Source: Caenorhabditis elegans (lineage: Eukaryota; Nematoda; Chromadorea; Rhabditida; Rhabditidae). Taken from it: a stretch of 64,000 bases of DNA. Made by a program: the position numbers and the translations under genes. Below the pieces are notes generated by a model that saw nothing but the letters and a program-made list of their open reading frames with translations, was not told the DNA's origin and did no database searches. Location of the stretch: the NCBI RefSeq assembly GCF_000002985.6, contig NC_003279.8, positions 8,742,001-8,806,000 of the forward strand. The letters run 5' to 3'. Shown here piece after piece: positions 1 through 64,000 of this stretch (positions within the stretch are counted from its first letter, which is position 1; every line of letters starts with the position of its first letter).

Positions 1-1848
1 TTTTCTTCTTTTTTTGTTCTTTCTTTCACCCAATTTTTTTTTCATTGTTTATGTTTAACGCTCACACATTTTAATTTTCATCGACACGTGTATTATTGAA
101 TTTCTCTGATCCATCACATCCCGATTGCCATCATCATCCTTAAAGCGACATTTTCTCGTTAGGTACGTACACGTGGTACAACTTCGTTTAAACTATAACA
201 AATTATCACTGAAGTCTCGAAAAACGTTCTCTTTCTCTTCATAATTCACAAGCCAAGACCACCTGATTAGTTTTATTCAATTTTTTCTGTTTTCTATATT
301 TCAAAATGCTGGTCATTTCTCTCTTTCGTTTAGGTATTCACTTTTTTAATTTATACATATTTTTGTTTATATATACATATATCTTTTTGACCACCCCGTC
401 TTCCACCTTCAAGAATAATATCGTTGATTTCTTGTTTTTTTTGTAACCCTATCTCTCTCTCCCTCTCTCTTCCCTCTAAATTTTCTTTCATTTTCCCAAT
501 TATTTTAATTGTTTCTTAGGTGCGAAATGAACGGTGGAACTAAAAAAATATTTACAAAACTTTATGCTGATAGAGGAGAAAAACACAACATTTGGGATAC
601 AAAAAATTCGAGAATCGCTTCGTGAAATGATGACTCACACTAACATAAAATTTTACACATTTTTAAAAATGAAATACAAATGAAATAATTGAACAGTTTT
701 TAAAGTATGCGACAACTAAGAAAATGCATTTGGAATTAATTATAATCGGGATTTTACAAATTGAAACCACGGAATGAATTATTAAAATCACCACTTTCGA
801 AGATTATTTAGAAATGGAGTAAGTTGTTTCAGAAAAAAAAATGAATGGACCTTGTTACGTCATGTTCCCGATGGACACTTTTCTAGAATCGATTGAAAAC
901 TGAAAATGGCAGGAAATGACAATTTTGGATGAGGGTTCGGGAAGTAAAGGTAAAAAAAGAAAAATCAGATGATCCTGAGGATGAAAAGGCTTGATGAACA
1001 ATTGGAAAATAGGCAAATTTCAGAAAGTTACAGACAAATTTGAATATATTGCAAAGCTTGGAAGACACTGTGTGAAAGAATTGATGATTTTTGGATGATT
1101 TGACATTATATAAATATTATTGAATTTAATAAAAAATTAGTTTAAAGGCACATTTGTATATCGTGTCAATGCACCATTAAATTTAGATTTTAATCAAGAA
1201 ACAATAATATTTTTAATATGTACATATCTGATCAATATGATTTGAGGAAAATTAAAATGTTGAGCAAGAACACGAAACATGATAAAAATGTTGAAAACTC
1301 AAATTACTCGAAGAGATTGAGAATTAAAGTGAAAAATCGATATTTTTGGACGAATTCGATCCGTAGTGTTTTTGTTGAAGTTGGCGATATTGATATATGC
1401 ATCCGCGAAATCTATTTTTGCCCATTTGGCTTGGTTCGGCTGAAATTTTTTTTTGGAATTGCCAAACTAGTTATGTTCAAATTATAATGCCCAATTTATT
1501 TTCAATAAAATTTAAATAGATTACCTAATTGCGTCAACTTTAAAATTTTTAGTCAAAAAGACTGTACCTACTCTCGCGACGAACAAAATTCATTTTCAAA
1601 AAGGCGTGCGTCTTTCATACCTACAGTAATCCAGCCATCGTTTTTGGTAATGTTCTTCGAATTTTCAACGTTTTATTGCTGTATTATTTTCTTTTTTTTA
1701 AGTTTCAATTTAGTTTTCCAGCAAAATAATGTATCCAGAAAAAATTGTGAAAAATCAAAAATTATTCGAATGTTCAATAAAAGTTCAAAAATATTTTCTC
1801 CGAACTGTTTTTGAATTAGTGATTATTTTCTGAGCTACAAAATCATTT
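1..1848. other. Intergenic, no gene supported
   Basis: The stretch is AT-rich and, in its first 540 bases, strongly pyrimidine-rich on the plus strand, as is common in worm untranslated or promoter DNA. An acceptor-like TTTCTTAG at about 510-518 is followed by an ATG near 528 that opens only about 33 codons. The few longer open frames are low-complexity and have no splice-compatible partners, so I call no gene. Confidence 0.5.
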
Positions 1849-4800
1849 TTAAAAAACAAACTTTGCCATGGCCGCAATATGACGTTTTCCTTGAGAATGA
1901 ACTGCTTTGGATCCCATTGGAACTTCACATCGGCATACATTACAAAAGAGCATTTCTTGTCGAGTTGAGCCATTTGTTCGTGGAACAAACATTTCTTTTT
2001 CCTCTTCTTGAGCTCTATGTTGTGGACAAATGACGTCATCAAGCTTCTCTCTTACTCCCATTGAATTCGCCAAATTTACAATTAATCGAATCGTCAAGTT
2101 TGATTCTTCTCCATTTGTTGGTTGCTCTGGTCGATTGCCACGTAGTGCTTCTTTTGCTCTTTTTCTGATAACTGACAGATGAGCATTATAATCATCGGCT
2201 GGAACTGGACGTTGACGACGACGACGTCTTTCGGTTAGACGTGGAGATTCAACGATTGTAGGTGCAAATTTAATACTGTGATGACGAAGAACTCGAAGAA
2301 GTCGGTCACAATCAACATTATTTGCTTGAGAATAACGACGGAGATCAGCAAGTTGAGAATCAGACATCGTATCAGTAATTGTTATTGGGCTATTTGGAGG
2401 TAAAAGTTCTCGATAAAGAGAGTTCAGATTTGCATGATTATGTGGAAGTGAGAAGCTATCAGGTCCGTGTCTGAAAATTTTATTAATTTTTTAAAGATTG
2501 GTCACTTTCAAAATGGCTTTAAAAGGATACTATCTATCTAAAAATAAAAATGAGAATTACGGGCAATACAATTTCACCGTTATTCTACAGTAGTCAGGTA
2601 CGGTAGATTACGAGAACTTCGGCGGTAACGGACAGTTATGTTTCCCACATATACCTTTATTACATGGTTAGAATTTTAGATTTTTTGAATAATTCCGAGC
2701 ATTGCTGCAAAGTGAAAATTCTACAATGGTAAAAAAATTTAATTGGTCAATATAATTGGTTAAAAAGGTTCACTTACCTAAAATGCCTTGGTGAGAAAAC
2801 TTCAATCATTCTATAAATAGTAACAGCTTCTCCAAGAGTCATTCGTGGTGGTGGTGGTCTTTCAACTGGTTCATCAACAAATGAAGAATTATCTGAAGCA
2901 ACACTTTCATCATCATCTTCTTCTACATCAACATCATCATGATCTAATATTGGTGGAAGTCCATCTGCAACTCTTCTCATACTTTCTCGATCTCTGTCTT
3001 GATCAAGTGTTCTACGAAATCTCAGATGCATTTCTAAATCTCTTTCTTCTTGTCTTTGTAAGTGTCTAAACAGAGAGAATGGATCATTTCTGTCAATATG
3101 AACATTCTGCATATTTTCATTTCTATCCAAAAGTTGTCTCATCAATTGTTCATTTCTCACAGCAGCCTCTCTTTCTTGAGCACTTTCTCGTTCTCTTCGA
3201 AGATGAGCTTCTCGTACTGCGTTCAAATGCCTACGTGGATCTGCTTCTGCACGGGCGGCCTGCTCTCTTTCTAACACTGTATCAACATCTTGAACTGGAG
3301 GTTGAGCTGGTGGTTGTGGAGGTGCTACAAGTGGACGAACTGGCACTGGACCACTGGTAGGTGGACGGAAAACAACCATTTCCTGAAAATTAAAATTTAA
3401 CAGTAAAATACTGAAAATATTTGAAATTTTCAATCTGTAATAATGCAAAATCCTGAATTTTCTCTTTTTTGGATTTAGAATATTATTTTTTAAAGATGGA
3501 GCACCTCCAGTGAGGATTTTGCCAAAATATATTTGAATAAAAATAGTAACTTATACATTTTTCAATAATGCATAAATACATATAAATAACTAACTCTCAT
3601 CCAATCATTATCTTGAAGTGATCTTCGATATTCTCTATCCAACTGCCAATATGGAATCGTTATCGTTGGAGCTGGTCTTGGAAGAGTTTCTCCACTTTGT
3701 AATTTAATGACATTATGCAAAACTCGATTCATACTCCTTTCCACTTCATCTATTTTCTTAAATTCACTATCATATCTGTGAACTACGCTTGGACGAATCG
3801 ATGTTTTATCTCGTTTACCACGAAGACGAATTGCATTGAATACTGCTTTCAAATGCTCTGAAAAAAGAATATTTAATGTGAAAGTTCAAATTAAAAAACA
3901 AACCATAAAGTTCTCCCATTGTCAGATTCACAAGATCAGCAATTGGAATTTCAGTTCCAAGACGTTCAAAGTTTTCATATTTAGGTATTTCTTGATCTTG
4001 TGGAGGGGTTTGAAGAACTTTGACAAGGCTCAATGTGGTTAGGATTTCTGAAAATCGGATTAATATTATAGAATAAACTTTTTTTTTTAAATTAAAATGA
4101 TATTTGATACACTACGTATTTTATTTCGAAGAAATGACTAGAATGATTTATAAACTTAATAATGGAACTTATGGGTTTTATTCTCAATATGTGGCAGCAG
4201 ATCAAAAGTGTGTGGCAAAACTGTTGGCAAGATTACAAAATTGTTATTTTTGGTAAAACAATCCAACTTAAAAACCAAAAAATAAATGTAGAACAATGGG
4301 AAAACGATTGATTCAAAGGTTTACATTAATTTTGCAAAAAAAAAGTTAAAATCTAAAAACTGGTAGAAATGTTCGTTTTTGTGAAAAATTTCAATGGCCA
4401 TTTTTTCGGAAAAATGAAATCGTTATTGGGATTTTCGAGTCAATTTTATTTTCAGATTAATGGAATATTTTTCTATATTTTTCTATCACTGGATGTCTGG
4501 AGAATTTTCAAATTCTTTGAAACCGAACACTTACGCATTAATTGAAAATTGATTGGAACTGTTGCAGGAACTTGTTCATTGATTTTTCGGCATTCTGGGC
4601 ATTTGATTCCAAATTCTTCAGAAGTATTATTCATTGTAGAACTACATCCAACTACACATCGAGTACAAAATGTATGCCCACATTGAAGAACTCGTGCTTG
4701 ATTTGATGAAGAATGATATTCGTCATAACAAACTCTGCATGATTGAACATTATCCGCAGCTTCACGAATTATATCAATTCGTGACATTTCATTCTTCTTA

Positions 4801-4925
4801 ATCTCTTCTTTCGGTTCGTCAACTTCCAAAACATTTAAACTTGGCAATTCCGTGTCCGGGAGGGTATCCGTATCAGTACCATACGAGGCGTCGGCGTTGG
4901 AGATAACCTCCGCCGACTCTGACAT
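1849..4925 (-). CDS. RING-finger protein with C-terminal U1-like zinc finger
   Basis: Five exons: 4925-4535, 4047-3904, 3857-3595, 3382-2778 and 2470-1849. They total 2025 nt (674 aa) and the frame is preserved through every join. Residues 63-112 form a C3HC4 RING (Cys63, Cys66, Cys82, His84, Cys87, Cys90, Cys109, Cys112), so a ubiquitin E3 ligase role is likely. The middle is rich in Arg/Glu with a probable coiled coil around the fourth exon, then Pro-rich and acidic stretches. The last about 30 residues hold a CxxC...HxxxxxH pair (Cys644, Cys647, His659, His665) of the U1/matrin RNA-binding type. Upstream of the ATG there is an acidic, Ser-rich N-terminus and no signal peptide. It may be C36B1.9, but that name is from memory. 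Function beyond RING is inference. Confidence 0.85.
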
Positions 4926-5480
4926 TTTTGAACTTTTGACAAATTGACTTTTTGTCGCAGGAAGTTTGGCTACGATGGAATAGCTGGAAAATGGTTACTT
5001 AAAACAATTGGCGGAATATTTTTATGTAATTATTTTATAAAGAAAAATATAATAAAATAAATGAACAAACAATATGAAAATGGAAAACTAGTAACCAAAA
5101 TGATAGCTAACCAAAGAAACTGTGCGGTCGGAAACTCGTAAAACTAGGTTTTAAATGTTTCATAGTTGTGGGAATTTGTTAAAATATACTAAAAAATGGG
5201 TTTTTTATAAACTAAATAAATCAAAAAAAGATTCAAATTTTTGGCAAAAACCAAATTGCCACATTTTTGCAGTTAGGCTATTAAACTTGCAGCAATGCTC
5301 AAAACTATTGAAAAGGTGCACTCTCTGAAACATTTGGCATTTCCCAAAACTGAAGCAAAATATTGAACAGTATGAAAAAAAATATGTGAAGTGTTATTTA
5401 ATGAAATAATTGATTATGATGGATACATATATCGAATTACAGTTTTCGCAGGAAAATATGAACAGGCATCAATGTGTTGT

Positions 5481-5656
5481 CACGTGGCGTCAGGATGTCC
5501 CAAAACGGTTTGATCTACAAACAATGCGGGAATTTTTTCCTCAAAAAATGTGACGTCAGCACGTTCTTAACCATTCAAAATCAGTTGAGAACTCTTCGTC
5601 TCTTCTCCCGCATTTTTTGTAGATCACAACGAAATGGGACATTCTGAAACCACGTG
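5481..5656. mobile_element. Palindromic MITE with CACGTG termini
   Basis: The two halves are inverted copies of each other over about 55 bases: both begin CACGTGG, run through TCAGxATGTCCCA and then GATCTACAAAxAATGCGGGA. The 6-bp sequence TGTTGT flanks both ends directly (5475-5480 and 5657-5662), consistent with a target-site duplication. It has no coding capacity. A related half element lies near 7116. Confidence 0.75.
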
Positions 5657-7115
5657 TGTTGTGTGCTAAAAGAGGCTTCTTTTCAAGTTGAAACTAAATA
5701 TAACACTTTAAGAACCGTAATTTAAAAAAAAATCAATTTCAGTAAAATTACCTTAACAATGGCATTCGATCTAATTAATCTTTTTTTTTAGATACTTATG
5801 GAAAAGCTAACAATCAAAATTGGAAAAACTATCATTGAAAAAAGTGAAAAGAAATTTTAAAAATCAATTAGTATGGTATTATTGGCAATTTTTTTGAAAA
5901 TGTAAATTTCGCCATACTCTTGATCTTAATCGATTTTGAATGAAACGATTGAGAAGCCGAGTGCTCTCTGAAATAGTTGGCGTTGCGAGACCGCAGTGAA
6001 TGTGTGCAAGTACGTAAACACTTTTCACTGTGAATGTATAACATTTGACGCGCATCAAGTTTTTTTCATTCCGGGTGCAGACCTCTAATTCTCTCCGTCT
6101 CCACTATTTCTTCCGGTTTTCGGTCAATACATTGAAGAAAGAGAGAGTGAGAGACGTAGAGAATATGAGAAAAGGAAAGAAGGAAGGAAAGCCGCTTACT
6201 GAACACACGATTCCTTTTGAAAGTTTTTTCTGCTTTTGTAAAGTTTGATTATAATTGTTAAAATTTTCTAAAAAATAAACCTACCAAACATCTAAATCTG
6301 TTAGGTTTAAATTATTGTCCTGATTTCAATTGTAATTTCACCGTCCGAGCAAAAAACTGACAGAAAAAACTAAATATCTGAATAAAACTAACCCAGATCT
6401 TCTAGGTTATTTTTTTAATTTTTAGTTCAGTTTTGGCAAAATGCTTTGACTTTTGACTTTCAAATTTATAATACATAGGTAAATGCAACTTGAGTTATTA
6501 TATTTTGTTTCAAGCTCTCGTATCTTTTGAAATTTATTAAAATATCATCTACGTAATATTAGATTGTATTCTTATCTTATCACTTCAATACACAATTTTC
6601 CCGTAATGTCTATGGCATTGCTAACCTACGGGTGGTCGTCTATTTATAACATTTTCTGAAAAGGTAAACCTCCAGTTACGAACTTGCTATCTTTAAGTTC
6701 TCGTACCTTAATCAACTTAAGAAATACGATAGTCTACATTTTTTTAACATTCCCCAGTAATTTTTGTTGCAAAAACACGCTCGTGACTAATAAAGTTGTC
6801 TTTAGCCTATGTAAATGATTGAAAGAGATTTACAACATCGCTCTATTATGTTCTGTGTACTCGGCAGTTTTCATATTTTGACTACAATCTCCCACGCAGT
6901 GAATCATATGCTTTCTTTTAATTTTCGAGTTTTCTCTTTTCAAAAATCCATAAAATATTTCATGAAACGAAGCTTTATCTGAATTGATGCCAGCTAAATA
7001 AAAATAATGTTTCTTAATAAAAAACACATCTTAAATCTTTCTTAGCGTTAGCCATTGTATTCTTGTTGTGTAATATTGTTAGCAGAAGAATAATCAAACA
7101 ATGAAATCCATAATG

Positions 7116-7345
7116 CACACGTGGTGTCAGGCTGTCCCATTACGGTTTGATCTACAAAAAATGCGGAAATATTTTTCCAAAAAATGTGACGTCAGCACCA
7201 GTGCTGTGCGACTCTTGAAAAAAGTCGGCTTTCGGCTCGGAGAGCCGAGTTCACATTTGGAGTCGGCTCTCGGCTCGCGCCGAGAGCCGAAAAACACCTA
7301 ATTTTCGGCCAAAATCCCAATTTTTCGGAGTCGAGTTTTTTTTGG
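7116..7345. repeat. Half MITE abutting TCGGCTC-rich repeat
   Basis: Bases 7116-7199 match the left half of the 5481 palindromic element (ACGTGG, TGTCCCA, TGATCTACAAA, TGACGTCAGCAC). The match stops abruptly where CAGTGCTGTGCG begins. That end resembles a hAT-like terminal repeat and leads into alternating GGCTCGG/CCGAGAGCC units that can fold back. No matching right end is visible, so the second element is truncated or degraded. Confidence 0.55.
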
Positions 7346-7667
7346 AGTAAGAGCCGAGTTCAAAGTTTTTTGGTGTTTAATGTTTTCAAGTGTGGAAAAA
7401 TGTTGATACACTTGTTGTGTTCCATCCGAAAACGAACTCCTTTTATTTGCAATTTTTTTGCAGAAAGTTTTTTAAAAAAGTATTCCGAGTATAGTGAGTA
7501 TTCGACCAGTCTTGCCGTTTCCATTTGAAATCAATTTTTGTTCAAATAGTTAAAGTAAAGATTTTCCCAGCAGAGGGATTTTCAATATTGTACCTTATTA
7601 AACAAAACAAAAAATGCAATAAAATTGATTTATTGACCATTGTACAAAATTTTCAAAGTGGAAGGGA

Positions 7668-9297
7668 TTAGGTCGAGTGCTCTACAGACTCATTTGTCAG
7701 TGTGACGTCTCCCGATTTCACAGCTTGTAGATCGACAGCTGACACGCATTGGATCTTCTTTTTATTGAAACGCACAGTCTTCTCGTTGAACAACTGAAAA
7801 TAGAATAATCAGAACAGAAGATGGAAATAGACTAACCACGGTGAAGAATGGATTCGTGAGAAATTCTATTCCACAGAGTCGTCTGCTCGGATTGTAGACA
7901 AGCACCTGACGAAGTAGCTCAACGGAATCTTTCATATCAGAGTAATCAATCTTCTGAAGCAATTCTGATCATAGGATAATTTTAGAAATAACCTTACCGT
8001 ATTGTAGACAGTACTTCGGCGATCTCTTTGGAAACTCGCAGTCTGATTGTAGAGATATGCCAAATCGGCTGTTCTTTTTGAAGTATCAGGTTCATACGAT
8101 TGAATGATTTCTTTGTATTTCGTGTTGCTCACATTCATCGATGAAACATCTTCTGCAGTTGGAACTCCGAACATATCAAATACAACTTCTGCCTGATTCT
8201 TGGCTGATTTCCCTGCCAGGAAGATTCCACCTTTAAGCAATTCACCAAAGACACATCCACACGACCAAGTGTCTGAATAAGTTCGATTAGTCTCACATAG
8301 ACGGCCCCAGAGTTATCTCACCAATCTTGCATCCATAGTTTTTGGAGCCTAGAAGCAACTCGGGCGGTCTATAATATCTTGTGACATGGTAGCTTTGTTG
8401 TGGTGTCTTCACTGATTCAATCGCAGATGATCCATAATCAGAAATCTTCAGAAGACCAGTGTCAGCATTGTACAGTAAATTCTGTGGTTTGATGTCACGA
8501 TGACAAATTTCAGACTGAAATATAAATATTCTATTTGGATCATTGTACAACACGAACCTTCTCCAAATGTGCTTGTCCACGGAACAACTGCCAAACAATC
8601 AGTTTAACCTCGATAATGTCAACACGTCGATTGTTATCCTTCAGAAACTGATGGAGATTCATTGGGATGTACTCGAAGATTAGACCAAGGCAGATACGAC
8701 CTAAAATAACAAGGTTATTTGAAATTAGATAAGGAATTCGAAAAGGAGCATTACACAGAACTTGAATACATAGAACTGTCGCCTTTTAGGAAAAGAAATT
8801 GCTCTTAGCAGAACATATTTTCAAAGATAAGCTTCTCAGTCTGTGCTCACCTTCATGTTGTTTCTGGTAACTAAAGAGAAGGCGGACAATGTTCTTGTGC
8901 TTCAACTTTCCAAGTTTTCCGAGAATCTTCACTTCCAATGGACATCCTTTATGACGTGGCCATGTCTTTTTGATGACAATTTCCATTTGGTGGTTGGATT
9001 CTGTGCGTGCAATTCCACGATAGACATTTGAAAAGGCTCCAGATGCGAATAGATTCATATTTTGAAGACTCAGATTCATCTGAAAATGATATACGAATCA
9101 CGGAAACTTGTTTTCTTTTACAATTTCCACGTAGGCATACAAACTTCTGCCTGCACTATGCCTAATACACCTACACAGTAAAGACAGAAGAGAAGGCTGT
9201 AGGTAGGCACTTCTTCAGATTCCCATAAACTCACATCTCTGCCATCCTCCAATCGCTGAGCCACAATTTCATCCGAAGTTCGATAAGTGTTGGGCAT
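7668..9297 (-). CDS. gska-3: Divergent GSK3-family protein kinase
   Basis: Seven exons: 9297-9235, 9079-8851, 8700-8558, 8514-8322, 8272-7998, 7953-7837 and 7793-7668; 1146 nt, 381 aa. It is a short CMGC/GSK3-type kinase. The catalytic HRDIKPQN is intact at 150-157, and Tyr187 sits where GSK3 has its activation-loop tyrosine (SYHVTRYYRPPE). Deviations are clear: the glycine loop starts ASGAFSNVY (first Gly lost), DFG is DYG (171-173), and APE is PPE (195-197). Lys58 is the probable ATP lysine. Activity is therefore likely but not certain. The exon-6 acceptor must be the inner CTTCAG, because the upstream AG puts a stop in frame. The symbol is recalled for the GSK3-like gene next to imp-1. It is divergent from imp-1, which starts 951 bases away. 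Confidence 0.87.
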
Positions 9298-10248
9298 TTT
9301 TCTATCCGAGCCCTTTTGCAAGTAAAATTGAGCGTTCGTACTCAATATGAATTCGATTCAAGTAGAAATAAATTTTAAAACATATGGAAAAATCAATAAA
9401 CTTTTAAGTTCTCCTAACTAGGGCATCTTGATAACAAAAATGGCAAACGCGATGCTGTTTTTTATTGTCACGCTTTTTTTAAATTTAAAATGTATTAAAT
9501 GATTTTTTAGGATATAAATGTTGCAAAAGAAAAGCGCAAAACATGACTTTTAAGCTAAACAAAGAAATTCTGTGCCTGTAAATTTAAATGTTGTCCTACA
9601 GTATGCTGAAAAGGGGTACGGTACGCCGCAAACATCATACTGCACGCACAATTGCGGACTTTCAATTTTTGTTTCAATTGTTTTTATACAGTCGGTTCTT
9701 GCTTCCATTTCCTTTCCCATTCTTCATGTTCTCAAACAATTCGAACCCATTTTTGCCTTCTAATTTGATGTTGACGCGCGAGAAAACCTATTCACATCCA
9801 AATAATATCTAAATTACTTCTGCCTTGGCCTCCTTTTTTACAATTGTTCACTATTTTTCAGTCTTACATATTGTAAATTTATTTTCTTGTTCGAAAAGTT
9901 AAAGTCACATAAAGAAATGTAAAACTTAAAAATCAAAAATCAATCAATTCATATTTAAAAGCAAACATAACCAGTTTTTGATCTTTTAAATGTTTGATCT
10001 ACTTTCAAAGCTTATTATTAATAAAAAGTTTCCGCAAATTCATCATATTTTTCCCGGGAAGCCTCAAAAAAAATTAACGATGATGACGCTAACAGACATT
10101 TCCCCTCTATTTTCCTTCCATCCGTCTTCCTATTATTGAAAATTGAACCTTGGTTACCTGCTTATTCATGTTTTCGTCACTACTTCTTTTATCCGTATTT
10201 TCTTTTTTCAATTTTAATTTTAAAATGTTTTTCAGACCAACGATCTCA
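9298..10248. promoter_or_regulatory. Shared divergent promoter region of kinase and imp-1
   Basis: This is the 951-bp gap between two head-to-head start codons. It is AT-rich with no long coding frame. The imp-1 side ends in a strong TTTTTCAG acceptor (10228-10235) 13 bases before its ATG, which fits spliced-leader addition. No individual transcription-factor site can be assigned with confidence. Confidence 0.5.
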
Positions 10249-13200
10249 ATGACAATACCTATCCCTATTAGCATATTAATTTTATTACTAGTTTTCATCC
10301 CAACTGTAAGTTTTTAATTCTCTAATATTGAACTTATTGAACTAATTCAGACCACTACTATTGATTTAACCTCAATATCTTCGCCCCGTGGACCATTCCG
10401 TACTAGTTATGTATTTATGACACTTTACAATAAACGGACTGGAGAACGATCGAAGTCATGTGTGAATTATCAACAATATCTACGAACAGACACATCATCG
10501 AACATTGTTGCGTATGATTTCGAATCAGCTCATCCATTCAATTTAAAGTTTTGGGAAGCAATGTACAATAGAACGAATATATGTCCATTACCATCAGACA
10601 AAGCTGATAAGATATATTATTATAATCAAGTTATTCCTCTAGATTATCGGATTAAAGATGACGGAACTCCATGCTCAAAAAGGTTCAGCAAAAGCCAAAC
10701 CGCTTTCCGGAACGCGAGCCAGTTCACTGTAAGTTTTGGAACCATGGGTGTAATCGAAAATTGAAAATCGAAAAAATTGTTCAGAAGATTAACCTTAGAA
10801 TTCAATTTTTTGCCAAATTTTGTTTATTTTGATGAGAAAAAACATATAAATGTTGCCTAAAAAGGAATAACACGACCAAAACTTGACTATTTTTTTCAGG
10901 TTGACGTTCTTAAAGATCATCGTGCGGGTGCCTCACTTCTTGTTTTGGATAAAGGAGCAAAATTTGTTCAAGGATGGAAAGATTATTTAGTAAGCATAGA
11001 TACCGAATTTTAACTTTTAACTAATTTTTCAGTTCTCTGATTTCTACGATCCTTACATCAACAGCGAAACCGCGATTCCAACTTTTTATATCTATAGATC
11101 AGTTTTGGAAGAAAAAATTATGGTAATTTGCAGAGCTACGATATTAAATATAGTTCGTTTCTTAGAAATTTGCTCCCCACAATGATATTTCTGATGATCA
11201 AGTTGAAATTCGGTTCCATCGTCCATCGGGTGGTCCATTTGATGCATCATTTGCAATTATTTGGATGATATCAATGACGTGTGTGGCTGGTGGAGGAATC
11301 TGGGCTTTCAACAGACATCGGTAAATAATCAACTGTTCAAAGGCATATTTTTTTACATCGTTTATGTTTTCAGCGCTGGAAAGGATGTCACATTAGCATC
11401 ACAATCAGTTGATGATGACACATCTTCACCATCAAACGATTCAGAGACCAAGGGATTCCTGGATAGATTTGGTGGAATCATAACTATTTGTCTTATGATG
11501 ACCACATTATGTGGTGTTCTCCTCCTTGGTTACTTCTTCCGACCTGTATTAGGTATTTTGACACAATTATTTCTTCATGATTATATATTTTTAATTCAGT
11601 AATTTTCTTCAACATCTTTCTCGTAATCTTCGGCACATGCAGTCTCTACGGATGTATACGTGGATTTCTGTCCAATTTTAAGTTTGTTGGACACAGATGG
11701 TACAATGCCAAAATGGAATGGTTTCCGACTTGTGGAGGTAAATATTGAAATTCAATGTTCATTATATAAGTTTATTATTTTTTCCAGGACGTATCCATCA
11801 ATACAAATACTCGGAAGCCTTCATTGGTATCATTTGTCTATCATTCTGTGTTACTTGGTTCATAATTCGCCGTCAACCATATGCATTCATTCTTCTCGAT
11901 GTAATTAATATGGCTCTTTGTATGCATGTACTTAAATGTCTTCGACTACCAAGTTTAAAATGGATTTCAATTCTGATGCTCTGTATGTTCGTGTATGACG
12001 CTTTTATGGTCTTTGGTACACCATATATGACAACGAATGGATGCTCAGTGATGCTTGAGGTGGCAACTGGACTGAGCTGTGCTGCGAAAGGAAAAAACAA
12101 AGGATATCCTGTTCCACCAATTGAGCAAGAATCTGTTCCTGAGAAGGTATTTTGAATTTTTAATTGTTTCGACCCGTACTCCTTTACAGAAACTTACACT
12201 TTACAGAAAATTTTCAAAATGGAAAAAAAGTTTCTTGTAAAATTGTGCAAACGTTAAATCTCATGATTCTTTGTATTGAAAATAGTGTTTTTTTTTTCAA
12301 ATTTTGCAGAAAGTAAGATAATTTGATAATATTCAGCTTTAAGACGAGGTTGCCTAATTTAGATTTTTTTTTTCAGTTCCCAATGCTCATGCAAGTTGCA
12401 CATTTTAATCCGATGAACGAGTGTTTAGACATGGAAATAGAATTAGGTTTCCAATTCACTATTCTGGGACTTGGCGATATCGTTATGCCAGGTAAGACTC
12501 GCAGAGACTGAAAAAAACTTTTAAAAAAAATAAACTTACAGGCTACCTCGTTGCTCACTGCTTCACAATGAATGGATTCTCTGAACGAGTTCGCCTGATC
12601 TACGGATTCATTTCTGTTGTCGGATACGGTATCGGACTCATTGTGACCTTCTTAGCTCTCGCATTGATGAAAACTGCCCAACCTGCTTTGATCTATCTTG
12701 TCCCATCGACACTGTTCCCGATCATCATGCTCGCACTTTGTCGTGGAGAATTCCTCAAAATTTGGAATGGAGTTCCAGTGGAATGTTCACCATTGGTGAG
12801 CGACAGAAATGACTTGCAAGGAAAAAAATGGGTAAGCAATTTGTGAATTGAGCAAGAGATTGGAATGTTGCATGTTTTTTTTGTATTTTCGTTTCATTTT
12901 CATAGAATGGCTAAGCTTAGCCATTCTATGAAATCTATGAACTTATAAGTTTCAATTCTTCAGAGTGCTTCTGAACACGGCATTACTAAATTGGTTTGTT
13001 TCTACTTTTTTTCAAATTTACTGTTGTAACATTCGCTTGAGAACCTTTTATGTTTTAATTTTAAATGTTTTGTGTGTCTTTCGTCTTTGATGCCAACTCT
13101 TCTCAACCAACCACAATTGCTTGCACACTTTTTTCCTTGAATGCCTGAAATTTGCATTTTCACCTTAACTGCTTCTTATGTGTTCTGATTTCAGAAATAT

Positions 13201-13361
13201 CACCATTGCAGTTTAAAATTATAAAAATTCAAATAATTACAAAAAGTTTTCAGATCAATTCTTCTTCTTCTCCTGATGATACAATGGAAGACATCGAATC
13301 AAACGCTGTAATCGATCAATCCAACTCTTCTAGTCAACAAAATCCTCCTGTAAACGTGTAA
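10249..13361 (+). CDS. imp-1: Signal peptide peptidase-like intramembrane aspartyl protease
   Basis: Exons: 10249-10305, 10351-10728, 10900-10989, 11033-11122, 11166-11320, 11374-11552, 11600-11737, 11788-12146, 12377-12491, 12542-12831, optional 12964-12993, and 13254-13361. With the optional exon the total is 1989 nt (662 aa); without it, 652. It is a presenilin-superfamily GxGD protease that cuts type II membrane segments. Visible motifs are a signal peptide in residues 1-18, a long Cys-containing lumenal N-domain with N-glycosylation sites (NRT), then about nine membrane spans carrying the YD (Asp433) and GLGD (Asp516) catalytic aspartates and the PAL motif (568-570). The long N-domain resembles SPPL2 rather than SPP. 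The C-tail is short, acidic and Ser-rich. Start choice follows the splice acceptor just upstream and the signal peptide. Confidence 0.93.
12898..12933. repeat. Perfect 36-bp palindrome in imp-1 intron
   Basis: Two 18-base arms meet with no loop at 12915/12916 (left arm starts TTTCATAG and ends GCTAAG). The palindrome lies in the intron just upstream of the optional 30-nt exon at 12964-12993. It contains an AAGCTT at its centre. No function is known to me. Confidence 0.85.
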
Positions 13362-14021
13362 ATCAACTGAAATCTCTTCCCCAATGTCTTTTCGAGAAGA
13401 ATTGAAATTTGCCTTTTCAAAAGTTCAATCAAACTCTAACCGTTTTTAAATATTCAAATTAACGAGCCACATTCATATTCTTGTAAAATCGATGGTTGTT
13501 CTGTGTAAATTTTCACGTAGGTATGTATCTTTCTTATTCAAGTTTTCCATAATTGTTTCTTCCTAGTACGAGTACCCCACTTTTGTCCATTCTTATTTCA
13601 ATTTTACACACATAATTATTTCTATTCAAAATAGAATTTTTCCGATCGTTCCTCTCGAAATGAAAATTTATGATCGAATCGTTTCTGAAGCAATTGCTAT
13701 TTGACTATATTCGATAATTACAAATGACACATGAAAGTTCCCGTCGAATTTTAATTGTTGGGTTCACGAAAACATGCCATGCAGAGCGAGAACAAACGAA
13801 AAGTTCTGTATTTTGGTCAAATAATAAACGAGAACTAGATAATTTCAGGCTCTAATAGTTTATTTTCAAATTTTTGATTTTGAACGAGTTGAAACATGCG
13901 AAAAAAATTTTCGTTTTGGCATTGAAAAAGGTGAGAAATAAAAGAAGTATGTTATAGTAGAATTCGGCGTAGAATGTAAGAATTTCCTTAATATGTGCTC
14001 ATTTGTTCGGTAAAATTGAAT
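13362..14021. other. Convergent intergenic region, imp-1 3' UTR side
   Basis: imp-1 (+) and the B-box-like gene (-) end facing each other across 660 bases. The left part is presumably imp-1 3' UTR. I see no additional gene, RNA or repeat. Confidence 0.45.
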
Positions 14022-15548
14022 TCATTGAAACTGGCGCCTGAAATTTGAAACTTTAGGAATCGACGATTAATGAAAAGAGAAACTCACGGCCACTTGATCG
14101 AGTAATTTCTCTCCATGTACTCGGCAATTGCCTTTTTTTGATCGTTAGATTCGATTCTATCATCAAGATAATCTGCAATACGAGAAACTGCATCCTCTGG
14201 TGATTCCCGACGAATACACATTTCAAAACGGCGTGATATGGTGATAACAGTTTCGGTCATGCTCTCGGTGTACTGAAAAAATTAGGCTTTATAACGTTTT
14301 AGTTGTATAATAAATGTTTACTCAATTTTTCGAAAGAATGCGGAGTTTATTTTAAGTTGGAAGAAATTGATTATATAAAACACTCAAGCCTGAAAGTATT
14401 TATGTTACTTACACCTTCATTAGTGCTGCTCTTATTTTTCAATTCATCGCCTCCGGAGACTTCGCTGCATGAAAGGGCGTTGTCTGGATTCTGATTCAGG
14501 ATAACTGTGCCAGTAGTTGATGTAGAATGAATACTGGATTTTTTTGATGAAATAGACGACCGAGAAGATCCTTGACATTCATGCGAAACATCTGATAAGT
14601 GATCATCTGTAACACAGTTTTGTTTTCAACGATCAGAGATTTTTATAAGTTACCATCGCTCTGCGGAGAACCATTTTCTGAGTCTCTCTCAATTGTCGCA
14701 TTAGCATCATAAAATGCATCCTGTAAAATCATTGTTATTCGAGTATTCCAAATTTATACTTGATATTGTAATAGTCAAACTCACAAGCATCTTGTTAGCC
14801 AGCTCTTTGACGCGATGGTAGCCTTCAATACGATTAAATTTAATAAATTGGATAGCCTCGTTGAGTTGCCGTTGACGCAAATTCCATTCCACAATCGTTT
14901 TTGACTGTGACAAGTATTTAATCACATCAATCTGAGTTAGTTAACAATAATTTTCTAAAATTTCTTAAATTCTCACTTTTTCCAATTTTTCGTGACCAGA
15001 AAGAATAATGGCATAATCAACAGGATTATCTTCATGTAGTTCGGATAGAACATCGAATTCCATTTGCAATCTGACTCCAATCTCTTGTGAAGCGATTTTA
15101 AACTGAAAAATACATTTTATTGAAAAATCAAGAGTGTTGAATGAGAGCATACCGCCAGTTTTTGCGCTTTTGACACGAAATCTTTGTGCATTTTGTGTGG
15201 TCCGACAAAAGCACACTTTCCACAAATAACTTTCTCTTTTCGATAGAACATTGCCGGCGTCATAATTGAAGAACTTTGTTTGAGCGCATATTTGCAGCCT
15301 TCGTGACGACAAATGAATAATTGACTGTGTGGGGCGAATATGGAACAGATTGTGCAAGTTCCCATTGTGTCGGTGTAAGCGGAGCACTTTTGTCCTGACA
15401 TTACATCTTGATGAAGAGGAAATGTCGAGGCAAATTCAGCTGGTGTTGGTGGTTCTTTGGTGAGAACTTGATTGAAACTATCAATCGTTCCAGAGGAGGA
15501 CACTGAAATTAATTAGATTTAAGAAAAATAGAAAAATATGAGCTTACT
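14022..15548 (-). CDS. Cys/His-rich B-box-like zinc-finger protein
   Basis: Eight exons: 15548, 15502-15153, 15102-14977, 14931-14785, 14720-14654, 14606-14413, 14272-14088 and 14037-14022. The total of 1086 nt gives 361 aa. The start codon is split: A is the last base of exon 1 and TG open exon 2; an in-frame stop lies upstream. Residues 40-106 hold regularly spaced Cys/His (C50xxC53, C65, C70, C94xxC97, H103xxH106) ending in GPHKMH, which resembles the B-box-type zinc fold common in nematode proteins without a RING. A helical, probably coiled-coil region follows (about 115-210), then a Ser-rich linker and a helical C-terminus. I cannot name a family or role. The third of three tandem minus-strand genes. 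Confidence 0.82.
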
Positions 15549-15861
15549 CTTCAGATTATTATTACTTGTGAGTGATTATTATGTTTGAAGTATGATCCTT
15601 TACCTTAAAATTGAATTGTATTTAAAGTGAGAAAACGACTTAGGAGAGAAAAAAGCACATGTGGAACGAAAATACGAGAATTTTGAAGCATAATGTTTAT
15701 TTAGATGAAGATAGAAGCTGAAATATTGGGAAAACTTGAAAAACAGTCAAATATCACTTCTGGAAGCAATTCATTCGTTCAAAATGAACATTTAATTCCT
15801 ATATAGGCCTACAACTAGGTCAAAATCAAAAAATGGCGCAATAAAAAAGTTCAAATGTGGA

Positions 15862-16017
15862 GTTGTGCGGAGACCCGAAGAACTATAGTTTTAAAACCGT
15901 GCGGCAGTTGCAGAAATGGGCGTATTGCAAGTCACGGTTCTGTGGGCGGGGCCAATCCCCCGAGTTGGTAATCCCCCCAATTGGACATCCCCCGAGTTCT
16001 TCGGGTCTCGTTGTGCG
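15862..16017. mobile_element. Internally deleted hAT-like MITE with 8-bp TSD
   Basis: The element (15870-16009, 140 bp) begins GAGACCCGAAGAAC and ends with its inverse GTTCTTCGGGTCTC. It is flanked by an exact 8-bp direct repeat GTTGTGCG (15862-15869 and 16010-16017). Its body is nearly identical to the right arm of the larger palindromic copy at 47411-47695, so most of the left arm has been lost. An 8-bp duplication fits hAT-type transposition. Confidence 0.88.
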
Positions 16018-16317
16018 TGCAACGAGGCACACGCGCAATTGCAGTATTCATTTACTACAGTAGTCTTCAAAACTGTAGTTCGCGCACCCTGTTTCGATGG
16101 GGCTTCTTCTAAATATTGATAATAACGCAATAAAGAGCATTTCTTTCAAATATTACCGAATTAAATTATCTTCATAAAAAATAACACTGTGAATAGAATG
16201 AAGCAAAGTGATTGTCGTGGAGAATTGAGTGAGAAGTGAGATACAAGTTATGATTTGACAAGAAAATACATGAGAACCAGCAAATTAGATGAAATAATTG
16301 GTTAGAAACGATTTGAA

Positions 16318-16995
16318 CTACTGTCGTCGTTTGAATTGATTGAGGTATTCAAAAAAGTCTAATGTTTTGAGGCGTGGTCCGGCACCTTGAGCAATGATGG
16401 CCATTGTTGTGTGAACTCCGTAGGAGATGATCGGAACGACGTCAGAATATCCCTGAAATTCAGAAAACATAAACACTTTTGAGTAAGCAACATACGGTAT
16501 CTGTTAGGTTCGTCATGAGCAAAACTGTCATTGCTGCGTTTGCCAAGATTGGAATAATCATATTGGAGACACGATTCTTATCATAATGATATCTGGAGAA
16601 TTGTCCCATTACTGTGAGTCCCATGAACAGCACGTAGAACATAATATTGCTGAGATAGAGCAAGCCACCCCACTGAAAAATGTATATAGTTGAATTTGAA
16701 ACAAATAAAGTTTGCGTACCACCCATTTTTTCTCCAGCAGATAATGATTTACAATGACAATAATCGAGCAAACGGCCATTCCACAATTTCCGGCAATCGC
16801 ATTGGTTCGTCGGCAGACACGTGGAGCGACGACACACATTGCCAAAAATAACCAGACAGCAGTTCCGAAATATATTGCAAAATCAACTTTATATCGATAG
16901 AAGCCCATGCGAACATTTGCTTGAAGATCCGGACGTAACCATGCGTAGAAGTAAACACTAAATAAGAGTCCGGCAACGTTGATAGCGCCAATCAT
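16318..16995 (-). CDS. Six-pass membrane protein, family unknown
   Basis: Three exons: 16995-16720, 16672-16496 and 16452-16318; 588 nt, 195 aa. Hydrophobic segments lie at about residues 1-19, 34-54, 65-88, 93-116, 126-147 and 153-172, separated by short charged loops, with a basic C-terminus ending KRRQ. No signal peptide beyond the first span and no catalytic motif are visible. The ATG follows immediately after a TTTCAG acceptor, as expected for trans-splicing. The tin-13 stop codon is only 301 bases upstream on the same strand, so the two could be an operon with this gene second. I do not recognise the family. Confidence 0.8.
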
Positions 16996-17296
16996 TCTGA
17001 AATTGAAGAGACAGGTCAGTAGTTTGAAACTGAGCTTAAAATTTAAAAACTATTTAGAAGAAGTACCGGAGAAATGTGGCGAAACACAAAAGAATACGCC
17101 AAAAAGTCGGAGAAAATGAAAACGAAAAACTACCGCAAAAAACCATTCTGGTGGATATTCCTTGCCGCAATTAGATAACAATATAGAGCAAAAGAAGATT
17201 CGATTTTTTTTTTGATCTACCTACAAATGACAATTCGAAGAAAAAAAAATGGAAAAAAACAATAACAGAAAATGGGTGTTAATTGAAAACATTTTT

Positions 17297-17779
17297 TTAA
17301 GAAAACGACGGTCCTTGTCCGAATCCACCACCCATTCCTCCTGAAGACGCCATTTCTTCTTGAAGACGTTTTTGAAGAGTTTGAGAAACAAGATTCCATG
17401 ATTCCATGAAACGATCCATGCATCGCTGTAGACATTGCTTTTCACCACTGGCCAATGAGCTTCCTGGTGCAGTGATGCATTTATTCGTGCACTTTTCAGA
17501 AATGTCCTGCAAGCAAAAATATTATTCAACGTTTACATTCTAAACGCCGACTAGAATTACATCACTGTCGTTTTTCAATTTGATATTTGAAAATTGGTGT
17601 GAGATGACCCAAATCTATCATTTCGGCATCCACTCCATCATTTTCACAATTCTTTGGCTTACCGTGACAAGATTCTGGGCATTGGCAAGGGCAGCTTGCT
17701 GCTTGACACCACTGATCACTTGCTCTTGCTGTTCTGGTGACAGCTTCTTCAACGTCTCCACATCAAGCAGCTGATCCAT
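17297..17779 (-). CDS. tin-13: Mitochondrial import chaperone Tim13 (small TIM)
   Basis: Two exons, 17779-17663 and 17506-17297, encode 108 aa. The twin CX3C signature of small TIM proteins is complete: Cys45xxxCys49 and Cys64xxxCys68, 14 residues apart, which form the two intramolecular disulfides. The family works as Tim8-Tim13 hexamers in the intermembrane space, escorting hydrophobic precursors to the inner membrane. The helical N-terminus ([12 protein letters not shown]) and the Gly/Ser-rich C-terminus ([10 protein letters not shown]) are visible. It has no cleaved presequence, as expected for this family. It is the first of three tandem minus-strand genes and lies 3.3 kb upstream of lmn-1 in divergent orientation. 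Confidence 0.93.
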
Positions 17780-20700
17780 TTTCTTCTCCTATAAATAGTC
17801 TATCATATGGCATGCTCACAAAGTAACATATTTTTGAAAAATAAACGTTTAGGAAAAGTTTTCAGCATAAACATGCATTAATTCACGCGGTATAGAAAAC
17901 TGCAGGGCGCGTTTTCTAGGCCTCGTCCACTTGTGTTGGCGCGAAAGTTGAGATGCAATTGTATGGGAAGATGGGCGTGTTTGTTCTCGTGTTTCTTTTT
18001 TTTTGTGAGAAGAAAGAAAAATGCGTCAGAAGAGTGTCGAAATATTTACGAAAATGTTTTCCCGATTTAATTACTTTTCACTTTCAATCGATGATTCTTG
18101 ATGAACTTTGAAGGTAACTTATTTAAAAAAAAAAAGGTGTGTAGTTTTTTCTAATATTCATTTGAAATATTTTTATTAAATATTAGAACGATAAAAAAGA
18201 GATAGAAATACAAAAAATCCAAGAAAAGTTGATGCCGTTCTGTTAAGGCGCAAGTGTCGATTTACGAGCTGGGTCTCGCATGGATAGTTGTTTTAAAGGG
18301 TCGTTATTTGAATTTGAAGCTATTTTTCTTAAATTTTTCGTCCCGAGTAATTCGTGATAATTCTTTTAATCTCAGATAAAAGTTTTAAATTGTCGCTCAT
18401 GAGAATAATCAGATTCTTAAAAAAAAAACATTTCCCGCACATTTTTTTATCACGCTTCTGCTTTCACAAATCCTCTCTGTTCTTCATAAAACCTTCACTG
18501 ATTTAGGAAATCTTCGAAGTAATTTTTGGAAGTACACATAATTCCGGTGCCTCTTGTTCACTTATTTCAAGGCCATTTTCGTTCTCTAATTACGCCGCCT
18601 TCTTTCTTTGTGATTTTCAAATTCAGTGTTTCTTTTTAACCTCTTGCGATTTCAATTGTCGCACTTGGTCTCCGATCTCTTAAATAGACCAAAGGTTTTA
18701 TCGAATGAGCATGCATTTTTAGAGAATTGTTCGGCGTAGCGTTTAAAATTAAATCCGAAATCTACTTTTTTTTTGTCGTTTAATGTCCACGAGTATGTTT
18801 AATTCTAATTAACACTAGTTGCGAAACTGGTATAATCTCGTAATTCAATACGACCAGAAAAATGTTTCATTCGATCGGTTTCTTATGCTACTTTTCCCAC
18901 CATTCAATTCAAATTCGCTCATCCTTTCAAGGCCACAAGGAGATGTGTGAAACATGCATCTGGTCCTGTAATTTATGCAAAGCGTCACGTAGATTTCGGT
19001 TTTCACTAACAAATCCTTCATTTTATATAGGGCTGTACAAATCGGCACAAAAAAAAAAAAAACCGGACGCACTGCGTCCGGTTTTGGGGTAGGTTTCCAC
19101 GGCGGCCGACAATTTCCGATTTTCGCCACTCACTATACTTAATCAGCAATTTTATAGTGAGTGGCGAAACTCGGAAATTGTCGGCCGTCGTGGATAGCTA
19201 CCCCCAACCGGACGCATGTGCGTCCGGTTCGGACGACCGGACGTCCGGTTGTACAGCCCTAATTTTATATACTCAATTGTTAATCTGCATATTACCAAGA
19301 GACATGTTTTGCCCAAGTTCCTCTCACATTTAATCGATTCTCTTGTTTTTTCATTTCAATCTTTTTAGGGATCAAATGTGTTTTAGAGATGCAGGTGTCT
19401 AGAGAAAATTGTTTTCCTACTCTTTCATTTCGTATTCTTTTCATTTCACCAAACTTCTCTCTCGCGGCTAATCTCGCCTTCATAATAGAAATTTAGCTTC
19501 TAATTTTCGTGCTATACTAATATTCTACCACATGGTCACATCAAATGAGATAAAAACTGTCAACGCGCCAAAATGACACTCTCCCATTGATTTATTGCCC
19601 TTTGTCTCTGTGCGTCGACGCTCTAGTGCTCTTTCCAGATGTTGTTTCCTTCTCTTCTCAGCCTCCTTCTCTAGAATTCATTCATTCTGTGTCAAACACC
19701 AAAGAAGAACGACATTGTCTTCTCTCACACAAGACTGCTTATGATTTCTCGCTTCCTTCATCTGGCTCTGAATATGTCTTTCAATGGTACATGTTTATTG
19801 TTAATCGCCGAGTTTCAAAATTTACACTATCCATATAAAAAAGCGGCAAAACCTCAAAATTTCAGATGTTTGACCACTTCTCTAATACTCTCATCATGCC
19901 TCTCCATTATTCGTTCTATTTAACCCTGTACTGGCATGTTGCCAAGTTGTGTATATGTATGTTGTTTACCATATGCACACGTCTTTCCTGCTTCTCTACT
20001 TCTCTAGTCATTGGGACCGTGAGCATAAAAAACGAAAGAAAAACTTGAAAATAGTGCGCGAAACGGGAGAGATCAGAGATGAAGGGGTACGCAGCGCTCA
20101 CTCGCGCGACTAAAGAGAGAGCATTGGCCTGGGCCATTGCCCTTCGAAACAAGATCGAGCGTTTTTCATCGTTTTTGAACCCTCGAAACTCCTACATATC
20201 ACCTCTCATGCAACTTTTTTACACTAATTTGTGTAATTTGATATCCTATCTTATAGTTTATCAGGTCATTTCTCTTTTGTAGTAGTCCGAAAGTTTTGAT
20301 TGATCGAATTTCGAAATTCTCCCTAAATTTTCGAAATTTTGTTACTTTCAAATTGACGCGACATGGACGGTCAATCAAAACCAAACAAGTATGCGAGAAA
20401 TTCCCTTTTCTCTCTTTTTCTCTAATCATTTCAGTCCCATCTGCCTAGTTCTATCGGCAATTTGTGGAAGTGCGCAGATGATTTTTGAAGGCGAGGTGAT
20501 AACGCCCTGCTAAAGCATTCTTATTCACGAGAGTTTCAAAAAACTATTGAAACGAGGTAAATCTTAGTTGAGTATACCTTGACAATTGTAGTTCTTTGCC
20601 GAGTTGCCTAATGTTTGAATTCAACGCTACTTACTGACTATGTTTATGCTTTTGTTTACGTCACTCTCACAAATGTTCCTTATTTCTCTACTATATTTCT

Positions 20701-21055
20701 TTCTGTTGAAACATTTAAAAAACGAAACAACACACATCTATGTGGAATACTGCCATCTGCCGATTTTGAGGTCACTTGGCGCGCCGTAACTCGCAAATAA
20801 CCTAACAGCGCCAGATTTTTCGACAAACACACGCTTTCCGAAGTGGTATACACAACGGCCGTGTCCGCATGTTTGCCACACTTCTTTTGAGACAGAAAAC
20901 TTTTGTTGTATAAAAATTTTATCACAAGAAATATCAAAATGTTGAGTCACGTTCGTGTGGCGCCTATGACGTTTCCTCTCTTCTCTTACATCTCTCTTTG
21001 TCTATTTCTGAAACTAAATCCAATATAATTAACTCTTCAGAAAGCAGCGAGAAAA
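17780..21055. promoter_or_regulatory. Intergenic, tin-13 / lmn-1 divergent promoter region
   Basis: This 3.3-kb gap separates the divergent tin-13 and lmn-1 genes. It contains one MITE (19028-19261) and otherwise unique-looking AT-rich DNA with GC-richer patches, for example near 20050-20160. Short open frames here show no splice structure or recognisable protein. An acceptor CTCTTCAG at about 21033-21040 lies 15 bases before the lmn-1 ATG. Confidence 0.5.
19020..19269. mobile_element. hAT-like palindromic MITE with 8-bp TSD
   Basis: The termini are perfect 13-bp inverted repeats, TAGGGCTGTACAA at 19028 and TTGTACAGCCCTA ending at 19261. An exact 8-bp direct repeat ATTTTATA (19020-19027 and 19262-19269) flanks them. 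The interior is a larger imperfect palindrome around 19140 (GGCCGACAATTTCC and its inverse; CACTCACTATA and its inverse). Each arm also contains a smaller AACCGGACG/CGTCCGGTT hairpin. There is no coding capacity. Confidence 0.92.
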
Positions 21056-23184
21056 ATGTCATCTCGTAAAGGTACTCGTAGTTCTCGTATTGTTACGCTA
21101 GAGCGCTCAGCGAATTCGTCGCTAAGCAACAATGGAGGAGGCGACGATTCATTGTGAGTTTTTATTTTGCTTCTCTAGTTCCTGCACTCATAAACGCATT
21201 TCTTGTGTTATCTAAAAAAAAACTCGATGAAATGCTTTTCAGTGGCTCAACGCTTCTAGAAACTTCACGTCTTCAAGAGAAAGATCATTTGACTTCACTC
21301 AACAGTCGTCTTGCCACTTACATCGACGTGAGTTTTAATTTGGAAAGTATTCATATTTGAAAGTACACTTTTCAGAAAGTTCGTCAATTGGAGCAAGAGA
21401 ACAACAGACTCCAGGTTCAAATTCGCGACATCGAAGTTGTTGAAAAGAAAGAGAAGTCAAACTTGGCCGATCGCTTCGAGGCGGAAAAGGTACACTTTGT
21501 TTATATTCTGATCGCCAAAGGTGTTCTGTGGGAAACTGATGCGGTGGTCTTATTATTCTCGCCGCGGTAAAGTAACAATGCAAATATAAGCTCTCGTTTT
21601 GGACGAATGATAAGTGTTGGAATATAGATTATTTGTATTTTCAGGCTCGTCTCCGTCGTGCCCTCGATTCGGCTCAAGATGAGCTCGCAAAATACAGGAT
21701 CGAGTATGACGCTGCAAAGGTTGAAGTAAAGAAGTTGAAGCCACAAGTCGAAAAACTTGAGAGAGAACTCGCTGGAGCTGAGGAACAAGCCCTCCATGCC
21801 CAATCTATTGCTGATCAAAGTCAAGCAAAACAGAAGACGTTGCAGGCACGCAACGATAAATTGGTGGTGGAGAATGATGTAAGAAATTTTAATTTTATCA
21901 AAAGTAAATGTTCAATTTTGTTGTTTTCAGGATCTCAAAAAGCAGAACATCACTCTTCGTGACACCGTAGAAGGACTCAAGAAAGCCGTTGAAGATGAAA
22001 CTCTTCTCCGAACAGCCGCCAACAATAAAATCAAGGCTCTGGAAGAAGATCTCGCTTTTGCTCTTCAACAGCACAAGGGAGAACTTGAAGAAGTTCGTCA
22101 CAAGAGACAGGTCGACATGACAACCTACGCCAAGCAGATTAATGATGAGTATCAATCTAAGCTTCAAGATCAAATCGAAGAGATGCGTGCTCAGTTCAAG
22201 AACAATTTGCATCAAAACAAAACAGCTTTCGAAGATGCCTACAAAAACAAGCTCAATGCTGCTCGTGAACGCCAAGAGGAGGCTGTATCCGAAGCAATCC
22301 ATCTTCGTGCCCGTGTTCGTGACTTGGAGACATCAAGCAGTGGAAATGCTTCGCTCATCGAACGTCTTCGTTCAGAGCTCGACACTCTGAAGAGATCGTT
22401 CCAAGAGAAGCTCGACGACAAGGATGCTCGAATTGCTGAACTTAATCAAGAGATCGAGCGCATGATGAGCGAGTTCCACGATCTTCTTGATGTTAAAATC
22501 CAATTGGACGCCGAACTCAAGACCTACCAAGCTCTCCTTGAGGGTGAGGAGGAGCGTCTCAATCTTACTCAGGAGGCGCCACAAAACACTTCAGTTCATC
22601 ACGTCTCGTTTTCATCCGGAGGAGCAAGCGCTCAGCGCGGAGTGAAGCGTCGTCGCGTTGTCGATGTAAATGGAGAGGACCAAGACATTGATTATCTCAA
22701 CCGTCGCTCCAAACTCAACAAAGAGACTGTTGGCCCAGTTGGAATCGACGAGGTTGATGAGGAAGGAAAGTGGGTCCGTGTTGCAAACAACTCTGAAGAA
22801 GAACAATCCATCGGAGGATACAAGTTGGTGGTCAAAGCTGGAAACAAAGAAGCCTCCTTCCAATTTTCATCTCGTATGAAGCTCGCTCCACATGCTAGCG
22901 CCACCGTTTGGTCTGCGGATGCTGGTGCCGTTCACCACCCACCAGAAGTCTACGTTATGAAGAAGCAACAGGTTGGTCAATTATTTTAAAATATTTCTGT
23001 CTTACTTTCATGAATAGAAGAAACAAAAAATGTTCATTGTAATTACAATTTTCAGTGGCCAATTGGAGATAACCCATCAGCTCGTCTTGAGGATAGTGAA
23101 GGAGACACTGTTTCTTCTATCACCGTTGAATTCAGCGAATCATCGGATCCATCGGACCCAGCCGATCGTTGTTCCATCATGTAA
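21056..23184 (+). CDS. lmn-1: Nuclear lamin (B-type)
   Basis: Exons: 21056-21153, 21243-21327, 21376-21489, 21645-21878, 21931-22971 and 23056-23184; 1701 nt, 566 aa. It is the only lamin of the worm: it polymerises under the inner nuclear membrane and anchors chromatin and pores. The layout is canonical: Ser/Arg-rich head (1-45), alpha-helical rod (about 48-385) starting LTSLNSRLATYIDKVRQLE and ending KTYQALLEGEEERL, a basic nuclear localisation signal VKRRRVV near 415, an immunoglobulin-fold tail (about 430-545), and a C-terminal CaaX box CSIM (563-566) for farnesylation and carboxymethylation. The rod lacks no obvious segment. A splice acceptor 15 bases before the ATG fits trans-splicing. 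Confidence 0.98.
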
Positions 23185-24575
23185 TTGAGAGTCGATATTA
23201 CATCAATCCATTTGGACCTCATTTTTACATCTATCTCTTCCTAATATTCCTTCTTGTTGTGTTGTCCTCGAGAGTTACACTGATCCTCTTCTTTTTCTCT
23301 GTCCCTCCTACGTTTTAACCGTGTTCTTGTTGTTAATATACTAGAATATGGCAATAATTTTGTTTTAAGGAAATCTCGAAATTTCACTGCCCTCTTTCCA
23401 AGAACACACCTTTCCCTAAGACTAGATCCAATTTCCATTTTTTTGAATTCATTGAGCTCACCGTCAAAATGTAAAATAGCTCGTTTTTAACCATTTGCAA
23501 CAAAAGCATCAATCAAACTCCCTGTCTTCCAATGATGTTTCTTCCAACTTACCGATCGGTGTCGCTCATTAAAATTTCAAAGTGTATTTCGTTTATTTAA
23601 CTTCAAAAACATGAAATATTTCTTTTCTTTCTTTACAACTCGTCTATCGTCTATTTTTTTAGGTTTATTCCATACATTTCTAAGATGGTTATGACATATA
23701 ATTAGGATATGCAAGTACCGATTAAGCCAACTGTTTTTCTTTTCGAATCTATTCACTATTGAGCTCAAATGAGCACATGACAGTCGGTTAAGTGAGGTCA
23801 TTGCATCACACAATAATAGAGGAGAACGTATTGAATACGGTAATTGGTTCGAATTTCTTGACAAAAATAAGCCCGTTTAGTTCAAAAACTGTAAATCTAA
23901 ACAAGCCTCGATTCGAAAACTCGTAAAATCTCAGAATTAATACGCCTTTTTCACACCCCTTTTGTCAAAGCGGCTGTGGAAAAGTCAAACATTTGCGATT
24001 AGTTTGCTGGCGTTGTCCAATTGTCGAAATGTAAAATGAGATGGACATTTTTATGGGAAATCATCAAAGAGAATTGTTACGGTATCTCATTCCGACATAC
24101 AGTAAAACTGATAAATGAGAAATAAACTGAGGTTACTGATCGAATAGTAGGTTTGAAGCAAGAAGCTTATTTTATTTATTGAAATTTTCGAAACTAAAAA
24201 TTGAGAATCTGTAGAACAAACTTGATGATTTTTAATATTTTTTGGAAATTCTGAGAGAAATGTACGGTAGTTTAGCAATTTTCAATTTTCTCAGACCCTT
24301 CTCTTTATGGTTATTTAAAAAATCGAATTAATATATTTTCTCCATAAATTCCAATTTCCCGCAAACAAAACATTCACACCTAGGCTATATAATCAGATCG
24401 TCACAGTTTATAGTTTATCTAAACATATAAATCTTCTTTTTATCCACCTGTCCTTCCCGTCTCTATTCTAATGCAAGTGTGAATGCTCGGCAGGACATCA
24501 AGTTGCCTCCAACCACCTGCAACAGAGAACCGTCGTCTTGTATTTCGCTAATTGGTTTATGACCCTTACGCAACC

Positions 24576-24606
<31 letters not shown>

Positions 24607-25026
24607 GCTATGATGAGCACCTTCGCGCACCTCGAGGTGACCGAATTGGTTACGTTGACCACAACGCAACTCACCAGAAACGAGGAAGACAATAATTGGA
24701 TAAGTGTTGTAATATTATAATACAACTGCAGAAAGTGCAAATTTTCAAAATATGATAGAGTTTAAGATAGAGTAATGAATTTTTCATATCTCTGTTAGCT
24801 ACTTGTAAGACGATTTTCCGAAAACTTCGTTCAATAATGTACCCAAAACAGATTTTATTCAAATTTCTTAATTTAATAAAAAATAGAAACTTAAATTTCG
24901 TGATGTGTTCTGTTAATCAACTAATATGAATGCTACAATAGGCAGATGGAACGAGGGAATTATTAGAAGATTATAGATTGGTAACAATAGAATAATTTGG
25001 TGAAAGGCAAACCAATGAATGCATCT
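23185..25026. other. Convergent intergenic region with TA microsatellite
   Basis: lmn-1 and hlh-16 converge across 1.8 kb. The first few hundred bases are C/T-rich and are probably lmn-1 3' UTR. A (TA)n/(AT)n microsatellite runs at about 24577-24606. I see no further gene; translated frames with alternating Ile/Tyr are simply this repeat. Confidence 0.5.
24577..24606. repeat. AT dinucleotide microsatellite
   Basis: About 15 uninterrupted AT/TA units between ACCTAC and GCTATG. Confidence 0.9.
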
Positions 25027-26039
25027 TCATGTTGATGTGATGCAGTCTACTGAGAAGCACACGTTTTGTTGACACTTTGAGCATTTTGAAGATGGTTTTT
25101 CCACTTTTTTAAGTTGCACCATGAGGGAGTCGATCTGAAAATTGCCAAGAGTCAATCAAACTTTCTAGGTCTAGTACGAACCTTTGCATTTGCCATGTTT
25201 AATTCCATTTGAAGCTTGTGATTTGCATTTGCAAGTTGCTTAATCCAATTGGAAGCTAGTAACAATGTATTCGCTTTGCTCATTCGTCGACTGTTCGCTT
25301 CATTCGGATAAGGAAGACATTCACGTAGAGTCTCGAATTCATCGTTCAACTCGTGCATTCGACGACGTTCTCGACTGTTAATTGAGTTTCTCAACAGATT
25401 TTGTTCCTAGAATTTTTTTTATTTGTTAGGAATTGTTGGATCTTACTGTCTTGAAGCCCTTCCACCGAAGTTAAACATTCTTATTTTGTCTTAACGAATT
25501 TCGAAGACATCTGGAAAAATTCCTCAGACAACGAAATACAAAACAGTTTTTCAAAATTCTTCGCACCCAAAAACTCGGCACGATCGAAATATTTCAAATC
25601 GAGCCCTCCTTTAAAAAGTACAGTAACCCATTTTCCGTTTTTCGCATTTAGATTCGAGTGATGTTTTTTTGGAGAGAAGACCCGTAAAAACGTGAATGGG
25701 TTACTGTACTTCTGAAAGAAACATCATTGTTTTTGCTTTTGACATTATTTGGTTCATGGCGAGGTACTGTAATACGTTCAAATGAAAACCGCGAAAAGTT
25801 GCATTTAAACAATTTTTGAACTTGCATATCACATATTTATTAATCGAGATTTCACAGATCGCAAGATTACCACAACTTTTTTCAAACAAAAAACTCACTT
25901 GCTCATTCAAGCCTTGCATTTTCTTCCGGCCTCCTGCTTCCGATCGTTTTCTTCTCACATATGGCTCGAATTCTTCCTCGGCTCCAGGCGGTGATTCCGA
26001 AGACATAATCGGAGATGAAGCTGTCGGCATATTGAACAT
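25027..26039 (-). CDS. hlh-16: Basic helix-loop-helix transcription factor
   Basis: Three exons: 26039-25899, 25406-25182 and 25134-25027; 474 nt, 157 aa. The bHLH domain occupies about residues 54-110. The basic region NSINSRERRRMHELNDEFE has the Glu-Arg-Arg-Arg signature for E-box binding, followed by a helix, a loop with Pro/Asn and a second helix (SKANTLLLASNWIKQLA). This pattern fits the Olig/beta3-like group, to which hlh-16 belongs. The N-terminus is acidic, then basic (RRKRS). The C-terminus is short with several Cys. The symbol comes from its position beside trt-1 and lmn-1. Intron 1 contains a palindromic repeat (25617-25710). It is divergent from trt-1 across 481 bases. Confidence 0.88.
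25617..25710. repeat. Inverted repeat with AGTACAGTAACCCATT termini
   Basis: Inverted 16-base ends AGTACAGTAACCCATT and AATGGGTTACTGTACT enclose about 60 bases of partly complementary sequence (TCCGTTTTTCGC against its near inverse). It lies in hlh-16 intron 1. Similar 'TACAGTAA' words occur around 27570 in a trt-1 intron. No clear target-site duplication was seen. Confidence 0.75.
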
Positions 26040-26520
26040 CTTAGAAGTGACACGTTTGGTTCACACCACACAACCAATTAGCACTGCAAGTGACAGATCA
26101 CTACAAGAAAGTAGGCGTGCCCCATCCCGTAAACTACCGTACTCCTCTTCTCTCCGTTAACAGTCTTGTTGAATGAAGAGTAGGCGTGGCAGTGTGTAAT
26201 GTGCCTTCTTGACATGTGTCGACTTCTCTACATACACATTATTATAAGATTATGAAGACTGTCAGCTGGTGGGTGACTATATCACGTAGTGGGATTAGTA
26301 GCATCATGCGCAACATCTAAAGCACATATTTTCAAATATCAAGAGGCTCCATGCAACAAGTATATGGGAATTGTAATGTAATATTACGTGGGTGAATGGC
26401 ATCCGGTTTAATACTTAAAAATTCTATAAATCTGTAAGTTTCCAAATCTTGGGACAACAGAACTTAACTTAGAAACTCCATTATCAATGATTTTGAAGTC
26501 TCAAATTTCTGATGTTCCAG
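26040..26520. promoter_or_regulatory. Shared divergent promoter of hlh-16 and trt-1
   Basis: Only 481 bases separate the two start codons. A CAGCTG E-box sits at 26273-26278 and GGCGTG words occur near 26113 and 26185. These are sequence matches only; binding is not shown. A short TTCCAG acceptor directly precedes the trt-1 ATG. Confidence 0.5.
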
Positions 26521-29181
26521 ATGGCACCAACGATTAAGAGTTCACTTACAACACTTCATGAAGAAATACGAAAATACGATAAAAGACGTCATTGGAACAC
26601 AATTATTCGCAAAAGTGCTCATTTAAGTCTCGTCAGAAATATTTTCAAAAAGGTAAGTTTTATCTAGTCTTGGTAATTTTGATAACATTTGCCAATACAT
26701 TTCCAAAATCCAAAACCAAATTTCAAAAGTTTTTCAGAAACGAAGACAAAAATTAAACTACCGCCATATGTCCACTTTTTTGGCTTCTTCTGAAAACATT
26801 TCAAATATTCGCGATACCGTTGTTTTACTGGAAATCAACAAATTATCGCAGAGTATCCTGTCTTCTCGCAATATTTTTGAGCTGAGAAAACTAAAACCAA
26901 CACGAAAAATGGTTGAAATCGAGTGAGCTTTCTGTACTTTCAAGCAAATAAAATATTCAAAAAATTCCAGACATTGTTTTGTGTCTAAAAATGATACATT
27001 TGTTGCATGCTCCAAATTAATTTCAATGTTTCATCTGGAAAAATATATTGGATCAACTAATTGTGCAAATATACTGGAGTGGATTACAAAAATGTTAAAC
27101 AATGGTGGTTATCATAAAATGAAGCCATTTGTCTACAAAGAAGGTAAATTCATACCTGCCCTTTTCTAAATGACGAATTACAATTTTTTAAATTTCCAGC
27201 TCCTTTCACTCGCGCATTTCGTGCATCTAAAGTTATGAAAAATGTGGATCCAAATGTGAAGAGGAATATTCAAACTTCAATTGTGAATAATTTAAAATCA
27301 GGAGTACACTGGTGGGCTCTGATGGCTTTACGACAAGTTATGATTCCAATTGTAATTAAAGAAGAAAGAGTTTTGCTGTGGAGAGATGGATATTTAAATA
27401 TTTTAACAAAAGAAATAAAGGATTTCAAACAACGTTATATAGTTCAAAAAGCTCCGGTTAGTTCCATTTTTGCAAGTTTTTATTTTGACAGTTATTACCG
27501 GAACAGAAAGTTTTGAAAATGCATATGGCGCAACGTATTTGACGCGCAAAATATCTCGTAGCGAAAAGTACAGTAATTCTTCAAATGGCTACTGTAGCGC
27601 TTGTGCCGATTTACGGGTTCGGTTTTTGAAATGAACTAAAAACAATTATGTATCGATAGAATATTAAAATAATACAGTAGCACCCAATATTTTTTCAGCA
27701 TTTTATAAGACCGAATGTTGCCACCTTCAAGCTCTCAATTTCTCGTCAAAAATTGCGACCTTTGTTCAAAAGAAAAGCAATCGATAAAAAAACAGAGACA
27801 ATGCAATGGAAAAGGTTGAATTCGATGCTCTCATGGTGTTTGGAAAGAAGTGGAGTTTACCGACATAGTAAGTTCTGATTTGAATAACTTCTAATTTGAC
27901 ATTTTCAGCAATCAGAGATTCGTGTAAAAAAGTGTCAGATTTTCTAAAGAAGAACTCACAAAACTCAAAAATAATTGGATACACAGCAGATGTTAGCAAA
28001 TGTTTCTCAACTGTTAATCATGACGTGTTGATATCAATTATTGACCGACTTTTTTCTCAAGAGTAACTAATATACGAAAAAAAGTATTTAAACGTTCAAT
28101 TTTATAGGCACGATATTTATACGGTATGTGGAAAAGGAAGAAATCACGGAGGATTTCATAAATTGATATTCTGTTCAGCTGGAACTGAGTTGAATGCACA
28201 TGAGGCGCTTCGTCGAAAAATGGAATTGAAAGGAGTATTCAATTTTGAAGTTTGCTACCGAGAGGTATATCACGAATATTGATACATATGAACTATATAT
28301 GAATGAACTAGTTATGTAAAAACATTTTTAGTGTTGGTCTTATCTTTAAATGTATCTAGTCCCGTGGACTGCGACTTTTTAGATTCTGTACTTTCTTGAA
28401 ATCGTAGAACACAAACTCAACTGCACAGGCTTAGTGACTAGGACCAAGATTACTTTCAAAAATTAAATTTTGGAAAATTTGTCAATTTACCAAAACTCTG
28501 GCTGAACATTTAAAAAAATCTAAAACTTTTTGGAGTGTCTCAATTAGTTGATGACACGCATAAAGCTTTGTATATTAAAAAACCTGACTTATTGACAGAT
28601 GAGTTCCTCTACAACACTCTACAGTGTTATTCGTACCACACTTTCAACGTACTACTACAAGCGTGGCCCAACATCGTGGAGAATTACAAAAGGAGTTCCA
28701 CAGGGACATCCTATATCTTCAAATTTAGCACATATGTACCTCAATAACTTTGAGCAGAAATATTGGAGCAACGAAAAAGAGGATTCGAGAATTGTTTTCT
28801 GCAGATATGAGGATGATTTCATTTTCATTACAACTGAAAATTCTTTATTCGAGAAGGTGATTTTTTTGGAAAATTTTATTTATTTATCTAAAAGGTCTAA
28901 ACTGCCTTTTAAATCATAATTGTTTATTTTCAGATGATGAAACCATTATCTACTGGCAATAACACTCATTTTTTGACGGCTAATCCGAAAAAGTTCAAGG
29001 TCAGATTGTCGTAACTCTTTAATAAAACTAACTCTAAGAATTTCAGAAATCAGAGCGATGTGGAGCATCACAAGTCCTTCAATGGTGTGGAGTGAAACTG
29101 GATTTTCAATCGGGAAATTGCTTTATTCGACGAAGATGCAAAGACGGTGTGGCTCGTCAATTTTTGATAAAGTTGCAATAA
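26521..29181 (+). CDS. trt-1: Telomerase reverse transcriptase, compact form
   Basis: Exons: 26521-26652, 26738-26922, 26971-27143, 27200-27456, 27699-27867, 27909-28062, 28108-28264, 28599-28856, 28934-28999 and 29047-29181; 1686 nt, 561 aa. It is the catalytic subunit that copies telomeric repeats from an RNA template. Reverse-transcriptase motifs are visible in order: motif A GYTADVSKCF (Asp333), motif B GVPQGHPISS (441-450), motif C RYEDDF (Asp481, Asp482) and motif E LQWCGVKLDF (528-537). The three catalytic Asp are all present. It is about half the length of most TERTs; the N-terminal TEN region and the C-terminal thumb extension are missing or very short, as known for worms. The exon-8 acceptor (TTGACAG) was fixed by frame. 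It ends 252 bases from the convergent Q-rich gene. Confidence 0.96.
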
Positions 29182-29433
29182 TTTTAAACAAGATTTATTT
29201 CGATTCGATTCGATCGAGGCACTTACAATAAATAATAATAATAATTCGAAAGCGGCAATGTAAGGCTAAGCGGGGTTTTCGAAACTTCGAAAGTGAAAGA
29301 CACACAAAGAAAGAATTAATGAAATAAGGATAGTATAATAAATAAATTATAGAATTTTTTGGAAGGATAAATATAATACTAAAAAGAACCGAATGAGATA
29401 ATCGTTATGATATAGAAAAGTTATTAAAAAAAT

Positions 29434-32400
29434 TTAAGATGAAGCTGTCTTTTTAGACTTATTCTTTTTCTTTTTCTCGTCTCCACAAACATATTCCACG
29501 AGTTGAGGGATTTGGCCATTCGTATGATAATTTTCAATGTGAGATTCACCTGGAATAGTTAAAATTTAGTTTAAAAATATATTAGTTTCATAGAATTCGA
29601 TATTTAGAAATAGAGGAAATCATTACCCAGTTGCTTTTGCCACTTTTGACATAAAAATACGGTGCGCGGTCTCGAAACCAAAATCTCGCAGCTACAGTAC
29701 ATACAAGTATTTTGCAATTTCCTACGATTCTTTCCTGATCGAAATTTGACGAACTTATTTCGTAATTTACCAAAAAGTTGTGTTTGTATTTTAAAATAGG
29801 AGAACCAAGCTAAATATGAGAAAAAAACGTGAAGAAATTTTGCAAAATATTCATGGGATACGGCAGCTATAACGTTTCCGTCGTGTCGAGACCGGGTACA
29901 ACATTTTTCGGTCAAAATCGCAAAAGAGCAATTGGGTCAAAACCTCTACATATGCTTTTCCAAAAATAATTTGTTATTTTTGGAAGAAAAACTGATTTTG
30001 AACTAGAGTTTCCAGATTGTTCCAAATAATTCCAAAATGGTGATCTAACCGTAAATCCCGTTGAAATGACCAATTGAACCCGAAAAGTAGTTAAAACATT
30101 TCAGATCGAAATTTCAGAATTTAGTTTTTATTATTTTCTTTAGCTCTCTCAATTGAAAATAACTTACTTCCAATGAAAGTTCCGCAGATAAAAAGATACG
30201 GAAGTCCCTTGTGAGCAGTTAATTGTTGAAGTTGACGTTGAATTGCAGCTGGTTTGTCTGTCTGAAAACTTTAATTTTGAAACCATACATTTCTATAAGA
30301 AATCAACCTTATCCACGTAGAATGTGACTAATGGTAATCCATATGTATCTCTCAATAATGTTTCAGTTTTCTTTGTGCTCTCGTTCTTAGAGTCAATGTA
30401 CAAAACTGCTGGCAATTTCCGAATCTGAAATATTTTCCCATTTGTTTCAAGTTGAAAATTCAAAGAATGACCTGCTGAGTTAAAGATTGACTTGGAGATG
30501 GAGTGACCACTGATGACGTGGCAGGTGCAGGACGACTGGTAACTGCCTTGTTTTGAGGTGTTGGACGAATTGTAGCACGAGTTGGTGGCTGGAATATTTA
30601 ATGTTTGATTAATATCTAAAGCTGAAATGAATATCGGAATTTTAACATAAATGGAGAACTTATATACTCAGCAGTAGCCCCCACTGGAGTGTACAGGGAA
30701 ACTTCTGGACATACTATCGCGTTGGTGTCGCGCTCAAACTTTGGAAACTCAATAAAATTGCCTTTTTCGGTGTGATAATACAATTTTTAAAATCAAAAAT
30801 TGATTTGGAATCATAGTAAAATATTTGATTGACTACAAAAAAATAATAAAATAACCTCGAATCATGCCTGAAAGTTGAAACTTTCGAAACACTCGCTAAA
30901 ACTTTTTTGGCAAATAACAAATTTCAGGAAGTTTTGAAAAAATCCTACAAACAATATATATTTTCCAACTCACCCGAGTAGTTGGTGATGGTCTCGGTTG
31001 AGACTTTGGTACAACCGATGAGCTTGGAGCAATTACTGAAGCTGGACGAGTTGGTGGTGGTGGACCACGTGTTACTGTAGCAACAGACATTGGTGGAACA
31101 GGTTGAACTGGTCGTGGTGGGACCACTTGTTGTTGAGATATAACTGATCCATGTGGTTCTTCTTCAATAACACTATCCTCATGATTACCATAAGATGTTG
31201 AATGAGTTGGAATTTGAACTTGTGATGGTCCTGGATATGTGTATACTTGTGGTTTTGACTGTCCAGAGTAGGTATTCACTTGACCAAGTGCAGCAGTTTG
31301 ATAGTTGTTTTTATATGTTGGAGGTTGAGTTACATATTGTTTTGGTGGTTGTTGTGGTTGCATTGGAGCAGGAGCCTGTGGAGCAGGAGCCTGTATAATT
31401 GGAGCCTGTGGAGCTGGGAGGAAGTTCATTGGTTGTTGAGGAGCTGGTTGTTGAGGTGGCGGTTGAGCAATTTGTTGTTGAACTGGGGCCTGTGGTTGAA
31501 CATATGGATTTGGTTGCATTCCTCCATATTGGTTCTGTTGTTGTTGCTGCTGTTGTTGCTGAAGTTGTTGTTGGCGAATCTGTTGTTGCAGTTGCTGGGC
31601 TTGTTGAGCTTGTTGAGCTTGTTGTTGAGCCAATCGAGCAGCTTCACGTTGCTGAGCCTGTTGAGCTGCGATTTGTTCGGCGAGTTGTTGCTGTTGGGCA
31701 ATCTAAAGTTATCATAATTGTCTTGAAATTGGAATTGAAGGTAAGTGGGTAATTTTTTAATCCTAAAATGACCAAATATCACGCTAAAATGTCAACTACC
31801 AGTCACATAGTTTACACCTATCGTAATTTCGAAAATTGAGTCAAAATCTTGTGTTCTACGAGTTTTAAATTTTAATCATTTTAAACATACGCATTCAAAC
31901 ATCATAGGGGTCTACAGCAAAACAGGATTTTTTGTTGAAAGCTTGACAATTTATCAGGACTAAACGTTTTGAAAAACGCAACAATTCTTGAAGTTTTCCA
32001 TTATGATATTCGGTATTAATGGGCTTAATTTATACAAAGTCCCCATTAGTACTCTGATCTCGGCAAATCGCCGCAACTTATCCACCAACTTTAGCAACTT
32101 TAGAAATGCCAAGCGCAGAAGTTGCTAAAATTTGGTAAAAACGTTGCTAAAGTTGGGCAAATTAGGTTAAAGTTGGGGATACCCTCAAAATTTGCACTGA
32201 AAATTTTTAAAAAATTGGCTAAACTTGGTTAAACAGTTGCTAAAGTTGGGAAAGAAGTTGCTAAAGACAGATTAAAAGTTGCGAGAATATACAATTGGTA
32301 GAAAAGTTGCTAATGTTGGCGGATAAGTTGCGGAAGGGTAAAGTTGGCGCTTAAGTTGCTAAAGTTGGTGAATAAGTTGCGACGAATTGCCGAGATATTT

Positions 32401-35400
32401 GAAAAAATTGTCACGAAAAAAGTCCAACCTGTTGTTGTTGCTGTTGTTGCTTTTGCTGCTCAGCTGCCAATTGTTGTTGTTGCTGCAGCTGTTGCTGCTG
32501 AGCAATTTGCTGAAAAATAACCATTATCAAAATTAAATAATTTCCAGCAATATATATGTATATATGCTATGTAAATATAAAAATTGCCTGTTGCTGTTGT
32601 TGATAAGCCGCCAATTGTTGTTGATAGGTAATTTCAGCTTGAGATTGTGTATTCACTTGAGGCTGTGGTTGAGCAACATTTTGTGGGTATCCAGAATATG
32701 TTTGAGTAGGTGGAGGTTGTTGGGATTGCCCATACGTTTGTGGTACTTGGTTGGCTACCTGAAAGTATGAACGATGGAAGGAAATTTTTCATAAAAAATT
32801 ATTTCAAAAAAGTATTTTATTAGGTTGGCTGTTACCACTTTTCGAAGGCACCTCAATGTAGCTACACATATATCAAAAAATTAAAAACTGCTTGAGTTTG
32901 ATAAATGGCTACAAAACCTGTTAAAAATTGAAATAATAGGAATTTTCGTTCTAGCGGACACACGTTCCTGAGCGAGCCCCGCCCAATTCTATGCCTTTTT
33001 GGCACTTTTCACAGAGTAATGTTTAACCTAATTTTTTTTATTTGTGATACTTGTATTGCGGCCTTCTAGAGAAATGTTAAGGGAATCCCCACAAAAGAAA
33101 GACACAATTTTTTAATACGAATTTCTTGAATCTCAGTAAATTTAGTTTTTAAAAATCAATATATTTTTCTTAAAACCCCGAACCTGTTGTTGTTGAGAAG
33201 TTTGATATCCTCCAGCATTTGTGGCTGCAGTATTTGGTTGCATTGACATTTCTCCGGGTAATTGAATTCCGTATGCTTTTTGAAGAATATCCAGATACTG
33301 TGAATATTTTGCCAAGTTAGCTTGATCAATTTGTGCAGGAGCCTGTACTTGTTGTTGCTGCTGCTGCTGAGAATATGTTTGAGCGTACTGCTGAGCAGCA
33401 CTTGTTGCAAATGATGTGGCAGCCGCAGTCAGAGCAGCTTGATTTGGATAAAATGAATCTTGAGAACCATATTGAATACCAGGCTGAGAGTTATAACTAT
33501 GGAATTGAAGATTTGATGATGATGCTGATGATTGTTGTGAAGGTTGGTATGATTGTGTTTCCGGTTGAGTATATGTAAACGAAGTTGGGAAGGATGATGG
33601 AGATTCACCTGGAAAATACGTTTTAACAAAAAATTATCAGAAGTAGTTAATCGTTTGTCTAGTTTCTACAATTTTCAAAGTCCAGCAAGATTTCAACTTT
33701 ATTACATGAGAAGCACTTCCAAATATACCGTAATTTCATTATTTGAATTACATACCAACTTCTTTACGTTGGCAGCTTATACAATAACAGGAAACTTGCT
33801 AACCGTTCTAGACCTATGCTAAATCATTGGAACCTTTAATTTTGTATGCAGCTTTTTCATACTTCAGTGTTAATTTGCAGTTTGAAACCTAAACCTTCAT
33901 CTACTGTAACCACAGTACCCACACTTTGATTTTTCAGTTCAATTTTCACAGAGGGCATGCTCCAAGTTTGAAAAAAGTTAATCTCTGATTCTTTATCAAT
34001 TAGATTTTCATAATCATGATATCAAGAGTGCACTTGGCGCCTTTGGCTCATTGTTGTTGTGCATTTTGGAATGTGCTGCTGTTGGTGGCGACTCGGCGAA
34101 ACGAAATGAATGACATGTCGACAAACAATCGTGCCGAGACACCAAGATACGGTTTCAAGACGAGATAGATGAAGGGGTGAAACGTTTTTATGACGTATTA
34201 AGGAAGGATCTATATATCCTTCAGAAAATATCTAGTTTCAGACTTTACTTCACATATATAGATAATTGTCTTTTGGGAGAAAATAAAAGTTTTAATACCG
34301 TTTGTCCGGCTTCCTTTCTAGCTCTGGTAGCTTGATTGTGTTTGGTCTTAGCCAAAAGTTTTCAATTGAGTAAATGGGGGGTTTTTTTTTAATTTTAAAC
34401 TGAACGTTGAGTCAATAAAATATTCAAAATAGACAGATTTATAAGCTTTTTAGATTTAGATGAATAATCGTTGGAAGAGAAGATGCGGCAAAAATTTTTC
34501 ATGATAAATGTACGGAGCCTTACCGGTACATGAGGTACCCACGATGTTAGGTATACTCCCAATAAAGAAACTAATAAAAGCAAATCGGGGTAAACGAAAA
34601 AATAATTTTCAAATAATTATTTCTAAAGTGAATAAAAATAATGCCACTTTGCCAATATGCAAAATATGTTAAGTTCCAGTTAAATATAATTTTTAATATA
34701 AGAAACTTACCATAACTCTGAGAATATTGTGGTTGTTGTTGCTGTTGATACTGCTGTTGTTGTATTTCAGCAGTTCCATAGATATTAGCTGAAAAATCGT
34801 TCAAGTTGTTGAAGATAGGAAAACAACAAAAAGTCAATTTCATATTGACATAAACCGTTTTTGGCGCCTGCTCTCTCAACCCAAATTTGGAAGGATCAAT
34901 AGACAGGGAGTACTTGAGACGGTTGTAGATATATCCATATATTTGATTAGAGAAAGTGATGGAGAAAGAGAGGTTACGGGCTTGGCATTTTGAAAAGGAT
35001 AAAAGTGATAAAAGAGTTTGAAAAAAACAATTAAAAATTTTTTTTTTAATTTCTAAAACAACATAAAGTTTAGGAGAAATTGAGAGGCAAAAAATTCGTA
35101 TTCCAAATAAATTTAAAACAATTTAATAATCAAATTTGAAATGTAAAATTTTAATTCCTACGCCTTGTTCTATAGTTTATGATCAAGCTTAATGAATTTA
35201 TTCCCGTCTATCCACGATCCACGATTACAAAAGAATTCTCAAATTTTCAGTTTTAGCTTAGAAATCTATGAAACATTGTCCTAACAAATGCAACTAGTTT
35301 TTTTTTGAAGGAATACCACACCCTTCTTCTAAATTTCCTCTATTTTCCTAATTTGTAAAATACTGCATTATATATTTATGTAAGTTCGTAAAGTTTCATA

Positions 35401-35511
35401 ATAATTTTTTGAAATTCAACAAATTTAAAAAAATAGTAAATTACCCAATGTAGATGCCACGTGGAGAAGTATGGATGTAACAAGGAGAAGGCGTCGTTGA
35501 CGGTGCGCCAT
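29434..35511 (-). CDS. Secreted Gln/Pro-rich protein with cysteine-less glutaredoxin-like domain
   Basis: Ten exons: 35511-35445, 34788-34711, 33608-33184, 32758-32588, 32509-32429, 31702-30974, 30588-30472, 30424-30308, 30261-30168 and 29549-29434; 1995 nt, 664 aa. Residues 1-22 (RRLLLVTSILLHVASTLG core) are a signal peptide. About 23-555 are dominated by Gln, Pro, Tyr and Ser with long Gln runs, a prion-like composition. About 557-645 resemble a glutaredoxin: beta strand LPAVLYID, helix KKTETLLRD, LVTFYVDK, cis-Pro turn GLPYLF, GTFIGS and NGQIPQLVEYV. The CPYC site is replaced by KNES, so redox catalysis is unlikely. The tail is Lys-rich. The intron after exon 4 appears to use a GC donor. 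Possibly the gene listed as pqn-29, which I am not sure of. Confidence 0.85.
29879..29899. repeat. Repeat end shared with 56030-56050
   Basis: This 21-base block, containing GTGTCGAGACCGGGTAC, is the exact inverse of bases 56030-56050. A related GGTCTCGAAACC lies at 29668. It is probably part of a dispersed worm repeat inside an intron of the Q-rich gene. Confidence 0.6.
32059..32394. mobile_element. TTGCTAAAGTTGG element, copy A
   Basis: The 336-bp copy has imperfect 40-bp inverted termini, CTCGGCAAATCGCCGCAAC on the left and GTTGCGACGAATTGCCGAG on the right. Its interior is built of many variants of AAGTTGCTAAAGTTGG. It lies in an intron of the Q-rich gene. No open frame. The flanks give no convincing target duplication. 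Confidence 0.85.
34789..35444 (-). other. Long first intron of the secreted Q-rich gene
   Basis: This 656-bp intron separates the signal-peptide exon from the first Gln-rich exon. It is AT-rich and contains no repeat or RNA that I can recognise. Confidence 0.5.
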
Positions 35512-38264
35512 TCTAAAATAGAATATTATCAAATTAATCAATAAAACTTGAAGAAAAAATGTTGTGATATGGATATCAAGGCTACCAAAGCCCCCAGGCA
35601 CATGGAAAAACAACAAAAGAAAGGGACATACACACATATACCGTCTGGTGGTTGCTCCAGGAGCCCAAGGGGTTCTCTGGAGCAGTGGCTGCTCCTGGGG
35701 GCGATAACAAACAAAAAGACATGTCAAACACAAACATAAATGGGTGGAGCTGGTACGCAGAAGAGCAATTTCTCGCGCCGTCCGCGCGCAAGCTCATTCC
35801 GCGGACAGTTGGGTTAGATGGAAAGAGAGAGAGCACTTTCCGGGGCGAGCAGAAATGACGGGTTGAGCAAGAAGAAAAGAATCTGTTTGAGGGGTTTCGA
35901 TTGTGCGAATGAGTTGAAGAAGAAAGGGAAGAACAGAAAGAAACACTGATAATCCTATCATAAAGGGTTTGATAACTTGGAACTAGGTTGAACCTTGAAA
36001 GGGAATATCTTAAATGACTCGGCAATTCGTCGCAACTTATTCACCAACATTAACAACCTTTCTACCAATTTTATATTCTCGCAACTTTTAATCTGTCTTT
36101 AGCAACTTCTTTCCCAACTTTAGCAACTTTTTAACCAAGTTTAGCCAATTTTTAAAAAATTTTCAGTGCAAATTTTGAGGGTATCCCCAACTTTAACCCA
36201 ATTTACCCAACTTTAGCAACGTTTTTACCAAATTTTAGCAACTTCTGCGCTTGGCATTTCTAAAGTTGCTAAAGTTGGTGGATAAGTTGCGGCGATTTGC
36301 CGAGGAAGTGTCAGTGAGAATTTTGTCAGAGTATATTCTAATGGATAATAAATACCTAGTATCCAAATGGAAAACTCTAAAATGTTTAAAATTTGTCAAA
36401 CATTTACAATCAAAGTTTCGACAAATTACCAATTTTCGAAACAAAATTTGGGCTTCTAGGAAAATTTAAAGCAAAACCCCTATACTGTTGAGAGGTTCTA
36501 TATTTTATATTTTAACTATATTTTCACTGGGCTACATTCCGTGACTACAAATTAAGTGCAAGCACGGTAGTTATTGATTTTAAGTCGAAATCAGGTAATA
36601 TACGTTCAAATCGAATTAAAAATAGCTAAATACAGTTATTCAGTATCTAAATAATCTGGTTATTACATTTTTTATTCAGAGTTTTAAATGTCAGAAGAAA
36701 TACCCAATTATGATAGATTAATCAAAAGTACTCAGATTTCGGCAGGGTATTGTTCTTTCAAAATTGCTTGGCTTAATGTGACATAGAGGTAATCGTGATG
36801 ACGTGGCACTGCTTACCAATTTCCACGTCAAGTATGTTGTACGCTTTTTTGAAGTGGCACTTATTATGAATTGAACACTTTTTATGGCCGTAGGGGCTCA
36901 ATGACATGAATCATTGGTCTTTTTTTCATGCACACTCATCCGCATTCCAACTTCTTTCACAGAACATCTCTTCTATTTTGCACAAACAAAGGATTACGGT
37001 AGGTACATTTACAGTAATCTCCCATAGTGGCGCCCTCTCCGGCTACAGCCTAAGTCCTGTTTTTGTCGTCCGGTCAGTCAGTCAGTGTGTATGTGGCGAG
37101 CAATTTTTATTAAGTCTATTGTTTTGAATGTGTCAGTCACTTTCTCTATGTTGTCATACAAATTTTCTAAAACAAAAGATGAGCAAGCAAGAGAGCTTGT
37201 CGCGGGGATTCAAATTTCTCCGTCACATTGTTTTTTTCGCCTTTCATTTCTTTTCAGTTTTTGTTTGATTTTTCAATCCGGAAATGTTTTTCGTGGCATT
37301 CTGACTACTTCCATTTTGTTTATTTTTGTTGAATAACCTGTGGAAAATTTCAAATACTTTCTAAGAGTTGCAGTACGCTGAAAAATTTCATGTAAAGCTT
37401 GAGGTTATTCTTTTTTCAAACAATACTGCGCAGTTCAAATGTTTTCAAAAAACCAACAAAAAAGTGTTCAAGCTATAAAACTGTCCGACTGATAAAGATT
37501 TTTTTGGTTTTAAAAATACACAAGCAATTGGCAGTAGAGCGTTAATACAAATTTGAACATTTGTTGGAAAATGAATTCATGGTGGATATCTATTTGTGGC
37601 CAGATCTTCAGTTCAAAAGGTTTTTTTTTAAATTTTTTTTTAAAACAGGTCTGGTGTACCATTAATAAATTTTAACATTATTTTCGTTTTTTTTCTTTGC
37701 ATCCATTCTATAAAAATTACATTGAAAAGTCAGAGAAGTTTCCAAATATTTATCAAACGACTGGCAATCGGAGATTTCAAATATTCGATGACAAAATTGA
37801 TGTAGTAGTAATAATTGTGGGTGGAAATGTACAAAAAAATAATGACAAGAATTTGGAACTAGAAATGAAAAAATTGTAAGAAAGAATCGGGAATTGACTG
37901 AAAAACTGGCATGATTTCGATGTTTTTAAGAGATTTTGTTTGATGTTCAGATGTTTTGAGTTGATGGTTGAGAAGATGGTGAATGAACAGAACATAACAC
38001 AGAAAACAATGAGTTGTGGGTGATTAGATAAATGGGACAAAATGAGAAAACAGTGGACTCATGGTGTCATTTGAATATCAACTGTTTGGTAATTGGCAAC
38101 ATAATTTGCAAAAAAATGGAGTTGATGTATCTAATGACTGTGGCGAAAATATTTGAGCTTTCACAAAGTTAAAATCTAATTTGAGAGCAGTTTTTACATG
38201 TTAATCTAGGTCTCTTTCTAATACAAACAAAATAGATTTTCAGTAAAAAAAGGGGATCAAAAAT
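35512..38264. other. Intergenic region between Q-rich gene and mfb-1
   Basis: The 2.75 kb upstream of the Q-rich gene holds no supported gene. Present are an imperfect hairpin (35652-35685), a GC-richer promoter-like patch (about 35630-35860), and copy B of the TTGCTAAAGTTGG element (36018-36304). The right part is AT-rich and includes the probable mfb-1 3' UTR. Confidence 0.5.
36018..36304. mobile_element. TTGCTAAAGTTGG element, copy B, shortened
   Basis: This copy is inverted relative to copies A and C. Its termini are CTCGGCAATTCGTCGCAAC and GCGGCGATTTGCCGAG. It is 287 bp, about 49 bp shorter than the other two. The missing part lies between two CCAACxTTAxCAAC repeats, as expected for deletion between short direct repeats. 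Confidence 0.85.
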
Positions 38265-41200
38265 TTACAAATAAATCAACATATCGACAAATTGTCTGGG
38301 AGTGACTCTAACAGATGGTGCAGTTGTCTCTCGGACACATGGATGTCCAAGACTTTTCCAGAAAAGAGCTTTGCAATGGCAACAAATGTGAATGAGATCA
38401 GCGTAGAGTTCACGGCACCCGTGATATTTTTTGAGGTCGAAAAAGGCTTGACGCCACGATTTTCCTGAGGTTTTCTGTTGTTTGATTTGATATTCTTGGA
38501 AGTGAAATGTGCAAAGGGATTTCCAAATTTTGTCCTCGCCATTTATCATGTCTTGAAGAGCTTCATGAACTTGGGCAGTCTCCAAAAGGGAATTATGATC
38601 AGGGAGACGACGAAGAATTAGAAGAACAATCTGAAACAAAAACAAAATTAGGAAAATTCATAAAACTTTCATGGAAAGTTATGGCTCAAAACGACAACGT
38701 TTTCCCTGTCAGTATTTTACTTGCAGTAGTTAGCTCCGACAGTTTAAGAATTTATCGGAAAACGTTTAACTGGAAAAAAAACATTTTATAGATCTTTCTC
38801 TATAATTCCGTATTTAAAAACAACAGAGACAGATGTCGTAAAAGTAAATCAAAAGGGATGTAAGACAATCAATATTTGTACTTTTTAGAGAGATATTCTT
38901 TTATAGACCATAAAATTATGGAATGTTACATCGGTAAATCTGCCGGTGGTTGTTGATAAAGAACGGAGGGAATATTTATAATTTTGTAAAACGTACAGTT
39001 GAATATTATAATTTTTTGTGTTCAATTCCTTTGAATTTTTGGAATTTAGTTTTTTGTCAATCCTTATTATTGTAATATATTTAAAAAAATTTTCCTTTTT
39101 GAAATTAATTTCTTAAAACTCTCCTTGAGGAAAAAAACAAAAAATTGTGCATGCGCCGAGGACAGGATTTGAACCTGCATCGGGCTAGTGCCCTTTGAGT
39201 CTGAAAACTCATGCCTTGCCCCACTCGGCCACCTCGACGCACATTCTGAATATTTTTCATCTTCAATGTATAACGTTTATGGGACCATTAACAAGGATTG
39301 TGGGGAAATATTAGATGGTTAATCGATATAATGACTAAAATACTATATTTTAAGTTTAAAATAAATGAATTAAAAATGTTGAAAAGAAAACCAGAAGAAA
39401 AATTTAAAACTAAAATTCATATTGAGAGAAAAGGATAAAATTTTGAAAGTAATTTTTATGTCAACTCCGTTGAACTTTGTTCTTACATGATTCCATCCCA
39501 TCATTATGTTTTGTTTTCATCCCAGCCATTCGCCCCCTCCACTTTAGCTTGATAGACAAATTCCAATCCCCCGCTTTGAAAAAGCGGGAAAAAACCGACC
39601 CAATCACACAATTTCCTTTTCATTTTCTTTTCATTATTTTTACCATACTTTTGCTCTTGTATCTTTTATTTATCTTTATTTATCTTTATATGAAATGGTT
39701 TAATTACCCAAGTTTGAGGTTTCGAAAAACCCCCCAACGCGGTGACTGAGGAAAGGAAAAGAGTTTTGGAACTCTTTTCTGTACATTTTATTCATTTTAC
39801 ATTTTCCTAATCTATATTTTTTTCTAAAAATAAATTGTAGTATCTTATTGAAAAATCTAAACTTTTTCACAATTTTTTGTGTTTTTAAATTTAAATGTAG
39901 AACTTATTGGAATACTAATTTTTTAAGTGGTAAACATTTAATATTTAGGGAAAAGTTACGAACCTCTCTCGGAAGATCAAAGAATGTAAGAGCACTTTCA
40001 TCATCGGCATCAGCAGCCGTTCGAACATTATTTTCAGATATGAGATCAAGAAGTGATGAGGCAGTTTGATGATGACGAGACACTAATTGTGGAGATCCAC
40101 ACACGTTCACATTATCCAACCCGTTACCGAACTGAAATAAATTTAAACATTTTATTAATTTCTTCAAATCTTAAACAGCTCTTGTAGTATAATTAAAACT
40201 ACAATTTACCTGTTTGACTAGATCTTTGGCAGTTGACACGTTAACATCTTCGTTTGATGATCGGAAGCAAATGGCACTGAGAATACCCAAAAGAGATTTA
40301 CGAGCAGTTGCAGAGAGATTTGGAAGTTTCTCTTCTACTAATATTTGAACTACCTGAAAGTTTTGCATTTGATACGGGTCTAATGAATTGACATGTTATC
40401 TATGGTGATTTTTTCTATATATTTTTTGTTTCGAAATTTAGAGCACTCAGACAAACGCTTAGTCGTCTAATTAGATTTCAACCAAATATAATGGGGACAT
40501 AATTCATATTTGTTTAGAAATCTATATTTGATTATATTTGCTCCATATTTTATTAAAAAATCCATGTTAGATTAGATTTGTTCCATATTAGATTAGAAAT
40601 CCATATTTGATTAGAATTGTTCTATATTGAATTAAATTTCAACCATATTTGATTAGATTTGTTCCATATTGGATTAGATTTTAACCATATTTGATTAGAA
40701 AATCCATATTGGATTAGAATAGGAAGCCTATTAATTATATCCCCATTATATTTGGTTGAAATCTAATTAGACTACTAAGCGTTTGTCTGAGCAATGTCAC
40801 AAATTTAAGCCCATATTTATCATGTTAAACAAGAGATATTTGAAACGAAATTGAAATATAAAATTTGCAGAAATTTTTTTCCCAAAATTATGAGTCGTCA
40901 GTCACGGGAAATCACTATTTTTTAAACTGTAATTGAAAATCTTTCATTTTTTCACAAAGCTTTATCAGATCATTTTGGGAGGACTATTGCTTGGCAAATC
41001 GCCGCAACTTATTCACCAACTTTAGCAACTTTAGAAATGCCAAGCGCAGAAGTTGCTAAAATTTGGTAAGAACGTTGATAAAGTTGGGCAAATTAGATTA
41101 AAGTTGGGTTTACCCTCAAAATTTGCACTGAAAATTTTTTTTTAATTGGCTAAACTTGGTTAAAAAGTTGCTAATGTCGGGAAAGAAGTTGCTAAAGACA

Positions 41201-42946
41201 GATTAAAAGTTGCGAGAATATACAATTGGTAGAAAAGTTGCTAATGTTGGCGGATAAGTTGCGGAAGGGTAAAGTTGGCGCTTAAGTTGCTAAAGTTGGT
41301 GAATAAGTTGCGACGAATTGCCGAGTTGTATTAGCTGTTAACAATTTCCTCACTTAAACTACTTCAAATTTATTGCACCATACCTTGCAAATGAAGTTAA
41401 ATCTGCGAACGTCATTGACTGCACGAGCAAGATCAAGGCGATGAAATGCTTCAGACATACTCGTACATCCAATAAACTCTTTCGATGTACTTTTAACAAA
41501 ACAATGTGGAATCCAATCTTTGTCATTCGAATCTGTAATAATTTATATTTTATCTAATGTGTTCTGTTTGATAGTATAATTTAATTCAACTTTCAAAGCT
41601 AGATCCCCTTTTCATCCAGAATAAATCTTTTTTCCCTGGTGACGCACTAATCCTGAATTGTAGACCCACATACAATTCTAGGCCAATACATGTTCATTTC
41701 CGTTCCGCCAGGTAGGCAACATGAAGAGACTCAGACCGGAAAACAAATTGTTATTACTAAATAGCACCAGTATATTCAATCCGTTCACCTCTCTATGTGC
41801 AGGTGTCAGATTTTCTATGTATCTCTCATTTTGGCGCACTGTCTAACAGGAATAATCGGTGGGAGTTATTAATGAATGTTTCATGCCACCGTTTGTATAC
41901 CTGCGTCTCATGATCTCTAGTAGGCACTCAATTATAATTATCGCGGCGGTGTGGGAAGGCTTCGATAGGAATAGGATTAATGTGTGAAGAGTTCAGAAAA
42001 AAAAAAGCAGTACCACGCTATGAATTATATAAAAACTTCAAGATTAAAATTTTCCAACCAGGAACCAGAATTTCTCCCCAAGTTCATCTCTTTCGTGTGT
42101 TCGCTCAAAATGCTCATAGTGCCCTGAGCGTTCACGTCATGTGTCTAATCGGCGTCCAGAGTCGCCACTCAGTCATATGTTTTGTGTGCTCAACCAGAGA
42201 AATCAGCTGATATGTCTTGTTTTCATAGACGTTCTTCGACTTATCACAGTTGTACTTTAAAAAAATCACAAGTGACCAAGGTAAACGTTTACGAGTGTTT
42301 ACGAGTGATGTATTATATAGGAATTGGGTACACTTGTGTATGTAAAACTAATGATGATATCAATTTTAAAAGGTTTTTGAACTTTATTAAAAATTTATAG
42401 TCAGTGAAAAGGCTTACCAGAATCCTCTGCACTACTCGAAGACGAATTGCATCTTTCAATTCCAGATCCAGGCAAAGAACCACATGAACTATTTTGTTCA
42501 GAATCGTAGAGCCCAAATTTAGGAACTGAAGATGCAGATGAACCAGAATCAAGAATAAATTTTGGAGAAGAACTGCTCACAAGAGTTGGACTAGAAGACA
42601 CTTGAGGTATAAAAATTGGTTCTGACGATATCTGAAAATTCTTTATATTCTTTTGACATATACAATAGTGCACACGTCTCCCTATTCTTTGCCAAATGCT
42701 CATTTCTCTATGTCGCACATCGTTTTCACACAAGCCGTGCTTGCTTGCTTCACAAAATTTATGGCAGATGCGCGAGGAGCATGTATATGCGGTGTAATAT
42801 GAGCCAAAACTTTGTGACTCTTTTCAAAAAGCAACCTCTGACAACTACTATGGGAAAGAATAATGGGAACAAAGTACGAGAAGATGATAACTTTCCGATT
42901 GCTGGAAAAATTTTATTTTTGGCATATGGCTGAGTATATATGTATA

Positions 42947-42995
<49 letters not shown>

Positions 42996-43386
42996 ACAGA
43001 TTACCGGGAATTTAAGTTTACCAAGCTCTGTATTTTTTCTTGAATATGCACATTTCCAGCTAAAAATGTTTTAAACTTTAAGTTTTTAGAGTCTTTTTTT
43101 ATAAAAAATTATTAATGATACGGTTTTTTAAATTGTTAATTTTTTATATGTAGCTTCAAAAAAAATTCGTTAGGTTTGAAAAATGCCCAAAATATCCGGC
43201 AACTGATAACTGTCAAAATTGCAAATTGCCGCACATCCCTTATTTTCCCCTTCAAGACTTCAATTTCCTTCAGAAAAAAATCCTCACCTGTACAGGTCTT
43301 AATTTAGTTCTTTCCCAACCATTTGTATGTGGAGTCCGAACCCATGTTTCACCGGGAGCTCGCCAATCACGTCCAATGAATGGCAT
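38265..43386 (-). CDS. mfb-1: Muscle F-box protein, FBXO32/FBXO25 (atrogin-1) family
   Basis: Six exons: 43386-43288, 42631-42418, 41532-41384, 40353-40210, 40131-39964 and 38630-38265; 1140 nt, 379 aa. It is the worm counterpart of the SCF ubiquitin ligase subunit atrogin-1/FBXO25. The family N-terminus MPFIGRDWRAPGETWVRT is clear. A Ser-rich insert (34-105) follows, then the conserved block SEAFHRLDLARA/DVRRFNFICK, a helical region, and an F-box beginning FFDLPRE at about 252 that is split by an intron from IVLLILRRLPD. The C-terminus has the Cys/His cluster HICCHCKALFWK typical of the family. A 1333-bp intron within the F-box contains a tRNA-like gene on the same strand. The upstream start lacks a nearby acceptor, so non-coding 5' exons or a transcription start further right are possible. 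Confidence 0.93.
39154..39238 (-). tRNA. Class II tRNA-Ser-like gene with irregular anticodon loop
   Basis: On the minus strand this 85-nt sequence folds into a cloverleaf: acceptor GTCGAGG with CCTCGGC (seven pairs, one G-U), A-box TGGCCGAGTGG, a long variable arm GGGC-ACTA-GCCC, and a T arm CAGG-TTCAAAT-CCTG. Base 73 is G, as in tRNA-Ser. The anticodon stem TGAGT/ACTCA closes a loop of only six bases, TTTCAG; opening the last pair gives eight. The anticodon is thus ambiguous: UCA if the 5' side is aligned, CAG if the 3' side is. It may be a functional odd tRNA or a pseudogene. It lies inside an mfb-1 intron on the same strand. Confidence 0.75.
39756..39779. repeat. 10-bp stem hairpin in mfb-1 intron
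   Basis: GAAAAGAGTT and AACTCTTTTC pair perfectly around a TTGG loop. A second short hairpin, CCCGCTTT-GAA-AAAGCGGG, lies about 190 bases to the left (near 39570). These could be chance or intron structure. Confidence 0.5.
40446..40791. mobile_element. Terminal-inverted-repeat element filled with a minisatellite
   Basis: The ends are about 50-bp inverted repeats with one mismatch in the first half, both starting CTCAGACAAACGCTTAGT and continuing through CTAATTAGATTTCAACC to ATAATGGGGA. Between them is a degenerate tandem array of about 20-22-bp units such as CATATTTGATTAGATTTGTT (about 40507-40728). It lies in an mfb-1 intron and carries no coding frame. Confidence 0.88.
40990..41325. mobile_element. 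TTGCTAAAGTTGG element, copy C
   Basis: The 336-bp copy is the same length and orientation as copy A and highly similar throughout, with one change in the left terminus (CTTGGC). It lies in an mfb-1 intron between the exons at 40353 and 41384. Confidence 0.87.
42935..42992. repeat. TA-rich microsatellite in mfb-1 intron 1
   Basis: About 58 bases of nearly pure TA repeats with occasional C or G interruptions (TATATGTATAAATATA at the start). Confidence 0.85.
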
Positions 43387-46300
43387 TTTGAAAATTGAAA
43401 AGTTGACAGCAACTTCTGCAATTTTTGAATTAATAGGAGGGACGAGTGTAAAAATAAAATACAAAATGAAAATAAGGAGAAGGAGAATAATGTTTATCAT
43501 TTTTATTGATAAGATTGTGGTAGGTACTCTTCAAGAAATGTTTGGAAATAGACAGGAATGATAATAAGGAGGATTTGACAATAACATGTTGCTGGGAAAT
43601 GTGGGCGAAAATGTTGAAATATATTTCTAGAGAACCAAGAGAACAGTTTTTATTAATTTTTTGATTAAAAACCAAGGAGAGATAGCAGAAAAAGTGTTTA
43701 AAATTTTCAGCTTTTTGAGCTTTCTTTTTTTTTAATTTTCAAGAGAATATTCAGAAAATGGATTAGTTTTTCAAGGCAACAATCATATTTTAAAACTTTT
43801 TTCATTGAATCTCTAATTTCTGGGCTTTCAGATCAATAAAACAAATTGGACACTGATAAAACCGATAAATTTAAATATATTTTTGTATTTTTGTTGAAAC
43901 CGAAGATAAAAAAAGATATGAGCAACCATATTAGAGTAGTGAGGGTAAACTACTAATAGGGAAAATAGGATATGTAAAAATGAGTATTTTATTGTAAAAA
44001 TACCAAAATAAATTATTCTCCTAATTTGTGGTCTCAAAGAGAAAGTGACATAGAGACTAAAAACATGAGCTTCTCAGCTAAAAGTCAAGTGTGTTTTCTC
44101 AATTTTTCCACCCATTGCATTTCCGATGCGTGATGGTATGAAGGAGGAAGGGAACAAAAACAAATTGGTGGAATGGAAGAGAGAAGAAAATAAATGAATA
44201 AACAAATAAACATGTTGATGAGGGAAGAAAACTGGAAGTTACGTGAAAGAATCAGCAGAGATAAAAATAATGTCGCATATTTATTAACAAGGGTTTCAAC
44301 TGGATTTTCCTGCCACATCTGGTGAATTTGATGAAATTATCTAATCATAATCTAAAATCTAGAGAAAGGAAAACATCAGAAAGTGACAGGATTTTTTTTA
44401 GAGAATCTTAAAATTTTAGGCGTCTGAAAGTTAGCAATTTTCAACTTACCAATCTACCATGTTCTACAGCCTGAAACCAAAAACATTTCCTAATTTAAAA
44501 TTTAGAAGAATATATTAAAAATGATTCAAACGCCTGAGAACTGAGGTTTGAAACTAAACTCTTTTTCCAGAAAAAAGATTTCAATGCTTCCTAGGCTGGA
44601 AATAATCGAAATTTAACATTTAGAATAATTTGTAGATTACTATAATTTGGGTACTTCAGAAAGTTGGAAACCAAAAAAAGTTAGTAGCCACCATGAAAAG
44701 TGAAACTTGAAGACAAGGAGTCGGCATACAGGTCAACTTGAAAAAATGACCTTCAATTTGCAATATCAGCTGCTTCTTCTTCTCTTCTTTTTACTTCTTC
44801 TCTCTGGTGGCCCTAGTGTCCTCTAGACATGCTTCTACCAATCCAAGATCCACACAAAATACAAGAGAATTAGAGAAAGATACAGAGAAAGTGTCATGTG
44901 AGATTGAGACGTAGACATATATACAACTTCCATTTTGAGAGAACAAAACATGAGATAGTATGTGAGACATAGAGACGCAGACAATCAGGGAGAATGGCAT
45001 AAAAGCGCGCAGAAAGGCGTGTTTTTCTGTTTCTCTCTATCCGAGTTCTTTCACCCTCAAATTCCAATTCTATTTTTTCTCCCACTTTCCATCTCTAATT
45101 CTCTTTCTCCCTACCACTTCTTCTTTTTTTGTTATGCTGCTTTGTTATGGCTGAAAGCGAAGAGAGAAGTGAAATGGACAAAAAAAAAAAGAAAAAAGTG
45201 GGAGGAGAAAAGAGAAGATGTGAAATTTTGATTAGGGGTGTATATGTGTGTGTAATGTGGCAAAAAAACTAAATAAGAGAAGACGTCTTCTTTTCCTATT
45301 TCTAGATTTAAAGGGACGGATGATTTGAGAATAATGGTAACAAACTGAAATTAGAAGATAAAGCAACCTATTCGAAAACCACTACTCATCCGGAAAAAGG
45401 CTTCCAAAAAGATACAGTATCAAAATAAGAATAGAAAAAAAACAAGTTGCACTACATAGCACAGAAGGCAATAAGAGAGGCGGCGAGAGGCGCCGCATGG
45501 AACACGTAGAATACATTTTAAAGTAAATAAAAACCTCTGTATTTTCAGATAATTAGATAATTTACTACATACAATTTATTACAATAATGGTTTTTCTTTG
45601 GAAAGTCTTATGAAAGTTTCTGGCAAATTGTAATAGTTAAAGTTATTTCTGAAATTTCATGTTTCAAAATAATTAATTAGACTTTTCAGCTAGACAATTT
45701 AAAATAGTCTTTAAAAAACTCTAAGAAAAAATCACCACATGTTTGATCTTTTATATATCTTTATTACTAAACAAACTTCACGTGACATTTCACATGACAA
45801 CTGCCAAGTAACTTACTCAAATGACCCATTCAGCTTCTCCATCTTTTCAATAGACCACTCGTGTTTTTTTCTAGAGTAAAAGACCAACTGATGGAGCAGG
45901 TGAGAACAGATGAGATAACTGAAGGTCAGTCAGCTGGCTATACTTGAGATAAATTGATCATTGATAGGTTTGAGATCAGTTGGACCTTTGAAAATGAAAA
46001 GAAAACATTTTGAATATCGGAATGTGATCTTTTGGAAACAGTGATGATGATGCTTTGAAACTAAGTAAAAATAATAAAAAATAAAAAAATTAATCATTGA
46101 GAGATCAACATAACACCAAGCATCGGGTCTGTTCAAGGAAATCACAAAATAGGTCATTAAACACGGAAAATGTTCTACGGAAAGTGAACTTTCTGAAAAT
46201 CAAATTGGTCAACTTTCTGATAGATTTTGGATTTGTAAAATGTATGTAGTTCATCTACAAGTTCCAAAAGATAACAAATTTGTGGGAATTTGTCTTGCCG

Positions 46301-47402
46301 CGCGTTTTTAAAACTACTGTATAATATTTTACTCTAACTCTATGTATTCAATCATTGATTTTTCTCAATAATAAACGTTTTATGGTGAATAAAATGTTCA
46401 GTTTTCTATAGTATAGTTCTATAGGAACAAAAAATAAAATACAGAGTATATCTAAATATGTAGGCCCATATAGTGTTTGAGAGTACCACGAGAAGTTTTT
46501 TGACACTCTGAACTTAAAAAAATGTGCATTTTTGAATTACCACGCCGAGGTTAAGAAATTTTAAAACTCAGTAGCAAACGCTTTGTGTTACAACTTTAAG
46601 TTAAAAGTCTTTAACTTTCAGACTTTTAGAATGATCATAGGCATTTTTAAAATAAATTTCAAAAAGTAAAAACGAAACAAATTCGAAGAAAGAAACGATC
46701 ATCAGGGTAATATCTTTTGTATTATATTGAAGAGAACGTTTCACAACAAGTTGTGAAATTAAGGATTTCTGAAATCGATGACTAAAGTCTATAAATGAAA
46801 TCATATAGATTTCAAAATCTAAATCTTGGGTATTATTTTCGGGGTACCAAGATACTAATGAACTCTCGGCTGCACGAGGATATAAATGCTCGTTCCTCTC
46901 AAGCCCCGCCCATTTTGGCTCCACTAACTCTTGTGACCTTTTGGTCAGCTGCACTTAGGTGATGATGAGAGTGATAAAGTTGAGCAAATGACAAAAAGTA
47001 TGAAATTGAAAAAAGTATTTTAGAAAACCATTTGACAGTTGCTCCCGGACGTCTGACCTTTTGCCTTCAGTTTTTACGTCAGACGGAAGATTTTGAAGAG
47101 CAATTGTTCGGGTGCAGAGTTCGAAATATCACGAATTTTTATTTAAAACAATTCCAATTTTTTGCAGAGTTTGGGCTTATTGGGCCAAGTATATTACCAA
47201 AATAGTCTATGCAGTTATTTCGGAATCTACTTTGCAAGAAAACATGAAATTGAAACAATTACAATCGGATTCTGGAAAATTGTAATTGAACTTTTTTTCA
47301 TCTTAAATAACACAAAATGAATTTGAATGAATTGCTTTCCCCGAAAACTTCACTGAAGAGGTACGGTAGTCAAGCATTTCTGCATTCTGTCGTAAAGCAT
47401 GA

Positions 47403-47703
47403 TGCACGCGGAGACCCGAAGAACTCGGGGGATGTCCAATTGGGGGGATTACCAACTCGGGGGATTGGCTCCGCCCGCAGAACCGTGGCTTACAATACGC
47501 CCATTTCACAACTGCCGCACGGTTTTAAAATTATTTTCTCTTGTTGTTTCTCGCTCTAATGAGAAAAATACTGTTTTAAAGCCGTGCGGCAGTTGCAGAA
47601 ATGGGCGTATTGCAAGCCACGGTTCTGTGGGCGGGGCCAATCCCCCGAGTTGGTAATCCCCCCCAATTGGACATCCCCCGAGTTCTTCGGGTCTCTGCAC
47701 GCG
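47403..47703. mobile_element. Palindromic hAT-like MITE with 8-bp TSD
   Basis: The element (47411-47695, 285 bp) consists of two near-perfect inverted arms of about 125 bp. They begin GAGACCCGAAGAACTCGGGG and include ACTGCCGCACGG at their inner ends, separated by a 40-bp AT-rich spacer. The flanks carry an exact 8-bp direct repeat TGCACGCG (47403-47410 and 47696-47703). It is the full-length relative of the shortened copy at 15870-16009. The arms are unusually GC-rich for this region. Confidence 0.92.
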
Positions 47704-49117
47704 GTGAGGTGCACTTTTCAGATAAATTTGTTTTTAATTAAAAACGAATTTTTTAAAAACAAATTTTTCAAGCTTTATTTTGTTTTTTTTTCTGTCAAAT
47801 TTTGGTTTCTTTTTTTTATATTTCATTCCTTCTGAAAATATTTATTCAACTATTGCACTCAATATATTTTATATTTACACCAAATTTCATTACCAAAGTC
47901 TAAAAATAGTCTTGAAACTGAAAAAAAAAACAACTCCTGAGTGAAAATCGAACAACCATAAATTCGATTTACAAAACAAAATGAGGAGAAAACCGGCCGG
48001 AAAAATATAAGTGAAAGTTTCGAAGCGACAAAAAGACGAGAAAAAAAAATGAAATTGTGGTTGTAAAAATGAAATATATTCTTCTTTTCCGCCGGTTTCC
48101 TCTTCATCAAACGTTGACCGATATTTCCAATTTTCGAAATTTTTGCTCGATTTTCACAAATTTGTTGTTTTTCGACGATTGTAGAATCCTAAATCAGTCT
48201 GTAAATTTGATTTTTTGTTTAAAAAAAATTCCCCAAATCCTAAACCACAGATACGGAAACAAAACAAACGAGTGAAGAGTTTCGGACGGCGGGTCGAATA
48301 AATTAACAGCCTCTTTCTCTTTCTGAAGAGGTAGATTGCCACTCGAACGGAAAGAATAGGAAGAGGAAATAGAAATTCTGACAATTGAGTTGTTTCTGCT
48401 ACTGCTATTTCTTCCGTTCTTCTCATCAATAGAGACTCCAGTTTCATTGATTTCGTATCTTGTTTCCAAGCTTCTCGCTTGATTTAACGCATTAGTTGTT
48501 AAAAACGCCTTTTGCGTTAATCTAAAACTGAATAATGTCTCTGAATCTTTGAATTTATGTTTTAAATTATCATAATATCCCAAGTTTCCAGAATTCTGAA
48601 ATTTCTGCTCTGACTATTTCCAGTTTCTCTCTGTTTTAGTTTTCTCTCTCTAAAAACACTTTGCAAACATGTACTTTGACAAAAAACGACCTTTTTTGCT
48701 TCAGCCCGGAAACTAATTCTTGCTCTTATCCGCTTTTCTCTTCGTCGTAATTTTTCACTTTTAAACTCATTCCCGACGACAAGAAACGAGAATGTTTGAT
48801 GAAGAATGAATCATTCAGTTCGCACTTGTAATTTTCTCTGATCCCTCCGTGCTTCTCTGAGAAAAATGACCATTCGTCTGCTTCTCTACCGTATTCTTTT
48901 TGTGAGCAGTAGAGAGAGACTGGTTAGCAGTATCAATTTGGTCAGCGGATAGAGGGGAAAAAGTGAATAGGAAGAGAAGAAAACTGGGAAAACAAACAGT
49001 AAAAAAGAGATTGATTCGATTGTAGGACTCTTCCATTTTCTCATCTTTGCTCTGCTTCATGTTTGTAAGAATTTAGTTTTTCAAGATTAAATCATTTAGA
49101 TTGCTAAGAAAAAACTA

Positions 49118-49809
49118 ACTAGGGAGTTATTCAACCATACGGTGCGATCGGGTAAAAGTAAACGTGTTATGCGATAGCTGGCATCTTAGGCTTTCAGAAT
49201 CTGTTATTTGTTTCGGCGGAAGACCTCTGTGAGTCTGGAAATTTTCATCTGAAAATGTAGTACTGAAATCAGTGCATTTCCTATGGTTAACAGTGGATTT
49301 TGTCTCTGGCGCCAACAGAAGTCTCACCACAATGGTGGAAGGGCGAAATCATCGCTTCGGTGGTCGAGTGGTGAACGCGTTCGCCTCTTGAGCAGAAGTT
49401 TGTGGGTTCGGTTCCCACACATGGTTTAAATTTTGGCCTTTTTTTATACAAAATTTTTAGAACGGGAAACAAATGTTTAAAACAGTTTTTTGAGGTTTTT
49501 ACATTACTTTTTTGCTTTTTGATTGAACCACAATTACCCTGGAAACTTTTCAGAAATTTTTATTTTTTCGAAAATTGCCACTTTTTTCTCCACGTTGCTG
49601 AGATATAGACCTTTAACTATTTAGAATATTCAATTTTCGAAAAAATAAAAATTTCTGAAAAGTTTCCAGGGTAATTGTGGTTCAATCAAAAAGCAAAAAA
49701 GTAATGTAAAAACCTCAAAAAACTGTTTTAAACATTTGTTTTTTTAAACATTTTGCATAACACGTTTACTTTTACCCGATCGCACCGTATGGTTGAATAA
49801 CTCCCTAGT
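49118..49809. mobile_element. Foldback DNA element with perfect TIRs and inner palindrome
   Basis: Outer termini are perfect 55-bp inverted repeats (49118-49172 and 49755-49809) starting ACTAGGGAGTTATTCAACC. Inside, a second perfect inverted repeat of 110 bp (49468-49577 and 49631-49740, starting AACAAATGTTTAAAACAG) encloses a 53-base spacer. A left-hand unique part (49173-49467) contains a tRNA-like sequence. No transposase frame is present, so it is non-autonomous. Perfect arm identity suggests recent insertion or gene conversion. TA could be the duplicated target (CTAGGG...CCCTAG), but this is not certain. Confidence 0.9.
49354..49425 (+). pseudogene. tRNA-like sequence inside foldback element
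   Basis: An A-box TGGTCGAGTGG and a B-box-like GGTTCGGTTCC lie at normal spacing. The T arm GTGGG-TTCGGTT-CCCAC is perfect. An anticodon-like arm has loop CTCTTGA (anticodon CTT, lysine) with one stem mismatch. The acceptor strands pair poorly, so a mature tRNA is unlikely. A run of seven or more T follows at about 49439, a possible polymerase III terminator. Confidence 0.6.
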
Positions 49810-51097
49810 AAGAACATTTTAAATTCTGGCTGCACAACATGGTCAAAATATTTTGAAATTTTGAATTTAATGCCGCCGGTAAAGCTTACGATTTATTTGT
49901 TCTTTGCAAAAATCGCTTAAAATATTTTGAAAAAAAAGTTCCGTTCATTTTTCACACATCTCCCCCGGTTTCGGATGACCTTGTGTCTCATTTGACAAAG
50001 AAAGACCTCGATTTGGAGAGAAAAATGAGGCAAAATAATGACACCTGTCACACTAAAAACTGACGTTGCCACTAAGTTTTTGGCGCTTCCTGAAGAAGTT
50101 GTCTGCCAATCCGTCGTAACTTTCGAGGAAGAAATTATCTTCAACCAAATACAAAACATGTGTTTTTTTTTTTGAAAACCTAAAAAACTATATTCAAAAA
50201 CGTCACAGAATCAATGTTTGTTTCGTAATTTCGTTTCCCAATACCGTATCCCTTGGTCAATATTCTGAGCTCATTCAAAACATATTTTTTCTTTTATTTT
50301 CCGCGAAAAAAACTAAAGTTCTCAAATAAAAGAAACAATGGCGCGCCTCCTGAATCTCCCATGAGGAAAGGACCTCCCGGGAATCATTCATTCATTTTCT
50401 CTCGATTCTCTTCATTTTACCTACTCTTTCATTGTCCATTCGTCCATCTGTCTCTGTCTATTTCTCTATCAATCTCGTCTTCCCGTACACTGTCTCGCAG
50501 CCTTTTCCTTCTAGTGTCGGCCATTATGGTGGTCACACAAGCGGCGACGGCCCCGCTCTGGTTAGCGAGAAGACGTCTCCCGCTTAACCTGTACCTCCTA
50601 AAGGCATTTTATTGATTTTTTATTTCAAACTTGGAACCCGTGGTTTTAAAGATTACTATCGAGAAAACCGGTTTCAGAAGGACCAAAAGTTACGAAATTA
50701 GTGACTTAACCAATCCACTTTTCATATTTATTAACCTGAATTCTGAAGTGCGAATTATCAAATAGTACTGAATTATTTATAGATTTATTATCATAAAAAA
50801 TGTGTTCTCATGGAAAATTTCAAAAAATTTATGGCAAGAACAGTCTAGAATAATTTTTTTTTTTAAGATTAAAAAATTTATCATTTAGTACAATATACAA
50901 TTTTCTCTTTTATAATATTATGATAATATACATAAGAATCTTTGTAAAATAATAAATCTTCCAGAAAACGACGGGAAAATACGGGAACCGATCCGACATC
51001 TGCATTTATAGGATATTTTTACAGGGTTATTATTTAGGTAAAAGCTTTCAATTTTTGAAACCTTTAACAATTTTTAAAAATTCAGATTAGGCGGATA

Positions 51098-54000
51098 ATG
51101 AGCAGTCCGATACGAAATCGACTGCAGCTCGTCGTCACACTCATATTTTGTCTTTTCTTCGAAAATGTAAACGGATTGAATAATTTCATCGATAATTTTG
51201 AGACTTTGAACTATCGTGCCACGCATGTTGCAAATCAGGTAGGAATTTAAAACAAAAATAATCAAACGCTTCAAATTTGAAAATTTCAGGTAACACGACG
51301 AAAACGATCGATCGATTCAGCAGCTTCTCATTATCAAGAACCAATTGGTTTCCGATTCAATGCATACAATCGGTGAGATTTTTATTAATTAAAAAAGTAG
51401 TTTGATTGTTTTCAGAACATTCCACGTTCAATTGCACCCAATCGATGACTCATTGTTCCATGAGGATCACATGTCAGATGTTGATGGTGGATACGCTGAT
51501 ATCAAGCCAAGTCATTTTTTATATGAAGGATATTTGAAAGGTAACAATAATATTGGAATTCTAATTATGAAGAATATTTTCTAGACGATCCGAATTCCCA
51601 TGTGCACGGAAGTGTATTTGATGGAGTCTTTGAAGGACATATTCAGGTGAGAAATTTTGTCTTAGTACAATTAAGGAAGTGTGTCTTTAATAAAATCCAT
51701 TTTTAACACTACAGACCGGTGAAGGACGGAGATATTCGATTGACAAAGCGGCAAAATACTTTGAAAGAGATGACCGACCCACTCAGTATCACTCGATTAT
51801 ATACAGAGACGATGAGATTAATCATCGAAAATGGAGAGTGAAAAGGTTCGCTACTTTTTAAAATTGCATATCAGTATAATTTTCGAATTTGGAACATTTC
51901 AAAAATCAGAATATACGTTAAATATTTGTGAATTTTTTGAGTGAGGTCTTCTTCTGGAGATTATCTCAGTTTCAATTTTGTGATTTTCATCATAAAGATG
52001 AAATCTAAAATGTTTTTATAATCACAAAAATTTCAATTTCGTCCGAAACATAAAGATTTAAAATATCGTTGTTTTCTCTTCAGTAACTTCTAAATATAAA
52101 AATTTCAAATTTTAATCAAATTAATTATTCCAGAGATGCCGAAAACCTATCCGAACAAATGCAAGGATGTGGTTTCTCATCTCGTGTTCGCCGTGAAATG
52201 ACCGATGTTCAGAATTCTGGAGAAAGCACCGATTTCTTCACGAATTACATGACTATGGGCGGTCGATCGAAACGAGCAAATACTCTTCGAGACCACGATG
52301 GACTTTATTTTGTGAGAACATGCTCATTATACATGCAAGCTGATCATAAACTTTACGAACATATTCGTATGAAAGAAGGAAATAATGATCCGATTCGAAC
52401 GAGAGAGGAGATTGTTAGCTTGTTTTATAATCATATCAAGGCTGTAAATGAGATTTATGAAGGAACGAATTTTAATGGAATCAAGGGACTTCATTTTGTC
52501 ATTCAGAGAACCTCGGTACGATTTTTTGTAAAGATTTTATTTAAATTATAAAAAAATACAATTAACTTTCAGATCTACACCCCTGATAGCTGTGATCGTG
52601 GAAGAGCCAAGACAGATTCTGATAATCCATTCTGTGAAGAGGTATCATTTTTTTCTACCTCTATTCAAAAAAATCTATTTCGGTTTTCAGAACGTTGACG
52701 TTTCCAATTTCTTGAATTTAAATTCTCAACGAAATCATTCAGCATTTTGTCTCGCCTATGCTCTCACATTCAGAGATTTTGTCGGTGGAACTCTTGGTCT
52801 TGCCTGGGTTGCGAGCCCACAATTTAGTAAGCTTTTGAAGTGAAAACGAATGAAATATTAATACAATATAATTTTAGACACAGCTGGAGGAATCTGCCAA
52901 GTACATCAGAGATACAATGAAGGAAGTCGTGGATGGGTTTATAGATCGCTTAACACTGGAATTGTTACTCTCGTTAATTATGGAAACCGAGTACCAGCGA
53001 GAGTTTCACAATTGACTCTGGCTCACGAGATTGGACACAATTTCGGATCGCCTCATGATTTTCCTGCTGGTTAGTGAATACTTGTTTTTCAGCTTCCTGA
53101 ATTGTTAAAAAAAAATGTTTGTATCTTCAACGTTATCTTTTACAGAGTGTCAACCTGGTCTTCCTGATGGTAACTTCATTATGTTTGCATCTGCAACATC
53201 AGGAGACAAACCGAACAATGGGAAATTCTCTCCTTGCTCTGTCAAAAATATCTCTGCAGTTCTTGCCGTTGTACTCAAATCAATGCCAGTCGATCCAACA
53301 CGCAACGCATCTCCTGTTGGAATCGGAAAGAGAAATTGCTTCCAGGAGAGAACTTCTGCATTCTGTGGAAATCAAATCTACGAACCCGGAGAGGAATGTG
53401 ATTGTGGATTCTCTCAAGCTGATTGCGATCAAATGGGTGATAAGTGTTGTGTTCCACATGAAGCACGTGGAAATGGTGGTCCAGGACCCTGCAAAAGAAA
53501 ACCAGGAGCACAATGCTCTCCATCTCAGGGATACTGCTGTAATCCAGATACATGCTCTCTGCATGGTAAAAACGAAGAGAAAATATGCAGACAGGTATTT
53601 TGCATAATTTTGATTAAAACCTTTTACTATATTTTTAGGAATCTGAATGTTCAAACCTTCAAACTTGTGATGGAAGAAATGCACAATGCCCAGTCTCTCC
53701 ACCAAAACACGATGGAATTCCATGTCAAGACAGTACAAAAGTTTGCTCGAGTGGACAATGTAATGGATCAGTTTGTGCAATGTTTGGACTGGAAGACTGT
53801 TTCCTTACCGAGGGAAAAGCTGATGAGCTATGCTTCTTGGCGTGTATTAAAGATGGAAGTGAGTTTTAAACTATTAATTCTACGTTGAATTAAAAATCAT
53901 TTCAGAGTGTACATCATCTGTCCATCTTCCGGAATTCTCTGCCAATCGTACCAATTTCTTGCAAAATATGAGAAAAGACAAACCTGGACTCATTCTTCAT

Positions 54001-54810
54001 CCTGGATCACCGTGTAATAACTACAAGGGATATTGTGATATCTTCAGAAAATGCCGAAGTGTTGATGCAAATGGACCATTGGCACGGCTGAAGAACTTGC
54101 TGTTCAACAAGAGAACAATCGAAACTCTAACACAATGGGCACAGGTTAGTATTAGTTAGATCGGTTGAGAATCATTTTTCAAATTTATGATAAATTAATC
54201 ACCTTAATTCATCTTAATTTCAGGATAACTGGTGGGTTGTAGGAGTTGGCGGTCTCGTATTCCTTGTGATTATGGCTTTGTTCGTGAAGTGTTGCGCTGT
54301 ACACACGCCTAGTACAAACCCCAACAAGCCACCGGCACTTAACATCTACCAGACACTCACTCGTCCTGGAACATTGATTGTAATATTTCAATTAAGTAAA
54401 TCTTTAGTCATTATTATCTAATTTAGCGTCAACATCGCCAACGTCATCGTGCAGCTGCTGGTAGTGTTCCACCAGGACCAGGTGCCCAACCGCGTTCCGG
54501 TGCAGCTTCTGCACCATCTCGAACAACACCTTCTGCACGTCCATCTGCCCCTCCATTGGTAGCTCCACAAGTCGCTGTTGCCGTTCCACCTGGTGTCGTT
54601 GGGCCTCCAATTCCACTGATTGCTACTCATCCAGGATCTTCAAGTTCAACACCTGCAGTCATTGTCCTCGAGCCTCCACCACCGTATACAGCTGCTGATC
54701 CTGGATCAGCGATGGGCGGACCACGAAGAGGTCACAGGAAGAATAAGAGACAAACTTCTTCAGATGCTGCTGGTTCTTCAGGGAATGGTGGCAAAAAGAA
54801 GGGAAAGTAA
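51098..54810 (+). CDS. sup-17: ADAM10/Kuzbanian metalloprotease (Notch alpha-secretase)
   Basis: Exons: 51098-51238, 51290-51372, 51416-51540, 51585-51646, 51715-51845, 52134-52515, 52573-52641, 52691-52826, 52878-53069, 53146-53594, 53639-53858, 53906-54144, 54224-54379 and 54427-54810; 2769 nt, 922 aa. It sheds ectodomains of LIN-12/GLP-1 Notch receptors. Domains in order: signal peptide (1-25), prodomain with RRKR at 50-53 and cysteine switch CGF (Cys193), furin site RSKR (225-228), metalloprotease domain with zinc motif [11 protein letters not shown] (426-436), Cys-rich disintegrin domain, membrane span (about 746-766) and a Pro/Ala-rich cytoplasmic tail with PPPPY and a basic end KKKGK. 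An ATTAG-type leader with TTCAG acceptor just precedes the ATG. Confidence 0.97.
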
Positions 54811-56815
54811 ACAAAAAATGTTTTACTTCCAAATCATCTCACTTGATATGTGCTCATTTTACGGTTTTCTCCCGGGCTTTAGTTTTAATTGTCAATTTTT
54901 CCCGTTTGACTATTAAATTCATATATCTTTTCCTAATTGTTTTTTTACAATGTTGTTCCATCTTGCCTTTTCCACTCCTACTTCTTTCATTTCCCTCTGA
55001 CCCAACACTTCCCTTAATTTGTATTATTCATTATCTCCCATTCCCCCCAAGACGGTGCTTCAGTTTTTCCATGTACTATACCTAACTTATTGGTCAAGTT
55101 TTTCGACTTTATACTACAGGTTCCAATTTTTGTGCATTCTTCTTTTACCCACTTTTTTGTAATTCTCACATCCAAATTCGAGGTTTTCACCGCCGCTTTC
55201 AACTCATTTTCAGCCTTTGTTTTGTTCAATCGTATTTCATACATTTCACTTTGACTCATTGAATTTCGAATGAAAATTTAAAAGAAAATATAATCAAATC
55301 AATTTTTCGGTATTTATGATTTCAAACAGGTACACAATTTCATTTTAAAAATAGGCCGTAGATCATTTTTTGAACCAGTTATTTGGCCCGCCCCTTTTAT
55401 GGAAGGAATATTATTGGATATTTTTTATTTCAAAAAAGAAACATATTTTCAACATTAAAATGCCAGGTTTGTCAGGAATTCTTTGGGAAGGAAGTAAGTC
55501 GACTCAATTTTTTCTCAATGAGAAAATAGGTTGTAACCCGTGTTTATTATAGTTATTGTAGATATTGCAATTTTTTAACTGGAGATATTGTTTAGAAATT
55601 AATCTGTTTTGTTTCAAAAAAAAAAGATCTAGAAGTGTTGCCAATTTATGAATCTGTAAAAATCATTTTATTTCAAGATTTTCAGTTTGCACTTGCCGAT
55701 TCGATTAGATTAGTTGTTCCTATAGCATATATTCTTTGTTTCAATCATTTCATATCACTGATATCTTATCTTTCATTCTTTTTTATTTCTTCTATGTCTT
55801 CTGTGATGACGTACTCGATTACTTGTGCTATATGGGTTAGTCGATTTGTTCTTTGTCTCATCATTTTTTTTATTATCTTTTTCTGTTCGCTCCTTTTGAA
55901 TTTTATTTGAATGAATTCATTTCGTTGTTTGATTTTCAAAGAATTCATATAAAATTCGCTTCAACTGTTCTTTAGATGCTTAATTATGCGAAGATTTTAA
56001 ATTTGAAATAATACTTTTAAATTACTACGGTACCCGGTCTCGACACGACGAATTACAAAAATATTTTATTTCAAAAAGGTCTACCCCTTTAAAAGAGTAC
56101 TGTGATTCCGCCCACTTGTTTCTGCGAAATTTTAATTGATTTTCGGATAAAAAACTATTTATTTATAGCTACTTTTTGGAATACTTGAATTGTGTCTATA
56201 AATAAATTACAGTCGATTTTTTGAACTTAAAAAGGCTTCAATTAAACACGAAATCAATCAAAATTGATTTGCAAATGAAAACGGATTCAAAGATCTATCA
56301 TTTTTCTTTCATTAATTTCATCATTATTATCATCATCTTATTCTTAACGACACAATGTATTTTATGTCCTTTGAAAATATGGCCAGTCTGATCTTATTTC
56401 ATCACCTCATAATTATTTTCATTTTATTTGATTGATAAAATTTTCTTTTCTTTGGATATTTTAATTTTAAGACAACATTTTGAATCTAAAATTAAGTTCA
56501 ACATTTCCTCTATTTATATTTTCTAAAAATTTTCGATACAAGTTTTGGTAATATGTCAAAATTAGAAAATGTGAACTTTTATGAGAAATTTCCAGCAATT
56601 CTAGAGACTTCAATAAATGCCAAAAATAGATCCAAAAATTCTACTATGATATTCGGTCAATTAAGTTTCTAAATAGAAATACTGAAAGACTTATTGATGA
56701 AATTTGGCAATAAGCGATAGAAACATATTTCGTAGATCTTTAACTGGATAGTTTACTAATAATATTATAAAAAGTATTTTACAGTGGAAAAGTAACATTC
56801 AACTTTGGATAAACG
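54811..56815. other. Intergenic region, sup-17 3' UTR and next gene's promoter
   Basis: The first several hundred bases are C/T-rich and probably sup-17 3' UTR. A 21-base repeat end shared with 29879-29899 lies at 56030-56050. An acceptor TTTTACAG at 56777-56784 lies 31 bases before the next ATG. A minus-strand 81-codon frame (55259-55014) is Lys-rich but overlaps the UTR and was not accepted. Confidence 0.45.
56030..56050. repeat. Repeat end, inverse of 29879-29899
   Basis: The 21 bases include GTACCCGGTCTCGACAC, the exact inverse of the block in the Q-rich gene intron. It is probably the terminus of a dispersed repeat; no partner end is evident nearby. Confidence 0.55.
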
Positions 56816-59586
56816 ATGACTATTAAAGACAAAAGAGAATTCAATGAAACAGATGAAATTGTGATCAGCAAGGAAAAGGTGGGTTACTGTAAACAACTCT
56901 ATTCAAAAGAAATTTAAACTTTTGTATGAACAGTGCTAAGCAGTCTTAAAAAAATTTGACAGACTGAATAATTTTTTAATAACTATTTTGTTACCGTTAT
57001 CATTATATTGCCACACCACTACAGTAATCTTACTGTACTCCTCGATATCGATGAATTAGGTTTGAGATGATAGCGCTTCATATAAATAGTAATGATATTA
57101 AATTGGAAAAAACCATAATCTTAAATCTAAATACATTGCTGTTCAAACATAGATTTCAAGAGCGGGATGTTTTCAGCTCGACAGTTTTGTTCTCGAGTGT
57201 CTTGCCAAAGCGGGATGTACCGGAGATCATGCTCAACAACTGGCTGAGACTTTATTATGCTCTGATTACAGGTATTTCACTCTTTTCTTTAGATAAATAT
57301 TATTGTTTACTACTTTAAGAGGTCACTATTCTCATGGAATCAATCGACTTCACATCTATGTTCATGACTTAATGATGAAATCCACTGCTGTCACAGGTTG
57401 TTAAAAAATCATTTTTGAAGAATTTTAATTCTAAAACAAATATTTAGGAACACCACAAGTTCTGAAATCAAAGGGAAGTACTGCATGGGTTGATGGAAAT
57501 AATCTTCTTGGTCCAGTTGTTGGCAACTTTTGTATGCAATTGGCTGTTGAAAAGGTTTAAAATTTTGTAAAACAAGTATACAATATCCCAAATGTTTAGG
57601 CCAAAGAGTTTGGAATCGGATGGGTAGTATGCCGTAATTCAAATCATTTTGGTATTGCTGGATGGTATGCTGACTTTGCTTGTCGGAATGGTTTAGTGGT
57701 ATGCGAATAATTCTTTATTTGCTTTAGTGAAGACGTGAAAAATTTGAAACGCTGTTACACATTTTATAAATTTCGGTATCTCGTCTCGAAGAGAAGTTAG
57801 AAAAATTTAGACTCTAAACTTTAGAGATTTCGAAAATTTTCTGCAGCCTCAGATCTAACTTTTTCTGTTGTGACAGACCGTATTATTGCTCCTTTAATTG
57901 AACTTTTATGCATGTAATAACCCGACATATGTTTGGTCGTCTAAAGTCACAATGAGAAATCACCTTATCATTTTAATATATGGTCTCTTTTATACGTTCA
58001 AAACTTATTTAGGTTTCCTGCTTAAATTAATGCAATTTCAGGGAATGGCTTTTACCAATACATCTCCATGTGTATTTCCGACTGGATCACGTGAGAAGTC
58101 TCTTGGATCAAATCCGATTTGTATGGCTGCACCTGGAATGGAAGGAGATTCGTTCTTTTTGGATATGGCTTCGACTACTGTAGCTTACGGAAAAGTAAGT
58201 TCCGTTTTGAATTTCAGATTAAAAATCATTCAAATTTCCAGATTGAAGTTGTTGATCGTAAAGGAGAAACGTATATTCCTGGAAGCTGGGGTGCTGATAA
58301 AAATGGAGATGAGACACATAATCCAAAGGAAGTTCTTGATGGAGGTGGTCTTCAACCATTGGGAGGATCTGAGATCACTGGAGGATATAAAGGTATACAA
58401 AAAAGGGAATCATGTGAACACACAAAAAAATTCTTATAGGAACTGGACTTTGTATGATGGTTGAAGTTCTTTGTGGTATTATGGGTGGTTCAGCATTCGG
58501 AAAAAACATTCGTCAATGGCAGACAACTAGTAAAACAGCGGACTTGGTGAGTTATACTAACCCTCAAAATCCGCTGCTCAAAGAGGCAAATTCGATGAAA
58601 CCGGGCGCGGATTTGGTGAGTGCCATTGAACTGGTATGTATGTCAATTGGTCGTTTACATTCTTTTGCATGAATGCATGAAGTTTCTTTTTTTGTTTTGG
58701 AAAAATTCAAATTTTCGCGTAAGATTGAGTGTATTGTCTCTGTAAACTGGTTCTTCGGCGGAACTGGAATATTTACATTAAAAAAAAACCTCGAAAAATA
58801 ATATGTTTTTATCTACATATGTGGCAAATGTATTTTTCAAAAAAAAATTTCAACGATCCCAAAACAGGTAACACCTAAAGTATTACTTAGCTAAAAATAA
58901 AGATTGAGACACTTCCGTACCCTTTAAAGGCACATCTCCATACTCTAAAATTATTTTGATCGTATTGAGACCCAGCGCTGCAGGATTGAATTGAAAGTTG
59001 CATTTCTTAAATTGAGTATAATACAAAATTTCATTGAATTCAAGATTAAATCGATGCAGCTGAGATTTCGAAAATTTATTTTTTTAATTCAAATCGTTTG
59101 AAACTGATTCATAAAAATTAGGAAACTTCCATAAAACTGGTTTTAAAAAATGTTGTCCGAAAAAATTGCACCACTTGATTATCTTCCCGCATGTTACAAA
59201 ATCACTCTCCAAATGGAAATAACCGAGCACAAATATCTAGATTCATTTCCTTTTCAACCTATTTTACAATTCAGGGACAATGTTTTGTTGCCATCGACCC
59301 AGAGTGCTTTGCTCCAGGATTTTCCAATCGTCTTCAAGAATTCTGTGATGAAACTCGCAACCTTAACCCAATAAACCCATCAAGACCACCACAAGTACCT
59401 GGAGATCCAGAGAGAGCTCACATGAATATGTGTGATGATTTGGGAGGAATTGTTTATAAAAAGAAACAACTTGATCATTTGGTAAACATTTTTATCGATA
59501 GATTTCATAATTGTATCTCTTTTCAGAAAAATCTTGCGGATCGCCTTGGCGTCATAATGAGACTCGTTGACGAAAAGCCTCAATAA
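56816..59586 (+). CDS. Malate/L-lactate dehydrogenase family oxidoreductase
   Basis: Exons: 56816-56878, 57177-57271, 57320-57396, 57448-57554, 57600-57698, 58042-58194, 58440-58546 preceded by 58242-58392, 59275-59481 and 59527-59586; 1119 nt, 372 aa. The sequence belongs to the type-2 malate/lactate dehydrogenase fold (NAD(P)-dependent 2-hydroxyacid oxidation), not to the classical Rossmann LDH/MDH. Diagnostic stretches are GHYSHGINRL, WVDGNNLLGPVVG, CRNSNHFGIAGWYA, GMAFTNTSPCVFPTGS, LGSNPICMAAPG and GQCFVAIDPE. The substrate cannot be fixed from sequence. No targeting peptide is obvious. A second in-frame donor 69 bases downstream of exon 8 would add 23 residues. It is possibly F36A2.3 (from memory). 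It ends 161 bases from the convergent DUS gene. Confidence 0.9.
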
Positions 59587-59747
59587 TTCATCTAAATAAT
59601 TGTGTCCTATCGTTCTTTAATTGTTCATTAATTGATTCTTTAAAATTCATATATTTTCAAAAAGTTTCCAACAGAAAAAAAACAAATTCAACAGAAATTA
59701 ACAATTCAAAAATCCCAGTCAACTTTGGACAAAGATCACACAAGAAT

Positions 59748-62696
59748 TCAGTTTTCAGCGCTGACAGCAGGAGGTTGACTAGCGAAGAGATAGCGATGAG
59801 CTGCAAATTGGAAATTATATTGAAACTTCAGGGCCTTCATAAAACCTACGTTTACAATCCAATAATTCGTGTTTACTCTGATATCTACAACATTTTTTGC
59901 ATTTGCTATTAGCACATCCTTGTCCAGCAGGTTGTCCACAACGGGCACATGGAGGGAACTTGATCTTCTTTGCTTCAAGGATCCGGGCTCCTGATAGTTG
60001 CCGACGTTCTCGTTTACGAGCTTGTCTAAAATGTATTAATGTTTCTAAGAACTTGGTAAAAAGTTATATAATAAGTTGCAAGCTAAAAAAAACTATAGTT
60101 CCTTTTTGAAATGTGGTCTTACTTCATAGATACGCCCATTTCCTTTGCAGTCTGTGCAAGCTTTTCCTTCTGTTTCTCTCGGAAAGTCTTTTCTCCTTCT
60201 CCGACAATCGATTCTTTTGCAACCTGTAAAATTGTGTTTAATCTGACATAATTATTTGTCTATAAAGTACCTCTTTCAATCTGAAGTATGGTTTTGAAAT
60301 CCAATGGGGTTGCTTTGAAACTTCTATTGCATTCATTAGTATTCCGTTTCTAAAATATTCATTAATCCAGTTTTTGCAAAAAGTGAAACTAACCGAATAT
60401 TTTCAAAAAGTGTTCTTGCTTCAACTTCTCGATTTTTCCCTGCTTCTGCGTCTGATTTTGCTCTCTTTGCAAGTTCTTCAACAATATTTTCAAAATCTTC
60501 GATACGATGTTCTAAGGATACTCGCATCCGGAGATCTTCATATTCTAAGAGACTGGAAAACGTTTAAAGCTTTAATTTAAAGAAAAATTATTATTTCTGG
60601 TTACCTGTGATGGCAGATTCTAAAAACATGAGCCCGAATAGCACTAGTTCCTGCATTAAACTTTTTGGCATATTCTAGATATTCTGCAGCGATTTTCCAC
60701 GTGTCTACATGAGCATTTGCATCCTAAAGATCACGAAAGTTGAAAAAAACTTTAAAACTGAATTCCTACATCAAAGATTAGAGGATTGTAAAGAAGTCCT
60801 TCTGCAGACATAATTGCAACGGCTCCAGTAGCCTGCATACATCGTTCAACGTCACCGGGGAACTGAAATTTCAGAATTGAAATGTTTAAGTAAACTGTAT
60901 ATAAACCTGAATATTTCCATTAGCCATAACTGGAACTCTTGATCCAACAGCTTCAACAACATCTCGAATACGACTCCAATCAGCTAAACCTGTTTCAGCT
61001 CCTTTCATATCTCGAGTTCTACCGTGAACAGTTAACCTGAATTTGAGTTTTTTTGAAAGAATTTTGTTTGAAAAAAGTTTGTTTTTGGTTTTTGGGGATC
61101 AAAAGTTAAAAACTTTTGTACTTTAAACGCTTATTGTATTTTGTTATTTTTTGTAAACCATACTTTGAATTTATTTAGCATTTATAGAACTTGCATCCTA
61201 ATTGTGAGTTTAAATTTTTCACACCCTCTTTTAGCTTTCTGAAAAAATTCCAATTCAGCCCAGCTAGTACCTACAGTAGCATTGCTTTTTTGAAATACAT
61301 GATAACAACTCACATTGTTGCACCTGCATCAACCAATCTCTTTGCATATTCTACTGTCTGTTGTCTATCATCTCTAACTCGTATCTTACAGGAAATCGGT
61401 AGTCTACAGTAATCCCTAACAGCTGATACCATCTCACAAATCAAATCAACTTCGTCTTGAAGCCAGGATCCATATCTTCCTCGTTTTGCAACCATTTGTG
61501 GACATCCCAGGTTAAGATCTACACCATCACAAACATCTTCGACGAGACGACAAGCGGCGAGAAATGTATCAACTTTATTAGCACAGAACTGAAAAAAATT
61601 TTTTTTTTTTTAATCAAATTTTATTTTAAATTTTCAACCTGCACAACCAATGGTCTATCTGCTTTAACCAATGCTAGTGAATTTCTTCGATAAGTTCCAT
61701 CATTGACAAATAAATGTGCATGAATCATTGGAGTAAATGTCAATTGGGCTCCGTATTTCCTTGTGAACATTCGAAATGCTAATTCACTAAAAATTAAATT
61801 ATCTATTTAATGTTTTTATGTTGAATCACACCTTTGATCAACCATCGGCGCTAGAACTTTTGTGATCCGTTGATTTTCGAGTGTTTCTTTCCAAAATCGA
61901 AGATTCTTTTCAATGGTTTCATCGGAGTTTTTCTGCTTTTCGGGAAGTGTCATTCGTTTTGGCATTCGGAAGATTTGAAGAGGGTCCACATTTTCAGGAA
62001 TTGTCTGAAAATCGTTCAAATAGGACGTGCTTTTTCGAATGCGCATGGATTTATTCCGATGGGTCTCGGAAAAAAAGTTTATGAAGGTTGTTTTTTTTTT
62101 TGAATTTTTGCGGCTGTTTCCTTGTTTATTTTGCAATGAAATTATTTTGTTTCAGCAAATTTTATGGTTTTCTTTTTATATTTCTGCATGTCAAAATCTT
62201 TTGAAAGTACGATATTTGAATTTGTCTATTTTTTACCAGCCGTGGACCGCACCTCCGGCGCGGACCCCGACTTCTGGGGCTGAAAACCAATTTTTCTGAA
62301 ACTACCGTAATCGTACAGTACTCCTATCGTACCACCATTGTACCACTACAGTACCCCGACTATATCCCTACACTAACCCCAACTCACTATTCCTCCAGAA
62401 GCTAAAACTTCGCAGACTACAAAGACTACATAGACTACAAACTATGGACAAACGGAATAAGCGCTTTATACATAGTAAATGATTTTTGTATTATCGGAAC
62501 TATACAGAGTTGATTTTTAACTACAAGCAAGTTCTTTAAATTAAAAAAACATCTTTGGTTTTTTTAAATTTAAATAAACCGATTTTTAATTTAAGAAAAT
62601 AACATTTTCAATTCTCACCGTCTGCTCCTCTTCATTTGCCTCACTCTCTCCACATTTTTCAACTACGTATCCTTCAGGTGCTGTCTCTCCGTCCAT
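59748..62696 (-). CDS. tRNA-dihydrouridine synthase, DUS1-like
   Basis: Twelve exons: 62696-62619, 62004-61832, 61786-61639, 61588-61314, 61036-60907, 60862-60770, 60723-60605, 60552-60394, 60349-60271, 60223-60123, 60025-59850 and 59800-59748; 1584 nt, 527 aa. The family uses FMN and NADPH to reduce uridine in tRNA; DUS1 acts at positions 16/17 of the D loop. Motifs are [14 protein letters not shown], the catalytic-region DLNLGCPQ (Cys162), [32 protein letters not shown] and [12 protein letters not shown]. The C-terminus ends with a zinc-binding Cys cluster ([15 protein letters not shown], then HELLDCKPHR). The ATG is preceded closely by an ATCAG acceptor. It is possibly F36A2.2 (from memory). 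Confidence 0.92.
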
Positions 62697-63131
62697 TCTG
62701 ATTGAAATCCTAATTTTAATTTTTCTGTGATCTTATTTCAAATACTCTTTGGTAAAATACCATAATTCAACTGAGAAAGTGGACGCAATATAACAAATAC
62801 AAAAAATGTTTCCAATTTATTATAAGTGTAAACCTTATGTAATACAGTCAGGTACAATGAAAAAAGGAGAAGGAGGCACAAAATATTGTGGGAAAATAAG
62901 ACAGAGGTAGATATAACCCAGGTGATTACATAGAAAATTTCAAGGGTAAAGAAGAGATGCAAAACTTTGAAATCAGAGAAAATCAGTGAATGAGAATCTT
63001 GTGAAGGAAATTCGAATTTGAAAAAAAGTCAACAGGAAACAAAACTCGGAGAGTAAGGAGATAAACAATGAGATTAGGTTTTTGGTAAATGCGTATATTT
63101 GGCAAATTTGGAACTAATTGGAACTTGTAAT
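62697..63131. other. Short intergenic gap between two minus-strand genes
   Basis: This 435-bp gap separates the stop of the RG-rich gene at the right edge from the DUS start. It is AT-rich and probably includes the 3' UTR of the former. The spacing and shared strand would allow an operon with the DUS gene downstream; this is inference. Confidence 0.4.
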
Positions 63132-64000
63132 CTAGTATCTATGATAACCACCACCAGAACGATGATTTCCGCCTCTCCAGCTGTCTCGTCCACTATTACG
63201 ATTTCTGAAAATTGAAATATATAAAATTTTTAAGGTTTTTAAGAAATAATGAATTTTCACTCAGCTTTTGAAATTTAAATTATTTATTGATTGCAATTAT
63301 TTTTAAGAATATAAATTTCGAAACTATCAAGAATGTTTTTGAAAATTTTTTTTGGAATTTATTAGTATTACAATTTGTAGTTGTATAGCACATTTGAATT
63401 TTTCGTACCAGTTTTGAAATGCTAAACATAGTATTTATTTAATTTTCTAACTCACCTATCGTTATGATGAGAGCCACTACCTCGCCATCTGTCACCCCGT
63501 TGATTATTGTACGGAGCACTTGATCCTCTACGATCATCATACCGACTGTTTTGATAATTATCTCTTCCACGATCGTCTCTGCGGTCTACAATAATTCAAA
63601 TAATTTTAAAAATTGGAAAAAAATAAATATACCTCCAGAATGATAATCTGAAGAATATCCGTGTGATTGTTGAGATTGCTGTTGATATTGATGATGTTGT
63701 GGAGGTGGCTGACAGTATGTATTTTTCTGTTGATGGTATTGACCCACTGGTTGATGTTGAGGAATTGACGGCGAGACTGTAAGATTTTTGAATTTTCAGG
63801 AAGAATTACAATTTAGAAATGCAACTAACGCTGTGATTGCTCGAATCTAGCTTGATATCCATTATTTTGTATTTGTGGTGACACAAGTTGTGGCTTTTGA
63901 ACTTCAAATGTTGCTTGATATCCTTGCTGAGGTGCAGCTTGTTGCAATATTCTTGGATCCCGTATTTGCTCGTACTGAGCTTGGTATCCTGTGATAGGTG
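63132..64000 (-). CDS. Gln-rich, RD/RG-rich protein, C-terminal part (partial)
   Basis: Four exons are visible: 64000 (continues)-63830, 63776-63633, 63585-63456 and 63204-63132. Reading towards the stop, the protein has repeats of GYQAxxE (GYQAQYE, GYQATFE, GYQARFE), then a Gln/His/Pro-rich stretch (QYQQQSQQSHGYSSDYHSGG) and a C-terminus rich in Arg, Asp, Gly and Asn (DRRDDRGRDNYQNSRYDD, WRGGNHRSGGGYHRY). Such tails are common in RNA-binding proteins, but no RNA-binding domain lies within the window, so the role is unassigned. The N-terminal part is outside. Confidence 0.8.

Follow-up and report, generated by a model that had tools for sequence, protein, structure and literature searches.

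A foldback element of the Tc4 type

The 64-kb window (the whole stretch of DNA analysed) carries a foldback DNA element with a tRNA-like block of the Pol III promoter type, as a preliminary description of the sequence had proposed. The window corresponds to G000:C1:8742001-8806000, on what we take to be C. elegans chromosome I. The element is 690 bp long and occupies positions 49119-49808 of the window, with a TAA on each side; the boundaries first given, 49118-49809, had to be corrected. The insertion target was CTAAG, seen as C-TAA 5' of the element and TAA-G 3' of it. The features of the locus are:

49116-49118, no strand: left target-site duplication TAA (target CTAAG); flank AAAAAACTAA then CTAGGGAG
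49119-49808, no strand: Tc4-type foldback element, 690 bp, with internal deletions (alignment to L032)
49119-49172, + strand: left 54-bp terminal inverted repeat, beginning CTAGGGAGTTATTC
49119-49593, + strand: portion of the left arm that was kept, arm positions 1-475 (alignment to L032)
49354-49426, + strand: tRNA-like block, pointing inward; RF00005 20.6 bits, under the gathering score of 29
49361-49372, + strand: A box, with its start 243 bp in from the left end; 2 mismatches to the presumed consensus
49405-49415, + strand: B box, GGTTCGGTTCC; 1 mismatch to the presumed consensus
49431-49445, + strand: T4 (49431-49434) and T7 (49439-49445), Pol III terminator-like, preceding the inner palindrome
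49467-49577, + strand: left arm of the inner inverted repeat, left over from the long Tc4 arm
49594-49633, no strand: what is left of the Tc4 centre, positions 768-807 of the L032 element
49631-49741, - strand: right inner inverted-repeat arm
49742-49753, + strand: 12-bp insert at the junction of the right-arm deletion, duplicating 49726-49737
49755-49808, - strand: right 54-bp terminal inverted repeat
49809-49811, no strand: right target-site duplication TAA; right flank TAAGAACATT

The two terminal inverted repeats are 100% identical over 54 bp. The termini had been described as perfect over 55 bp, and perfect they are, but the 55th base belongs to the TAA duplication; with flanks included, the match covers 58 nt at 98%. 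The inner arms are likewise perfect, 111 nt with 100% complementarity, but a 53-nt spacer separates them, so that the 110-bp palindrome of the preliminary description is not a continuous one. Matches of this palindrome to microRNA families (RF04127, RF04174 and others) were all below gathering and were discarded, as they reflect a long AT-rich hairpin.

Deletion history of the window copy

Two full copies of the family, L031 and L032, are 1614 bp each. Aligned to L032, the window element matches positions 1-475 at 98.7%, and then the centre (768-807), a part of the right arm (1156-1287) and the right end (1561-1614). It is a Tc4-type DNA transposon that has lost internal sequence, and it derives by deletion from a foldback transposon of about 1.6 kb. 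Because it aligns piecewise to the full-length copy, the inner and outer repeats, which had been taken for separate nested repeats, are two remnants of one long arm pair left after internal deletions. Most of the inner arms and the block of the right arm are missing from the window copy.

The 12-bp insert at the right-arm junction repeats sequence that begins 16 bp upstream. In C. elegans, repair by polymerase theta is known to leave templated inserts of this type. The 30-mer spanning this junction occurs once in the genome, and among the loci compared the other two deletion junctions were carried only by L001 and L011, which are the window element itself. CAA is common to both sides of the centre-to-right-arm junction, and the left junction has no clear shared bases. 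Perfect arms had been read as a sign of recent mobility or conversion; this is possible but unspecific, the arms of longer copies being 90.6-100% alike on self-comparison. Taken alone, the window copy is an ordinary deletion derivative, with no special capture.

The Tc4-type family and its terminal subtypes

L032 is self-complementary at 97% identity, with long near-perfect inverted arms around a short centre, i.e. a foldback. Related copies have CTAGGG ends, and other Tc4-type copies are flanked by a duplication of TAA, TTA, TGA or TCA (TNA). Tc4 has been described with a CTNAG target and a TNA duplication (PMC11071193). The family thus shows the CTNAG target with TNA duplication, the foldback arms and, in longer relatives, the HTH, DDE_1 and Tc5_C parts of a Tc5-type transposase. 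The transposase of L030, a copy of the same terminal subtype as the window copy and identical to it in the first 32 bp, matches PF04236 at 77.7 bits (cut-off 27.4), PF03221 at 22.5 bits (cut-off 22.2) and PF03184 at 20.6 bits, under the cut-off of 22. L030 (G000:C5:6417539-6422232) is 4.3 kb long, of the Tc4 type, and has perfect arms of 1033 bp as well as transposase stretches.

Three terminal subtypes were found, with ends CTAGGGAGT (the window copy), CTAGGGAATGACC and CTAGGGAATGGCC; their outer 100-120 bp differ and the inner arm is largely common. When L043, L050 and the window copy were compared, identity in 25-bp windows was 84-100% along the inner arm, beginning at about position 151, and the outer 100-120 bp differed. 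It looks as if subtype ends had been exchanged between arms. Five CTAGGGAATGACC-end copies with a transposase match are 3.48-3.52 kb long; we take the length of Tc4v to be 3483 bp. The window copy is like Tc4/Tc4v in foldback structure, CTNAG target, TNA duplication, CTAGGG ends and the Tc5-type transposase of long copies, but differs from them in its outer 100-120 bp (CTAGGGAGTT). Tc4v mRNA is reported to be up in mut-16 worms (PMC6829131), and the family is therefore under RNA-based silencing.

The block has Pol III promoter boxes but no tRNA structure

The A and B boxes of a Pol III promoter named in the preliminary description are present (two mismatches and one, respectively, to the motifs that we take to be the consensus), and T-runs follow them. 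The block has the sequence features of a type-2 Pol III promoter, i.e. an A box, a B box at tRNA-like spacing (A-to-B distance 44) and a downstream T-run, here called an A/B/T unit. Such a unit was present on either strand in 8 of 10,000 dinucleotide shuffles of the 690 bp. A scan allowing up to 2+2 mismatches found none in 63 kb of the window, excluding the element and the tRNA-like gene at 39154, and none in one 501-bp Tc3 arm (one copy). As a positive control, the unit was recovered at all of 30 tRNA loci; a further unit lay in the flanks of 13 of these 30, which hence give no clean background.

The near-complete tRNA fold that had been proposed for the block did not hold up. Its RF00005 score of 20.6 bits stays under the gathering threshold of 29, and ARAGORN did not call the block as a tRNA. 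Cloverleaf pairing was at shuffle level, 68.8% of cells being paired in an alignment of 16 sequences, against a shuffle mean of 68.7% (the 16 were drawn from 49 block sequences, 29 of them distinct; 5 short pieces of 54 block matches were left out). Folded freely, the block forms two hairpins. A tRNA structure for the block was rejected on these three grounds, namely score, pairing and free fold. The two-hairpin fold is paired in 94.5% of cells across Tc4 copies, and was dropped as a common feature since single-sequence folds of Tc5, L114 and L113 lack it. Among seven loci compared with RF00005 (E up to 5 or 10), L041 scored 25.3, L030 25.0 and L040 23.5 bits, and the other four were not among the matches listed; in two further sets, none of five and none of four loci were listed at these E values.

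The block is a regular part of Tc4-type arms

It had been suggested that the terminus and the tRNA-like block be sought separately in the genome. In the 100.29 Mb searched (seven contigs), exact copies of the window element's first 32 bp lie at five sites, two of which are its own two ends, and the core 28-mer of the block (up to 3 mismatches) occurs at at least 48 sites. By-eye comparison places all 48 of these inside Tc4-type arm matches, which makes the block a trait of the family. Tc4-type arms carry it regularly, and the right arm of the window copy has lost it. The idea that this element had captured it does not stand: the block lies in the arms of other Tc4-type copies and in older relics, and as a diverged unit it is found in Tc5 and two further families.

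An A/B/T unit (up to 2+2 mismatches) was found at the block in 26 of 36 Tc4-type loci (L029-L064). Most of the ten loci without it (L040, L042, L046, L047, L048, L059, L060, L061, L062 and L064) are short or partial copies, and L040, L042 and L059 have a changed block. The short derivatives L046 and L047 have intact duplications and no complete block. The preliminary description had held that family copies lacking the block, together with no Pol III occupancy or small RNAs, would point to a chance insertion; such copies exist, but they are only short or fragmentary ones of this kind. L030 has the block in both arms, and the five transposase-bearing CTAGGGAATGACC-end copies of about 3.5 kb have the 28-mer in one arm only. 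Extra A/B/T units outside the arm block, in L049 and in the transposase-bearing L053, L054, L055 and L057, are taken as chance occurrences.

With the older relative L063 as query, five further sites were found in the genome, of which L096, L097 and L099 keep recognisable block sequence and L098 and L100 keep the B-box side. The relic L099 (G000:C6:1971369-1974455) has Tc4 similarity over little beyond the tRNA-like block and T-run, and its B box is exactly GGTTCGATTCC.

Inward units in Tc5 and further related families

Sixteen PF04236 (Tc5_C) matches were found in the genome. Two of them, at C6:125706 and C6:128348, point towards each other, and the ends around them (L113, L109) share a TGA flank; the two therefore look like one element, which makes about 15 elements. 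L109 and L113 (G000:C6, about 125028-129203) are apparently one foldback element with transposase sequence in both arms. All 16 matches have at least one inward A/B/T unit nearby.

One of these families we take to be Tc5, from the end sequence and size of the element. Its right arm (L107) has an inward unit with the A box at 242, the B box at 285 and a T10 run; the Tc4 counterparts are at 243 and 287, with T7. A 28-to-31-mer of Tc5 occurs ten times, as five inward pairs around five Tc5 transposase matches, and the left arm of one Tc5 copy (L115) was also read and has the unit. The A and B boxes and T-run thus face inward in both arms of five of five Tc5 copies, with the A box at 242, although Tc5 has CAAGGG ends and its arm is otherwise weakly alignable with that of Tc4.

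L108, L109 and L113 are one family, with CTAGGGAAT ends and the A box at 221-222. The family of L112 and L114 has CAAGGG ends and the A box at 242 (distances worked out from coordinates). Around C1:2147167 both inward units of the element were read (L110, L112); its left end was not found, and the arm match between L110 and L112 spans just 75 bp inward from the A box. At C4:10550936 the one unit that was read is upstream, 2.2 kb away (L114), and this unit and the transposase match presumably belong to the same element. An inward unit of A box, B box and T-run exists in each Tc4/Tc5-type family sampled, and its A box lies 208-243 bp from the end in each of them whose end was found.

Conservation of the A and B boxes

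At 1+1 mismatches the unit of the Tc5 arm appeared in none of 5000 shuffles, and a unit as weak as that of L108 in 39 of 5000. Alignment of the Tc4 and Tc5 blocks scored 61 (maximum 45 in 2000 shuffles), and local alignment of the whole arms scored 115 (maximum 68 in 500 shuffles). The whole arms score above shuffles and are therefore related by descent, so that equal positions of the boxes are not independent evidence.

Conservation was ranked over five divergent arms taken from an alignment of seven. No 12-mer among 389 is better conserved than the A box, whose mean pairwise identity is 0.79. The B box comes fourth among 390 11-mers; its value of 0.73 is a lower bound, since the alignment puts the Tc5 B box one column off. 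Comparison values for the same arms are 0.63 for the terminal 15 bp, 0.41 between the boxes (261-280) and 0.38 for the rest. Four of the five arms have an A-to-B distance of 43-44 and the remaining one has 48, and each of the seven aligned arms has a T-run after its B box. In the B boxes of Tc4 and Tc5 a G stands in place of the A of the presumed consensus, and the B box of the L113 family departs from this consensus at 2 of 11 positions. Of the tRNA pairing, the five arms keep 2-5 of 5 T-stem pairs and 3-5 of 7 acceptor pairs. The A and B boxes are held while the remaining arm and the tRNA pairing diverge, and boxes kept with structure lost are as expected for a promoter or TFIIIC site rather than for a tRNA.

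Closely related Tc4 copies conserve the block no better than the remaining arm, 53% of circular shifts being as low or lower (44 arm pieces of at least about 340 bases, one per element, 27 elements). Taken alone, this unexceptional conservation in young copies would favour a fossil.

A putative Pol III promoter module in transposon arms

From the pattern of conserved boxes we infer that Tc4/Tc5 arms have retained a Pol III/TFIIIC promoter module. We lean modestly towards a reading in which a tRNA gene was acquired before Tc4 and Tc5 separated, and the module descends from this gene and was kept as a type-2 Pol III promoter. TFIIIC would bind to the two boxes close to the ends of the element and would probably recruit TFIIIB and Pol III, and short inward RNAs of about 80-100 nt would result, ending at the T-run ahead of the palindrome. 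As such an RNA would end at the T-run, the palindrome would be left untranscribed from the block. Long inverted arms may otherwise invite dsRNA-triggered silencing, and the benefit of the module, at a guess, might be an accessible or insulated patch inside the element ends. The window copy retains one A box/B box/T-run unit. The fuller version, that arms throughout this cut-and-paste clade carry a conserved inward type-2 promoter, probably tRNA-derived, which recruits TFIIIC/Pol III and through a short RNA or a chromatin boundary eases the burden of foldback arms, is predicted from sequence, and we give it an even chance.

Several other explanations have to be weighed against this promoter module. 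The block could be a fossil, left by a tRNA in the Tc4/Tc5 ancestor and without any role today, that recurs by shared descent of the arms; we regard this as rather unlikely. The weak similarity of Tc4 and Tc5 arms over much of their length (115 against 68), the lost cloverleaf pairing and the block's unremarkable conservation within young Tc4 copies all agree with a fossil, but a fossil does not readily account for A and B boxes that are the best and fourth-best conserved arm windows when the sequence between and around them is not conserved, for a spacing of 43-44 in four of five arms, or for a unit near every one of the 16 transposase matches. The boxes may instead be a subterminal site for the transposase or another host protein, their likeness to Pol III promoters being incidental. 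Such a site would fit the position of the A box, which lies within the arm, 208-243 bp from the end, in every family whose end was found. Nevertheless, the two motifs correspond to the A and B boxes of tRNAs, are spaced as in a tRNA and have a T-run behind them, the window copy, L030, L040 and L041 score 20-25 bits with RF00005, and some deletion derivatives with intact duplications are without the block, which together make this explanation improbable.

The preliminary description had also raised the palindrome as a source of dsRNA if it were transcribed from a nearby promoter. Feeding of dsRNA from the Pol III block is unlikely because the T4 and T7 runs separate the B box from the palindrome. 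Read-through from the block across the inner palindrome, giving a hairpin RNA and then small-RNA silencing, would have a short way to go, as the palindrome begins 21 bp past the T7 run and its arms are perfectly complementary, and the route exists in C. elegans, where A and B boxes outside tRNA genes drive Pol III and the transcripts of the mir-1829 family are Dicer-cut, by the account in PMC12157501. We consider it very improbable all the same, given the two T-runs between block and palindrome, the T-run after the B box in seven of seven aligned arms and, in the full-length L032, a complementary half some 700 bp beyond. That the window element alone acquired a tRNA fragment, by chance insertion or by capture, deserves practically no credence: the block sits at 48 sites in Tc4-type arms and related units occur in three other families, and the family copies carrying the block refute it.

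The putative module has known counterparts. tRNA-derived SINEs have an internal type-2 Pol III promoter in a repeat and spread by retrotransposition, whereas here the module is embedded in the arms of an element that has a DDE-type transposase and is flanked by TNA duplications. Worm TFIIIC occupies many A/B-box sites without Pol III, and many of these are CeRep3 repeats; 44.6% of the extra-TFIIIC sites overlap repeats, 214 of 225 of those being CeRep3 (PMC6950938). Like the block described here, these extra-TFIIIC sites and the CeRep3 putative tRNA pseudogenes combine an A box and a B box without a working tRNA, but they were not tied to a DNA transposon arm, "Tc4" and "transpos" occurring 0 times in the main text of that report (PMC6950938). 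A literature search returned no account of a Pol III-like module in Tc4/Tc5; it did not cover the founding Tc4 papers, and an earlier mention is possible. If the boxes work, a DNA transposon clade retains in its arms a Pol III promoter, a part normally linked to tRNAs and SINEs; this would suggest a reason for the persistence of long inverted arms, and TFIIIC sites would be mobile around the worm genome.

Other features in the window

A tRNA-like gene with a long variable arm lies at 39154-39238 on the - strand (RF00005 46.1 bits). Its anticodon could not be assigned by ARAGORN, and it is possibly a Ser/Leu-type tRNA gene or pseudogene. Similar foldback repeats at 32057-32396 and 40990-41325, with arms of 47 and 45 nt, 246 nt apart in both, and a common 49-bp tandem consensus, appear to be two copies of a single small element. 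The region 47408-47698 holds nested inverted repeats (66 nt at 95% and 40 nt at 98%), and its AATCCCCCGAGTTGGA unit recurs as a tandem repeat at 15954-15998. At 40446-40791 a 63-nt inverted repeat (95%) surrounds a tandem array of CCATATTAGATTAGA-like units.
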